A DNA stretch of 64,000 nucleotides from Dermatophagoides farinae (lineage: Eukaryota; Arthropoda; Arachnida; Sarcoptiformes; Pyroglyphidae). The stretch covers positions 2,667,501 through 2,731,500 of the forward strand of contig NC_134683.1 in assembly GCF_024713945.1 (NCBI RefSeq), read 5' to 3'. The position numbers and the translations under genes were made by a program. This document shows, in pieces, positions 1-64,000 of this stretch; positions within the stretch are counted from its first letter, which is position 1; every line of letters starts with the position of its first letter. The notes beneath the pieces were generated by a model. The model was not told the DNA's origin, searched no databases, and saw only the letters and a program-made list of their open reading frames with translations.

Positions 1-2765
1 TTCTTTTTTTTCTTGTTATTTTTGTTGTTGTTGTTGTTGTGTGAGTGGCGCAAGAAAAAAAAATTGCACCAAGAAAAATCAAGGAAGAACAATATTATTC
101 ATTGACATTGGAATATTCTGTCACTCATGTATGGTGATGATGATGATGATCGATGTCATAATTAACCATTAACATCATCGTCATCATCATCATCATGTCA
201 CATGACGAGGAATGATGAGGAAATTCTGTAAGATTTTTTATTGTTAAGAATGAACTAACTTTATCAAATGCTTGAAAGCTATGTGTTGAAAAGAATTAGA
301 GAATATTCTCAATATTCTGATTTATTCATTGAATGGTTGCGGAATGATTTCGAAATTAAACATGCCGCTTTTGACCTCTAAATATTGTAATGTAATTGTG
401 CATGGATTTCAATGAATGACTATTGAATATTTTATCAAAACTTTTTATTTTCTGAATAAAAGTTCCAACAACTGAAAATCTTTGAATAGAAAAAGAAAAA
501 AATTCTTTAGATGCGCGTATGGATACTATTATTCTGTCGATTTGTTAATATTTTCATTGTTGTTGATCAATATGATATGACCTTTCATCATATAATGCTG
601 CTACTATATTCTACATTACTACATTTACTATGATGATGATTTGCACAGACGCATCGATTCTATTGCATCAAGAAAAAAAAGAAAAAACAAAATTTTCATT
701 CAAATCTTGTTGTTGTTTCCGAAAAAAAAGACAGCAAAAACACCCCTCTTCTAGCATCATCATCATCATCATCACCACCACCACCACCACCATCTTTAAC
801 TACCCATCCTATTTTTTTTTTGTTTCTATAAACAAACAAAGAATATTTTCGAGAATATTTTTACTTCGCCGTGTGTATCATTCACATCATCATCCTCATC
901 ATCAAATAACCCGGGTGTCGAAAATTTAAACAACAACCAAAAACACAAGGCTAACAAAACAAAAGCAACAAAAAAAAAAATATAGAATACAGAATTCTCA
1001 TATGTATTGAGTGGTGCGAATTTATGTACAATGTATGTATGTATGCATACATGCACAGATAAAACATGTGCCATCACATTTTGGATAGCTGTCGATTCTA
1101 TATACGGTATAATGTATGTTTGCATGATTATGATGCCGATGATGATGCGGCGGCGGCGGCGACGGTGGCGAATGATGATGATGATGATGATGATGATGAT
1201 GTTAAAGACGTCATTGCATTCAGACATCTTTCATCATCATCGTCATCATTGTCATCATGATGATGCTATCGTAAACCAATTTACGGTACATCTAATTGAA
1301 AATTATATTCATTTTAATTTGGATATATAATTTTATATATTTCAATCAATATAACCAATATAACAATGTGTATGCGTATGTGGGTGGATTCCGTTTTATT
1401 TTTTTTTGTTGTTGTTGTTGTTGTTGTCTCTTTTAAATTTTTTATCATCATCATCATCATCATCAGATTTAAATGTCAAGTGTATAGTTGTTCTATGAAA
1501 ACCATAATCAAAACGATATACCAAAAGAAAAAACCGTACAACCCGATACAAAAAACAATTGATAATCAAAACATTTCCTTTTTTTCTTGTCTGAGTTATC
1601 ACAAAAAAAAAAAAAAAAAAATAATGTTGTTGACGTAATTTATTAATTAGTTGACTGTATCAGGAAAATATTTTTTCTTCCATGGTATCTGATGATTATG
1701 AAGGGAATTTTCATGTCTAAAGATGCAAAAAAACCAAAAAAAAAAAAAAACCTGTATGGTGATGACAAGCAAGTTATTTTGAAAAGTAAAAAAAAATCGT
1801 AAGGATTTATTTTGTCTGTGTGTGTGTCTGTTGATTAAGACAATGAGGTAATCGAAGAAAAAAACTTTGTCATCGATTGATTCATTGAACACATACGCAC
1901 ACGCACACACATCGATCATGAAAGAAAAATAATCAGTCATTTTGCAAAAAAAAAAATTGTCAACAACAATAATGATGATGATTCAATACAATAGGACAAA
2001 GGTCAAAGAAATTATAAGAAAAAAAAATCAAATTCATTTATCCAATAAAGTAGCAATCATATTAATATTGTAACTTTGACATTAAAAATTTATAATCATC
2101 ATCATATGTCCCGTGTACACTTTATTATTATAAATTGGGAAACAAAAAAAAAAAAAAAAACTTTCACTCAATCAATAAACAAACAAACACACACAGACAT
2201 TGGTTTTCAACGTACAAAAACAAGGTATTGCACCATTCTATGATCATCAAACAAAAACCAATGATTAATGCTTCGATTGTTTCATGGAAGTTTTTTTGTT
2301 TTGTTTCTGGCGTACACACACACACACAAACATCGTCATCATCATCATCATCTACAAATCATTTACACTTAAATCATTTTTTTTTTTTTTTGAAATTTTA
2401 CCGTTTTATTGTTAGTTTTACATTGCATTTTGTGGTGTTTGCTTAATAAAATCGACAATTTGTTTCAATTCATTTATCATTACCTTTTTGTAATTGCAAT
2501 TGAAATTTGGCAATGACGATAATGATGGTGATGGTATTTTAATGAATGATGACTATTAATCACGTGACGATTAATTGATTATTCATTGATTTTTTTTGTT
2601 TTGTTTTGTTTTGTGTTTCATTTTCAAATTTTATTTCATCCCGTTGTTTTACCATTGTATTTTATATTTATATTTATATATGAATAAAGGTCATATATGA
2701 TATATTATTATACAACTTGTTGATCGTGGTCGTCGTCGTCGATTATTATAATCGGCCATCAAATG

Positions 2766-2817
2766 AATCGATCGATCAATCAATCAATCAATCAATCAAT
2801 TGATCGACTGATCGATT
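2766..2817. repeat. Tetranucleotide (ATCA)n tract flanked by GATCGAT arms
   Basis: An array of about six CAAT/ATCA units is bounded on the left by ATCGATCGAT and on the right by TGATCGACTGATCGAT. The segment is therefore close to self-complementary and could form a hairpin. Probably just a microsatellite. Confidence 0.6.
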
Positions 2818-3578
2818 GGTTATTTATTTATTTGTTTGTTTGTTTATTGTCCATGGATTTATTTCATTATAATCAGTAGAGATTGTTGTGTTTTTTGTTA
2901 AGAAGAAAAAAAAATTGGCGCAATTGTCCTTTTATTTCAAAAAGAAAAACAACGTGCTCATCAAAATCAAATGTTTATCACATTATTATCATTCATTTAT
3001 TCCAATTGATTCATAGACGACTTTTCTATTGTTTTTGGAACATTTTTGGAACCATATTAGACAATCGAATAAAAATCAATCAATCAATCAATGATCCAAT
3101 CCAAAAATCCAAAAAAACAAAAATCAAAATATCCCGAGGACAATATCCATGGGAATTCTTATAGCGCAATGTATGTTTTAGATTTACACAATTTTTTCAG
3201 ATCAAAAAAAAAACAAAAATTTTCCATCACAAGGGACCAAAATCCAGATCAATAATGATTTGATGATTGGCAAAGATGATCTAGGTGAACAAAAAAAAAA
3301 TCTAGGTTTGTATTTTCTTTCACAATCAAGTTTTTTTTGTATTTTAATTTTTTTTCCATTCCATTTATATATTTATCATTCAAGATATTTAAATAGATTT
3401 TCCATCATCAATCCTAAATAACAACAAATGATAATGATGATGATGATGGCCAATGGCCATTGTTCACATTCACATTCTCTCTCTCTCACACACACACACA
3501 CATGTACGCCGGTGATCTTGTTTTCTCTTTTTTTTCTTTGCTTTCTATTGATTTGACGACCTTTAAGGTTGTTTTTAC

Positions 3579-3581
<3 letters not shown>

Positions 3582-3630
<49 letters not shown>
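3582..3630. repeat. (GA)n microsatellite, about 49 bp
   Basis: Uninterrupted GA dinucleotides, about 24 units, with a short (CT)n and (CA)n run about 80 bp upstream. Serine/leucine or arginine/glutamate repeats in overlapping frames come only from this tract. Confidence 0.95.
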
Positions 3631-3633
<3 letters not shown>

Positions 3634-5352
3634 AAAGAATGAATGAAAAGATAGGTCAAATATTTTTGGGTCGTTTTTTTTGAATGTTTTACCAGTGTGA
3701 GTGCGACAAAAAAAATAATAATAAAATCCAAGAAAACAAAACAAAAAAAAAATGCAAAATTGAATTATCCAAGAGTGGTTGTAGATTTCTTTAGGTGAAA
3801 AGAATTTTTTCATTTTTTCTTGACATCTACCTTTCAAGGTGACTAACACACACACACAAATAGTAGTAGTAGTAGTAGTAGACAAACTTTCTTTCTTTCT
3901 TTGGTTACCGCTCTGTTTGAGGTCAAAGGTAATGTTGAATTCATATGCATAGCTTCATATATAGATAGATCATCATCGATACATTTATATTTGAAATCAA
4001 TTTATTCGATTAGCCTTGGCCTTTTGTATGATTTGTAGCTGTTATCTGTGTGTGTGTGTGTCAATATGTTTTTTATACAATAATCAATGTAGAAAACAAA
4101 AACCTTGGGTTTTGGGTTTCACTTATCTTTTATTTTTCTCTCAATCATTTTGTCGACGAATTTGTTGCTCTTATTTATTCATTATCAAATTGTAAATATA
4201 TGGCTAATCTATTCATAATCAATAATGCAAATTTGAATATTGTACAGAAAAAGAATCCAGAGACAAATTGATGCAAAGAATGATTGGAATTGGAAGATTC
4301 TTTTTTTGGGAAAATTATAGCAAAGACAAAAACAACAACAACAACAACGATGAAGAATAAAGTAGTGATTTTTTTTCAAAAAAAAATAAAAAAAAGCGCG
4401 AATGACCTTTGAAAAATTTGGTTTTTTTTCTCTCTTCTATTTGTATATACGCAGCAAGAATTATTTTTCGTTTTGGCTACAAAATTTTTTGTTGTTGTTC
4501 GATATCGTTATACATTCCGATACGCAAAATAAAAAATGAATGTAAAACAACAACAACAACAACAACAACAACGAATAAACGAACAACAAATGAAAACTTA
4601 TCGACATCTAGATGATCGTCGTCAAGTCGTCGTCTTCTTGATCGCGTTCGTCTTCAAATGACTTGGACGGTATGACCTTATGGATGATAATGATGATGAT
4701 GATGGTGGTGGTGGTAGATTGAATGATTGTATTGATATATACCTATGGTGTATGTATGTATGTATGTATGTAATATTCGCCCACGAAATATTTTGTCCAG
4801 TATGATTCAGTTTTTAGTTTAGTTTAGTTTAGTTTTTTTTTTGTTGATTTTCATTTTCTCTCAAGCTCATATTTTTCGATTCAATTCATACAGCTCATAT
4901 AAATAGTAGTAGAATAGAATGATCGACAGAATGAATTGTGAATATTGAAAAAAAAGATGAATAACTGATAGTGAGTAAACAACAGAGAGAAAAAGAGAGA
5001 GAGAGAGGGAGAGAGGAAGAAAGAGGGTAGCCTTAAACACCAAATAACCACCGCCGCGTAAGCTATATGGTTGAACCAATACAAATCAACCAGACAAAAA
5101 GAAAAACAAAAATCAACACAAATCTGTCGACAAACAACAACAAAGATGACGACGACGACGACGATAACCTTCCAAAAGAAAAAAAAACGATATAATTGTG
5201 AATAATGGCAACAACAAGGATGATTTTTTTTTGTTTTTTTTAGATTTGAACAAAAAAAAACAACAACAACAACAACAAGACAAAGTTTAAATAAAGTTCA
5301 AGACCTAGAATTTTTTTTCAACACAAAAAAAGAAAGAATTTTTCATTGTTTT

Positions 5353-5384
<32 letters not shown>

Positions 5385-5385
5385 G
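5353..5385. repeat. (TTG)n microsatellite
   Basis: Eleven uninterrupted TTG units. It represents the AAC/TTG trinucleotide class that recurs dozens of times in the window. Confidence 0.9.
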
Positions 5386-5911
5386 ATCAATCAATCAAGG
5401 TAGTCCATAGGTCGAAGACCAGTGAGTGAGTGAAATGGCTTCAATTCATGGATATTATTTGTCGTTTGACTGGATATTGTACGTTTTTTTTTTTTTTTTT
5501 TTTGGTTGAAATTTTTTAATGTGTGGATGAATGACGGAACATTCCATAAATTGGTAATGATCCTATAGGATGGAAAGAATTTTCTGTATACACGAATGTG
5601 TATGTTTATCTGAATGTATGCTCTAATTTGTGGTTCAAATTGCCGACATTATGACGACAACAACAACTGAAAACGATGACTATGATGAAAAAGTAGACCC
5701 GGTCTTGTTTTTTTTTCAGCATGTATTCATGTGCATGTATCATTGATGGACAATGTCCGACAATTGTTAGGTAGACTATTGACCGCAACAACAACAACAA
5801 CAACAAAAACAAAATCAAGATGTAAAATGCGATTGTGAAGTAGAGAGAGAGAGGTGAATCAATCAGCAGAAGCTAAAGAAATGTTTTCACATTCTCAATA
5901 GCAATTGGCAA

Positions 5912-5913
<2 letters not shown>

Positions 5914-5944
<31 letters not shown>
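5914..5944. repeat. (CA)n microsatellite
   Basis: About 15 uninterrupted CA units. Similar CA/TG tracts recur across the whole non-coding part of the window. Confidence 0.9.
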
Positions 5945-5947
<3 letters not shown>

Positions 5948-6300
5948 TTGATAATGAATACTTTGATCATCCTTTATATGGTAATTTTTTTTTCTAAATC
6001 ATTTTCTTCCTCCCTTTAACCCCCGATAGTTGATTAGCCATTTTGGTATTTTGATTCAACGATAACCAATAATCATTATCAAATTAGCTTAAAAATTTGT
6101 CATTTCCGTTTTTCAATTTTTTTCTTTTGACCGTTTTTTTTTCACCATTGTTTTTTTTCGAGTTTTGTAATTCGCATTCGTTCATCATTCATCATTAATC
6201 AATATGGCCAATAAAATGATGAAGAAACAAAAAAAAACTTGTTATTATTTTTTTTTCACACAAACAAATACAACAACAATAACAAAACGAAACAATTTGG

Positions 6301-6331
<31 letters not shown>

Positions 6332-8065
6332 CCAAATAAAAAAAAGTCGTTCTAAAACAAGAATCTCATCATCATCATCATCAAAATGTTGATCTTGTGT
6401 GAATGTGGTTCATATGTTGTTGATGATGATGATCTTGTTGCTGTTGTTCTTAAAGTTTAACTTGAAAATATTTTTATTCTTTTTTTTTCATTTTATTTCC
6501 ACATTTTTTTTCGTTGTTGTTGTTGTTGTTGTTGTTGATCGGTTGGTTGATTCTCGTTCATTCATTTTTGTAATTTGTTGTTCACATTTTTTCACACATA
6601 CACACACACACACACACACATGTCTTTGTCGATAAGAAAAAAAAATAAAAATAAAAATAAAGTAAAAAAAAACTAGAACTAAAACTGGATCTACTGTGTA
6701 TGTGTGTGTGTGTGTATATTTAAAAGATTTGTAACCTGTTGTGTGTGCTGTAAGCCTTAGAATCTGATTTTTTTTTTGCTTCATTTTGATAGTTGCTAAT
6801 TGTTTGAAGTATATTACCTTATACAACAAGAAAAGTTGTTATTGTTTTTTTTTCTCTCTCTCGGTATGTGTGTGTGTGTGTGTGTGAGGTTCGAGAATCG
6901 CCATTTATTTGTTGTTGTTGTGGTGGTGATGGTGGTAGCAAATGATGATGATGATGATGTTGAGAGAATTTCATCTTTTTTTTCAAAAATCGATTTCGGC
7001 GGCAATTGAATTTTTTTTTTTTGAAAACAAAAATCCTAAATTCATAGTTCATGAAAGAGAAAAAACGAGGTGGAGATTTTCTCTATCTTTATCTCTCTCC
7101 CTCTCTCTAATGATAATGATGATGGAGGCGGTGGTAGCAATGATGATGATGATGATGATAATGGCAAGATTCATGACTATTTTAAATTTTTTGTTTTGTT
7201 TTGTTTTTTTTTCTGGTGAAAAATAAAATTCAATCGTTCATAGAAATAATTTCTTTTTTTTCTTTTTTCGAATTTTTGCTATGGATGAGAAATTATTGGT
7301 TAAACTAAGTGTAGAATAATGGCATTTGGTTGATTTTTGATTTTTTTTGTTGTTGTTGTTGTTAACCATCATGCTTATCATCCACAGTGATTTAATGTGA
7401 ACAATTTATGTATCGTACAAATGAATATAATAAAATGGATTCGGTATATATCTATCATTTAAATCTTGTTCAACCAAAAGAAAAAAAAAAGAAAAAAAAG
7501 TTCATCAGCCACGACCGATGCCACAACAACAACAACAACAACCACCACTACTATCACCACCACCAACAGAGTTCGAGGGTCGAGGGTCTTTTTTTCTTTG
7601 ATTTGATCGAATATTATTCATCACCATATTATGAACGACATCATCATCATCATCATCAAACATTATCATGACCGAATAGAAGAATGGATGAAAAAAACCC
7701 ATGAAAAAAAACAAGAAGAAGAAGAAAAAAAATTTATTCGAATCCATAAACATTCAATATCGTTATATATATAAAGAAAGAGAAGAATCATCATCATCAT
7801 CATCATCAACAACAACAAAAAATGATGATGATCATCATCATCATCATGGCCACTTTGATCTGATCGAAACAATTTCGATCATCATCATCATCATCTCTCA
7901 TTCAATATATACATAGCAATGATCATGGCCACGATGGTGGTGGTGGTGTTGGTGGTGAAAAGTCATCGTTGGAAAAAAAAGATAATAAAATGGATAACAT
8001 CAAAACAAGAACAACAACAACAACAAGAAGAATTCTTTTTTTTTCATAGTTTTGTTCAGGTGTCT

Positions 8066-8097
<32 letters not shown>

Positions 8098-10654
8098 TCG
8101 ATTGTATATATAATGGTTGAATTGAACTGGTTTGAATATAAAAAGAAATATAATTTTTCTTTTTTCTTTTTTTTTCTTCGTTTCGGTGAACTTTGGATTT
8201 TTTTTTCCATTTGGTGTTTGTTGGTTACCCCTAGGAATATTCGAGGAATTATCGTTTTTTTGTAAATGAAAAAAAAACGATAATAATAATGATTAAGATG
8301 GTTAGATAACCAAAAAAAAATAAACGACGATGATGACAACAAAAAATATTTTACAACGAAAAAAATTTTGCCAATTTTTTTCCAGTTTTTCGCGCCACAA
8401 TGAATTTTTAAATTATAAACAACCAATAGAGGTCGTTAGTGGTACTATATATATACACACACACACGAGAAATGAAATAAATATAAATAAATAAATCACA
8501 CTTGAAAGAAGCGCGAAATTTCTCTTGATTTTTCTCTTTTCCATTCATATTACCATCATCATCAACATCATCATCAACAATGCATCAATCGACCCTTGTT
8601 GTTGTTTTGTATTGACCCTATGATAATTCTATTGTGGCTTTTTTTAGGTTCATGACATCTGTTTTTATTATCATCATCATCATTATGTTGTGTTTTCACA
8701 AAAAAAAAATGATGATACCCAAAATGACACATGGATGACACCAATCTATAGTGAGAAAGAAAAAGAGATAGAGACAACAGGATGGTGGTGGTGGTGATGG
8801 TGGCCAACAGCAGACTTAAATGGCCAGAAAATGACAGATTTTTTTTTCTTTTTTTTTATTTTTGCAACCATCCATCCATCCATCTCTGTTTCAAGCATCA
8901 TTCACAGATCCATTCTTTTATTATTCATTCATTCAGCAAGCTATTTAAGCTTGATGAATAAAACTAAAAGTGTGAGAATATTGAGATGATGATGATGATG
9001 ACGATATGAGACCAGAGTCAAAATGAAAATGAAAACGCAAAAAAAAAGATTTAAACATCAAGATTGTTATAATGGTAATAAAATAACAACAACAACAACA
9101 ACAACAATCATTGTATCGGTTTTGGTTTTAGGATGCTATGCTATATATATATAAGTGTCTGTGTCTTTGCCTGTGTGTGTGTAAACTTGGTCGCACGAAT
9201 AATTTTTTTTTGACGATGACTATGACGACGACAACGACGACAATAATGGTGGTGGACACACAAAATCATCATTTATAAATGTGATGATGATAATAATAAT
9301 ATTGGCATCGTCCATGGATTTTTATTTTTCATCATTCTCTCTATGTCTGTCTGTCTGTCTATCTATCTTTATCGTTTTAGATACAATTTCGAAATAAAAC
9401 AAAAAAAAAAAAATCAACTTGTCTGTTGTGTTTGTGTGTGTGTATAGCTGTTTAGATGAATAGTTTCAATATGAGCATATGGTATTTCCTTTTTTTTGTT
9501 TTTGTTTTTGTTAGTTCAGTTTTGTTTGACTTGAAATTATGTTCCTTGTGTGATCGACACTGGTTTCCTTTTCTTTTTCCTCACCCCACCATTCATCTTT
9601 ATTCTGGTTTCTGTTTTTTTTTTGTTTTTATTCTTTCCTGTCGATGATGATGATGATGATGATGGTAGTGTTGGTTCTGGCGATGGTCAAATGAATTTTC
9701 TTTTTTTTTTTGCAAATCCATGTTTGTTCAATGAAAAACCTATTTTTGATCGTTTATTTCTCGACCTTCTCGGATCAATGCTAGTGAATCCTTTGGTCGT
9801 CAATTGAAACTAAATAATAAATGATGTAAAATAGAAAAATGTTTTGGCTCTCCAGAAACCAGTAGAATCGAGTTGAATTGTAAAAAAATTTATTTTATTG
9901 AAAAATTTAAAAAAAATATTCTCATTGACGTAAGTTTCAGTGAAAAAAAATGGAAATTATCATCATCATTGTCATTGTCGTTGTCCAGGTAACTGGTGAT
10001 TTTGTGTGATGGCTACAACAATGGTGACGACGACGGCGACGACAACCACTTAAATCATTCGTGCACAAGAATTTGTTTGATATTCAAAAAGAAAAAAATC
10101 AATTCTTTCCTGAAGAATTTCCTGCTTTATCAATGATCAAAAGGAATACAAAAAAAAATTCTACAGAAATGAATCGATTCATTTAATCATTGTCATTGTT
10201 TGAATTTCAATATCAAAAGAAAAAAAAATTACCGTAAACCTGAGAATAAGACCACATGAATATTATTATTCGTGAAACAAGAGAAAAATGAAAATTCTCC
10301 ATAAAAATTTGACACTGAAGACATATGATGATCATTGATTACAAGGTTAATTCTATTGGATCAATGATCGTTTTGTGCGAGAAATATAGAAAAAAAAAGA
10401 ATTTTTCGACCACAATAATACATCTATGACAATGTTTTATTTATATAACAGGATCTATTTCACCTAACCTATTTCAAATGAACAACAACAACAACAACAA
10501 CAAAAACAAGAAAAAAAATACCTAACCAACATCAGATGCTTGGCTATATGCTGATGATGAAAAATCAACACAAACTGTAAACACCATACCTGGAACCAAT
10601 TCATCAGACTTGGCTATGTTATGCTGAACAATGATAGAGAGAGAAAAAAAAATC

Positions 10655-10887
10655 TCACCAAAATATTGAATGAATGGAATGGTGAAACTATTTTTTTTTA
10701 AATCAAAAATTTATTTCAATGTAGGCCACAAACTATTTGACGATGTGTGTTTGTGTGTGTGTGTGTGTATCCATTGTAATCATTCCATTTTATTGTAGTG
10801 GCAAATCATTTCATTCATCATCATCCATATAGCTATTGGATGTCAATTTCGTTTTCTCTTTGTAAAATTGCAATTCAAACATACACA
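10655..10887 (+). repeat. Diverged tandem duplication, copy 1
   Basis: This copy runs from a TCACCAAAATATTGAATGAA start to an ATTCAAACATACACA end. It shares nearly all of its unique sequence with 10985-11266, in the same orientation and 330 bp downstream. Shared blocks include TGTAGGCCACAAACTATTTG, ATCCATTGTAATCATTCC and TAGCTATTGGATGTCAAT. It lacks four short segments present in copy 2. There is no coding potential. Confidence 0.9.
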
Positions 10888-10984
10888 TGCACACACACAC
10901 ACATAAACACCATCATTTGAGTGAATGAAAAAAAAGAGCCATTGAATTAACAAAAATAGAAAGGGAGAGAAAAAAAATAGATAT

Positions 10985-11266
10985 TCACCAAAATATTGAA
11001 TGAATGGAATGGTGAAACTATCACCAGGTTTTTATTTAAATCAAAAATTTATTTCAATGTAGGCCACAAACTATTTGACGATGTGTGTGTGTGTGTGGCT
11101 TGAGCCCTTATCCATTGTAATCATTCCATTTTATTGTAGTGGCAGAGAACGTCAGTGTTAACTTTCATTTGCCGATATCGTCATCATCATCATCATCATC
11201 CATATAGCTATTGGATGTCAATTTCGTTTTCTCTTTGTAAAATTGCTGAAGATTCAAACATACACA
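10985..11266 (+). repeat. Diverged tandem duplication, copy 2
   Basis: Direct repeat of 10655-10887. Relative to copy 1 it carries extra segments: CACCAGG after the first block, GCTTGAGCCCT beside the TG run, about 35 bp after TTGTAGTGGCA, and TGAAG near the end. The point sequence is nearly identical outside these indels and the TG and CAT repeat lengths. That pattern suggests a recent duplication followed by a few discrete indels. Confidence 0.9.
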
Positions 11267-14200
11267 CCCACACTTCAATACACTTAAAGATAATTTTGAT
11301 GCTGTAGTAAATCGATAAACAATCAAATAATAATCACAAACAAATTTGAATGAAAAATAAAGTGAATTGAAATAATATGAATCCAAAAGGGATAAAAAAA
11401 ATTTGGCTTTTTTTTATAGATATTCAACAAAATGGATCATCATCATCACCAGGCAATTTGGCTGCAAACAATTCCATCACCAGGTATCATTCATATTCAA
11501 CTATCAATTTTGTTTCTGTTGACCGGTTTCAAAAGATTCATGGATTCATTTTTTTTTTGGCTATTTTTTTCATCCAATTGTTTTTTGGTCAACATTTTCA
11601 ATTATTTTGACAATTCATAGGATTTATTAAGTTTGCTTTTGTAGCAAGAATTTGCAAATATTTGTAATTAGAAAAAAAAGGAAACAATTTTTCATTTGTC
11701 CTTGTATGATGATGATCATCATCATCGCATCAAATCACATCACCTGGTGGTAATATCCATACAAATGAATCAATAAACAAACAAAACTACAAAAATTGAA
11801 CTAAAATACACAAATAAAGAGTACACAATGGACAAATAGTTTTTTTTTTCGCGTTATTAAACGTCTGTATTCTTATATATTTGGATATGACTAATTGGGA
11901 CACAATACAGAAGACGTACATAGCCAGACAAATACACAATAGATTCACGCCACTAGACAGCTAGTGATCTTTCTCTTTATCATCATCATCATCATCATCA
12001 TCATCGTCGTCGTCGTCGTCGTCATCATCATTTTTCATGTTAAATTGAACTGATGCTCTGATTATTATCTCATAATAATAATAATAATAATACAAACACC
12101 ACCGCCACCGCCAACAACAAAAAACATCAACAACAACAACGACGACAAGTAACAATAAAAAACTAACAACAACAACAAAAAAATGTGACGATCAAGTCAA
12201 AAAAAAAAATTGAATGCAATGAACGAATAATGAACCGTTAACCAAGTCAAAAAAAAAATGAACTGATAGATTCAACATTTCTATTAGATAGAGAGATTGG
12301 CGTGCGTCCTGGATATATAGACTCTCTCTCTCTCTCTCTCTCTACAGAGAGAGACAACACATGAATGAATGAATGATCTCTTGATTTTTTTTTTGTTTCT
12401 ACCTGTTTAGATTCAACAAAGAAAAATTTACTGGATCCATACGTTTTTTTTTTGATATGTGAATGTCTATGTGTGTCCGATCATTATTGATTGTTGTTGT
12501 TGTTGTTGTTGTTGTTTTTATGGAGTACAATTTTTTTTTCTTTCTCCTTTCTCCTTTTTTTTCTTTCATAATACATGACACATACGTACACTTTCGGTCT
12601 CGTACAAGCAAAAGAAAAAAAAACAAAAAACGCATCTCAAATCTCAAATATTCATCTTTCATTTGTATTGATTTTTTTTCCTTTTGGGATTTTCTTCTAT
12701 TGTTGTTGTTGTTGTTGTTGTTGTGGTTGTTGATTTTTGTTTCACTTACTTTGAATCGTCACATCGTTTTTTTTTTGTTTTGTTTTGTTTGAGCCAAGTT
12801 GGCCAAGCATCAACAAAAAAAAAGCTTGCGCGGCAAGCCAATATACATTATTATGTGTCGGTATATGCGTGTATTATTTATCTCTTCCGTGGTCACCACC
12901 ACCACCAAGTCAATCAAAGTATTAGTGAATGAAGAAGTAAAATATTCGAATTTTTTTTTACTTCAATTATTATTATTATCATTATTTTCACTATCTGTAA
13001 AGATATTTTTTTTCTTTCTCTGTCCGTTCATTTACTGTCTTGGATCTGTCTTGTCCACTGTTGGAACTTTATTTATTATTCACCTTAAGTGTGTGTGTAT
13101 AAAAGAAGCGCCCACAATATCGGTATGATGAAGATAGAAAATAAAAATCTATTGTTATCAACTGTTGGCGACATATACGCTTCCGCTTGTTCCACTATTT
13201 ACACACACACACACACACACAATATCGACCAATTTTTTCATATATGGTTTTAAAATTTTCATATTTTTTTTTCTCTAAAAAAGTTGTTGATTTAACTTTT
13301 AAAAAAGGTCTTTTTTATTCTTCAAAAATTAATTTATGATAATGATAATGGCTGTGGTGACAAAACAAATAAACAAAAAAATTGGATCATACCGGATGAA
13401 CATGTGAATTTTTTTTTTGTTTTGTTTCTATCTCTTTGTGTATGTTTAACACTTTCGTACTTTGGATAAATAGACACACACACACAAACAATCATTCAAA
13501 GATGATAATGTTGATGATAATGGTGATGATGATTTGTGAAAAAATGAGAAACAAGAAAATTATCATTGATCGATCCATTAACAACAACAACAACAACAAC
13601 AAAATTTGGTTCTATTTTTTTTTCTCATCCATTCACTTTTACTTTTTCTCTTTTTTTTTCTTCAGCAAAAAAAAAATTAAGTACATGCGATCGTTGATCG
13701 TCGATACAAACACACACACATACACCATAACGAAGTAGGCTATTCTCCTACATCTATTATCGGCCAAAATTATGGATCAAAAAATAGCCTTTATTTGATT
13801 TTTTTCATACAATCGGTCAATGAAATATATATTCGATGAACAATTTTTGTACCGGATAATGTACCCGAAAAAAACAAACCAAAATACATAATGTTATTTA
13901 AACGTACTGGTCAGTGAAAAAAAAATCAATCAAAAAATAATGATTGAAAAGAAAAGAGAAAATAACTGGCCCCGTTGGAAACAAACAAACATGTACGGAA
14001 ATCAATGAAACGAAACTTGTGTTTATTTGTATCGTTGTCATAATTTTTTTTTTGCCTGGTGTGCAATGAATTTTCGAATAATCAATTTCTTGATTACAAA
14101 AAAAAAAACAAAACATCATCATCATCATTAATGATGAAGCAACAAGTTGACAAAAAAAAATTGTAAATGAAAAAAAAATTCAGGTAAATTTTTTTTCAAC

Positions 14201-16124
14201 TGATTTTTCACTAACATTCATTTATTGATTTCGGTGAACGAAAAAAAAAAAAAAACAACAACATAATATCATCATCATCAGCAACATTAAAATGTCCCTG
14301 AATTTCACACCTTGAAATCATTATATTTCAAAAAAAAATTATCATCATCAATCGATAGATTGATAGCATCCTGCTTTCAGCAGCAGCAGCAGCAGCAGCA
14401 GCTGTATTCATATTAATTTACCAAATTTTGTTGTTGTTGTTGTTGTTGTTTATTTTACTCTAAAAGTGCAACAAGCAATGTTTTCGACATTGGTATTTCT
14501 CAATATTTTCATTTTTCACCAAAAAGAATGTTGAATGAGATGAAGAAATGAACTTGAATGGAAACAAAAAAAAAATTTTTTTTTTTGTACTCAAACAAAA
14601 TGTGAGTATAGAACAAAAAAAAATATGAACTAAACCATCATTGTCTGTAAGAATTCAGAAAACTAAACAAAAAAAAAAAAAATATTTCTACAATTGAATT
14701 GGAATCTTGAATGAAGAATTTTTTTTCCATTTATCCTATTTATTCTATATTTTTCAAAACAATTGTATCATCATTGAATGAACAACAAAAATTGAAAGAA
14801 GAATCATGAATTTCATTGTTTTGTTTTGTTTGAATTTCAAAAAATGTTTGAAATTGCTTGTGTTGCCACATACACAATATTAAATTTGGCAAATAATAAA
14901 AATTTGAATTGTTATGAAGAAGCAGAAGAAAAAAGAAGAAGAAAAATATTCATAAACACATTTCGATTGCAATTCATAAATACATTGAACAAATAGAATT
15001 TGAAATCCCTTCATTTGCATATATATATCCAAAAACACATCAAAACACACACACACACAAAGACAACAAATAAACAAAATTTTTGGAAAGAATTTTTTTT
15101 TTCACTTGTTTTCGGTACAATCAAGTACATCATGGCAAACCCATGATGATGATGATGATCATGATTATAATTGTGAGAAAATTGTCAAAAAAAAAATTCA
15201 TTTTTTTTCTCTGATATTCAAATAAACCGTTTTTATTTGCGATTGTGGTGAAGAATAATACCAATCAACAAACAAACATATATTGATGGATGATCACGTG
15301 ATGCAATCGATCACATCACCATCATCATAATCATAATTATATACATTGGACACATTTGTTCTGTGTGTGTGTGTGTGTGTTTGTTCGGCCAATATATTTG
15401 GTTGTAATTGTTCCTTTAAAAAAAAATTTTTTTTTCTCCATAAATTCAATTCTTTAACCAGAAATAAATGAAAAAAAAGACGAGCAATGTTTATTTAAAA
15501 ATTTTTTTTTCCTTATTTCTTTGGAATTTTTCACTTTCTCTCGTTTTTTCTTTCTTTTGCTGTTGAAATCATTCTATTCTTTACTCTTTGATCAAGGATC
15601 AAAAAAAGAAAAATCAAGAAAAAAACCCTTAAACTCCCCCAGAACATTTTTTTTACGTTTGAAAAACTGATCACCAATTAAAGATTGATGAGAATTTTTC
15701 TTTTTCTCTGTTCAATCCATCACCTAAACACGCACACACACATTCAAATGGGTGATACAACCACAAAAAAAAATTGTTTGGATCCATTGCATTGTGTGTG
15801 TGTGTGTTTGCTGTTTGTGCTGTTACCACATTGGCTTTCTCTCTTTTTGTTTTTGTTTCTCAATGTATACGTATACAACTTATTATTGAGATGGGCGAAT
15901 TGAGTTGTTGAAATTTCAATTTTGTTTCTCACATCACAAACAAATATATTACGTATGTCCTCCAACCACATTATATTAGCTATATAGGCATGTATGTACG
16001 ATGCGGTTTATATGACGATGTAAATGTAAGAATAAAACAAAACAAAAAAATAACAATAATAACACTGGCGACAACATTCATCTCCAATGATAATAAAATA
16101 AAAGGATGCAACAAACAAACAACG

Positions 16125-16155
<31 letters not shown>

Positions 16156-19100
16156 AAACAACAACAACAACAACCAATAAATGAATTGATAGAGTAGAAA
16201 ATTATGATGAAATGAAAATATCAAGAAGACAAAAAAAAAATTACTGATGATGTTGATGCTGAAGGATTCAATTGTCTTGTGACATAGACACAAATGTACG
16301 TATACGTACGTTTTTTTTTGTGTATGTGTGTGTGTGTACAATATGTATGTTGATACATAGAGGCATTGATGATGATGATGATTGGCATAGTTTTTTTTTT
16401 GCTTTTTGCCATTTTCTTACTTTTATTATTGTTATTATTCTAGTGAATAGTACATAAAAACACAATTTTATCGTATATATAATATGATTGGATACGATGA
16501 TGCTTATGACGATTGTATATGTGATGATGATGATGATGGTGATGAATGTGATAATAATGCAATCCAAATGTAAAAGAAAAAAAAATTCATAGCAAAAAGG
16601 CTAAATTTCATCTCTTTGCATATTTTTTTCCTTTTGTTTAAATTGTTCCTTGACGTACGATGAGAATGAATATGAAATGAAGAAGAAAATGAAAAATAAT
16701 TTTATCATTGTTCAACAAAAAACAAACTGTTTTGTAATATTAACAACAACAACAACAACAAAAAATTGTTTGTTTGTTTGTTTGTTTGTTCCAGAAACAC
16801 TTTTAATCATTTGTTTCATGTGAGAATTTTTTTTTGTTTATTTTATTCAAAGGACAAAAATTCAAAAGAGATTCATTTCACTTTTTTACGCGCCAAAAAT
16901 GATGAGAAAAATTTAAATTTTTACCATTCAAAAATGATGTTTGCAAGTGCGCGCGCATACTCATAATTATACACACACACACACATTTGATCCAAAGTTC
17001 AACAATTCAACTAAACAAATGATTTTCGCGCGCGCGATTCAATATATGAAATAAAATTCAAAACAACAGAAATTGACTGGAAACAAAACAAACGTTGTTT
17101 ATATTATTTGTGTGAGCAATTCATTATATACTTTTAAGCTCCAGTTTTAGTTTTTTTTTCACAACAAAAACAAGTATCTTGTCAAGTTATTTTTTTCCCA
17201 TTCGTTTCAAAAATTTTTTTTGCTTGTTATCCGTCCTTTTTTTTGTTTTGTTTTGGTCATAGTCATCCTCCACATCAAATGTTTATTAACGAACTTTGTT
17301 TTAGATTTTTGTTGTTGTTGTTGTTGTTGTTGTTATTTTATGTTCGACAAATGATAGAATATATATATAAAAAAAAGACGACGACTTTGATTGGTGTGAA
17401 TCACCTTTGCCCATCACCATAGCGATAACCATAGAAATAGCCATAGTCATCATCATCATCATCATGACACAATATGAACCGTCAGGCCAGGTTAATGATG
17501 ATGATTGCAATTGTTGTTGTTGTTGATTCATTGAATTCAGTATGGCTAAATTTGTCTGTTGTTGTACGATAGAAGAAGAAAAAAAATTTTTTTTTTCGTT
17601 TCGTTTCACAGATTTCAAGTTTTTAGTTTTTTTTATATTTATTTTTTTTTTATTTTTTTTTCATTCATTCGTATATTATAATAATGTTTTTCTTTTTCTT
17701 TTTTTTTTTTTTTTTTTTGGTGGCCACTAATCAACACCACAAAATCTCTACAGGTATGTTATATTGATTCTGTACAATTGCAATGTTGCAAAGCAGCAAT
17801 TTCATTACCGGTGGTTCGTTGTGGTCGTTGTAATAGTGATGGTGATGGTGATGGTGATGGTGACGATAATGTCTGTACACATATGAAAACCAGGTAAAAT
17901 CAACAACCAGCAGCAGCATTCTGGTGTATGGGGCTATACGATGAACTAAAACGTATGTAATGGAAAAAAAAGAAGAAAAACCAGAAGAATCTGGTTATAT
18001 TTTCAAAAAGGATGATGACGACAATTTATTTAGTAGTATAGATAATGACGTAATTGAAAATTTTTTCAGATAAAATTTTTTTTTCTGTTCTTCACACATT
18101 ATTTTATTGAGTGATTTGACGATTGACGATTAATATGAATATTTTGTCAACTGTTTTCGATGTTGTTGTTGTTGTTTTTTCTGATCAATTGATTGATTAC
18201 CTGTGAAAAAACAGAAAAAGACTAGAATTACCATTAAAATTTGCAACTCTATAATCTTGGCGATTTAGTTGATAATAATAAAGATTTTATATAAATGGTC
18301 CTAATTTGTCTGAGGCCTCTCTTTATCATTGGACGGATGTAGTCATCATGTAGACAATGACGACAGGTAATCAGGTAATTATGATCATCATCATCATCAT
18401 TAGCATGGCATCTGTCGTTGTTTTTTTTTTTTTTTTTTTTGGGTGAGAAAGATGAAGAAAGAATTGACGCATAAAAAACAAAACACAAATTAAGCAACTA
18501 ATATGCACAAAAATGATGAGGTGAACATATCAACATGGCTACCTACCTACCTACCATTATATCATTATGATATGGTTGTCATCAAATCTGGTTTGTTTTC
18601 GGACAATTATTATTATTGTATTGTTATCATCATTATTTAGATTTTTTTTACCCATTTTTTTCGCTTACTTGTTGCTACTGTGATGAAAATTGTCACGATC
18701 TTAGTGTCTATGTTGTTGTGTGTAAGTTTTTTTTTATAATACTAATATTCGCGCTGTATAAATTGTCACTTATATTTCATTATTATTACAACAATTGTCA
18801 TTTTCAGCCATCAATACGACTTGTTGAATGTTTCATTTATTCATTAAATTTTACTTTTCAAAATCAATAAATTTTTCATTCATTCGTAATCATCAATATG
18901 AGGGGAGGGGCAAAAATTTTATTTTCAACATGGCTCATTAGTGATTTAAATGTTTTTTTTTTCAATGGTGAAAATTTAATTTTAATTCAATTCTCAAAAT
19001 TGTTCAAGTGGTTGCTGTTGTGTGTGTGTGTGTGTGTGGGTGAAAGGCGTGAACATTTTTTTTCGAAAATTTTTCATTGGAATCATCTATTGTCATATCT

Positions 19101-20447
19101 TTCACTTGACGACAACGACAACGACAACGACGATGATGATGATGATGATAATCAGATATGAATGGATCTGTAATTCATTTTATGAATAATAAACTGCTAC
19201 TAAATAAACAAATGAAATAAAAAAAAAGAAAAACATAAATTTTCATACACCCTCACCAAAAAAAAAAAATTATTATTGGTAAAACCAGAGAAACCAGATT
19301 CCATTCATCGTGATCATCAGCGGTTGTGTTGGCGGTGTTGATGCCAGTAGTAGCAGTAGTTTTTCTGGTTTTTTTTTCATCGTATATGATTTGATTTTCG
19401 GTGTAATGGAATACAAAAAAAAGGATCACAACTTTATATCTGAAAAAAATGGCAAAAATTCTGTCACATAGAAAATTCATTTAGTTGTTGTTGTGTGAGC
19501 AGAAAATTTTTTTTTTTTTTTCTTCGTTTCCTTTATATCTCATTGTTATTTGTCATTGATCCGAATACATTTGTATGAGAGGGGAGAAAAGGAAGAAGAA
19601 GAAAAAGAAGAAGAGGACGATGATATTGGGTGATGATAATAGGTTATGATGATGATGACAATGATTATAATCATTCAAGGTGTACAAGTTTTCTTCTTCT
19701 TTTTTTGTTTGTTTGTTTGTTTGTTTTTTTTTTGTTACTTCTTTATTCTCTATTCTGATTGTCTTTAATTTTAAATTTTTTTTTATTAACCCAACGACGA
19801 AATACACGTAACCTAGGAGAAAAAAAACGATTTAAATGTCAAATTGTTAAAATATCACAGAAAATGTTTTTTTTTTGTATTTTAATCTATTGATTAATTG
19901 AATGATCAACCAACAAACTAAGCTGGATCTTTTGATGAAATCGGAAGTCAATTCAATTTGAATGGAGAACAAAACAAAAAAAAAATGGGTGCGTCGTTTG
20001 TTGTTCGTCATCATGATGAAATAACAAAAAAAATCGGGCGTTATACGACCATCATCCATACACATCATCATTTGGAAAAGATTTTTATTAGCAGATTTTT
20101 TTTGATTTTATTTTTCTCAAAAAAAAAAATTTTTATTTTCATCAATCAAAACCATCCACATATGTGATGATGACATGAAGAATCATGTTACCGTTAGTGG
20201 AACAACAACATCAGGAACAAACTATAAACTTGGCCCGTTTTTTTTGCCGTTGTTGTTGTTGTGTGATATGTGTGATCATATGCCGGCCTAACAAATCAAC
20301 AATCTTGTTCCTTAAATCTTCATCATCATCATCATCATCATCATGGACTTGTTGTTATTATTATTATGGTCATGATAAATGAATAGAATGAAATGGGGGG
20401 AAAAAAACAAAGAAGAAAATTGAATCCAATTTTTTTTCTTTTTCCCA

Positions 20448-20478
<31 letters not shown>

Positions 20479-21188
20479 TCCAACGTGTTTGTACGAGTGT
20501 GTAGGTGTGAAACATGCAAAAAACAAAAAAAATTTTTTTTTTTTTGATCTAAATAAATTTTATTATTCCGCATTCAATTCATTTGTTTCTTCCTGTTGTT
20601 GTTGTTGTTGTTGTTGTCGATTGCTATACTATCCTATCATGTGTTCATGTGAACAATTCGATTGATCTTCACCTCTTTATAGCCTGTCAAAAGACTATAG
20701 ACTTGAGATTTAGACCTGATGATGATGATGATGATGACGGTTTAATGATCACTCCATTTGTATGTGATGAGTGAATTACTTAATCCATGATGATGATGAT
20801 CATCATCACCATAAACAATGATTGTCGATAATCCACTTGACTTTTAAGTGATTGTTATAATAACAATATCGTTATGGATAATCAAGAAAAAAAACCGTGC
20901 GCATTGTTTTTTTTTTCTCTGTTGTTTTTTTCAATTTGATTATTATCAATTTAGCCAATTTACAAATGTTTAAGACATGAAAACGTTGAAAAAAAACAAC
21001 AACAACAAAAAAAATTCTGTTTTCTATTTCATTTGATTGATTCAAAGTTAGTGTAGAAATACTTTCTCTCTTTCTTTTGAATCAAATATGTAGTAGTTTT
21101 GACCGATTGTTGCGCGTCCGGGATCATCATCATCATCATCATTATCATCATGGTTATGGAGGTGAGAGAGAAAAGGTCGAATTTTTCA

Positions 21189-21190
<2 letters not shown>

Positions 21191-21220
<30 letters not shown>
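21191..21220. repeat. (CA)n microsatellite
   Basis: Fifteen uninterrupted CA units, followed by an imperfect extension. Confidence 0.9.
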
Positions 21221-21226
<6 letters not shown>

Positions 21227-22056
21227 CAACCACATAAATAATTTGAAGAACAAGTTTGTATGATCAACGAATCAATTCAAAAATTTTAATTCTCTCATTC
21301 AACTTTTTTAAATGATAAAACAACAACAACAACAGCGACAACAACAATCAATTTGAATAGAGAAAACGTAGACACGTGCTTTTATCAAGTTCATACATTT
21401 ACCACCACCACCACCACCACCACCATCATCATCATCGAGGGCCATCGTCATTATCAGAGAATTTTTTTTTTCATTTCAACAAGCCATAGATTAGATTATC
21501 TTTTACGGTGTGTGTGAGTGTGTGTGTGTGTGTGAGAAAAAAAAACAAACAGCAAATGGTGGCAAAAAAAAATTATATTAGACAGGTACAATGATGATGA
21601 ATACGTATGGAAAAAAAAATCTATTGACACGCGTTTGTCATGTTGTTTATGTGCGTGTGTGTGTGAGTTTGATGAATAATTTGAGGTGTACATGATTTGA
21701 TGTATATAATCAATCAATTTTCAACACATTTTTTTTAATGAAGTATGAAAATAAATATCAACTAATGATGATGTGATTAAATGAATCATAAATTATCGAT
21801 TAATAAAATTCAAAAAATATTAAAAGTACAAAAATTGATGAACTGATAATATTAATAATAATATAAATAAATAAATAAAATAAAATTAAGCCATAAACAC
21901 AACAAGTTGTTCAACAGGTACAATTATTGATAGGAGACAAAAAATTTGAAAACTAAAACCAAAATCAATGATATCACAAATATAGTAACCACCTATTGAT
22001 CATTGATTTTGTCTATTTTTTTTTCTAATTTGATTGTAAACTTTTACAGATACCAG

Positions 22057-22058
<2 letters not shown>

Positions 22059-22088
<30 letters not shown>
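22059..22088. repeat. (CA)n microsatellite
   Basis: About 15 CA units in a row, followed by GCACAC. Confidence 0.9.
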
Positions 22089-22095
<7 letters not shown>

Positions 22096-25095
22096 AATGT
22101 ACAAAATAACTTCAGATATGACTTTACCATCATTTTATTTTGTATGGGTCATCATCATCATCATCATCATCATCAGGAAAAAAAATAGAAAAAACAAAAA
22201 CAAAACAAAAAAAATCAACAGAGGGTTTCCAACCGAATTGTCTGTCTGCATTTTTTTTTTTTTTTTTGGTTCTCTTTTTATTTCATTTCATTTCATTATT
22301 TTCAATTCATGGTCCATGGTTGAATGGCTTTTATGCCATAGCCATCATCGACCATTCATTCATTCATCCATGTATCCATCCGCCATTACAACTAACTATA
22401 CCGACCAGCCGACCATTCTATACATAGGTTTGATGACAACTTGCAACTGATTTTTTTTTATTTGTTGTTGTTGTTGTTGCTGATTTTCAATAGAGCATGG
22501 TCTAGCATACTGGTTATTTAGATGACCACTATTTAAGCTACTACTTAAGGTAATATAATATAGCCAATGATGATGATGATGATGATTATTCCGTACATGT
22601 GAACGACGAAGAACAAAAAAAAAAAAAAAATAGAAAATAGAAATAAAAATTCAAATGAGAGAATCACATCAATGTTTGTTGTGTGTGTGTAAATTTGAAT
22701 CATTAAGATTTTTTTTTTTTTTTGAAAGATGTTCATCATTATTATTGTAACCATGCATGTACATCACCTGAAATTATGGTTGATTACCACCACCACCACC
22801 ACCACAACATTTTTATCCATAATAGCTTGGTAGTGAATAGTGAATCCAGACCAACAGCAGCAACAACAACTACAACAACAACAACAACTTTTTAATGTTG
22901 ATCATGATTATCATATATATATATACAAATAAACAGACGAATATAATAGGGAGAATGATGGTTTTTTTTCTTCTTCTTCTTGTTCATTGGAGACATAAAG
23001 ACAAAGATGTTATGATGATGAACAGGACAGAAGAAGAAGAAAAAGAAGGACGAAAACAGAAAAAGAAGAAGAAAATTCAAGATGGAAATTTGAACAAAAG
23101 TTGAATTTTAAAAAAAAAAGTTAAGAAACTGGATTGACATGTCCTATTCATTCATTCATTCAATTCATTTTTATTGGCGGCTAAATTGTTTTGTTTTTTA
23201 TTTCAATTTTTTAAATGAAAAATTTCACGTTTATTGTGTGTGTGTTTATAACATGAAATTTTGAAAGAACAAAAAAAAAAAAAAAAACATTGACAACAAC
23301 CGGAAATATCGTTTTCAACATCAGTGGGTGTATATATCATCATTATGTCGTTTTTGGGTTCCATTGTTTATACAAAGTTCCGGTCTTTTCTAATGAATAG
23401 CCACATTAGATAATGAAATGGTTCCGTTTTTTTTTTAATGGCTACTACTATGGTATACAGGTTTTTTTCTTCTTCTCATCACATTCATTCGTGTTTATTT
23501 TGACCCATTCATTGTAGTGATAATGATGGGAAATGATGGTGATGGTGATGGTTGTGGTGGTGGTGGTGGTTCATCTTGTTTGTTTTTGTCAATCCAAATT
23601 ATTTGGTTGTATATTCAGTATAATCCTTGAATCCTACATATATAATTAACTTTTCACTAAATCAAATGATTATTATAAAACAAGAACAACAACAACAGCA
23701 ACAACAACAACAGAAATTCCTTAAAGTTCAAGTTCAACATCTGTTGCTATTGTTGTTGTTGTTGTTGTTGTTATTGATGATGATAATGATGATGATATAA
23801 TTTATTTTAATCTAGTTTAGATTTCATAGGATTTTCATTCCTGATTTATCAAATACAACAACAACAACAACAACAACAACAAAAAATCATTAGATTAAGA
23901 TTCCTAATAGTAAATGATGATGATGATGAGTCAAATAGAAAAAAAAATTTGTTTAACCGGTATTTGTGTACCGAGTAAACATGAACAAACAAAAAAAAAA
24001 TTGATTTCGATAACCACCGACACCATTGCCACCACCACTACGGATACAAATTATCGAACACGATTTTTTTTATGATAAATGAATTGTAGAAAATTGCGCA
24101 GGTGAAAATATTTTTTTTTCTATTTGAATAATTGTCAGATGATGATGATGATGATGATTGGTTGTGATCTGATTATCATCATTACAATAACCGCACCATT
24201 TATCAATGTATGGAATCACATAATCATTGGATTTATATCAGAATCGTTTCTATTTTAAAGATTTTGTTTTTTTTTACCACCATAACAAATTTGTTTCATT
24301 GAAACGAATGAAAAATGTCAAAATAATGTTGCTGTAGACAACGGAAATTTTTTTTTTCTTTGATGACATGATGATCAACCAACCGGTATATGTCTTTTTT
24401 TTGGATAGGATGTCATCATCATCATTATCATAATGTCCGTTTTGACCTCTAATGTCACAAGTGAGAATTACGACAACTAAAATTATAATTATGTCATCAT
24501 CATTGTGATGGTGAAAACAATGATGATGATTTTTTATATTCACATTGTATCTAAATTACATAGGATGATGTATATAAAAGAAAAAAAAAAGAAAGTGGGT
24601 GTAGATTATTTAATTTTTTTTTTTTTTGAACGATAATTCATAATTCATAGATCGATGAACATTAAAGTGGATTGAAACAACCACTGATATAATATCGATC
24701 CATTTGATCCAATTGTAGCGTAAATGATTGCGATATTTGATTTGATTTAATTTCTTGTTTGTCGGTTGGTCGGTCGGTTGGTTTTCTTTGGTTTTTTTTC
24801 GGTTTTTTCATATTGTTCATACAATCGATTTCATGAAATGATTACCATATGAATTGTTGTAATCAATATATGGATAAACTATGATTTACAAATAACAAAT
24901 AAACACGCCAAAAACAACCAACACCACCACCACCACTACACAATAGGAATGAATTAGACCCCAGGTAGGACCCTAGATGATAAAAGCAATGAAAAAAAAC
25001 AAGGACAAATTATATTTGTTAAATAACGGAAACTGTGATTACTTTGTATGTTTATATAAAAACTATACACTATGTGATCTAGGCTTTTATCGGTG

Positions 25096-25131
<36 letters not shown>

Positions 25132-28100
25132 TGTATGTAATATTCATTGACAGGATGTCGATCAATGAAAAAAAAATCAACAATTTATGTGATGAAATGA
25201 AAAAAAAATGAAGACGAGCCAAAGGGAGAGGGGAAAAAAAAGACTCACACACACACAGAGAGAAAAAAAATCATCCGGATAGGTGTGGCGGCGGTTGTTG
25301 TTGATTTCATGGGTTTTCATTGTTATTATTATTATTATTATTATTATTAGTGTCAGTGACAAGGTGACTTTTTTTCTATCGCACTGAAGAGAAAAAGAAG
25401 AGGAGGACAAAATTCAAACTACAAAATTTGACCCGATAAAACATAGGATGCTTATTATTATTATGCAATGTGACTTTGTCCTCATATATATTTATTAATA
25501 GCTTGTGTGTGTGTGTGTGTGGTTTTCTATTACTAGGTTTAAAAGATTATTTATTAAATATGGCAGTTAAGTTATTAGTCAACAACAAACTAAAAATTGT
25601 TGTTGACATTTATTACATATTAACAAAACAAAAAAAGATTTCCGTTGTGATTTTAAACACACACACACACATCAATTTTTCTCTCTCTTGTCCTTGTTAT
25701 TAGATTCAAATTAAGATGTAATTATTGAATTAGAAAATAATTATGATGATGATGATGATTACCAAGAAAAGAAAAATAAATGAATATAACTCAATTATTC
25801 ATGATAAATTTATCAATTATGAGTTTATTTGCTTATCGTTTGCTTGCTGTTGTTGTTGACATCACATAAATTGTTGTTGACCTATGTACTAGTGGAATAC
25901 CAACCCTTTTTTTTTGTACAAATGTCTTGTGTGTGCGTGTGTTCCAATTATACCAGATATACTTTAGTTTAATTTGTTGTTGTGACAGTGATTAGACTAT
26001 TCCATGCATACGCACACACACACACACAAAAACATAATGTTTGGTCACAATTGACTAAATTGATTTGATCATCATCATCATCATCGTCATTGTATTAAAT
26101 ATTGTACGGAACTAACTAACTAAATGAATGAATGAATAAATTTAAATGGCGGTGAAAAATCTCTTTTATTGTGTTAAAAGCTACCACCGGCAAACACACA
26201 CACACACACACTCATACATGAAAACAGTGTCTATGTGTGTGACTAGAAAATCATTTCATTCTGGAAACCCTGGAAACCAGAATCAATTTGGATCATCCTG
26301 GCCAAAAAAAAACTTCCACCACCAATAATAATAATAATAATAATGACAATAGTGTGACAATAATTCCTGGAATACAATAAATATATACAAATCGTGGCAA
26401 ACAAAAAGGAAAAAATGAAAGGAGAAAATGAACAAAACAAAACAAAAAAAAACGATCAAGTTTGACTAAAAACACACACGGAATCAAACTATGATTCTGA
26501 ATGAAACACACATTTATGGATCATCATCATCTGTATGTATGTAAGTTTGAATCAAAAGAATGAATGAATGAATGAATGAATCATGGTTACAAACAAAACG
26601 AAAAAAAAAATTCGGATCAGACCAATTGAATTTGATAAAAATAGATGAAATAGAATAAAAATGGCTACCACACTACAACCATTAAATTCTATTATTATGT
26701 TATATACTCATCATCATCTTTAGCAGCCATTCTGTTTATATTCCATTTTCAATATCAACATAATATGGATATAGAATCTGTATTTGTTGATGATTATAAT
26801 CTTCGATTATGATGATGATGATGATGAGAAGTTTCGAATTATAATACAAATCTATTACACACACACACATATACAGGAAAGTGAAAAATTTTTCCATTCT
26901 TTCTCTTTTTCCATTTTAATATTTTTTTCTCTCTCTTTCTCGATTTCTGGTCACACGCGACCAGCCAAAAAAAAAAAAAAAAATATTCAACGGCATCGGC
27001 CAATTTTTATTCGTCTTCTGTTTGACGACGACCTCTCTCTCTCTCTATCTCTCTACCAATTTGATTGTCAACTTTAGACGCACACACATATATATTGAGG
27101 GTAAATTGTTGTTTCCCATATGGCCATATCTATAATAGGAGAAGGTCTACATCTAGGGCTGTGTATATATGTGTGTGTGTGTGTTTGTATAATGTTTTTT
27201 TTTTCTTTTGGTTGTTAATTCACACGATTGATGATTTGGATCAGTCACCGACAATAATAATAATAATGATGATGATGATGATGATGATGATGTAGACGAG
27301 AGGATGAGGACAAAAAAAAAGATGAAAAGTAAATGAATGAATGAATGAATGAATGAGAAAGATCGACCGACAGGCGATTTTTTCCAACACACACACACAC
27401 AAACACACATATTATATCCCAATAAGTTTTAGTTGTAGTTCATTCGCCGAATCATTCTCTCAATCTTTCTCACTATGTGTGTTTGTCTGTTTATATATAT
27501 GTATATATGTTTTCGTTGTCGTTGTTATTTGTTTGTTCCATAAAAAGGTTCCAATATAAATAGATTATGAAGAGAATTTGAACAAAAAAAAAATTGTGGG
27601 GAAAATTATGATGATGATGAGAGAGGACGAAATAGTGAATCATTTTGTCCAATGAATATATCTGTATGTTTGTGTGTGATAGGGCCCTAGTATGCATTTT
27701 TGTTACCCCCCCCACCATTACCTTTAGTTCAAATGTTTTTATTCAATTGAACTCGACCAATTTTTTTAATATTATTGTGGAACACACACACAAATAAATA
27801 AAAAAAAAATCTGGCCCCCCCATACATGATACACAAACCAAACAATCAACCAACCATAATATTTTCTATACACTACCATCACCACCACCACCACCACTTT
27901 CTCCAATAAAAAAGGTCGAAGGACCCTATTAATCGGTTATTTGTATGATACATTCATTCATTCAATTTATTCAAATTTCATGTTTAAAAATTCCTTGGAA
28001 CTTGAAAATTTGTTAATTTTTTTTTTCGTTTGTGTGTGTGTGTGTGTGTGTAACATGAACGCACGCGCACAATTTGTTACCTGAGTTTTTGAGAAATTGA

Positions 28101-30825
28101 ATTTAAACCTGTGTGTGTGTGTGAAGAAATTAGTAAGGTATTTAGGAACCTAGAAGAGGGGAATTTTTTTTCTTTTGAAATCATTTTCACTACCGATTTT
28201 CATTTTGGAGTAGAGGAAGATAACAAACCAAACAACAACAACAAATGAATGACAGCTTTATGACCTTTTTTTCTGTTTTGGTTTTTTTTTCTCATTGACC
28301 GTGTGTGTATATACCGTATATTACAATCAGGGTCCTTGGAAGAAGAAAAAGAAGAAGAAGGGCAACAACGAAAAAAAATGTCTTCAAGATTTGTCGTCGT
28401 CCATCCTCGTCGTTGTTGTTGACCTACGACCTTTTTTTTCGTTGTTGTTATTGTTGTTATCATTATTGTTTAGTGTTTTGTGGCCTCTGTGTGTATGTGT
28501 GTATTTTGGTCGTAACCTCATTGGCTATGGCCAATTTGGTTATCATTAACAGCAACAACAACTACCAACACCACAACCATCATCAGTAGTTAAGATCTAT
28601 TCAGCAAAAAAAAAAAAAAATTTTTGGTCAAAATTGAAACCAGAAATTTTTTTTTCTCTCCACTGAAGAGACTGATCATTTTCGAATCTAGTTATTAGTA
28701 TCGGCGTTGTTGTTGTTGTTGTTTGACCGTTTTTTTGTCGATTCGATTTTGTTGTTGTTGCTGCTGCTGCTGCTGGAACGAACGAACGAAACAAACAAAC
28801 AAACAACAAACATACTACAATCAACCGATCGGCCAGAAAAAAAATTTTCGATCTAACAACGATCCAACAATGGGCCATTTGGTTATGATCATTGTATATT
28901 ATGATTTGGTTGGCCCATGTTTAGGGTCAATAATTTTTTTTTTGGGTATTTTTCACATATAATATGAACTGGGGGGAAAGGTGAATGAGAGGTTGGATGA
29001 TCTCAATGATGATGAGAGTTAGAGATCGTGACTGACAAATAAACGAAATATTGGTTGATCCAAAATGTCATGATGAAGCAAAGAGAGAGAAAGAGAATAA
29101 AGTTCTATGAAAAAAAAACCATTTTCATGAATGACAGATGCATGAAACATGGAACATCTACATATACATAGACAAGGACAGATGAATTCGTTTTTGGAAC
29201 CAAGCAAAAAAAAAAAAAAAAAATGACTTTACCCACTCTCACTAATCACGCATACACAAACACACACACACACATTTATTTATAACATGATGCACGTGTT
29301 CAATCGCGTTTATGTGTTTCTAGTTTCGGATTTTTTTTTTTTTTTTTTTGACACACCGATACAAATACATAATGGTATCAACCATCAAATGGAAAATTGA
29401 GATGATCATCACAATGATGATTTCGTATTTACATTATTGTAATTCAATTTCAAATTCAATAGATTAAATGAAAAAAAAAATAGGTCCGTGGTAAACAATA
29501 ATAACTAATTATTACACAATCCACTTCCTTCTCCTACATTGTTTGTTTTTATTTTTGTTAATATTTTTCCTTCAATTTTCATCATTTACATCTTTTTTTT
29601 TCTATTTATTATGCCAATAATAATAATCTAACGGATTTTTATCCTTATGTATCATCATCATCATCATATTATTTATGTCGTCACTGACTGCAAGACGTTC
29701 ATTCAGTCAATTGATCGTTTTCCATCATCATGGATCATAATCATCAATAGAGGATCCATCTCCATTTTGGTTACAAACTACTATGTGTGTGTGTGTGTGT
29801 GTTGTGTGTGCTGTTGTGTTTGCATCATTCAATGAGAGATAAATTAAAGAAAAGAAAACAAAAAAAAAATCTGTCAAAATAGATCATCCTGTTTTAAAGA
29901 GACAAAAGATGAAGAAAAAGAAGAGCAAAATGAACGGGATGAGTGAGAGAGAGAGAGAGAGAGAATACATTTATTCATTCATTTTCATTCCAGCTATAAC
30001 TTGAATTTTTTTCTTCTTCTTCTGTATCTGAATCTGGCAACAAAATTTTCAAAAAAAAAAAATGTAAATTAGCCGGACAAGAAATTGAATAGCTATTAAA
30101 CTTTTTTTTGGCTGAATATGAATAAAATGAACTAAACTGAACTGAATTGAACCTAACCAAGTTGAATATATACACACACACACACGAACAAAAACAGTAT
30201 TGGAAAAAAAGAGAGAAATGAATTGAAATAGAACAAATGGATATGTGTGTGTGTGTATGTGTGTGGATGGCCAAAAATATTTAGACGACCGAAGACAAAT
30301 GATGATGATGATGGCGACCCGAGAGTCATCGATGATAAAAAGAAGACGACAATAAACATCGGAAAGAAAGGAGAACGCAAGAGAGAGAGAGAGAAATAGA
30401 GAAAAGCCTGGCATTTTTTTTTTCTTCTTTTTATTCAGAAAATGAAGAAAAAAAAGCCTAATACAATGTGATTTGGGTAAAGTAAATCAGCCACCACCAC
30501 CACCACCAACCATTATCATCTAAATGTAGTTCCTTTTTGGCTTTGGCGTCATCCTACACACACACACATAAAACAACACACAAATTGACATGAACAAAAC
30601 TCGAATTTTTTTCATCATCATCATCATCAATTCACATTGGATCCTCACTTTTTTTTTGCTTTATTGTGTTTGCTTATGTGTATAAGTGTGTTGAATCCTA
30701 TGCTTTGTTGATCCGGTTTGCTGCTAGCTTTTTATTATTATTTTTTTTCTTTTTACTAAAAGGATCCTCGAACTGGGTTAAATGGCAATGGACAGCTGTC
30801 ATATCATGAAAAAAAAACATATAGT

Positions 30826-30828
<3 letters not shown>

Positions 30829-30901
<73 letters not shown>
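30829..30901. repeat. (TC)n microsatellite, about 73 bp
   Basis: The longest perfect dinucleotide tract in the window, about 36 TC units. On the - strand it is a GA tract of the kind bound by GAGA factors in insects. I see no adjacent gene start that would support a promoter role. Confidence 0.95.
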
Positions 30902-30905
<4 letters not shown>

Positions 30906-31689
30906 AGCCAATATATAATTGTATAGAGTTTATGATGATGATGATGATTTTGTTTCGGTTATATGATCCGTTGATTGTTGTTGATCAACACCACCACCAA
31001 ATACACACATACACATACACACACACACACACCATACGGATAAAAAAAAATGATCATTATCATTATGATGACCAATATATACAAATTCTGTATTCTATGA
31101 TTCTTTGACTATCTTTATCTGAGTATCAATGATATACATTTTTTGTGTCTATGCATAGATAATATATATAGAGATCGAGTGTTCAATGTGATGATTGACA
31201 AGAAAAAAAAATCAAAAGAGAAAAAAAATAGATTTAATTGAATTCAATGATATCGAGGAAATCCAATGAATGAATGAATGAATGAATGAATATTTGACAT
31301 ATGAAATGAATTGAATTGAATGAATGAATGAATCACAGTTGTAACAACCTAGCTGTCAATGTATATATATATACGACGATTATTATTGAGGTGTTACGGT
31401 AATGGTGGTGACAGAGAGAAGCCGTCGTGGTTTTGGTTACGTTTTTTTTTCAAATATATATATGAATCCCGCCTTTAAACATATAAATAAATGTTTGTGT
31501 TTGTGTTTGCGTGTGTGTGTGTGTGTGTGTATTTGTAATTGGATCCACATAGAATTATAGTAGGTAGCGTTGTGTGTGTGTGTGTAATATGCGTGTATAT
31601 AGAATGATCCATATAACACACACATACATACACACACCTACCAAAAAATTTATGGATCATCAAAGAAATATATATATATAATAATATAT

Positions 31690-31925
31690 GCTATTGGATT
31701 TTAGTAGTGGTAGTAGCATTATTATGTAATATAATATAATATTTGATGATTCAAGAATTTTTTTTCTTCAACACAATAGATACTATAAAAAAATAATATA
31801 TCACAAGAATTCTAATCCATATTATATATGGATAATAATGCTACAAATGTATCAACAAAAAAAATAACACATCATTATTATATATTATTTTTACCACTAC
31901 TACTACCACTACTACTACTACTGCT
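31690..31925. repeat. AT-rich foldback (inverted repeat) segment
   Basis: A perfect 13 bp inverted pair, GTAGCATTATTAT at 31713-31725 and ATAATAATGCTAC at 31832-31844, lies inside a larger imperfect foldback. A TAGTAGTGGTAGTAG block near 31703 is complemented by CTACTACCACTACTA-type sequence near 31891-31921. A short palindrome, CCATATTATATATGG, sits at 31817-31831. It could be a degenerate foldback or MITE-like element, or chance in repeat-rich AT DNA. No coding content and no clear target-site duplication. Confidence 0.45.
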
Positions 31926-34143
31926 ATTTACAAACAAATAAACAACCACACATCATTTTATTAATAAATAAAACACAATATAAATTACTAAAAAAAAAAA
32001 AAAATTTCTATTTACAACTAATGTGACGAAATGGAATTGGTGGAATTTAGATACAATTTTTTTTTTTTTATAAAATCGAATAACTAAAGAAAAAATATGA
32101 ACCAAATTAATATAACAGTTATTAAAACAGGAAGAGAAAGAAACCATCAAAGTGTTCGAAATTTGTGAAGAAGACACCACAACCAACCACAGTGAATGAT
32201 GAATAATAATAATAACAACAAATAAGACAGTTGTGAACAAACGAATTGATGATGATGAAAAGAAAAGAAAAAAAAATGCCCTGGCCACACACACACACAT
32301 TCATTCATTCATTCAATTCATTCGAATATTAGAGAAATTCAGTAAAAAGCCAAGATAGTAAAATACGAAAATCAAATAGCAACAACAGCAGCAGCAGCAG
32401 CAGAAGCCACATTTAATAAAAGGGATACACACACACACATCCATATATATCGACAATTGAATTGTGTGAAACAACCAACCAAACCAATAGGTTTTTTTTG
32501 TGTTTGGTGGTGGAAAAGAAGGGAAACGAAAAAAAAAAATAGAAAAAAAAACCAAAATCGACAAAAAAAAATATTCAGCTAAAGAACATATAACAAAAGA
32601 GATATTATTAATATATACAAAAAAAAATGAGAGAAAGATATCATACAGCCAAGTTTGCCGCTTCTTTTTCATCTGGGATCATCATCGTTCATTTGTTCGT
32701 TCGTTGTTTTAAACGTATAACGTACAACAATAACAAAACTTCTGTTCTGTTTCGGCAATAATACACACTGATATGGTGATGGAAGTAGTAGTAGTAATAG
32801 TAGTAGTAGTAGTAATAGTTGTGGTGGTGGTGGTAATGATTTGTGTGAGGAAAAAAAAATACAAAAAGAATTTTATCGACAATTGTCGAAATGTTTAGTT
32901 GTTTTTTTTTCTTTTTTCATTCATATTTCGAAATATTTTTGGTTTTTTCTTATTATTATATTTGGGTGGGAAAAAAAATAACAACAACAACAACAACAAT
33001 GATAAAATCCTTGCTATATATTGAATGAACGTTGTACATTGGTGAACAGAAGACATTTAGGGGGAAAGCAAAAAAAATAAATAAAAAATAACAACAAAAA
33101 TATTTAATGGTGGTAGTAGCGGTGGTGGTGGTGGTGGAATATGAGCCAAAATTATTGTGTAAATGACGACGTTTGTTGTCGTTAATGTTGTTGTTGTTGT
33201 TGCTGTTGTTGTTGTTGCTGTTGTTGTCGTCTGCGAGCGAAACGGAGCAAACTATGAATGATTTTGAATTGAATTGTACGACGACGACGACGACAACAAC
33301 AACAACGATCCTGTTGTTGTATATGATGTTGTATGTGTGCATGTATATGATGGCTTTGGCTTCACACACACACACACACACACACAGACATACAAAACAT
33401 TCACAGGATTCAAAGTCTGAACTACTAAAAACTTATTGCTGACTCTTTTTTCGTTCACATTTGTGCGATCAAATCGCTACTGTTAACATCGTCGTTGTCG
33501 GCGGTCGATTCGTTTATTTTGATTGAATTTTTTTTTTTTTACATATATTTTGGCCATTGATGATTTTGGAAGATTTTTTTTTTTCGTTTCCCATAGTGTT
33601 TGTGTGTGTAAATGTGTGTGTGTGGAGATTAAAATTTTTTCTCAGTTTGTTTCATTGTTGTTGAACCACAATAGATACAACAACAACAACAAACAACAAC
33701 AACAACGAAGACGACGACCTTCATCATAGAATTAAGCGCGAATATTTTTTTTTCTCTCTCTTTACATCTGTTTTGTTTTGTTTTTTTTTTGAAAATTTGA
33801 CAATTCTTGTGTTGATGATTCTGATTTCCGTTTTCTTTGATCATCTAGAATTGAATTGATTGAACGGTTACATCATGTGTTTTGTATCTATTATCCCATA
33901 AAAAAAAAGTTTGTCGCAAAATTATTCTTGAATTCTTGTTGATTGAATAAATGAAAAACAAAGAAAATTATCATCAATTCATCAACACATTTGTGGCCTG
34001 TATTTTTTTAAAAAAAAAATCTAGTCTTCGAATCTAATTTTCCGTTGTCATCATCATCATCAAACGATTCTTGATTTCTTGACAAAAAATTTCCAAAAAA
34101 AAAAAAAAATGAATAAATAACAACAAATGAAATAATCTTCCTG

Positions 34144-37100
34144 ATGCTTGTGTTAAATACATTGTCGACAAATATTCCTGATCATTATGATCATTATCAA
34201 TTGAATAAACGACAACAACAAAAACGACGACAACAAAGTGGACAAAAATTTAATGAAACAATTAGTAATAATAATAAAAAAATCAAATCGGTAACAATCG
34301 ATTATAATAATAAATATACGGAAATGTCGACGACGATGGGCTGGCAATTTCAACATCAACATGCTGGATCAATGATGACAAATACCGGTACAACATCATC
34401 ATCATCATCATCATCATCTTCAATATCACAACAATCACAACATATGATGAGTGGTTCATTACCACCAATGATGGGTGGTGGTAATGGCGGTGGTGTTGGT
34501 GGTGTCAACACATGTATGCCACATTCAGCAAATACCGGTAGTAATGGAATTTTATATAATGGTGGTGTAACAGTCAATAATAATAATAATAATAATAATG
34601 GCCATTGGTCAACATCACAACAACAACAACAACAAAAATCATCATCATCAATAACAAATCATTTACATAATGGTACCATGATGAATACAAATTATATGAA
34701 TAATAGTGTCGGCAATAATAGTGGTGGCGTTGGGGGTGGTGGTGGTGGTTCTATGATGAACAACAATTATTCTATGAATAATAATTATAGTGATCCAACA
34801 GCATCCACGATGGGTGGTGGATTATCATCGAATAATGGTAATCATCATCATCATCATCATCAACATCATCCTCATTCACATCAAATGTCCAAAATGTATA
34901 CACAACAACAACAACAACAACAACCGCCACTACCGGTACCACAATCACAACAACCAACGCCTACAATACCATCAGCAGCAGCACCAGCAGTAGCACCAAC
35001 AACAACAACAACGACAAAACAAACTGTCTCTGGGTAAGTTTTTTTTTTGTTTTGTTTTTCAATAGAAAAACTTTCATTCAAAAAAAAAAATTTACACAAA
35101 TATTTTGAAGGATAAAAACAATAAAAAACTACCTATATAGACACCTTTTCCTGTCCCTTTTATTATATTAAACATCATCATAATCAATAATCAATAATTT
35201 TATTTCTTTTCCTGTTGAGAATCGTTTTCGTTTTTTTTTTTTTTTTTTGATTATTATTTGATCATCATCATCTACTACAACAACAACAACAACAACACTT
35301 ATTATCATTATCATCTTTGATGTCATTTTTGTGTGTTCGTGTGTGTGTGTGTGTATGTGAATATATGCTAATGAATAAAAAAAAAAAACTTCATCACCAT
35401 CACAACTTCGTCATCATCTCATCAGAGAAATTGATAATTAACAAATGAAAAATACACTGATGTGTGTGTGTATACTATACATACCATTAATCATATGATT
35501 ATGATGGTGATGATTTCAACTTCTGTTTCAAAAAAAAAAAAAATGTTCGACAAACAGTGGCCATTCGTTCCAAAAATTTGATAGCGAGATGGAGAGAGAA
35601 AGTGAAAAAATATTTGTCGAAATCACAATCATCATCATTGATTTTTTTTTTATTTGTGGAACAGAAAATGACGACCTAGGATTTTTTTTTCCATTTTTAT
35701 TCAATTCTTTCATCTTTATTTTCAAAGTTCTGTGTTTTTGATCAGTTAGTTTGTCATCATCATCATCATCATCATCATCATGTTATGATCATGATCCATG
35801 ATGATGATCCTAATGACCAATGATCAATGATTTTGTTTTATGTTTCTTATTAACTCTTCTCTTTTTTCTCCTTCTTCTTCTTCTTCAACTCTTTTGTCGC
35901 TTTCTATCACATTTTCCTTGCTCTTTCACATTTTTTTTCTCGAAATGGTGAAAAATGAAACAAGGAAAATGTTTTTTTTTTCATTCATTCATTTTAATTG
36001 GCTATCATTTTTTTTCTTATTTTAATACACACACACACACACACACATTCCACGATTATCATATGTTTGCTTTGATTTTTCAATTGCATTTTTATTTTAC
36101 TTCAAACACACACAGGCATCATGTTTGTAAATTGAATGATGATGATGAACATTATCTTTTTTTTCTATACTGTGTGGTCATTTCTAACTTATCAAATACA
36201 AAAAAGATGAATCAAATCGTAAAAAGAAATGGTGAAAAATTTCGACATAAACTTTGAACATATGAGATGATGATGAACAATATCGTAAACATTGATGGAT
36301 CGAATGAGAGAAAAAAATTGACTAAATAACCGTGATGGTTAAACATTCGAATAATAAAAAATTTTTTTTTGTTTGTAACATTTTTTATGAATGATGATTT
36401 CAAACATTGATATATTTCCATCATATATGGAATGTTTGTGGTAATGTTAAAAAACTAGAACAAAATTAGTTTTAAGTGCCAAATAATAATGATAATAATG
36501 GTGGTGATTTAAAAGGATTAAATATCAATTTTTCAATCTTGGAACAAGAAAAGATTGAAAAGAAGGAGAGAGAGAGAGAGAGGAATATAGATGTTTGATA
36601 CTTTATTCATTTAGAAAACCGCCAAAAATTCATGGTCGAATCTTTTTGTGTATATGTGTGCTTGTTGAAGATGATAATTATATCATCATGGACAAATGAT
36701 AAAATAAAAAACAAAATAGAATGTATCATGATCATTGACAACGATAATAATAATAATAATAATAAACGTTGTATATATATACAAGATAAACAAAACATTA
36801 AAAATGAATTTTTCAATCATCGAATGTCACACATCTCTGTCTCTTTTTTTTAAAATTATGTTTTGACAACATGTTACCTTGATAATTTCTAATGCAACAC
36901 AAATCTCAAACACAAACACACGCACACTTATTGATTTTCATTTTGATTCATATCTAACTGTTTTTATTTTCTTTATTTTTTTTTCATTTTCCCATCAATT
37001 TAATCAAAAACAAAAAAAAAGACGAAAACGTAAAAATCAATCACAACAACAACAACAACAACAACAAGCAGCAGCAGCAGCAACAACAAAATCTTCAACA

Positions 37101-40100
37101 ACAACAAGAACCATATAATATTCGTTATAATAATGGACAAACACCTCCAATGAATAATGGTGTTATAGGTGGTGGTGGTAGTGGTGGAGATTTTCATAGT
37201 GCCAATAATAATAATTCCATGTTGATGCAATCACATCATCATCCTCATCATCATCATCATCATCAACAGCATCATGATGGTTCATCCATTAGACATGATT
37301 CAACAATTTATGGTGGACATCAGGTTAGTAATTCTTGTTTGTTTGTTTTTTTTTTTTTGGTTCTAAAATTGATTTTATTTTTTTCCAATACATAGCATAT
37401 GAATAATTCTTATCCAAATCAACAATCGTATCAAACACCTCAACAACAACGGATGCAACCAACAAATTGTTTAAATGGATCTCTTAATAATAATCAATGT
37501 ACCTCGCAATCATCATCTACGATGGCCATGACAGCCGGACATCAAGCATGTGGTCCAGCTGCAATGTCTGGTCATCATCATACTCACCATAATGGCGGTA
37601 ATGGTGGTGGTTCACATCATGGAAACGGAATGATGATGTCCGCTGGAACACATCAAGATCCCACAATGATGACAACATCGGCTGCTATGAAATCCAATAA
37701 TTATAACAACGGTCGTGCATCAACAATGCGTAATGTTACACCATCAACAAATCAAGCCGCTTATTCAACAACGGCCAATCCAACACAACAGCATTATTCT
37801 TCATCACAAACGCCCAAAAGATCTTCCTCATCATCATCATCGGCTGCAATGTCACAACCATATTCAATGATGAATCAAAATAATGTTTATCATAACAATA
37901 ATTATGGTATGCAACCACAACAACAAAATCAACCTCATTTCAATAACTCACAGGTAAATGTGTAATTTCTGTTTTTTCTTGATCAATTTTAACCTTATTT
38001 ATATTATACAGTATCCTGTTAATCAGAACATGTCATACAACCCGAAAACATCATCAATGCCATTACAACAACAACAACAACAACAGACACAATCGCAGCA
38101 ACAACCACAAATGTTTAACAATTCGATGATGCCTGTTGCAACAATGAATAATGGAAACACTAATAGTAATGGATATAACCATCATCATACTCATCATCAA
38201 CATCATGGACAATCGACGAATACAGCAGCCACAACAGCAGCAACGACCAAATCCACACTTCATCATCATCATCAACAACAGATGCGTAATCAGCAAGGTC
38301 AATTCATGTCAAGCAATCAATATTATTCATCGTCATCATCGGCAACGCCAACGGTGGCGGCGGCTACATCAGCCACCTCAAATACAGCGGCAGCAGCCTC
38401 CCATCACCAACAATCACAACAAATGGCCCAAAATCATTCACACCATTCTTCCCATCATCATCCTCATCATCATCAACAACATCATTCGCATTCACAACAG
38501 GCACAAATGCATTCAACACATCATCAGCATTCACTTCATCAAAACAATAATCAAATGACTGGCAATATGACTCCAAATAATCAGATCTCAAATCATCATC
38601 ACCATCCTCATCAATATGATATCAACAATTCTGGTAGCTATGGTACGGGTGGTGTTGGTAGCCAACCTTATGGCCAACAACATCACAATAGCTCTTATTC
38701 TCAACAACAACATTGGTCAATGTCTGGTTCCGGTGGCTCAAACAATCAGGGTCAACAATGTAATGGTGGTGCTGTTGGTAACAATATCAATTCGTATCAA
38801 CATTCACCGATTCCTGGCAATCCTACACCACCATTAACACCGGCATCGAACATTCCACCATATCTATCACCAAATGGTGCCGATAATAAATCATCAAATT
38901 TAACTATTAACGATGTTAAACCAAGACTTTCATCAAATCAACGTAAGTTTTACATTGTTTATACTACGATTCTCTTTCTCTAACATTGATATATCTGAAT
39001 ATCGTATCATTCATTAGGTGATGATGAAATTCGTCTAACTTTTCCGGTACATGATGGTATTATTTTACCACCATTCCGTTTGGAACATAATCTTGCCGTC
39101 AGTAATCATGTATTCCATTTAAAACCAAATGTATATGAAACATTGATGTGGCGCCACGATCTAGAATTACAATTAAAATGTTTCCATCATCAAGATCAAC
39201 ATATGAATACAAATTGGCCAGCATCGGTTCAAGTATCGGTCAATGCCACTCCATTAGTGATTGAACGTAGCGATACTAAAACGTTCCATAAGCCATTATA
39301 TTTGAAAGATATTTGCCAATCTGGACGTAATATGATTCAAATCACTGTGACAGCATGTTGTTGTGTATGTATTTGATGAAACAAAAAAAAATATTTTCAA
39401 ATGACAACATTGTCTAATACTAATATTTTCAATCATTATCTATGATCAGTCACATCTATTTAGCTTACAATTGGTACATCGGCCAACATTACGTTCTGTG
39501 TTACAAGGTTTACTACGAAAACGTTTGCTTCCAGCTGATCATTGCGTGACAAAAATTAAACGCAATTTCTCCAACAATGGATCATTGACGCCATCACAAC
39601 AATATGATGATAGTATCGAGCCGACTGCCATTAAAGTTCCACTTAAATGTCCAGTTACATTCAAAAGGATCTTATTACCATCACGTGGTCCAGATTGTAA
39701 ACATATTCAGGTTTGTTGATTATTTATTGTAAAATTATCATTACTTTTTTTTGTATGAAAAAAAATTATGTTTATTTTCTAATCATCATCACTATTATTA
39801 TTCTCTTACAATTTATCCAGTGTTTTGATCTTGAATCCTATCTACAAATGAATGCCGATAAAAACACCTGGAAATGTCCGATTTGTAATAAACCGGCTTT
39901 TCTTGAAGGTCTTGAAGTTGATCAATATATTTGGGGTATATTGACATCGACCGGTTTGGATGTTGAAGAAGTAACCATTGATTCAAATGCCTATTGGAAA
40001 CCAATCAATAAATATGATTCAGGTAAAGAATGATGATAATGATTATTTATAAAAATGAAAAAAAACGACATTTTTTTTCATCCATCACATCATTGGCAAA

Positions 40101-41424
40101 TTGTTACTAAAATGTTGCACTCTTCATTAGGAAACTACAACACATCAAAACGATTCAAGGCTAATTCACCGAATAGTATGCAATTGCCAACATCAAGTTC
40201 TTGGGAACTTGGTCAAGGCCTATCACCATACCAATCATCGATGCCCACACCTGACATGCAATGTATGTATACATTGATTATTATTTTTTTTTCTATTCTT
40301 TTTATACATCATTTAACTCACCTAAATCGTGATATTTTGTTATTTGTCATTCGAATGTGTAGCTATTTTAAATGGATCCAATGCTACTACTAGCAACAAT
40401 AATGGTATCCAATCAAATAACGGCAATATCAACAACAACAATAACAACTCATCATCATCATTGATACAATCATCATCATCATCATCATCAATGTCGAGCT
40501 TTGAATTTCATTCATCTGCATCTGAATTTGCACCATTGATGCATGATTCAACTAATGATATGGGAATGGCTACTATCAATCCATTAACAGCGATAGAAAA
40601 ATCCATTAGCCATGTAGAACAGAATATGGGTCCACCTGTATTCGGATCATTAGGTTCAGCAAATACAACATCCGATAATACCACCAATAATAATAATGGA
40701 ATACCTACCAGGCCAAGCAGTACCAATTTGAATAATAATAATGCAAACAATGCTAATAATAATCCAAGTTTATTGAATACACCTCCATCAACTTCATCAT
40801 CAGCATCATCAGTTGCCAGTAATAATGGTAGTAATTCGATCATGAATCCCGGTAGCCATGGTCCACATACACCTGCAACACCATCTTCCTCAGCAGCTGT
40901 TTGCAGCAGCAGTAGTAATAATAATAATCATGGTGGACCAAATACACCACACACTCCACATACACCACACACACCTCATACGCCCGGTAGTTCAATGAAT
41001 AATAATCAAACATCAGCACCTAGAACGCCACAAGGTAGTGAACAATCATCATTATCATCAACGAATAGTCAAAATGGTGGTAGTAGTAAAAATGGAAACA
41101 GTAATAGTAATCCTGGTTCTGCATTGAATGATCTCCATTTTGATCCAGCTGCCGTTATTGATGGCGAAGGTCAAGGACAAGAAACACTTAATGTAAGTAA
41201 TTTATAAACTAAAAATTCTAGAAAATATTTCTAATCTTTTTTAATCATTACATTGATAGCTTCTTCCGGACAACATGGTCGATATGGAATTATTGTCCTA
41301 TCTAGAGCCATCAGATTCAGGCCTAGGTACGGGTAATTCATCAAGTGTTGATCTAAGTGGATCATTAACATCAGTCGACGATAGTGTCGTTGCTGAAGAA
41401 ATACTCTCATTATTTGACAATTGA
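34144..41424 (+). CDS. ZMIZ1: ZMIZ1/tonalli-like MIZ zinc-finger transcriptional co-regulator (ten coding exons)
   Basis: Exons: 34144-35033, 37022-37323, 37396-37953, 38012-38942, 39018-39364, 39450-39710, 39821-40022, 40131-40262, 40363-41192, 41260-41424; about 1,540 residues. The N-terminal 850 residues are Gln/Asn/His/Ser-rich. Then come the ZMIZ proline motif ([14 protein letters not shown]), a block matching vertebrate ZMIZ ([43 protein letters not shown]), and an SP-RING/MIZ finger in exons 6-7 with [21 protein letters not shown] and WKCPICNK supplying Cys/His ligands. The acidic C-terminus ([16 protein letters not shown]) matches the ZMIZ transactivation end. The family co-activates transcription and is PIAS-related in its finger (SUMO E3-type); fly tonalli works with Brahma complexes. 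All junctions from exon 2 onward are in phase. Exon 1 to exon 2 is not: the donor at 35034 leaves two bases, whereas exon 2 needs one. The start is uncertain; 34144 is the first in-frame ATG and 34324 is an alternative. The vertebrate N-terminal helical domain is not seen. Confidence 0.9.
35034..37021 (+). other. Long first coding intron of the ZMIZ gene
   Basis: About 2 kb between a strong donor (GTAAGT at 35034) and the only plausible acceptor (branch-like CTAAC near 36955, a T-rich tract, then AG at 37020-37021). It holds (CAT)n, (CA)n and poly-A/T tracts and no convincing exon. A hidden exon of length 3n+2 would resolve the frame conflict noted for the gene. Confidence 0.6.
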
Positions 41425-42834
41425 TTGATACATACATGACAACATAACATAACATGAAACCAAAAACAAAAACAAAAACCAGTGACCAAATGAGTATTAT
41501 TATTGTCTTCTGCTACGATTTTTATCAAATATTTTTCTCTCTCTCTCTCTCTCTTTCTTTCTTATTTTTTGTTGTTGATATATAATTATTATAATGATAA
41601 AAAATTCATGAATCATTGAAAAATGACAAATTATTGTAAAACTTTGTTATTGTTTTTTTTTCTGTCTGACTATCTATATATCTCTCTTTCTCTTTCTCTT
41701 TCATTCATCATTTTTTTTCAATTTTTTCAATTGTTAATTTATTCATCATCATCATCATCATTATGTACAGTTTCAAGAATTGATTAACAATTATTCGAAT
41801 TTTTTTTCTTGTTTTGTTTTTGATCAATCATCAACATCATCATCATTCAATTATCATTACGCACGAATATTAATGTTCAAAAATCAATGTTATCGTCGAT
41901 TATCTTTGACCAAACAAAATAAACAAAACAGAAAAAACGAAAAATTTTACATATTTATTCTGTGTATATAAAACTCTCATACTGATTGTTCTTCATTGTC
42001 ATTATGATTTTTTTCCTCTGTTCTCATCAAAAACACACACACACACACAAACACATTTTTTCCGTTCTTTCTGTGTATTGATTATATTGATGATTTCATG
42101 AATGAAAATTTCAAACTTTGATGATCAAAAAATATTGAAATTTTGATTCAATTTTGTTTTCCTGGATCAAAATGATGAATATATATTGTTGAAAGCTTCT
42201 TTTTTGTTTGCATGAAATACCTAGAATGCAAAACGAAAGAAAAAAATGAAAGGGAATTCTTTTATGAATCAAATAAATTCTGATTTGATATATAATTACC
42301 AAACAAACAAAGAAAAAAAACTCGTTTTTGTCAATCAATTTTCATAAGGTTTTCATAATATATTTAATACTTTGACCAGAAAGAGCATATAATTCATATA
42401 ATACTCTGCCATGAATTTCATCGGTTTTGGTTCATTTTTTTTTCATTTGAAAATATAAATGGGGAAAAAAAATTTGAAAATGGTTAATTCATACAAAATA
42501 TATGACGACGTTATAACAAACAAAAAAAAAAAAAAAAAAAAAAAAAAATAATGATGATGATGATGATACGTTCGTTCATTGATGACGTACAACACATATA
42601 CACGTGTGTTGTGATTGAAGAATTTTTTTTGTCCATGCATGTATAAAAAAAAAATGATCAATTCATACAAATAGAAATTCAAAACAACAAAAATAATTCT
42701 GACTAGGTCGTAATTGTTTGTTTTTTTTCCAAGAAAAAAAAAGAAAAAAAAATTCTGTTTTTCATTTACATTACATTAATTTGATAATGGATAAATGAAT
42801 ATAAATTATATAGGAAGCTGTCACAATTGGAATG
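41425..42834. other. Convergent 3' intergenic region between ZMIZ and RFX
   Basis: Both flanking genes end here. It contains (TC)n and (CA)n tracts, a 25-30 bp poly-A run near 42520-42548 and no coding potential. The two 3' UTRs probably occupy most of it. Confidence 0.75.
41918..41923 (+). terminator. Candidate AATAAA polyadenylation signal for ZMIZ
   Basis: AATAAA about 495 bp after the ZMIZ stop. Other A-rich variants are nearby, so usage is uncertain. Confidence 0.35.
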
Positions 42835-45800
42835 TTATTGCTGAATCACTTGTTGTTGTGGCTGCGATTGCGATTGCGGTTGCGGTTGCTGTTGATGTTG
42901 TTGTTGTCCAACAATATTATCATTGTATTGAGATGTCTGTTGTTTACATACATTCGTATTATTGATTCGTGTTGTTGATATACTGGAAGTGGCCGTAGTC
43001 GAAATGTTTCTTCCTACTGGATTCGATGCAAGCTATCAATATATCAATATAATGATTAAATCCAATTGTAATTTGATATGAATTATTATTATTATTATTG
43101 TAACATACTTCACCCAGCATCTGTAATGGTGTTGTATGTGTTGTTTTGGCAATTCGTTGTTCAACCAGATAGAATATATATTCATCGAATAATAATCTTA
43201 TCAGATGAAATGATCCAAATGATTGTGCCGATCGTAATGTTAAATCACGCATTACAAGTGAACTGTAAGTGAAATGAATTTTTTTTTTTTTCATAAACAC
43301 ATGATGAATGACATGATATATTGATAATAATTACCTATAGAATTCCCATTTGAAGAAAAATTGTTTGGCTGTACTATTATTGTGATTTGAAAGGCTCATA
43401 TTCAACACATCTTCACACCAATAAGCCCAACGATCGTATGGACATTGATCGGATAAAAAGCCCTAAATTTGATTTATTGAAATTTTTTTTTCACTTATTT
43501 AATAGTAACATATAGAAAACATACCTTGAAGCTTGATTCGATTTGATGTACAATCTCTTCATTACATCCGCAAACCCAGGATGCTTGTTCCTTGTTTGTT
43601 TTGATTAAACATCATGGATGATTATCATTAATATTAAATTAATCAAAATCAAAAACAAGATTGCATCATCATCATCACAACATGATGATGATGATGATAA
43701 TGTGGGTGAATATAACATAACATACCTGAACATTTTTAAAGTCTACTTTATTTAGATCGTTAATCATTTGTAAAACTTGTTGCTGATTTTTTAACACTGC
43801 ACATGCTGCTGTCGATAAATGATTCAATGATGTATAACGTCGAAGCATATGGCTTAAAGCACTAACCGCCGATGTTTTCATACGTATAAATTCATCTAAA
43901 AATGTATATCATCATTGATTGATCGATTAATGATCATTCAAACCACAATGAAATGGAAGAGAAAGAAAAAACATTAAACGTTCAAAGTTCGATATATATA
44001 TATATTAATAATTTTTGTATGCACTAACCGGAATAACCTTGTAAGGCATTGATCATCCATTTATTAATACATTTGGCAAAATTTCTAATCTGTTGTGTTA
44101 ATATTTGTGGTATTGGTTTCAATAGATTTGGTAACAATAATGTTGATAAAATTGAATTATACATTGTATAATCAGTTTGAGCGATCCAATTGGATATATC
44201 GGTTTTAGTTATTTCACGTAATGATTGTAAACTTAATTGTTGTTCAATATCATTATCAATAGAGGTATTTGGTGGCTGCCAAAATGATAACCATATATTT
44301 TCTACCTCTTGGAAGCTTAATTCGGATAAGGCCTGAATGATTTTATCATAATGAATACGATAACTTTTGAAAAATAAATTTGATCTTTTCTGTAATTCAT
44401 CCTGTTGCTGCTGCTGTTGCTGTGGACTATCTTGTTGTGGCCAAACAGAATCCATTAATTGTCTTGAATCACCAAGATATGATTGCAATGTTTCTTTCGT
44501 TGCAGACATATTTTGTAAATCATTTATGGCATTCATATTGCTATTATTATTACCGTTGTTGTTGTTGTTGTTATTGACTTTCGGATTATTATTGTTGCTA
44601 CTGTTGCTATTATTATTATTCGATGAAGCATGATTTATTTTTGATCTTTTCATCGGTGGCATCGTATTGTTTTCCACTGCACCATTATTATTATCATTCA
44701 ATGGTGAATTGGTTTTCACTCGAATTCCATAATAATGATATTTTGAATTGCCTAAAATTTAAAAAAAAAATTAAAAAATTAAACTTCATTTCTCATCACC
44801 TATATTCATATACTCATATTACCTCTTGTTCCCAATCGTCTAGTACGAAGACCAACAAATACCGAACGTATCAATTTACCAAATGATGCTGCATTCACTG
44901 GTTCCATATTATTTGCCTGGCAATGTTGTTGATAATGTGAATAGAGCGTTGATCGCGGAAGTGAAACTCCTGTTGATAAAGAAAAATTCAATTAAGACAT
45001 CAAATGTACATGAACATATTAATTCTGTTCATTCAAAGAGAAAAAAGAAAGAAAAAAAACATCAATTACCATCAGCTGTCTCGTAGTTTTGTAGCAACCA
45101 GGTAACCTATTTATACAGATATAAATATATATAAATGATCAATTATAATGATGATTTATATTAAATTAATGATTGAATATTTTCATACTTACAGTCTGTG
45201 GTTGAACAGAGATTCGTGTTGGTTGTTGATATGATGATTTATTATAATCAACATCAATCTACAATGACAAATGAATGATTTTGTATCAATAATTTTTTTG
45301 TTCTTGATAATACTTACTGATATTGTATCACGATGAGACATAAGGCCATTATTCGGTATTGTTTGTGATGGTTGTTGTTGAGATTGTGATTGTGAATGCG
45401 GTGGTGGTGGTGGTGGTGGTGGTGGTGGCTGTTGATGATGCGTTTGATTCATTGTATGATGATCATTGACTGTAGCGACTGTTGCTGCTGCTGCTGCTGC
45501 TGTTGATGCCGCAACTGTTGGATCCATCACAACATAACCATCGGGTAAAGCGGTTGCATAATATGCACCATGTGTATATGAATCAGTAACATAATATGTA
45601 GCCCTATTTTTATTATTAAAAAAAAAATTTCAATTTGTTATATAAATTCATTCGTTTTTTTAAAAAAAAAAGATTCTTACATTTGTCCAGCTGAATTTGT
45701 ATCATTTGGATAATTATAATCTTCATATGATGTATGCTGTTCAGCAGCGGTAGCAACAACAGCTGCATTATTATCTGTGCCATCAGATTCTAATTGATTT

Positions 45801-46979
45801 GTTTGTGATTGTGATGGTTGTTGTTGTTGTTGTTGAGGTGTTGGTGGTTGTTGTGGTGTAACATTGTTATGTTGATCAGGTTGTTGTTGTTGTTGTTGTT
45901 GCTGATCGGATGATGAAACCGTTATATATTGTGATTGTTGTTGATTGACACCAACACCAACAGTTGATACTAATGTCACAACCGGTTGTGCTGAGATCAT
46001 TTCTATTGTCAAGAGAAAAAAAAATCAAACAATTATTATGGCATAATTAGTTATAATTAAAAAAAAAAGAAAAATTCCTAATTTGAATATGCTTGTCATG
46101 AATGAATGATAACAATAACAAATAATCGCAAAAATAACAACCTGTAGAATGTGGGTGTTGTTGCTGGGTCAACGATGTTGATGATGATAACGTGGATAAT
46201 GATGTTGGCGTTGAAGATATTGATGATGATGATGATGGTATCGATGACAACGTGGCAGCTATTCCTACAGATGATGCTGATGAAGATGATGATGATGATG
46301 ATGGAGCAACAACCGTTATAACGGCTTGTGCCGCTGTTGTGGTCACCAATGATGTAGATTGTTGTTGTTGATGATGATGATGATTTAAATGATGTTGTGG
46401 TTGTTGTTGATACAATTGTAATTGACTAGATGATGATGATGATGATGATGATGAATAATGAATTTGTTCAGGAATAACACTTGCACTAGTCGATAATAAT
46501 AATGGTGATGGTGTTGATGCTACAATTGTAATTGATGATAGATTCTTTAAATTATTTGATAATCTAGGTTGTTGCTGTGATTGTATTGAATGTAGTATTT
46601 GAGGTTGTTGTTGCGATGTATGTGGCGGCAAATTATTTTTATTTTGATTTGTTGTTCTATCCGTATTTTGATTTGAATGTTGATCCATCATCAACAACAA
46701 CAACAACAACCACAACGATGACGATGTTGGCGGCTGGTTTTGGTTTTGATTTTCGTGGTTATAGTTTCTATAAAATTGTCGTTGTTTCAATGTTGATGTT
46801 TGACGATCTTGATAAAGCTGATGATGATGATGATGATATGGATTGATCGTGGCATTTACAATAATTTTGATCAATGTATAATCATCATCATCATTTATTA
46901 TTATTATTGTGGTTGTTGTTGTCGTTATGGTTGATCTTTGTTTTGGCTGGATGATGATTCCTGAGTTTGATTGTTGCAT
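42835..46979 (-). CDS. Rfx: RFX1/2/3-type winged-helix transcription factor (twelve coding exons)
   Basis: Exons in transcript order: 46979-46142, 46002-45681, 45603-45318, 45258-45193, 45106-45070, 44969-44823, 44751-44029, 43895-43726, 43590-43525, 43462-43335, 43262-43109, 43032-42835. They total 3,135 nt, 1,044 residues, every phase consistent. The N-terminal half is Gln/Ser/His/Pro-rich activation-type sequence, with [16 protein letters not shown] resembling the RFX1-3 N-region. The RFX DNA-binding domain spans exons 5-7 (about residues 505-580): [61 protein letters not shown]. The extended dimerisation region follows ([60 protein letters not shown]). RFX1-3 factors bind X-box promoters and drive ciliary genes; in arthropods this means sensory neurons. 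The first exon begins just after an acceptor (TCCATAG), so a 5' UTR exon lies upstream. The exon 1 donor (GTTGTT) is weak. An alternative start is Met at 46691. Confidence 0.95.
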
Positions 46980-49410
46980 TCTATGGATAATGACAAAAAA
47001 AAAATCCAGAGTCAATATCATTATCAATAAACGATGGAGATGGAAACATAAAAAAAATGCTAAAATCAAATAGGAAAAAAAACTAACAAATAAATGTCAA
47101 AATATGAATGGATTATAAATATCAAACAAAACAAAACAAAACAAAAAAAACATTTGGTTCAATTTTAGCAACGTATATGTATGGTCAGGAAAATGGAGTT
47201 AATTTGTTTGGTTTTTTTTCTTTGTTTTGTACTTTTTGTATCACCATCATTGCTCAAATTGATGTCGTTGTTATGTCAATAATATATAGGAGAAACCACC
47301 AATTGATAATGTTTTTCATTGTCGTCGATAAATGAATCTAGAAAGAAGTGGAAATATCGAACCACACGACATATGGATTGGATTTTTGAAATGTATCTGG
47401 AATCTACTTTTATTCATTTCATTAGACAAAATTAAATCAATCAACTTGTTGACAATATACATCATTTATATAATGATTTTGAATCAATTTAGAATCACAC
47501 ATACACACACACATAACGACATAATATTTTCTACAAAATGTGATGGGTGAGAGGTGAAAAAACCAGAAAGTTTACCTAATTGTATATTGTTGATTGTAAT
47601 ATTTATTCATTATTCTACTTTGCACACACACACACACACTCACATTCACATTGATTGATAAGTTTGATCAGACCATATATCATTGAATCAAGCAATAACA
47701 ATCACCATACAAAAGCCATACAATCTAAGACAAACATGGCATATGATTAGCAAACAAATAGACAAACAACAACAACAAAAAAAAAACAGAAAAAAAATCC
47801 AATAGTAAACCCATGCTGTTGAATGGAAAAGAACACTAAAACTAAAACTAAAACCAAACTGAACTCAAATATGAATTGAAAACATAACATTTAGCCACAT
47901 AGAAAGATAAGAAAACCAAATAAATTGGTTGATAATAATCAATAAATAAGACAAAAAAAATATTTTATTATCATTGAATCGGGTTAGGTCAACTAATCGA
48001 CATTACCACCAACACCACCACCACCACCATTGCAATGTGGAGACAAAAATTTCCGCTAAGAAACCACCGATTTTATTTTCAATCCAATAATCAAAAATGA
48101 CTGAATAATGGAATGGAATAACCACTACCGTTATTCCAAAAAAAAATCCAATCGATTGTATTTATTTGAATTTTTCATCTTGTTTGAAAAATTGTGAAAT
48201 TTATTAATTGCTTTTCTGCGAACCTGTTGTTGTTGTTGTTGTTGCTGTTGTTGGATTCGAATCCATTCGTGTTTTTTGTGTGTGTGTGTGTGTGTCGAAT
48301 CGAACCAGCATGATTCGAAATCATTCCATCATTTCATGACGACCATAATTTTTGTAGTACGTCTACCGAATCAATTATCACCGGTGACACATGATGCATA
48401 CACTTATTAACAGTAACCTAATCATTTAATTTGGTCGTCGAATAAAATGTTGAAATTCGAAACAACAACAAAAAAAATTGAATGCCATTGGCCAGATGTA
48501 TAAAATGAATGGATAATTAGCTATCGAACTTTATCATCATTTATATCAGTCGAAAAATACAAAACAAAAAAAAAAATTCTGTGATACTTATGTCGATGCA
48601 GATGCTGAATTGCAAATTCATTCATTCAAAACATCTGCTTATGGCTGTTGAGTTCCTGAAAACAAAAATTCAACAGTTTTTTTTTCACGAATTGATAAAA
48701 AAAACTGTTTTGGTGACATTCACACACACACACACGGCCCATCTAGTCAAAACAATCGTCTCCTGTAAACAATTATTATTTCTGATGATGATGACCTAAT
48801 GGTGGAACACACACACACACATAAGTGCGCGCGTGCCAAAATCATTGAGGCGATAAAAAAAACTCCTACTTTGAACCCGGTGGTCAAAACTTTCAAGCAC
48901 ACGTTTGTACATATGTACTATTGAGAAAGAAAGAAATGTCATTGTCATCAACTATCGTATGATAATCGCGTGTTGATCGGTCATTTTCGACATGAATGAC
49001 TTAATTTTTTTTATCATTGAAATCATCATATAAAAAATAAAAAAAAGCGCGAAACGGTTGCATATCCGTAAAAAATACCAAACACGCATTCACAATCAAT
49101 ATGAAAATGAACTTACCCACGAAACAAAAGCCAAAATAAATCAGCATTTGAAGTCAAAAATCAGATTGTATTTATCGGAACAAAAATGATTCGGATTTAA
49201 ATTCCGTTACAATGAATTCCATTAGAATCTTACATCACTTAAACACACACAAACACACGTGAAGATGAATTCAGCTGATGGAATTTTTTTTTCTTGCCGG
49301 TTCCTCGTGGTCGTTGATGTTTTGATTTTGTTATTGTTGTTGTTTTGTTGTTGTTGTTGTTGTTGTTGTTGTTGACGTTGTCAATAGTGAGAATCTTTCA
49401 TTCTTAAAAA

Positions 49411-49438
49411 GTCAGTCAGTCAGTCAGTCAGTCAGTCA
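49411..49438. repeat. (GTCA)7 tetranucleotide array
   Basis: Seven perfect GTCA units. On the + strand the array repeats TCAGT, the arthropod initiator core, but no + strand gene starts here. Confidence 0.9.
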
Positions 49439-50851
49439 CTTGGTCGAACGGTCGGTGTGTTGTTGGTAGTGAAAAATATAGAGTATATAATTGTAGGCGG
49501 TTCCAGATACAGGTTTTTTTACGGTATATTGTTAGGCTAGTTGATATTTTATTTCTGGTTGTCCAGGGATTGATTTTGGTTTATATTTTAGTTCTCATAT
49601 TGGTTGGCCGTTGTCTTAGAGAATCAGCCGACGACAAAAAATGAGATGTATCGAGATGTTCATTATTATTGTTGTTGTCGTTTGATTTAGTTTGGTAGTC
49701 TTGGTCCCGGTTACCTTGGATCATAACCATTCCTGAAAATCCTGTTTTATAAATGTTGCAAACATACACACACACACACCGACCAGTTTCCATGTTATGT
49801 GTATCAAACATACAAGGTATATAACAATGTCAACTTTGTCAACACGATAGTGTGAATGGAAATGAGAGCGATTCAATGATTAAAAAAAAAAAAAAAATAC
49901 CTAACCTTACCGATAAAATATTGCCAACAATCTGATGTGGATTTGTTAGTGATGATGATAATGGTAGCGGTGATAATATGGTTGTAGTATTACTGATAAA
50001 TGAAAAAAAAGAACGATGATGGTGGTGTTGGCAGTGTTGTGGTGGTTATACTAGTTGTTTTTTTCCACGATATGCAAGCCAGAATATCGTTGTATTTTTT
50101 TTTTTTTTTTTTTTATTAACTAAAATGAAAATGAAAATTATAGAAACACATGCATAACGCATTTTTTTGTTTTGTTTGTTAGGTTGTTACGCTTATACCA
50201 ATGTCAACGTTTGTCTTGATATATACATACTAGAGTCACAATTTTTGGGACCTCCTGATTTTTTTTTACGTTTTTTTTATTTTATTTTCATTTCTTCATG
50301 ATAATGCTTATACAACATTGCCAATTCCGTATACCGAAAGCCCAGTTAAATTGTATTGATGATGAGAGAAATAAAAACAGAAAAATAAACTGAGGATCCA
50401 ACATATAACACCAAATAACAACAACAAAAGAAACGTTACCACGAACAAACGTTACCACCAGTTTTCTGGTTATATCCATTTTTTTTATATCCCGCCCTTT
50501 TTTAGCTCATTCTATGGTTCGTTTACTACTGGTAGTTTCAATTACTTTTTAAACATCGACATCATTGGCAATGTTTTTCTTTTTGTTTCTATTACAACAA
50601 TTCAATTTATACTTTTGGATCCCGAGTAAGAAAAAAAAATCCAAATTCAACAAGAGTTTCAATAAAACAATATCAACATCAATGATGATGGTATTGAATA
50701 TCGATCAGATTTGGTCGGAACTGATTTTTTTTGTCCCAAAAAATTATTTGATATCATAAAGAAGAAAATCATCAACTATAATATTATGCCACGTACACAC
50801 ACACACAAACACACCCGTAGAATGTTTGTTGATCATCATTGATATATTGTT

Positions 50852-50867
50852 GATAACCATGGTAACC
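50852..50867. promoter_or_regulatory. X-box-like imperfect palindrome
   Basis: GATAACCATGGTAACC contains a full RFX half-site (GGTAAC) and one mismatch in the opposite half relative to RYYNYY-N(1-3)-RRNRAC. It lies about 3.9 kb upstream of the RFX start codon. Function is inferred only. Confidence 0.3.
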
Positions 50868-51849
50868 AAAATGAAAAAATGTTGTGTATATTTTTGATCA
50901 TAATCATCCACGATCATCATTGCAATGATGTATAATAACATTTTTAACCAGATATTCAATGGCTTAATAAAAAAAAAAATTTACCACTCATAAACTTTTA
51001 GATTTCAAATTAATATTTTTGTTTTTTTTGTTTTTCGAGGTAAAGCTTACTTTTCTAGGGATCTAGTCACCTTGGTGATTGATTGTTGATTGTTGTTGTT
51101 ATCAAAAAAAGAGAAATGTTAAATATCAACAAATTAATCTATGTAGTAGTATACGATCATTATAAGTAAGTTTTTAGATCTACGGTAACTATGGTAGCTA
51201 TCTATGGTTTTTTTTTTTTTTTTTTTTTTTGGTTTTCGGCAACTTTATTTGTATCACACTACTGCTATGGATACCGAGCAAAAAAAAAATGAAAGACAAA
51301 CAACATTTATGGCGACGATGATGATGGTAAATAACAACAATAACGATAACAATGACAACGAGAATAATAATAATAATAATGTTCCAAAATGGACCAAATC
51401 GATTTCTTTCTTTTTTTTTCTTTCAAATAAATGAGAGAAATGTCCCCTACCACTTTTTCATTCATCCATTGAAATGAAAAAAAAGAAAAAGAAAAGTTGA
51501 TGAAAGTTGTTTGCATTTTGTCAATTCATAGTTGGTAGCCATGGTGATTTGTCGCCATTCTTTACAATACATACACACACACACACACACACGTACTCTA
51601 TATCCGTATGTCGATGTCTCATTCGTTGATTTTTTTTCCCACTATTCCATAGAAATGAATCAAAAAATTCCATGCCATTAAAAAAAAGACCATCATTGTG
51701 AATAGATATGATTTTGATTAGGATTCATGAATCAAGAATCGATTGATTGAATAAAATCGATTAAAAATGAAATTGAAAAATATTGAAAAAACATAAAATC
51801 ATTGATGATGATCAAGCAACAGATCATTAGAAAAATCAATCAAAAACAA

Positions 51850-51872
51850 TATCGATATTAATCAATCGATAT
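51850..51872. promoter_or_regulatory. TATCGATA (DRE-like) palindrome with a second ATCGATAT copy
   Basis: TATCGATA at 51850-51857 is the core DRE/BEAF motif known from insect housekeeping promoters. ATCGATAT follows at 51865-51872. It is not adjacent to a visible gene start, and a chance origin in AT-rich DNA is quite possible. Confidence 0.2.
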
Positions 51873-52390
51873 TGATCAAACATCATTTACAAATGGTGAT
51901 CATATATATATATATATATATAGGTGATGATCGTGTCTATTCATGTTGTATGCAAATTATGAATACGTGTTGTTTGTATCAAATAAAAAAAAATCGTTAG
52001 TAATCGGGGCAACACACTAAATCATAAATGGATGAAATAAAAATGTTTATCAAACAAACAAGCAAAAAAAATTGTTTAAACACGGATACAGATGACGTTT
52101 CCTAAGAGACGGCAATTTACCATTTGATGTAAACATTTTTTTTATAAAATACATGGATCCATATCATTGACATATAATCAATTTATTGTTTTTATTTTAA
52201 AAGAATAAATTAAAAAATTTTTCCAACAAAAAAAAATTATCATCGATCGTCAAAAAAATTATTAAAAAAATTTAAATATATATTGATGAAATAAAATCAT
52301 GGAACCTATGGCTCCATCTATCATTGAACACAGTGATTGTATTCATAATGATGATGAGATCGATTATTATCCAAATCTTATATATAATCA

Positions 52391-53026
52391 TCATATTTTG
52401 GATAATGAAAATTTTGATTCCTGTTCCTGTAATCGTTTCATTTTTCCGGACATTTTAATACCCAAACGTGCAGCTTTATGACAGGTTATATTATCATTTT
52501 TGGCGTATATCACATTAAAATCTAATGATGATTGTTTAGAATATTTACATTTTTTCTTTTCATCAATCATTATCATTTCATGTTTTTGCATTTCCATCTC
52601 TTTATCGTCGATTTCTTTACATTGTTTCTTTTTTCTTTTTTTCTTGTTACATTTTTCATCTTTGATTTGTTCATTATTATCATCATGAATTTTGTTCAAT
52701 ATCGTTCCACCGCTTACGAAATGTTGATTATAAATTTCATTTTTTTCTTCAAGATTTTCATCACCATTTAAGCCGGATTTTGTTTTAACAATCACTCCAA
52801 CTGATGTGATTTTATATTCAGGTTTTAAACCTTTACTAGCCACATTATAAGCTTCTGCCCACCATTGGTTTTTGATCTGTAGCGAATCGGCTATGCTGAA
52901 TCCGAGGCCACGAGTATCCATTTGAATATTTGGAACAATAGGTTTGACGATACCATTCTCTTCAGCACCTAATCCTTTACCTTCGCTCCAGCCCATATTC
53001 TTCATTTGTCGTTTGGCAAAATCCAT
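52391..53026 (-). CDS. GPATCH4: G-patch domain protein 4 (GPATCH4), DHX15-type helicase cofactor
   Basis: Single exon, 211 residues. The G-patch occupies the N-terminus (residues 1-45: [20 protein letters not shown], then NGI), with the conserved glycines present. The follow-on QWWAEAYN block matches human GPATCH4 HWWNELFN. The C-terminal [20 protein letters not shown] closely matches human [20 protein letters not shown], which makes the GPATCH4 assignment specific rather than just any G-patch protein. A lysine-rich middle (KKKRKKKQ) is a likely nucleolar localisation signal. The family activates the DEAH helicase DHX15 in nucleoli and Cajal bodies and affects rRNA/snRNA modification. The protein is about half the human length because the long repetitive KKKKR tail is missing. 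It shares a short divergent promoter with METTL14. Confidence 0.9.
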   Translation of the reverse strand: [211 protein letters not shown]

Positions 53027-53317
53027 TTTGATCGTAAAGAATTTTCACACAAAATGAAATGAACACAATGTATCCAATGGAAAAATGCACGTGTCAAAAT
53101 CGATTTCTACAATTCTGAACTAGAGCTGTCGAAATATCCTAGTGGATTGCTGTCAGGTTCTTTGTTTACAACGGCTAGGATGTTTTCTATTTCTTGTTAA
53201 TTAATTGAAGTTTTTATTTTATTTTCATTATTTTTTTCGGTTTTATTTTTTACCTTCTCGTTTAAAAAGCAAAAAAATGTCACCCAATATTCGAAAAACA
53301 ACAAATATTTGACAATA
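53027..53317. promoter_or_regulatory. Bidirectional promoter of GPATCH4 and METTL14
   Basis: Only 291 bp separate the two divergent start codons. A CCAAT box lies at 53074-53078 and a palindromic E-box CACGTG at 53088-53093, about 62 bp before the GPATCH4 start codon. T-rich tracts lie on the METTL14 side. An upstream ATG at 53277 opens a frame of only 11 codons before the METTL14 start. The sharing of one promoter is inferred from spacing. Confidence 0.6.
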
Positions 53318-54714
53318 ATGGCATCACCTTTATTAAATCAAATCAAGGAGAAATCCAAACGTCGACGAAAACTTTTAGCCCAACAGGTTGTGACAACATA
53401 TATAACTTAAAACTTAATATTTTTAAAATTTGGAACTCGTTCTCATTCCTCTGACATTTTCATAGTTTGGCCTCAAGAATGTCGATAATTTACCTAAAGT
53501 TCTTGGCTTCGATGATGAACGTAAAGCATTCCAATTGAGCAGAAAATGTTCATCAGTTCGAAAAGATCTTGGTGATTCGAAAACTCGAGTCCATCATAAA
53601 TCTAGCAATAATGATTTATGTCCAGATTTACTTGGCGATGTAGCTGATGAAGAAATCACCTATACAGATTCTAGCACCTTTCTAAAGGTAATATTCAAAG
53701 AAAAAAAATCATATTTAGTTTTAACTTTTTTGGCTATTCTTTTTTTTTGTATAGGGAACTCAATCTGCCAATCCTCACAATGATTATTGTCAACATTTTG
53801 TTGACACTGGTCAGCGGCCACAAAATTTTATTCGTGATGTAGGACTCAATGATCGATTCGAAGAATATCCTAAACTTAAAGAATTGATTCGTTTAAAAGA
53901 TGAACTTATTCAAAAAACGGCCACTCCACCCATGTATTTAAAATGTGATCTACGAAAGTTTGATCTCATTGAATTGCAAGCAAAATTCGATGTTATACTT
54001 ATTGATCCACCATTAGAAGAATACAAAAGAACAAATGGTGTTACTAATGTTGATTTTTGGTCATGGGATGATGTTAGTAAACTTAAAATTGAAGATATTG
54101 CAGCACCACGATCATTTATATTTTTATGGTGCGGTTCATCTGATGGCCTAGATCTTGGACGTGTTTGTCTTCGTAAATGGGGTTTTCGTCGTTGTGAAGA
54201 TATTTGTTGGATCAAAACAAATATCGACCAGAAAAAGAAACATGCAAAAAATCTTGAACCAAAAGCTATATTTCAACGTACCAAAGAACATTGTCTTATG
54301 GGTATTAAAGGAACTGTAAGACGAAGTACAGATGGTGATTTTATCCATGCTAATGTTGATATCGATCTCATCATTACCGAAGAATTTGAATATGGAAGTT
54401 TGAAAAAACCGGATGAAATTTATCATATTATTGAACATTTTTGTTTAGGTAGACGTCGTTTAAATTTATTTGGACGTGATGATATTATTCGTCCTGGATG
54501 GCTTTCAATAGGTCCAGCATTAACCAATAGTAATTTCAATGCTGAAACTTATCATAGTTATTTCGATGGTTCAAACGGAAATCTAACCGGATGTACAGAA
54601 CGGATTGAAATATTGCGGCCAAAATCACCACCACCAAAAGTGAATAAAAATTCCAATTCATCCATACGATCAAATTCACATTATTCGGTACCTAGAAAAA
54701 TTCAACGCCAATAG
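53318..54714 (+). CDS. METTL14: METTL14, RNA-binding subunit of the m6A methyltransferase
   Basis: Three exons, 53318-53386, 53466-53687 and 53755-54714, all joined in phase 0; 416 residues. The N-terminal KLLAQQ motif, [36 protein letters not shown] and the MT-A70 core match METTL14 throughout: [85 protein letters not shown]14 is catalytically inactive; it stabilises METTL3 and grips the RNA substrate in the nucleus. Two oddities appear. The usual EPPL is DPPL here (Asp at about residue 181). The C-terminal RGG/RG tail is absent: after RPKSPPPK only about 25 Ser/Asn-rich residues follow. The start codon gives an N-terminus similar in length to human; the ATG at 53277 is out of use because it stops quickly. 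Identification is very secure. Confidence 0.96.
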
Positions 54715-54852
54715 ATGGCAGCTATTATGACGACATGTGTAAAAATTTAATTTATTATTATTATTAACCAACAAATTGATTTTTGATTATTATTTTGATG
54801 ACAACAAATCGATCTGAATTCATTGTTTGACATTTTATTAAATCTTTGGTAC

Positions 54853-54858
54853 AATAAA
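54853..54858 (+). terminator. AATAAA polyadenylation signal for METTL14
   Basis: AATAAA about 140 bp after the stop codon and about 70 bp before the next gene's start codon. It fits the compact spacing of this cluster. Confidence 0.55.
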
Positions 54859-54927
54859 TGAATAGCGTTTCATATTTCACAAAAATTTATATCATTTCAT
54901 CGTTTTTTTGTTGTTGTTGTTGTTTTA

Positions 54928-56011
54928 ATGGTTCCATTATTAAAATTAGGATTAACATTGGTTTCGCTCATCATTGTTGAATTGATCGCTGTCGTTGAAT
55001 CGAATACAACGATGGTATCATTTTTGGCCATAAATTATGGAACGATTATCATTCCAGATGTAAGTGTTGTTGGTAAAACAAAAATTGTCAAAATTTTCAA
55101 TTCTAATTCGGATTGTTATTTAGGAAAAATGTGAACAAATTGTACAAAAAGATATTGAAATTTTAGCAATCATTGTAACAAAGAAAAAAATCTTAATATT
55201 AACCAGTGATTATCATGTATTTGATTTATCGGCAAATTTTTATGATTCAACAACAAATACTGTTAATTTATTTCAAAAATCAACTTTAATGTCTGATAAA
55301 TATCCAAAACTATGGCTTGATTCGAAATTTGATAGCATGAAATCCACATTCAAAGATGTACGTTTTATTATCGATCATAAAAATGATATTTGGCTATGTT
55401 TTTTAACACCATTTTTGGCTCCAAATTCTGGTATCAATTATAATGTTTACAATGGTGAAATTGTGGATGGTTGGCATCAACAAAAACATGATGCAGAAAT
55501 ATTCATTTCAACTGATATTGATTCTTATCAATATGTTGTACGAACAAATGAAGGCATTAAATTCAATATGATAAATACGATATCAAAAAATTCTGATAAT
55601 GATGATTATTATATTAATAAACGATTCTCAACTGTATGTAAATATTTCGACAATGCTGATAGTAAAATTTATTTTAAACAATTTTCACCATATGAAAATT
55701 GTGAAAATAATGGCCATTTTGATGTTGATTGGTCAATAATCAATGGTTTTGTTACCGATGGATTTTTTCATATTGTCACAACAAAAGGTGTATTGATATT
55801 TAAAGAACAAATTTTCCATCGACAATTTACACCATTTCCAGTGAAACAACGATCATTACAGGAATTTTTTCTATGTTCAATTCCTGTTCCAGTTTATCCA
55901 ACGAAATCATTTTTCTGGCTTATTGCCATTTTAATCATCATATTAATGTTGTTGTTTTTTATAATGTTTTTGATTATAATGGACGGAAAATCACTTAAAA
56001 CCACCAAATAA
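54928..56011 (+). CDS. Unrecognised single-pass membrane protein, paralogue A (tail frame-broken)
   Basis: Exons 54928-55059 and 55124-56011, joined in phase 0 across a 64 bp intron; 339 residues as read. A hydrophobic start (LLKLGLTLVSLIIVELIAVV) looks like a signal peptide. A roughly 260-residue extracellular part follows, with cysteines in EKCEQ, WLCFL, TVCKYF, ENCENN and FLCSIP, then a transmembrane helix near residues 306-330 (FFWLIAILIIILMLLFFIMF). Repeating strand-like units of hydrophobic, turn and aromatic residues, such as DVDWSIINGFVTDGFFHI, faintly resemble beta-propeller or hemopexin blades; that is a weak inference. The same layout and several motifs recur in the next gene. The frame stops 11 residues after the helix, but the next frame stays open for 126 codons with tail-like composition, so the true protein is probably about 455 residues. 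Function unknown. Confidence 0.75.
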
Positions 56012-56360
56012 ACATCGACATCATGAGAGAATATCATCATCATGCAAACAAAAACCATCATCATCGAAAAGAATTTCTAAATTTTCAAAAGAATCACAAC
56101 AACAACAACAAAAACAAGATCTGCCAATAAGTTCAGCATTTTCAAGTAGTTGTCCAAGCAAAAATGATTCCATTCAATCATTTCGAATGGATTCGAAAAA
56201 TTTGAAAAAAATTGAAACAATTTCTAGCCGATATTTGCCAACAAATCAAATTACATCGAAGCAACAACAACAACAATCATCATCATTTAAAATTCCATCA
56301 TCATTCATAATTATGTATCCAAAACCAAAAAAAAAACAACAACAACACAGTAGCCTATAG
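55980..56360 (+). other. Probable continuation of paralogue A: cytoplasmic tail in the +1 frame
   Basis: From 55980 a frame offset by one base from the upstream exon stays open to a stop at 56358-56360. It encodes a Lys/Ser/Gln-rich segment that starts HLKPPNKHRHHER and includes KNDSIQSFRMDSKNLKKIE. Paralogue B has a tail of the same kind directly after its helix (NQRRHHRQKSRE, then MDKNSSIIQKSAKFSS). No GT/AG pair can bridge the frames. One extra base, for instance in the A-run at 55987-55990, would explain the break. It could be an assembly error, a real allele, or decay of the tail. Confidence 0.6.
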
Positions 56361-56422
56361 AAAAATATCGAAATCGAGAATCTAATTAATTATTCATTAA
56401 ATTAAATTATAAAAATTTGTCC

Positions 56423-56428
56423 AATAAA
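56423..56428 (+). terminator. AATAAA polyadenylation signal for paralogue A
   Basis: AATAAA 63 bp after the extended stop at 56360 but about 410 bp after the in-frame stop at 56011, and only about 40 bp before the next start codon. The position favours the longer reading of paralogue A. Confidence 0.45.
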
Positions 56429-56466
56429 AAATCCAACACGACCAAATATTGGTGATTATATCGAAA

Positions 56467-57735
56467 ATGTTTTTATTAAGCGTTTCAAATCAATTCATCA
56501 CAATGATAATGTTGGCTATGATCATCATCATCATCACCATTGCCATCGATTCAACAACATGCACTGTACATGATTTAATTTGTGAATCGATTAAAAATAC
56601 CAGTGATCATGATGATACATTTGACATATTGAATGTTGGTGTTACTAGAGAGAAAATTATTTTGGTAACAAAAAAATGGTTTGTCTACGAAATGGACATT
56701 AATTCAATGAAAGATGGTAAATTATATCTGAATGTATTGCCTACACCGGCATCGGCTAAATTTCCATACCTATGGAGTTATAAAAGATTTCAAGATATCA
56801 AAGATAAAATTACCGATGTACAAATATTTATGGATGATGAAGGCGATTGGTTATGTTTGGTGCCAATATTTGATTATGGAATCGGTTATCATATTGATAC
56901 AAATGAAATAATTGTCATTACTTGGTTTATGAGAAATAATAGCATTGAAAATGAACGATCAATTGGAACAATGGAATCATATCGTAATTATATATTTCGT
57001 TATATTAGATTTGATATTACAGCTAAAGCAATACAGATTAATAAGGATTCAATCAACGGTACTATTGGTGTTCGAAATACAAAAAGAATTCATATTGTAA
57101 ATTTATGGACTTATATTTGTTTAACATCGGATAATAAAATCGTTATACAATATGGTTTTTGTCAAAATTATGGCCTACAAACAGTTGATTGGGATATACA
57201 GGGTGGTTTTGTTGTCAATGAACAATTTTATTTACTCGGAAAAGATAATGTTTATTCATTTTCTGAACAAGCATATTTGAAACCGAATCAATCATTTGCT
57301 TATAGTAAACAAGATTATCGATCATTTATTTATTGTTATGGTGAAATTGATTCATTACCATTTAATAGAATTGTTCGTATTATATTCATCATTATAATAT
57401 TGTTGTTGATAATATTGGTTATTTTATTATTCATAAATATAAATCAACGTCGCCATCATCGACAAAAATCTAGAGAAATTCTTAAAGTAAAAGTAGCAAA
57501 GAAACCACCACCACCACCACCACCTTCACCATCAAAAGCAGTTAAGCAAACAAAACAACAACAGATTAAAAGTAAAATATCAATGGACAAAAATTCTAGC
57601 ATAATTCAAAAAAGTGCAAAATTCAGTTCTATAGGCACTATGCGATCGGAAATTGGTAAAATACCTGTGCCAGTAATATCTCGCCAATCAAGTAGTATGG
57701 AAAAAAGTGCAATACAAAAGTCAAAATTTTTTTAA
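56467..57735 (+). CDS. Unrecognised single-pass membrane protein, paralogue B
   Basis: Single exon, 422 residues from the ATG at 56467. An N-terminal hydrophobic stretch (ITMIMLAMIIIIITIAI) is a likely signal peptide. The extracellular part is about 280 residues and shares with paralogue A: a KFPYLW / KYPKLW motif, a DVQIFMDDEGDWLCLVP / DVRFIIDHKNDIWLCFLTP block, and a VDWDIQGGFV / VDWSIINGFV block followed by an F-x-E-Q segment. A transmembrane helix lies near residues 301-323, then a basic tail of about 100 residues with a proline run (PPPPPPPSPSK) that could bind SH3 or profilin-type domains. NGT and NQS sites suggest N-glycosylation. B has no counterpart of A's intron. I recognise no named family; it may be lineage-specific. 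Its start lies about 107 bp after A's likely stop, so the two look like a tandem duplication. Confidence 0.85.
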   Translation: MFLLSVSNQFITMIMLAMIIIIITIAIDSTTCTVHDLICESIKNTSDHDDTFDILNVGVTREKIILVTKKWFVYEMDINSMKDGKLYLNVLPTPASAKFPYLWSYKRFQDIKDKITDVQIFMDDEGDWLCLVPIFDYGIGYHIDTNEIIVITWFMRNNSIENERSIGTMESYRNYIFRYIRFDITAKAIQINKDSINGTIGVRNTKRIHIVNLWTYICLTSDNKIVIQYGFCQNYGLQTVDWDIQGGFVVNEQFYLLGKDNVYSFSEQAYLKPNQSFAYSKQDYRSFIYCYGEIDSLPFNRIVRIIFIIIILLLIILVILLFININQRRHHRQKSREILKVKVAKKPPPPPPPSPSKAVKQTKQQQIKSKISMDKNSSIIQKSAKFSSIGTMRSEIGKIPVPVISRQSSSMEKSAIQKSKFF

Positions 57736-60700
57736 TATGAAAAAAAAACAATTTTTTCTATTTTCAAATGATACAATAACCTATTATTTTCAATTTGTTG
57801 TTCATTTGAATGATGTGTGTGTGTGTATGTGTGATTATATAATAAAAATGATGATGATGATTCAATGAAACAAAACAACAAAAAAAATGAACGATACATT
57901 TATTTATTTTCCTGTTTTTTTTTGGCATTGGTGGTTCGATCATTCCCCAAAACCCCCAAGATCAAGACACAATTTATCACAATTTACAAAAATTCTGATT
58001 GCTGACATTTTTGTATTTTGGGGCCACAGGCTAAGGCAATAATGGCCCGTTGGGACACACAACCGTTTTTTTTTTTGGTTTATTATTATGAGAGCTGTTT
58101 GTTTTTTTTCACTGACATTTCTAATTGCACATATATTGCATATATATAATACATATCGGAATGATTATTTCATAAAAATAACGTATCACACCACACACAC
58201 ACACACACAATTCTTGATTCAATTCAATATATTGATAATGGAAAAAATTGACCAAAAAACAAAACAAAAAAAAAACAGAAAAAAAGAACGAAAAATAAAT
58301 TATCATCCAATCAAGTTAAATCAAATTGGCATACGCTCTGTAGAGGGGATAATGGTGATGATGATGATGATGATGCTATATATTCATGATGGCCAAGTTA
58401 GTAGTTGGTCCCGTTTTCGAATTAAGTTCTTATTTTCGAATCGAATTTCATTCAATAGTCAGTTATCGAGAGAGAGAGAGAGGGAGAGAGATAAAAAACC
58501 TGCGCACATTCAATGAAAAAAAAAAATGAAAAATTCTCAAGGGAAATTCAATATCAAGCATCATGAAATATTCGTTAAACGAAACGTCATCATCATTTAA
58601 TTTGAACAACGACCAACCAACCAACCAAAAAAAAAAAATTGTGCTTATCATTTTCATCGCATTTATATTTGGTGACGAATCTCACGGTGTTATATTAAAA
58701 AAAGAATGGCCCAAAAAGAAAAAAAAATTTATCAAACTAATTTAATCTCATTGGATCGTAGCCGCGATTAGTGAAAAAGTGATTGAAGAATATTTATAAT
58801 TCAATTATATACATCGAACGATGATCATCGATATACAATTAATGTTTATTTTCTTTCGATTCATAAATTTGAAATTTTATTCATGTTTCAACGATTTTGT
58901 TTCTGATGTTCAAATAAAATAGTCATCATGAAAAAAAAACCGGAAGTCCCAGAAGAAGAAAAAGAACCAAAAAAGAAAAGAAAAATAACAAATGAGAGTA
59001 TAATCAAAGTAATAACTGCATTTACTTTTATCTGTAATCAAATTTTTAAATTTTATTTTGGGTAACAACAAAAAAAAAATGAAATTTATTGAATCACATC
59101 CAACTGATGATGATGATGATGATGGTTGAAGATTCTCTTGGTTTAACGACAAAAAATTGTGTGGCTGATTTAATATTCTCTATTCGTTCATTCATTTATT
59201 TGATTCTATTATTTCATATGACACATTGTCTCAACAACAACAACAACAATGATGATGATGATTGTGTGTGTGTGCCCAAACACACACACAAATATAATTC
59301 CAATTGTTCCGAAATTCTAAATTCAATTCATTTATTTCGACTTTTTGGAATTCATTGAAAGAGAATTTTTTTTTCTTCTTCATTTTCGATTCTGAACTTT
59401 CGCGAACATTTTCATTATACAAGCCAGCCTATAGAGAAAATTGGTTTTCCTTTTTGATTCTGTGTGTGTGTGTGTGGATGTGTGCCGTACCAACAACTAA
59501 ACATTCATTTATTTATTTATTCATTTAATTCCATATATTCTTCTGTTTCAGTCAGACGAGAGAGAGAAAGTATATCGTAAATTCAATTTATAACTTGTCA
59601 AATTATAAGCCTTAGAGTAAATAAATAATTAGATCATTTGACGAATTTTTTATTCGTTTTTTTTCGTTGCATTTCATCATTATGTGGCCATTTTATCATG
59701 CATCAATTTTCATTGTATAATTTGGTAAGTCATAAACACTAAAAAAAAATCAAATTTCAACACTCAAAATTCAATTGGAAATTGTTTTTAGCCAATTTTT
59801 TTGTGCGGTTATAGTGACCAAAAAAAAAGAGATGAAAATGCATCACTATCAAGACTGCAAAGAATTGAAATTGTCATTGTGACACAATCTACAAAATGTA
59901 TAATTCTTCATTCATTCACCATTTATTCTGTTGTTTGAAACATTGATGGATTTCGTACCGGCAAATTTTTCTCCATTTTCGTTTATATATAATATATATT
60001 GTCACACACATATATTATCAATGAATGATTTTTTTTTTCGTTGTTGTTGCCTCCGCCTTATATTTGATTTTGGTTTCAATTTAGTTCATCCATTTCAATA
60101 CGCATATCACAAATTATGCCAACCCTAGAAAGAAAAAAAAAATTTCATTTTCATTCACTATGAAACTAGACATTTGAAACAAATCAATATTGGCTCCACC
60201 CATCGGCTATAGCCACTATCAATTGCTCTAGTATATTTTTCTTCTTCTATATATGCTTATACAACTCAAATACACACACACACACACAATGAAGAATATT
60301 CTATACGATTTTTTTTTTTAAATATGCCTATACGCATCACAGACGACAAAGAATTCAAGATGATGTGACAGAAACAAACCAAACAAACAAAAAGGCGCGA
60401 CGATGACAATGAACTATTATCAGATATCAGAGAAAATAAAAAATTTCGGTGTTATCATCATCATCATGATTATTATTATATAAAATATAAAATGAATCGT
60501 TACCAAACTATTTGGCCATAATAATTCTCGATTCTGCGGTCGTCATCATCATCATCATTGTTTGTCAATTGTTCATTGGATGATTCAATTTTTTTTTCTC
60601 TGATTCATTTTGTCTGTTTCTTCTCATCAATTCAATCGTTCAAGTTATTCATTTATCGCAACTGTTCTTATGATTAGTGCAATATATATATAATTAATTA

Positions 60701-61067
60701 TTATTTCCAATTTGTTGTTATTGCAAATAGGTATGTATGTGAAATTTATCATGAAAAAGATGATTTTTTTGTGTGTGTAGAATTTTTTTTTTTCATTTCA
60801 GAATCAGAATCAGAATTCAATCGGAATTGAAATAGCCATTAGAAGGATATTTGATTGATTTGAATTTTTCTGATTTTTTTTGTTGTTGACCAATTTTATA
60901 TTTCAATAAATTTCCGGTTATAGGAAATACATTTGTCTATATGAGCAATTAGGAAATGTCAGAAATTTTTTTTTTTTGGATTTTTATTTTCAAATATAGA
61001 TAGATTTTGTTAAAATCATCAAATAGGAAATGTAATCTGTCATTGTCTGATCCATCATTAGAGAAGC
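57736..61067. other. Intergenic region upstream of DRGX, no gene seen
   Basis: Repeat-rich AT DNA with (CA)n, (GA)n, (CAT)n and poly-A/T tracts. An open frame at 58088-58516 begins with a signal-peptide-like stretch but dissolves into repeat-encoded residues and is not called. A TCAGT-type initiator within TTTCAGTCAGACGAGAG near 59550 could mark a distant DRGX 5' exon, but this is a guess. Confidence 0.65.
57841..57846 (+). terminator. AATAAA polyadenylation signal for paralogue B
   Basis: AATAAA about 105 bp after the stop codon, within the usual 3' UTR length for this compact cluster. Confidence 0.5.
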
Positions 61068-63216
61068 ATGTTTTGTTATCATTGTCCACCGACACTTACT
61101 ACGACTGGTTCAACAGGAACTGCTACGGCTGTATCAACTGGACCAACACATACACATCATCATCATCAACATCATAATCATCACCAACAACAACAACAAC
61201 AACAACATTCATCAACAATCACAACAACATCATCTGTTTCAGCGGCGGCAGCAGCAGCTGCGGCAGCTGCGGCAGCCGCTGCTGCTGCAATGTCAAATAC
61301 AAGCCTTTCAACATTATCGACACTTTATTCGGCTGCTGGTGCCACAACATCACAATGTAAGTAAACAATAATTCAAAATGGGAAAGAATGGTAATAATTA
61401 AATTTTGTAACAAAAAAAAAATCGTTTCATCATCAAAAAATGAATTAACGGGAATTTTCCTGTCTTAATGCTATTAAACGGGTAGTGAAAAAAAAAATTT
61501 AATTGAAACTTCAATGAATCCATCAGCTCATCATCATCATCATCTAGGACAGCAAAATCTTTTGATGATGACAATGAAAATATGAACATATCAGGTTACT
61601 ATAGTTTGCAACAACAACAACAACAAAAAAAATTTCTCAAATCAAGTGCAAAGTTTATAACAATAGTTTTTGTTCAACAAACAAACAAATCAAAAACAAG
61701 AAATTTAAGATGCTTAAAAACAAATTGATGATAACAGAAATGATGCTGATTGCATCATGTTTTCCGAAATGAATGATTTTTTTTTTGAAATTTGATCCAC
61801 TTGATGATTGTGCATTCTTTGATTCTTATTATTATTATGAGATGGAAAAAAAGCAGCAGAGAATGGAAAAAATTTAATTTAATTTAATTTTTTCTCTTCA
61901 TTCTTTCCATTGAATAATAATAAAAAAAAATATTCCACATTGCCATCATGATGATGTTGATGATGATGTTGGTTTTTATTTTTTATTTATTTATTTATCG
62001 ATTTTCGTCATGATCATCATTTTTTTGCAGATTCATCATTCAACTCGGTATATGGTTCCAATGGTGATGGACCGGATGAAGCATTTATTCGTCGAAAACA
62101 GCGAAGAAATCGTACAACATTCAGTGTACAACAATTGGAAGAACTTGAAAAAGCTTTCGCACAAACACATTATCCAGATGTGTTTACCAGAGAAGGTTTG
62201 ATGATGATGATGATGATAATGACAATATTCAGGATTCTGGTCAGGATTTTTAATTCTTTTTTTTTCTTTTTCTTTTTGTTTTGTTGCTTCACATAATAGA
62301 TTTGGCAATGAAAATTAATCTGACCGAAGCAAGAGTACAGGTTTGGTTCCAGAATCGGCGAGCAAAATGGCGTAAATCAGAACGACTTCGAAAAGAACGT
62401 GAAACAAATGGCAATCATGATGATGATCATCTACTTGATATGGGATCACAATCACCAACCATCAATATAGATGTAGCATCAGCTGAAATGACATCAACAC
62501 CTAGTACAAGTCCAGATCCAATTGATTTAAAAGATCATGATCGATTATTAATAGCCGATGATCATCATCATTTATTGATAAGAAATAAAATTAAATCCAA
62601 TAATGAAAATCATCATACCACAAATAATAATGATACATTACCAATCAAACATAAACAATCAAATTTTCCGATAAGTTCATTGATTGCAAATACTAATAAT
62701 AATCGTACTAATAGTAATAGTAGTAGTAGTGGTATAAATGATTTTGGTCCATCATCATTCATTTCATCGATTAAACATCCATTCTATCAAGGTGGTGGTG
62801 GTGGTGGTGGTGGTGGTGTTCATTCATTATTTGATCGAAGTCCATTTTTTCGTGAAATTTCAATGTCTCCACATTTTTCAGTTCCAACATTTAATTCAAT
62901 TCAAAGTTCATTATTTGCTAGTGCTTTTAATGCTACTGCCAATGAAAAGTAAGCAAAACTATATATAGATTCTTAAGTTTTTTTGTTATTTTATTCTTTT
63001 TTTTTTCATTTTTAGGCCTGGATTTAGTCCATCAAATTTGGACAATATGTTGAATGCTGCAGCTATGGCAGCTGTAACTGGACATCATAATTCTGCTTGT
63101 TCAAGATTTTCGGCCACTATACCACCATTGTTCATGACCACAACAACAACGGCATCACCACTATCATCAGCACATACGCCCACCACCAACAACAATAATG
63201 GTCAATCATCTACACT

Positions 63217-63254
<38 letters not shown>

Positions 63255-63553
63255 TATCTTTTTCACCAAATAATCATCATCTCAATCATCATTTAAATCA
63301 TCATCCATTTTCATCACAATCATCATTTTCTACAAAACAATTATCACCAACAATTATGAATAATAATATTTTACGTTCATCAATAGATCAACAACAACAA
63401 CAACAACTTTATAAACGGACATTATCATACCAAAATGGTGATAATAAATCGATAACAAATCAAGATTCAATTTCACCACCACCCCCACCACCACCAGCAC
63501 CAGCAATAAATGTTACGATTACTGCTGATGCAACAAATTCCAATAAAAAATGA
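61068..63553 (+). CDS. Drgx: DRGX (DRG11/Prrxl1) paired-class homeobox transcription factor
   Basis: Exons 61068-61356, 62031-62195, 62300-62948 and 63016-63553, all in phase; 546 residues. The start [10 protein letters not shown] matches the diagnostic vertebrate DRGX start MFYFHCPPQL, so the start codon is well supported. The homeodomain (about residues 115-175) reads [49 protein letters not shown]: paired class with Gln at homeodomain position 50. An intron splits homeodomain codon 33. The N-terminal linker has His and Gln runs and 16 alanines; the C-terminal two-thirds is Ser/Asn/His-rich with Gly and Pro runs. In vertebrates DRGX specifies nociceptive sensory neurons, and arthropod homologues are neural. 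The OAR motif found near the C-terminus of human DRGX is not visible. The protein is about twice the human length (roughly 260 residues), because of low-complexity insertions. Confidence 0.95.
61242..61289 (+). repeat. Polyalanine tract (16 Ala) in DRGX encoded by mixed codons
   Basis: Sixteen alanine codons in a row use GCG, GCA, GCT and GCC, unlike the nearly pure CAA and CAT homorepeats beside it. This argues for retention of the peptide rather than simple slippage. Confidence 0.85.
61357..62030 (+). other. DRGX intron 1
   Basis: A 674 bp intron with donor GTAAGT and acceptor TTTTTTGCAG. It is AT-rich with short CAA, CAT and poly-A/T tracts; nothing else is seen. Confidence 0.8.
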
Positions 63554-63754
63554 TAAATTCAATTGATCAATTCAAATGTATTATAGATTTTAGTATTAAT
63601 GAAAATATTGAAAAAAAACTATGCAAAATAGAAAATTTTCTGTTGTTTTCCAATTATGAATTTCCTTTTTTCCATCTAACTGTAAATGATAATTTTATCA
63701 CTATAATTTTAAACAAGATTTTCTCTCCTTTTTTTTCCATTCAATTCGATACTC

Positions 63755-63760
63755 AATAAA
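63755..63760 (+). terminator. AATAAA polyadenylation signal for DRGX
   Basis: AATAAA about 200 bp after the stop codon. Confidence 0.5.
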
Positions 63761-64000
63761 TCACCGTCATCATCATTATTGTAATGAAGGCTGGCCAGAA
63801 ACAAAAATTTGATATTTATGTTGTTGATAATTTCCAACAATATATAATAATAATAATAATTAATGACGATGATTCTGATGACTATAGTGCATTCGGAATC
63901 GACAGAATCATCGTCAACAACAACAACAACAACAAAATGAAATGAAGTATTCCTAAAAAAAAATAAAAATAACAATGGTAATTAATTTTAATGAATGAAT
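63761..64000. other. Right-edge non-coding sequence
   Basis: AT-rich DNA with short (ATA)n and (CAA)n tracts, presumably DRGX 3' flank. No feature seen. Confidence 0.6.

Follow-up and report, generated by a model that had tools for sequence, protein, structure and literature searches.

Two adjacent genes, termed A and B, lie at positions 54,928 to 57,735 of the window (the whole 64,000-nucleotide stretch of Dermatophagoides farinae DNA analysed here, about 30% GC), and they raise the question of which family their membrane proteins belong to and what that family does. Both proteins had an N-terminal hydrophobic helix, an ectodomain of about 260 residues and one transmembrane helix (Table 1), in agreement with the shared plan put forward in the preliminary description. 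Signal peptides and helices were called from hydropathy alone; the N-terminal hydrophobic 19-mer started at aa 5 in gene A (score 2.40) and at aa 10 in gene B (2.71), and the single transmembrane 19-mer at aa 311 (3.63) and aa 305 (4.08), respectively. The basic Ser/Lys-rich tail that had been claimed for both proteins was found in gene B (~97 aa, net charge +19) but not in gene A, where ~10 in-frame residues preceded the stop codon. Downstream of the gene A helix, a Ser/Lys/Gln-rich stretch in another frame ran for 126 codons (55980-56357). When 55980-56440 was dinucleotide-shuffled 1000 times, 5 of the shuffles held a frame at least this long. The stretch may represent a tail put out of frame by a frameshift, a polymorphism or an assembly error.

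Table 1. Coordinates of the features of genes A and B in the window.
Feature	Positions	Strand	Remarks
Gene A	54928-56011	+	two exons (54928-55059 + 55124-56011), 339 aa
Gene A exon 1: signal peptide / N-terminal hydrophobic helix	54928-55059	+	44 codons, phase-0 end
Gene A intron 1	55060-55123	+	64 bases, GTAAGT...TTTAG, 3' of signal peptide part
Gene A exon 2: ectodomain, transmembrane helix, short in-frame tail, stop	55124-56011	+	
Gene A ectodomain	55127-55906	+	
Gene A segment matching the variable middle segment of cluster C3	55409-55630	+	
Gene A transmembrane helix	about 55922-55978	+	hydropathy
Gene A stop codon	56009-56011	+	
Ser/Lys/Gln-rich open frame, 3' of gene A transmembrane helix	55980-56360	+	other frame than gene A; stop included
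Gene B: signal peptide, ectodomain, transmembrane helix, basic tail	56467-57735	+	single exon, 422 aa
Gene B ectodomain, core cysteines	56578-57369	+	264 aa; proposed hemopexin-like beta-propeller (predicted)
Gene B segment matching the variable middle segment of cluster C3	56866-57111	+	
Gene B transmembrane helix, 19-residue core	57379-57435	+	hydropathy
Gene B cytoplasmic tail	57436-57732	+	basic, Ser/Lys/Pro-rich

Other genes in the window were recognised by their domains. An MT-A70 methyltransferase domain (53884-54711, forward strand, E 5e-59) was located immediately upstream of gene A, in a gene that we take to resemble METTL14. A G-patch domain protein was encoded on the reverse strand at 52394-53026 (E 8.3e-12), as was an RFX BCD domain (PF25340; 44027-44719, E 1.8e-26), which marks an RFX-type regulator embedded in Asn/Gln-rich sequence. 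The forward strand at 62281-62949 encoded the C-terminal portion of a homeodomain (model positions 30-57, E 2e-11), and this stretch is probably one of a homeobox gene's later exons. Elsewhere in the genome, the best of seven PF02221 hits, two of which were inspected, matched the allergens Der p 2 and Der f 2 at about E 1e-30 and was identical to neither.

The ectodomains of A and B aligned above chance, as had been expected of them, over 259 columns with 27% identity (E=2e-19, single comparison). Two of the three motif blocks that they were said to share (blocks 1 and 3) were present in both proteins; block 2 as originally written fitted neither, the site reading DVRFIIDHKNDIWLC in A and DVQIFMDDEGDWLC in B with a one-residue gap. 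Identity between A and B stood at 26% in a further comparison, whereas B reached 36% with two genes of contig C8 and A reached 29% with one of those two. Because B was closer to the C8 genes than to A, the two genes are not a recent pair, and a private tandem duplication was rejected, neither gene being the nearest relative of the other. The pair is therefore better described as two non-sister members of a larger family.

When the 62.4-Mb genome of D. farinae was searched with gene B, 14 further loci including gene A were recovered at E ≤ 1e-4. A profile of the 15 ectodomains added a 16th member on contig C2 (E 1.3e-24, small ORF set), and searches with divergent members brought in seven ectodomains that were complete and an eighth that was partial. 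Scored against the 16-member profile, five of the complete ones reached E 1.9e-12 to 2.7e-7, and the other two gave 0.0027 and 0.014 (small ORF set). Comparison of the 16-member with the 7-member profile gave a probability of 96.7% (E 3.3e-10, 237 columns), the seven having been picked as hits. The family thus contained at least 16 clear members, counting A and B, together with seven that were more divergent, of which two scored weakly. This count is a lower bound, and a further five candidate places, besides several weaker candidates, lie outside the 23.

Members were arranged in tandem, with seven in cluster C3 (6382.7-6406.8 kb), four in cluster C8 (1642.7-1652.1 kb) and at least four places in cluster C6 (within 4691-4718 kb). 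A frame resembling a protein kinase (HRDLKPSNILF..DFGLS, by eye) directly adjoined a divergent member in C6 (about 4717.9-4719.0 kb; L075 1647-2699, reverse strand). By reading, 9 of the 12 members of C3 and C8 had three exons, encoding the signal peptide, the ectodomain, and the transmembrane helix with the tail. Gene A lacked the second intron, unlike these three-exon relatives, and gene B and two C8 members (L025 3348-4649 and L026 2771-4174) were single-exon genes. The first exon ended in a GAT/GTRAGT donor in nine paralogues (by reading), as at intron 1 of gene A.

Four cysteine columns were kept in 22, 23, 23 and 23 of the 23 ectodomains, and the single absent cysteine belonged to the L026 row, which had been excised just 3' of a cysteine. 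A hydrophobic 21-mer scoring at least 1.98 followed the ectodomain in all 16 tabulated members. The tails of 15 of these 16 (gene B included, gene A excluded) were 93-180 aa long, carried a net charge of +7 to +25 and contained 20-38% Ser/Thr. A tail motif, [KRN][ST]xRS, was present in 9 of the 16 members, though in neither A nor B (shuffle mean 2.3, 0 of 1000 shuffles with as many); its significance is overstated, because the pattern was picked after the tails had been viewed and the close copies C3d-g account for four of the nine occurrences. In a tree of the 16 members, one of the 13 branches was starred, and we therefore draw no subfamily history from it.

The impression that the proteins match no recognised family was borne out by the domain searches. 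Pfam searches with one, 15 and 23 members returned no credible match and no family matching more than one member; the strongest single hit, Cupin_2, which matched one of the 23 members at E 2.5e-4, was treated as chance. PDB sequence searches with a single sequence and two profiles, and a search of bacterial and viral contigs with C3g as the only query, likewise gave nothing credible. Within the mite's own genome, PF00045 detected three loci with hemopexin repeats and PF02191 a single gene, all outside the family.

A small, possibly hemopexin-like beta-propeller had been suggested for the ectodomain, and it is still the best structural lead. Hemopexin-fold four-bladed chains came first in the structural re-ranking of both AlphaFold2 models, within ties; the models were of low confidence and were built from one shared two-sequence alignment. 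They lend weak support to a predicted four-bladed ectodomain. The best Foldseek match of the first model had an E of 2.9e-3, none being below 1e-3, and no hemopexin was among the best 50 matches listed; titles, where placeable by reading, were mostly those of WD40 or PQQ propellers. The Foldseek result would thus support 'propeller' only. Self-comparison for internal repeats gave one weak match, between the first and last strands (P 0.13), which yields no blade count.

In profile comparisons, the hemopexin score of the 16-member family was reached by 0 of 100 and 0 of 60 shuffles at a probability of only 2%, and that of the 23-member family by 0 of 30 shuffles at 2% or less. Olfactomedin was equalled by 4 of 60 shuffles with the 16-member profile and 5 of 30 with the 23-member profile, and YWTD by 13 of 60 with the 16-member profile. 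The seven divergent members alone scored 11.1 for hemopexin, 14.5 for olfactomedin and 20.0 for YWTD. The three target profiles were tiny (5, 4 and 1 sequences, respectively), and the MMP-14 row of the hemopexin set carried one extra residue. The hemopexin score was not taken as proof, given its low probability, the tiny profiles and the disagreement of the divergent members.

A cysteine pair joining the first blade to the last is the defining feature of hemopexin domains, which are about 195 aa long. The family resembled hemopexin and the hemopexin-like domain of matrix metalloproteases (PF00045) in having a cysteine near the domain start and another at the end, and these candidate first- and last-blade columns, which may be bonded, were kept in 22 of 23 and 23 of 23 members. 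However, the family ectodomain is about 260 aa, membrane-anchored and tailed, with neither a protease nor a Pfam match, and its sequence similarity to hemopexin is very weak. Olfactomedin (PF02191) is likewise an extracellular propeller, of about 250 aa (the Pfam model has 246 positions), but the family profile scored no better than shuffles against it and it was missing from the Pfam matches of the 23 members.

Amino-acid change was concentrated in one part of the ectodomain. In pairs e-f and d-g of cluster C3, 109.2 of 185 non-synonymous differences (59%) fell within 77 of 262 alignment columns, a middle segment from just 3' of the WIC motif to just 5' of the cysteine at B ectodomain 181. 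The highest value in 10,000 permutations was 93.8, for a segment chosen after the pattern had already been seen, and synonymous differences showed no clustering (p 0.64). The pN/pS values were 0.308/0.256 in the middle and 0.090/0.175 in the flanks (Fisher test, p 0.003 pooled, 0.005 for e-f and 0.074 for d-g), the two pairs being disjoint only on a weakly supported tree (e-f grouping 92/96). Across the 16-member family, conservation was lowest at B ectodomain 141-180, which lies inside the gene B segment (56866-57111) that matches the variable middle.

Copies d and g of cluster C3 were mosaic, being 96% identical in the signal exon and intron 1, 60-61% identical at residues 98-173 and 95% identical at residues 216-258; tandem mosaic copies were located at 6398.5-6408.0 kb (L029). 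Because the C3 copies are mosaic, no single tree describes them. In pair d-g, silent change was also higher in the middle (0.376 vs 0.190). Two processes are therefore probably at work, protein-level change on the middle and exchange or conversion on the flanks. The clustered change and the mosaics are consistent with a diversifying recognition receptor, which may sit on male germ cells.

A literature search of open-licence papers on family name and fold returned one paper alone, PMC12105342. That paper reports from D. pteronyssinus a family that had not been described before, comprises at least 119 genes, was named 4BetaP in 2025 and is expressed 2.7- to 429.7-fold higher in males of that mite (PMC12105342). 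Its proteins generally have an N-terminal transmembrane helix, an extracellular four-blade propeller (AlphaFold), at least one further transmembrane helix and a cytoplasmic tail that is putatively disordered and varies in length; structural similarity to two germline proteins of C. elegans is also reported there (PMC12105342). The C. elegans germline proteins Q22625 and Q19393, and C45G9.5 (PDB 9l35), are candidate near systems.

Compared by description with 4BetaP, the D. farinae family had the same order of parts, no other domain and a multigene organisation in an astigmatid mite; it differed in size, with 23 ectodomains aligned here as against at least 119 genes there. The N-terminal hydrophobic helix was present in A (2.40) and B (2.71), as was the helix behind the propeller (A aa 311, B aa 305). 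By Pfam, no further recognised domain occurred across the 23 ectodomains, and tails varied from 93 to 180 aa in B and 14 others, gene A having ~10 aa in frame. Judged by this shared plan, A and B are probable 4BetaP-type genes, and the family is probably not undescribed, contrary to what had been supposed, since a family of the same plan appears in the 2025 paper on D. pteronyssinus (PMC12105342). The male bias and the AlphaFold four-blade prediction are those reported for 4BetaP from D. pteronyssinus.

Our preferred reading, which we hold with slightly better than even confidence, is that A and B belong to a large, tandemly expanded family of mite type I membrane proteins with a four-bladed hemopexin-like propeller. 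The N-terminal and C-terminal cysteines would close the propeller ring through a disulphide, the conserved first and last parts would keep the scaffold, and the variable middle part would be presented to ligands or partner cells and may bind them. The basic Ser-rich tail may couple to kinases or the cytoskeleton and so signal. If expression in D. farinae matches that in D. pteronyssinus, the proteins would be male-biased receptors for recognition or adhesion, and sperm, whether developing or mature, would be a plausible site. The family itself was observed, with its gene plan, conserved cysteines and tandem clusters, as were the clustered change and the mosaics in one cluster; male germ-cell recognition is the setting favoured by inference, from how the copies change and from the expression data of D. 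pteronyssinus.

Several other readings were weighed against this one. Gene A could be a decaying copy with its tail shifted out of frame, leaving gene B alone as a working receptor. The ~10-aa in-frame tail, as against 93-180 aa in the 15 other tabulated members, and the 126-codon Ser/Lys-rich frame just 3' of it point that way; however, the ectodomain and transmembrane helix are both intact and an assembly error is an alternative source of the shifted tail, so that decay is possible but doubtful. That the D. farinae genes form a separate receptor family without male bias, and share their plan with 4BetaP through convergence or a very remote common ancestor, appears unlikely: the difference between 23 ectodomains and at least 119 genes agrees with it, but the member counts here are lower bounds, and the order of parts, the multigene organisation and the lack of other domains are the same.

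Immune receptors likewise show clustered change and mosaic exchange between tandem copies, and by that likeness the family could consist of pattern-recognition or gut/cuticle receptors whose variable segment binds microbial or dietary ligands. We give this little credence, as no recognised immune domain was found in the 23 ectodomains and the sole expression record for this architecture is male-biased (PMC12105342). Least probable, and in our view very improbable, is that the proteins are diverged hemopexin or matrix-metalloprotease ectodomains still binding haem or matrix. The leading place of hemopexin-fold chains in both re-rankings, within ties, is consistent with it, and so is a score reached by none of 100 and none of 60 shuffles, where olfactomedin was equalled by 4 of 60 and YWTD by 13 of 60; but the probability was only 2%, the signal was absent in the seven divergent members, and the three loci detected by PF00045 were all outside the family.

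The genome of an astigmatid mite, one of the group behind allergy and mange, carries a large, membrane-anchored and fast-changing receptor-like family that has no Pfam model. What is new here is that amino-acid change is gathered in a single segment within one tandem cluster and that copies there are mosaic. Together with the plan shared with 4BetaP, this clustered change makes of an expression list a testable idea on mite fertilisation or recognition, and the 16- or 23-member profile is a means to scan other mite genomes. More speculatively, and in our estimate rather unlikely, the whole family may be a male gamete or accessory recognition system of astigmatid mites, in which a hemopexin-like propeller, removed from its usual setting in proteases or serum, would have become an array of membrane receptors. 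Point change and exchange among the tandem copies would diversify the middle blades, whereas the first blade, the last blade and the basic tail would be kept. If this were true, the receptor arrays would set mating or species compatibility.
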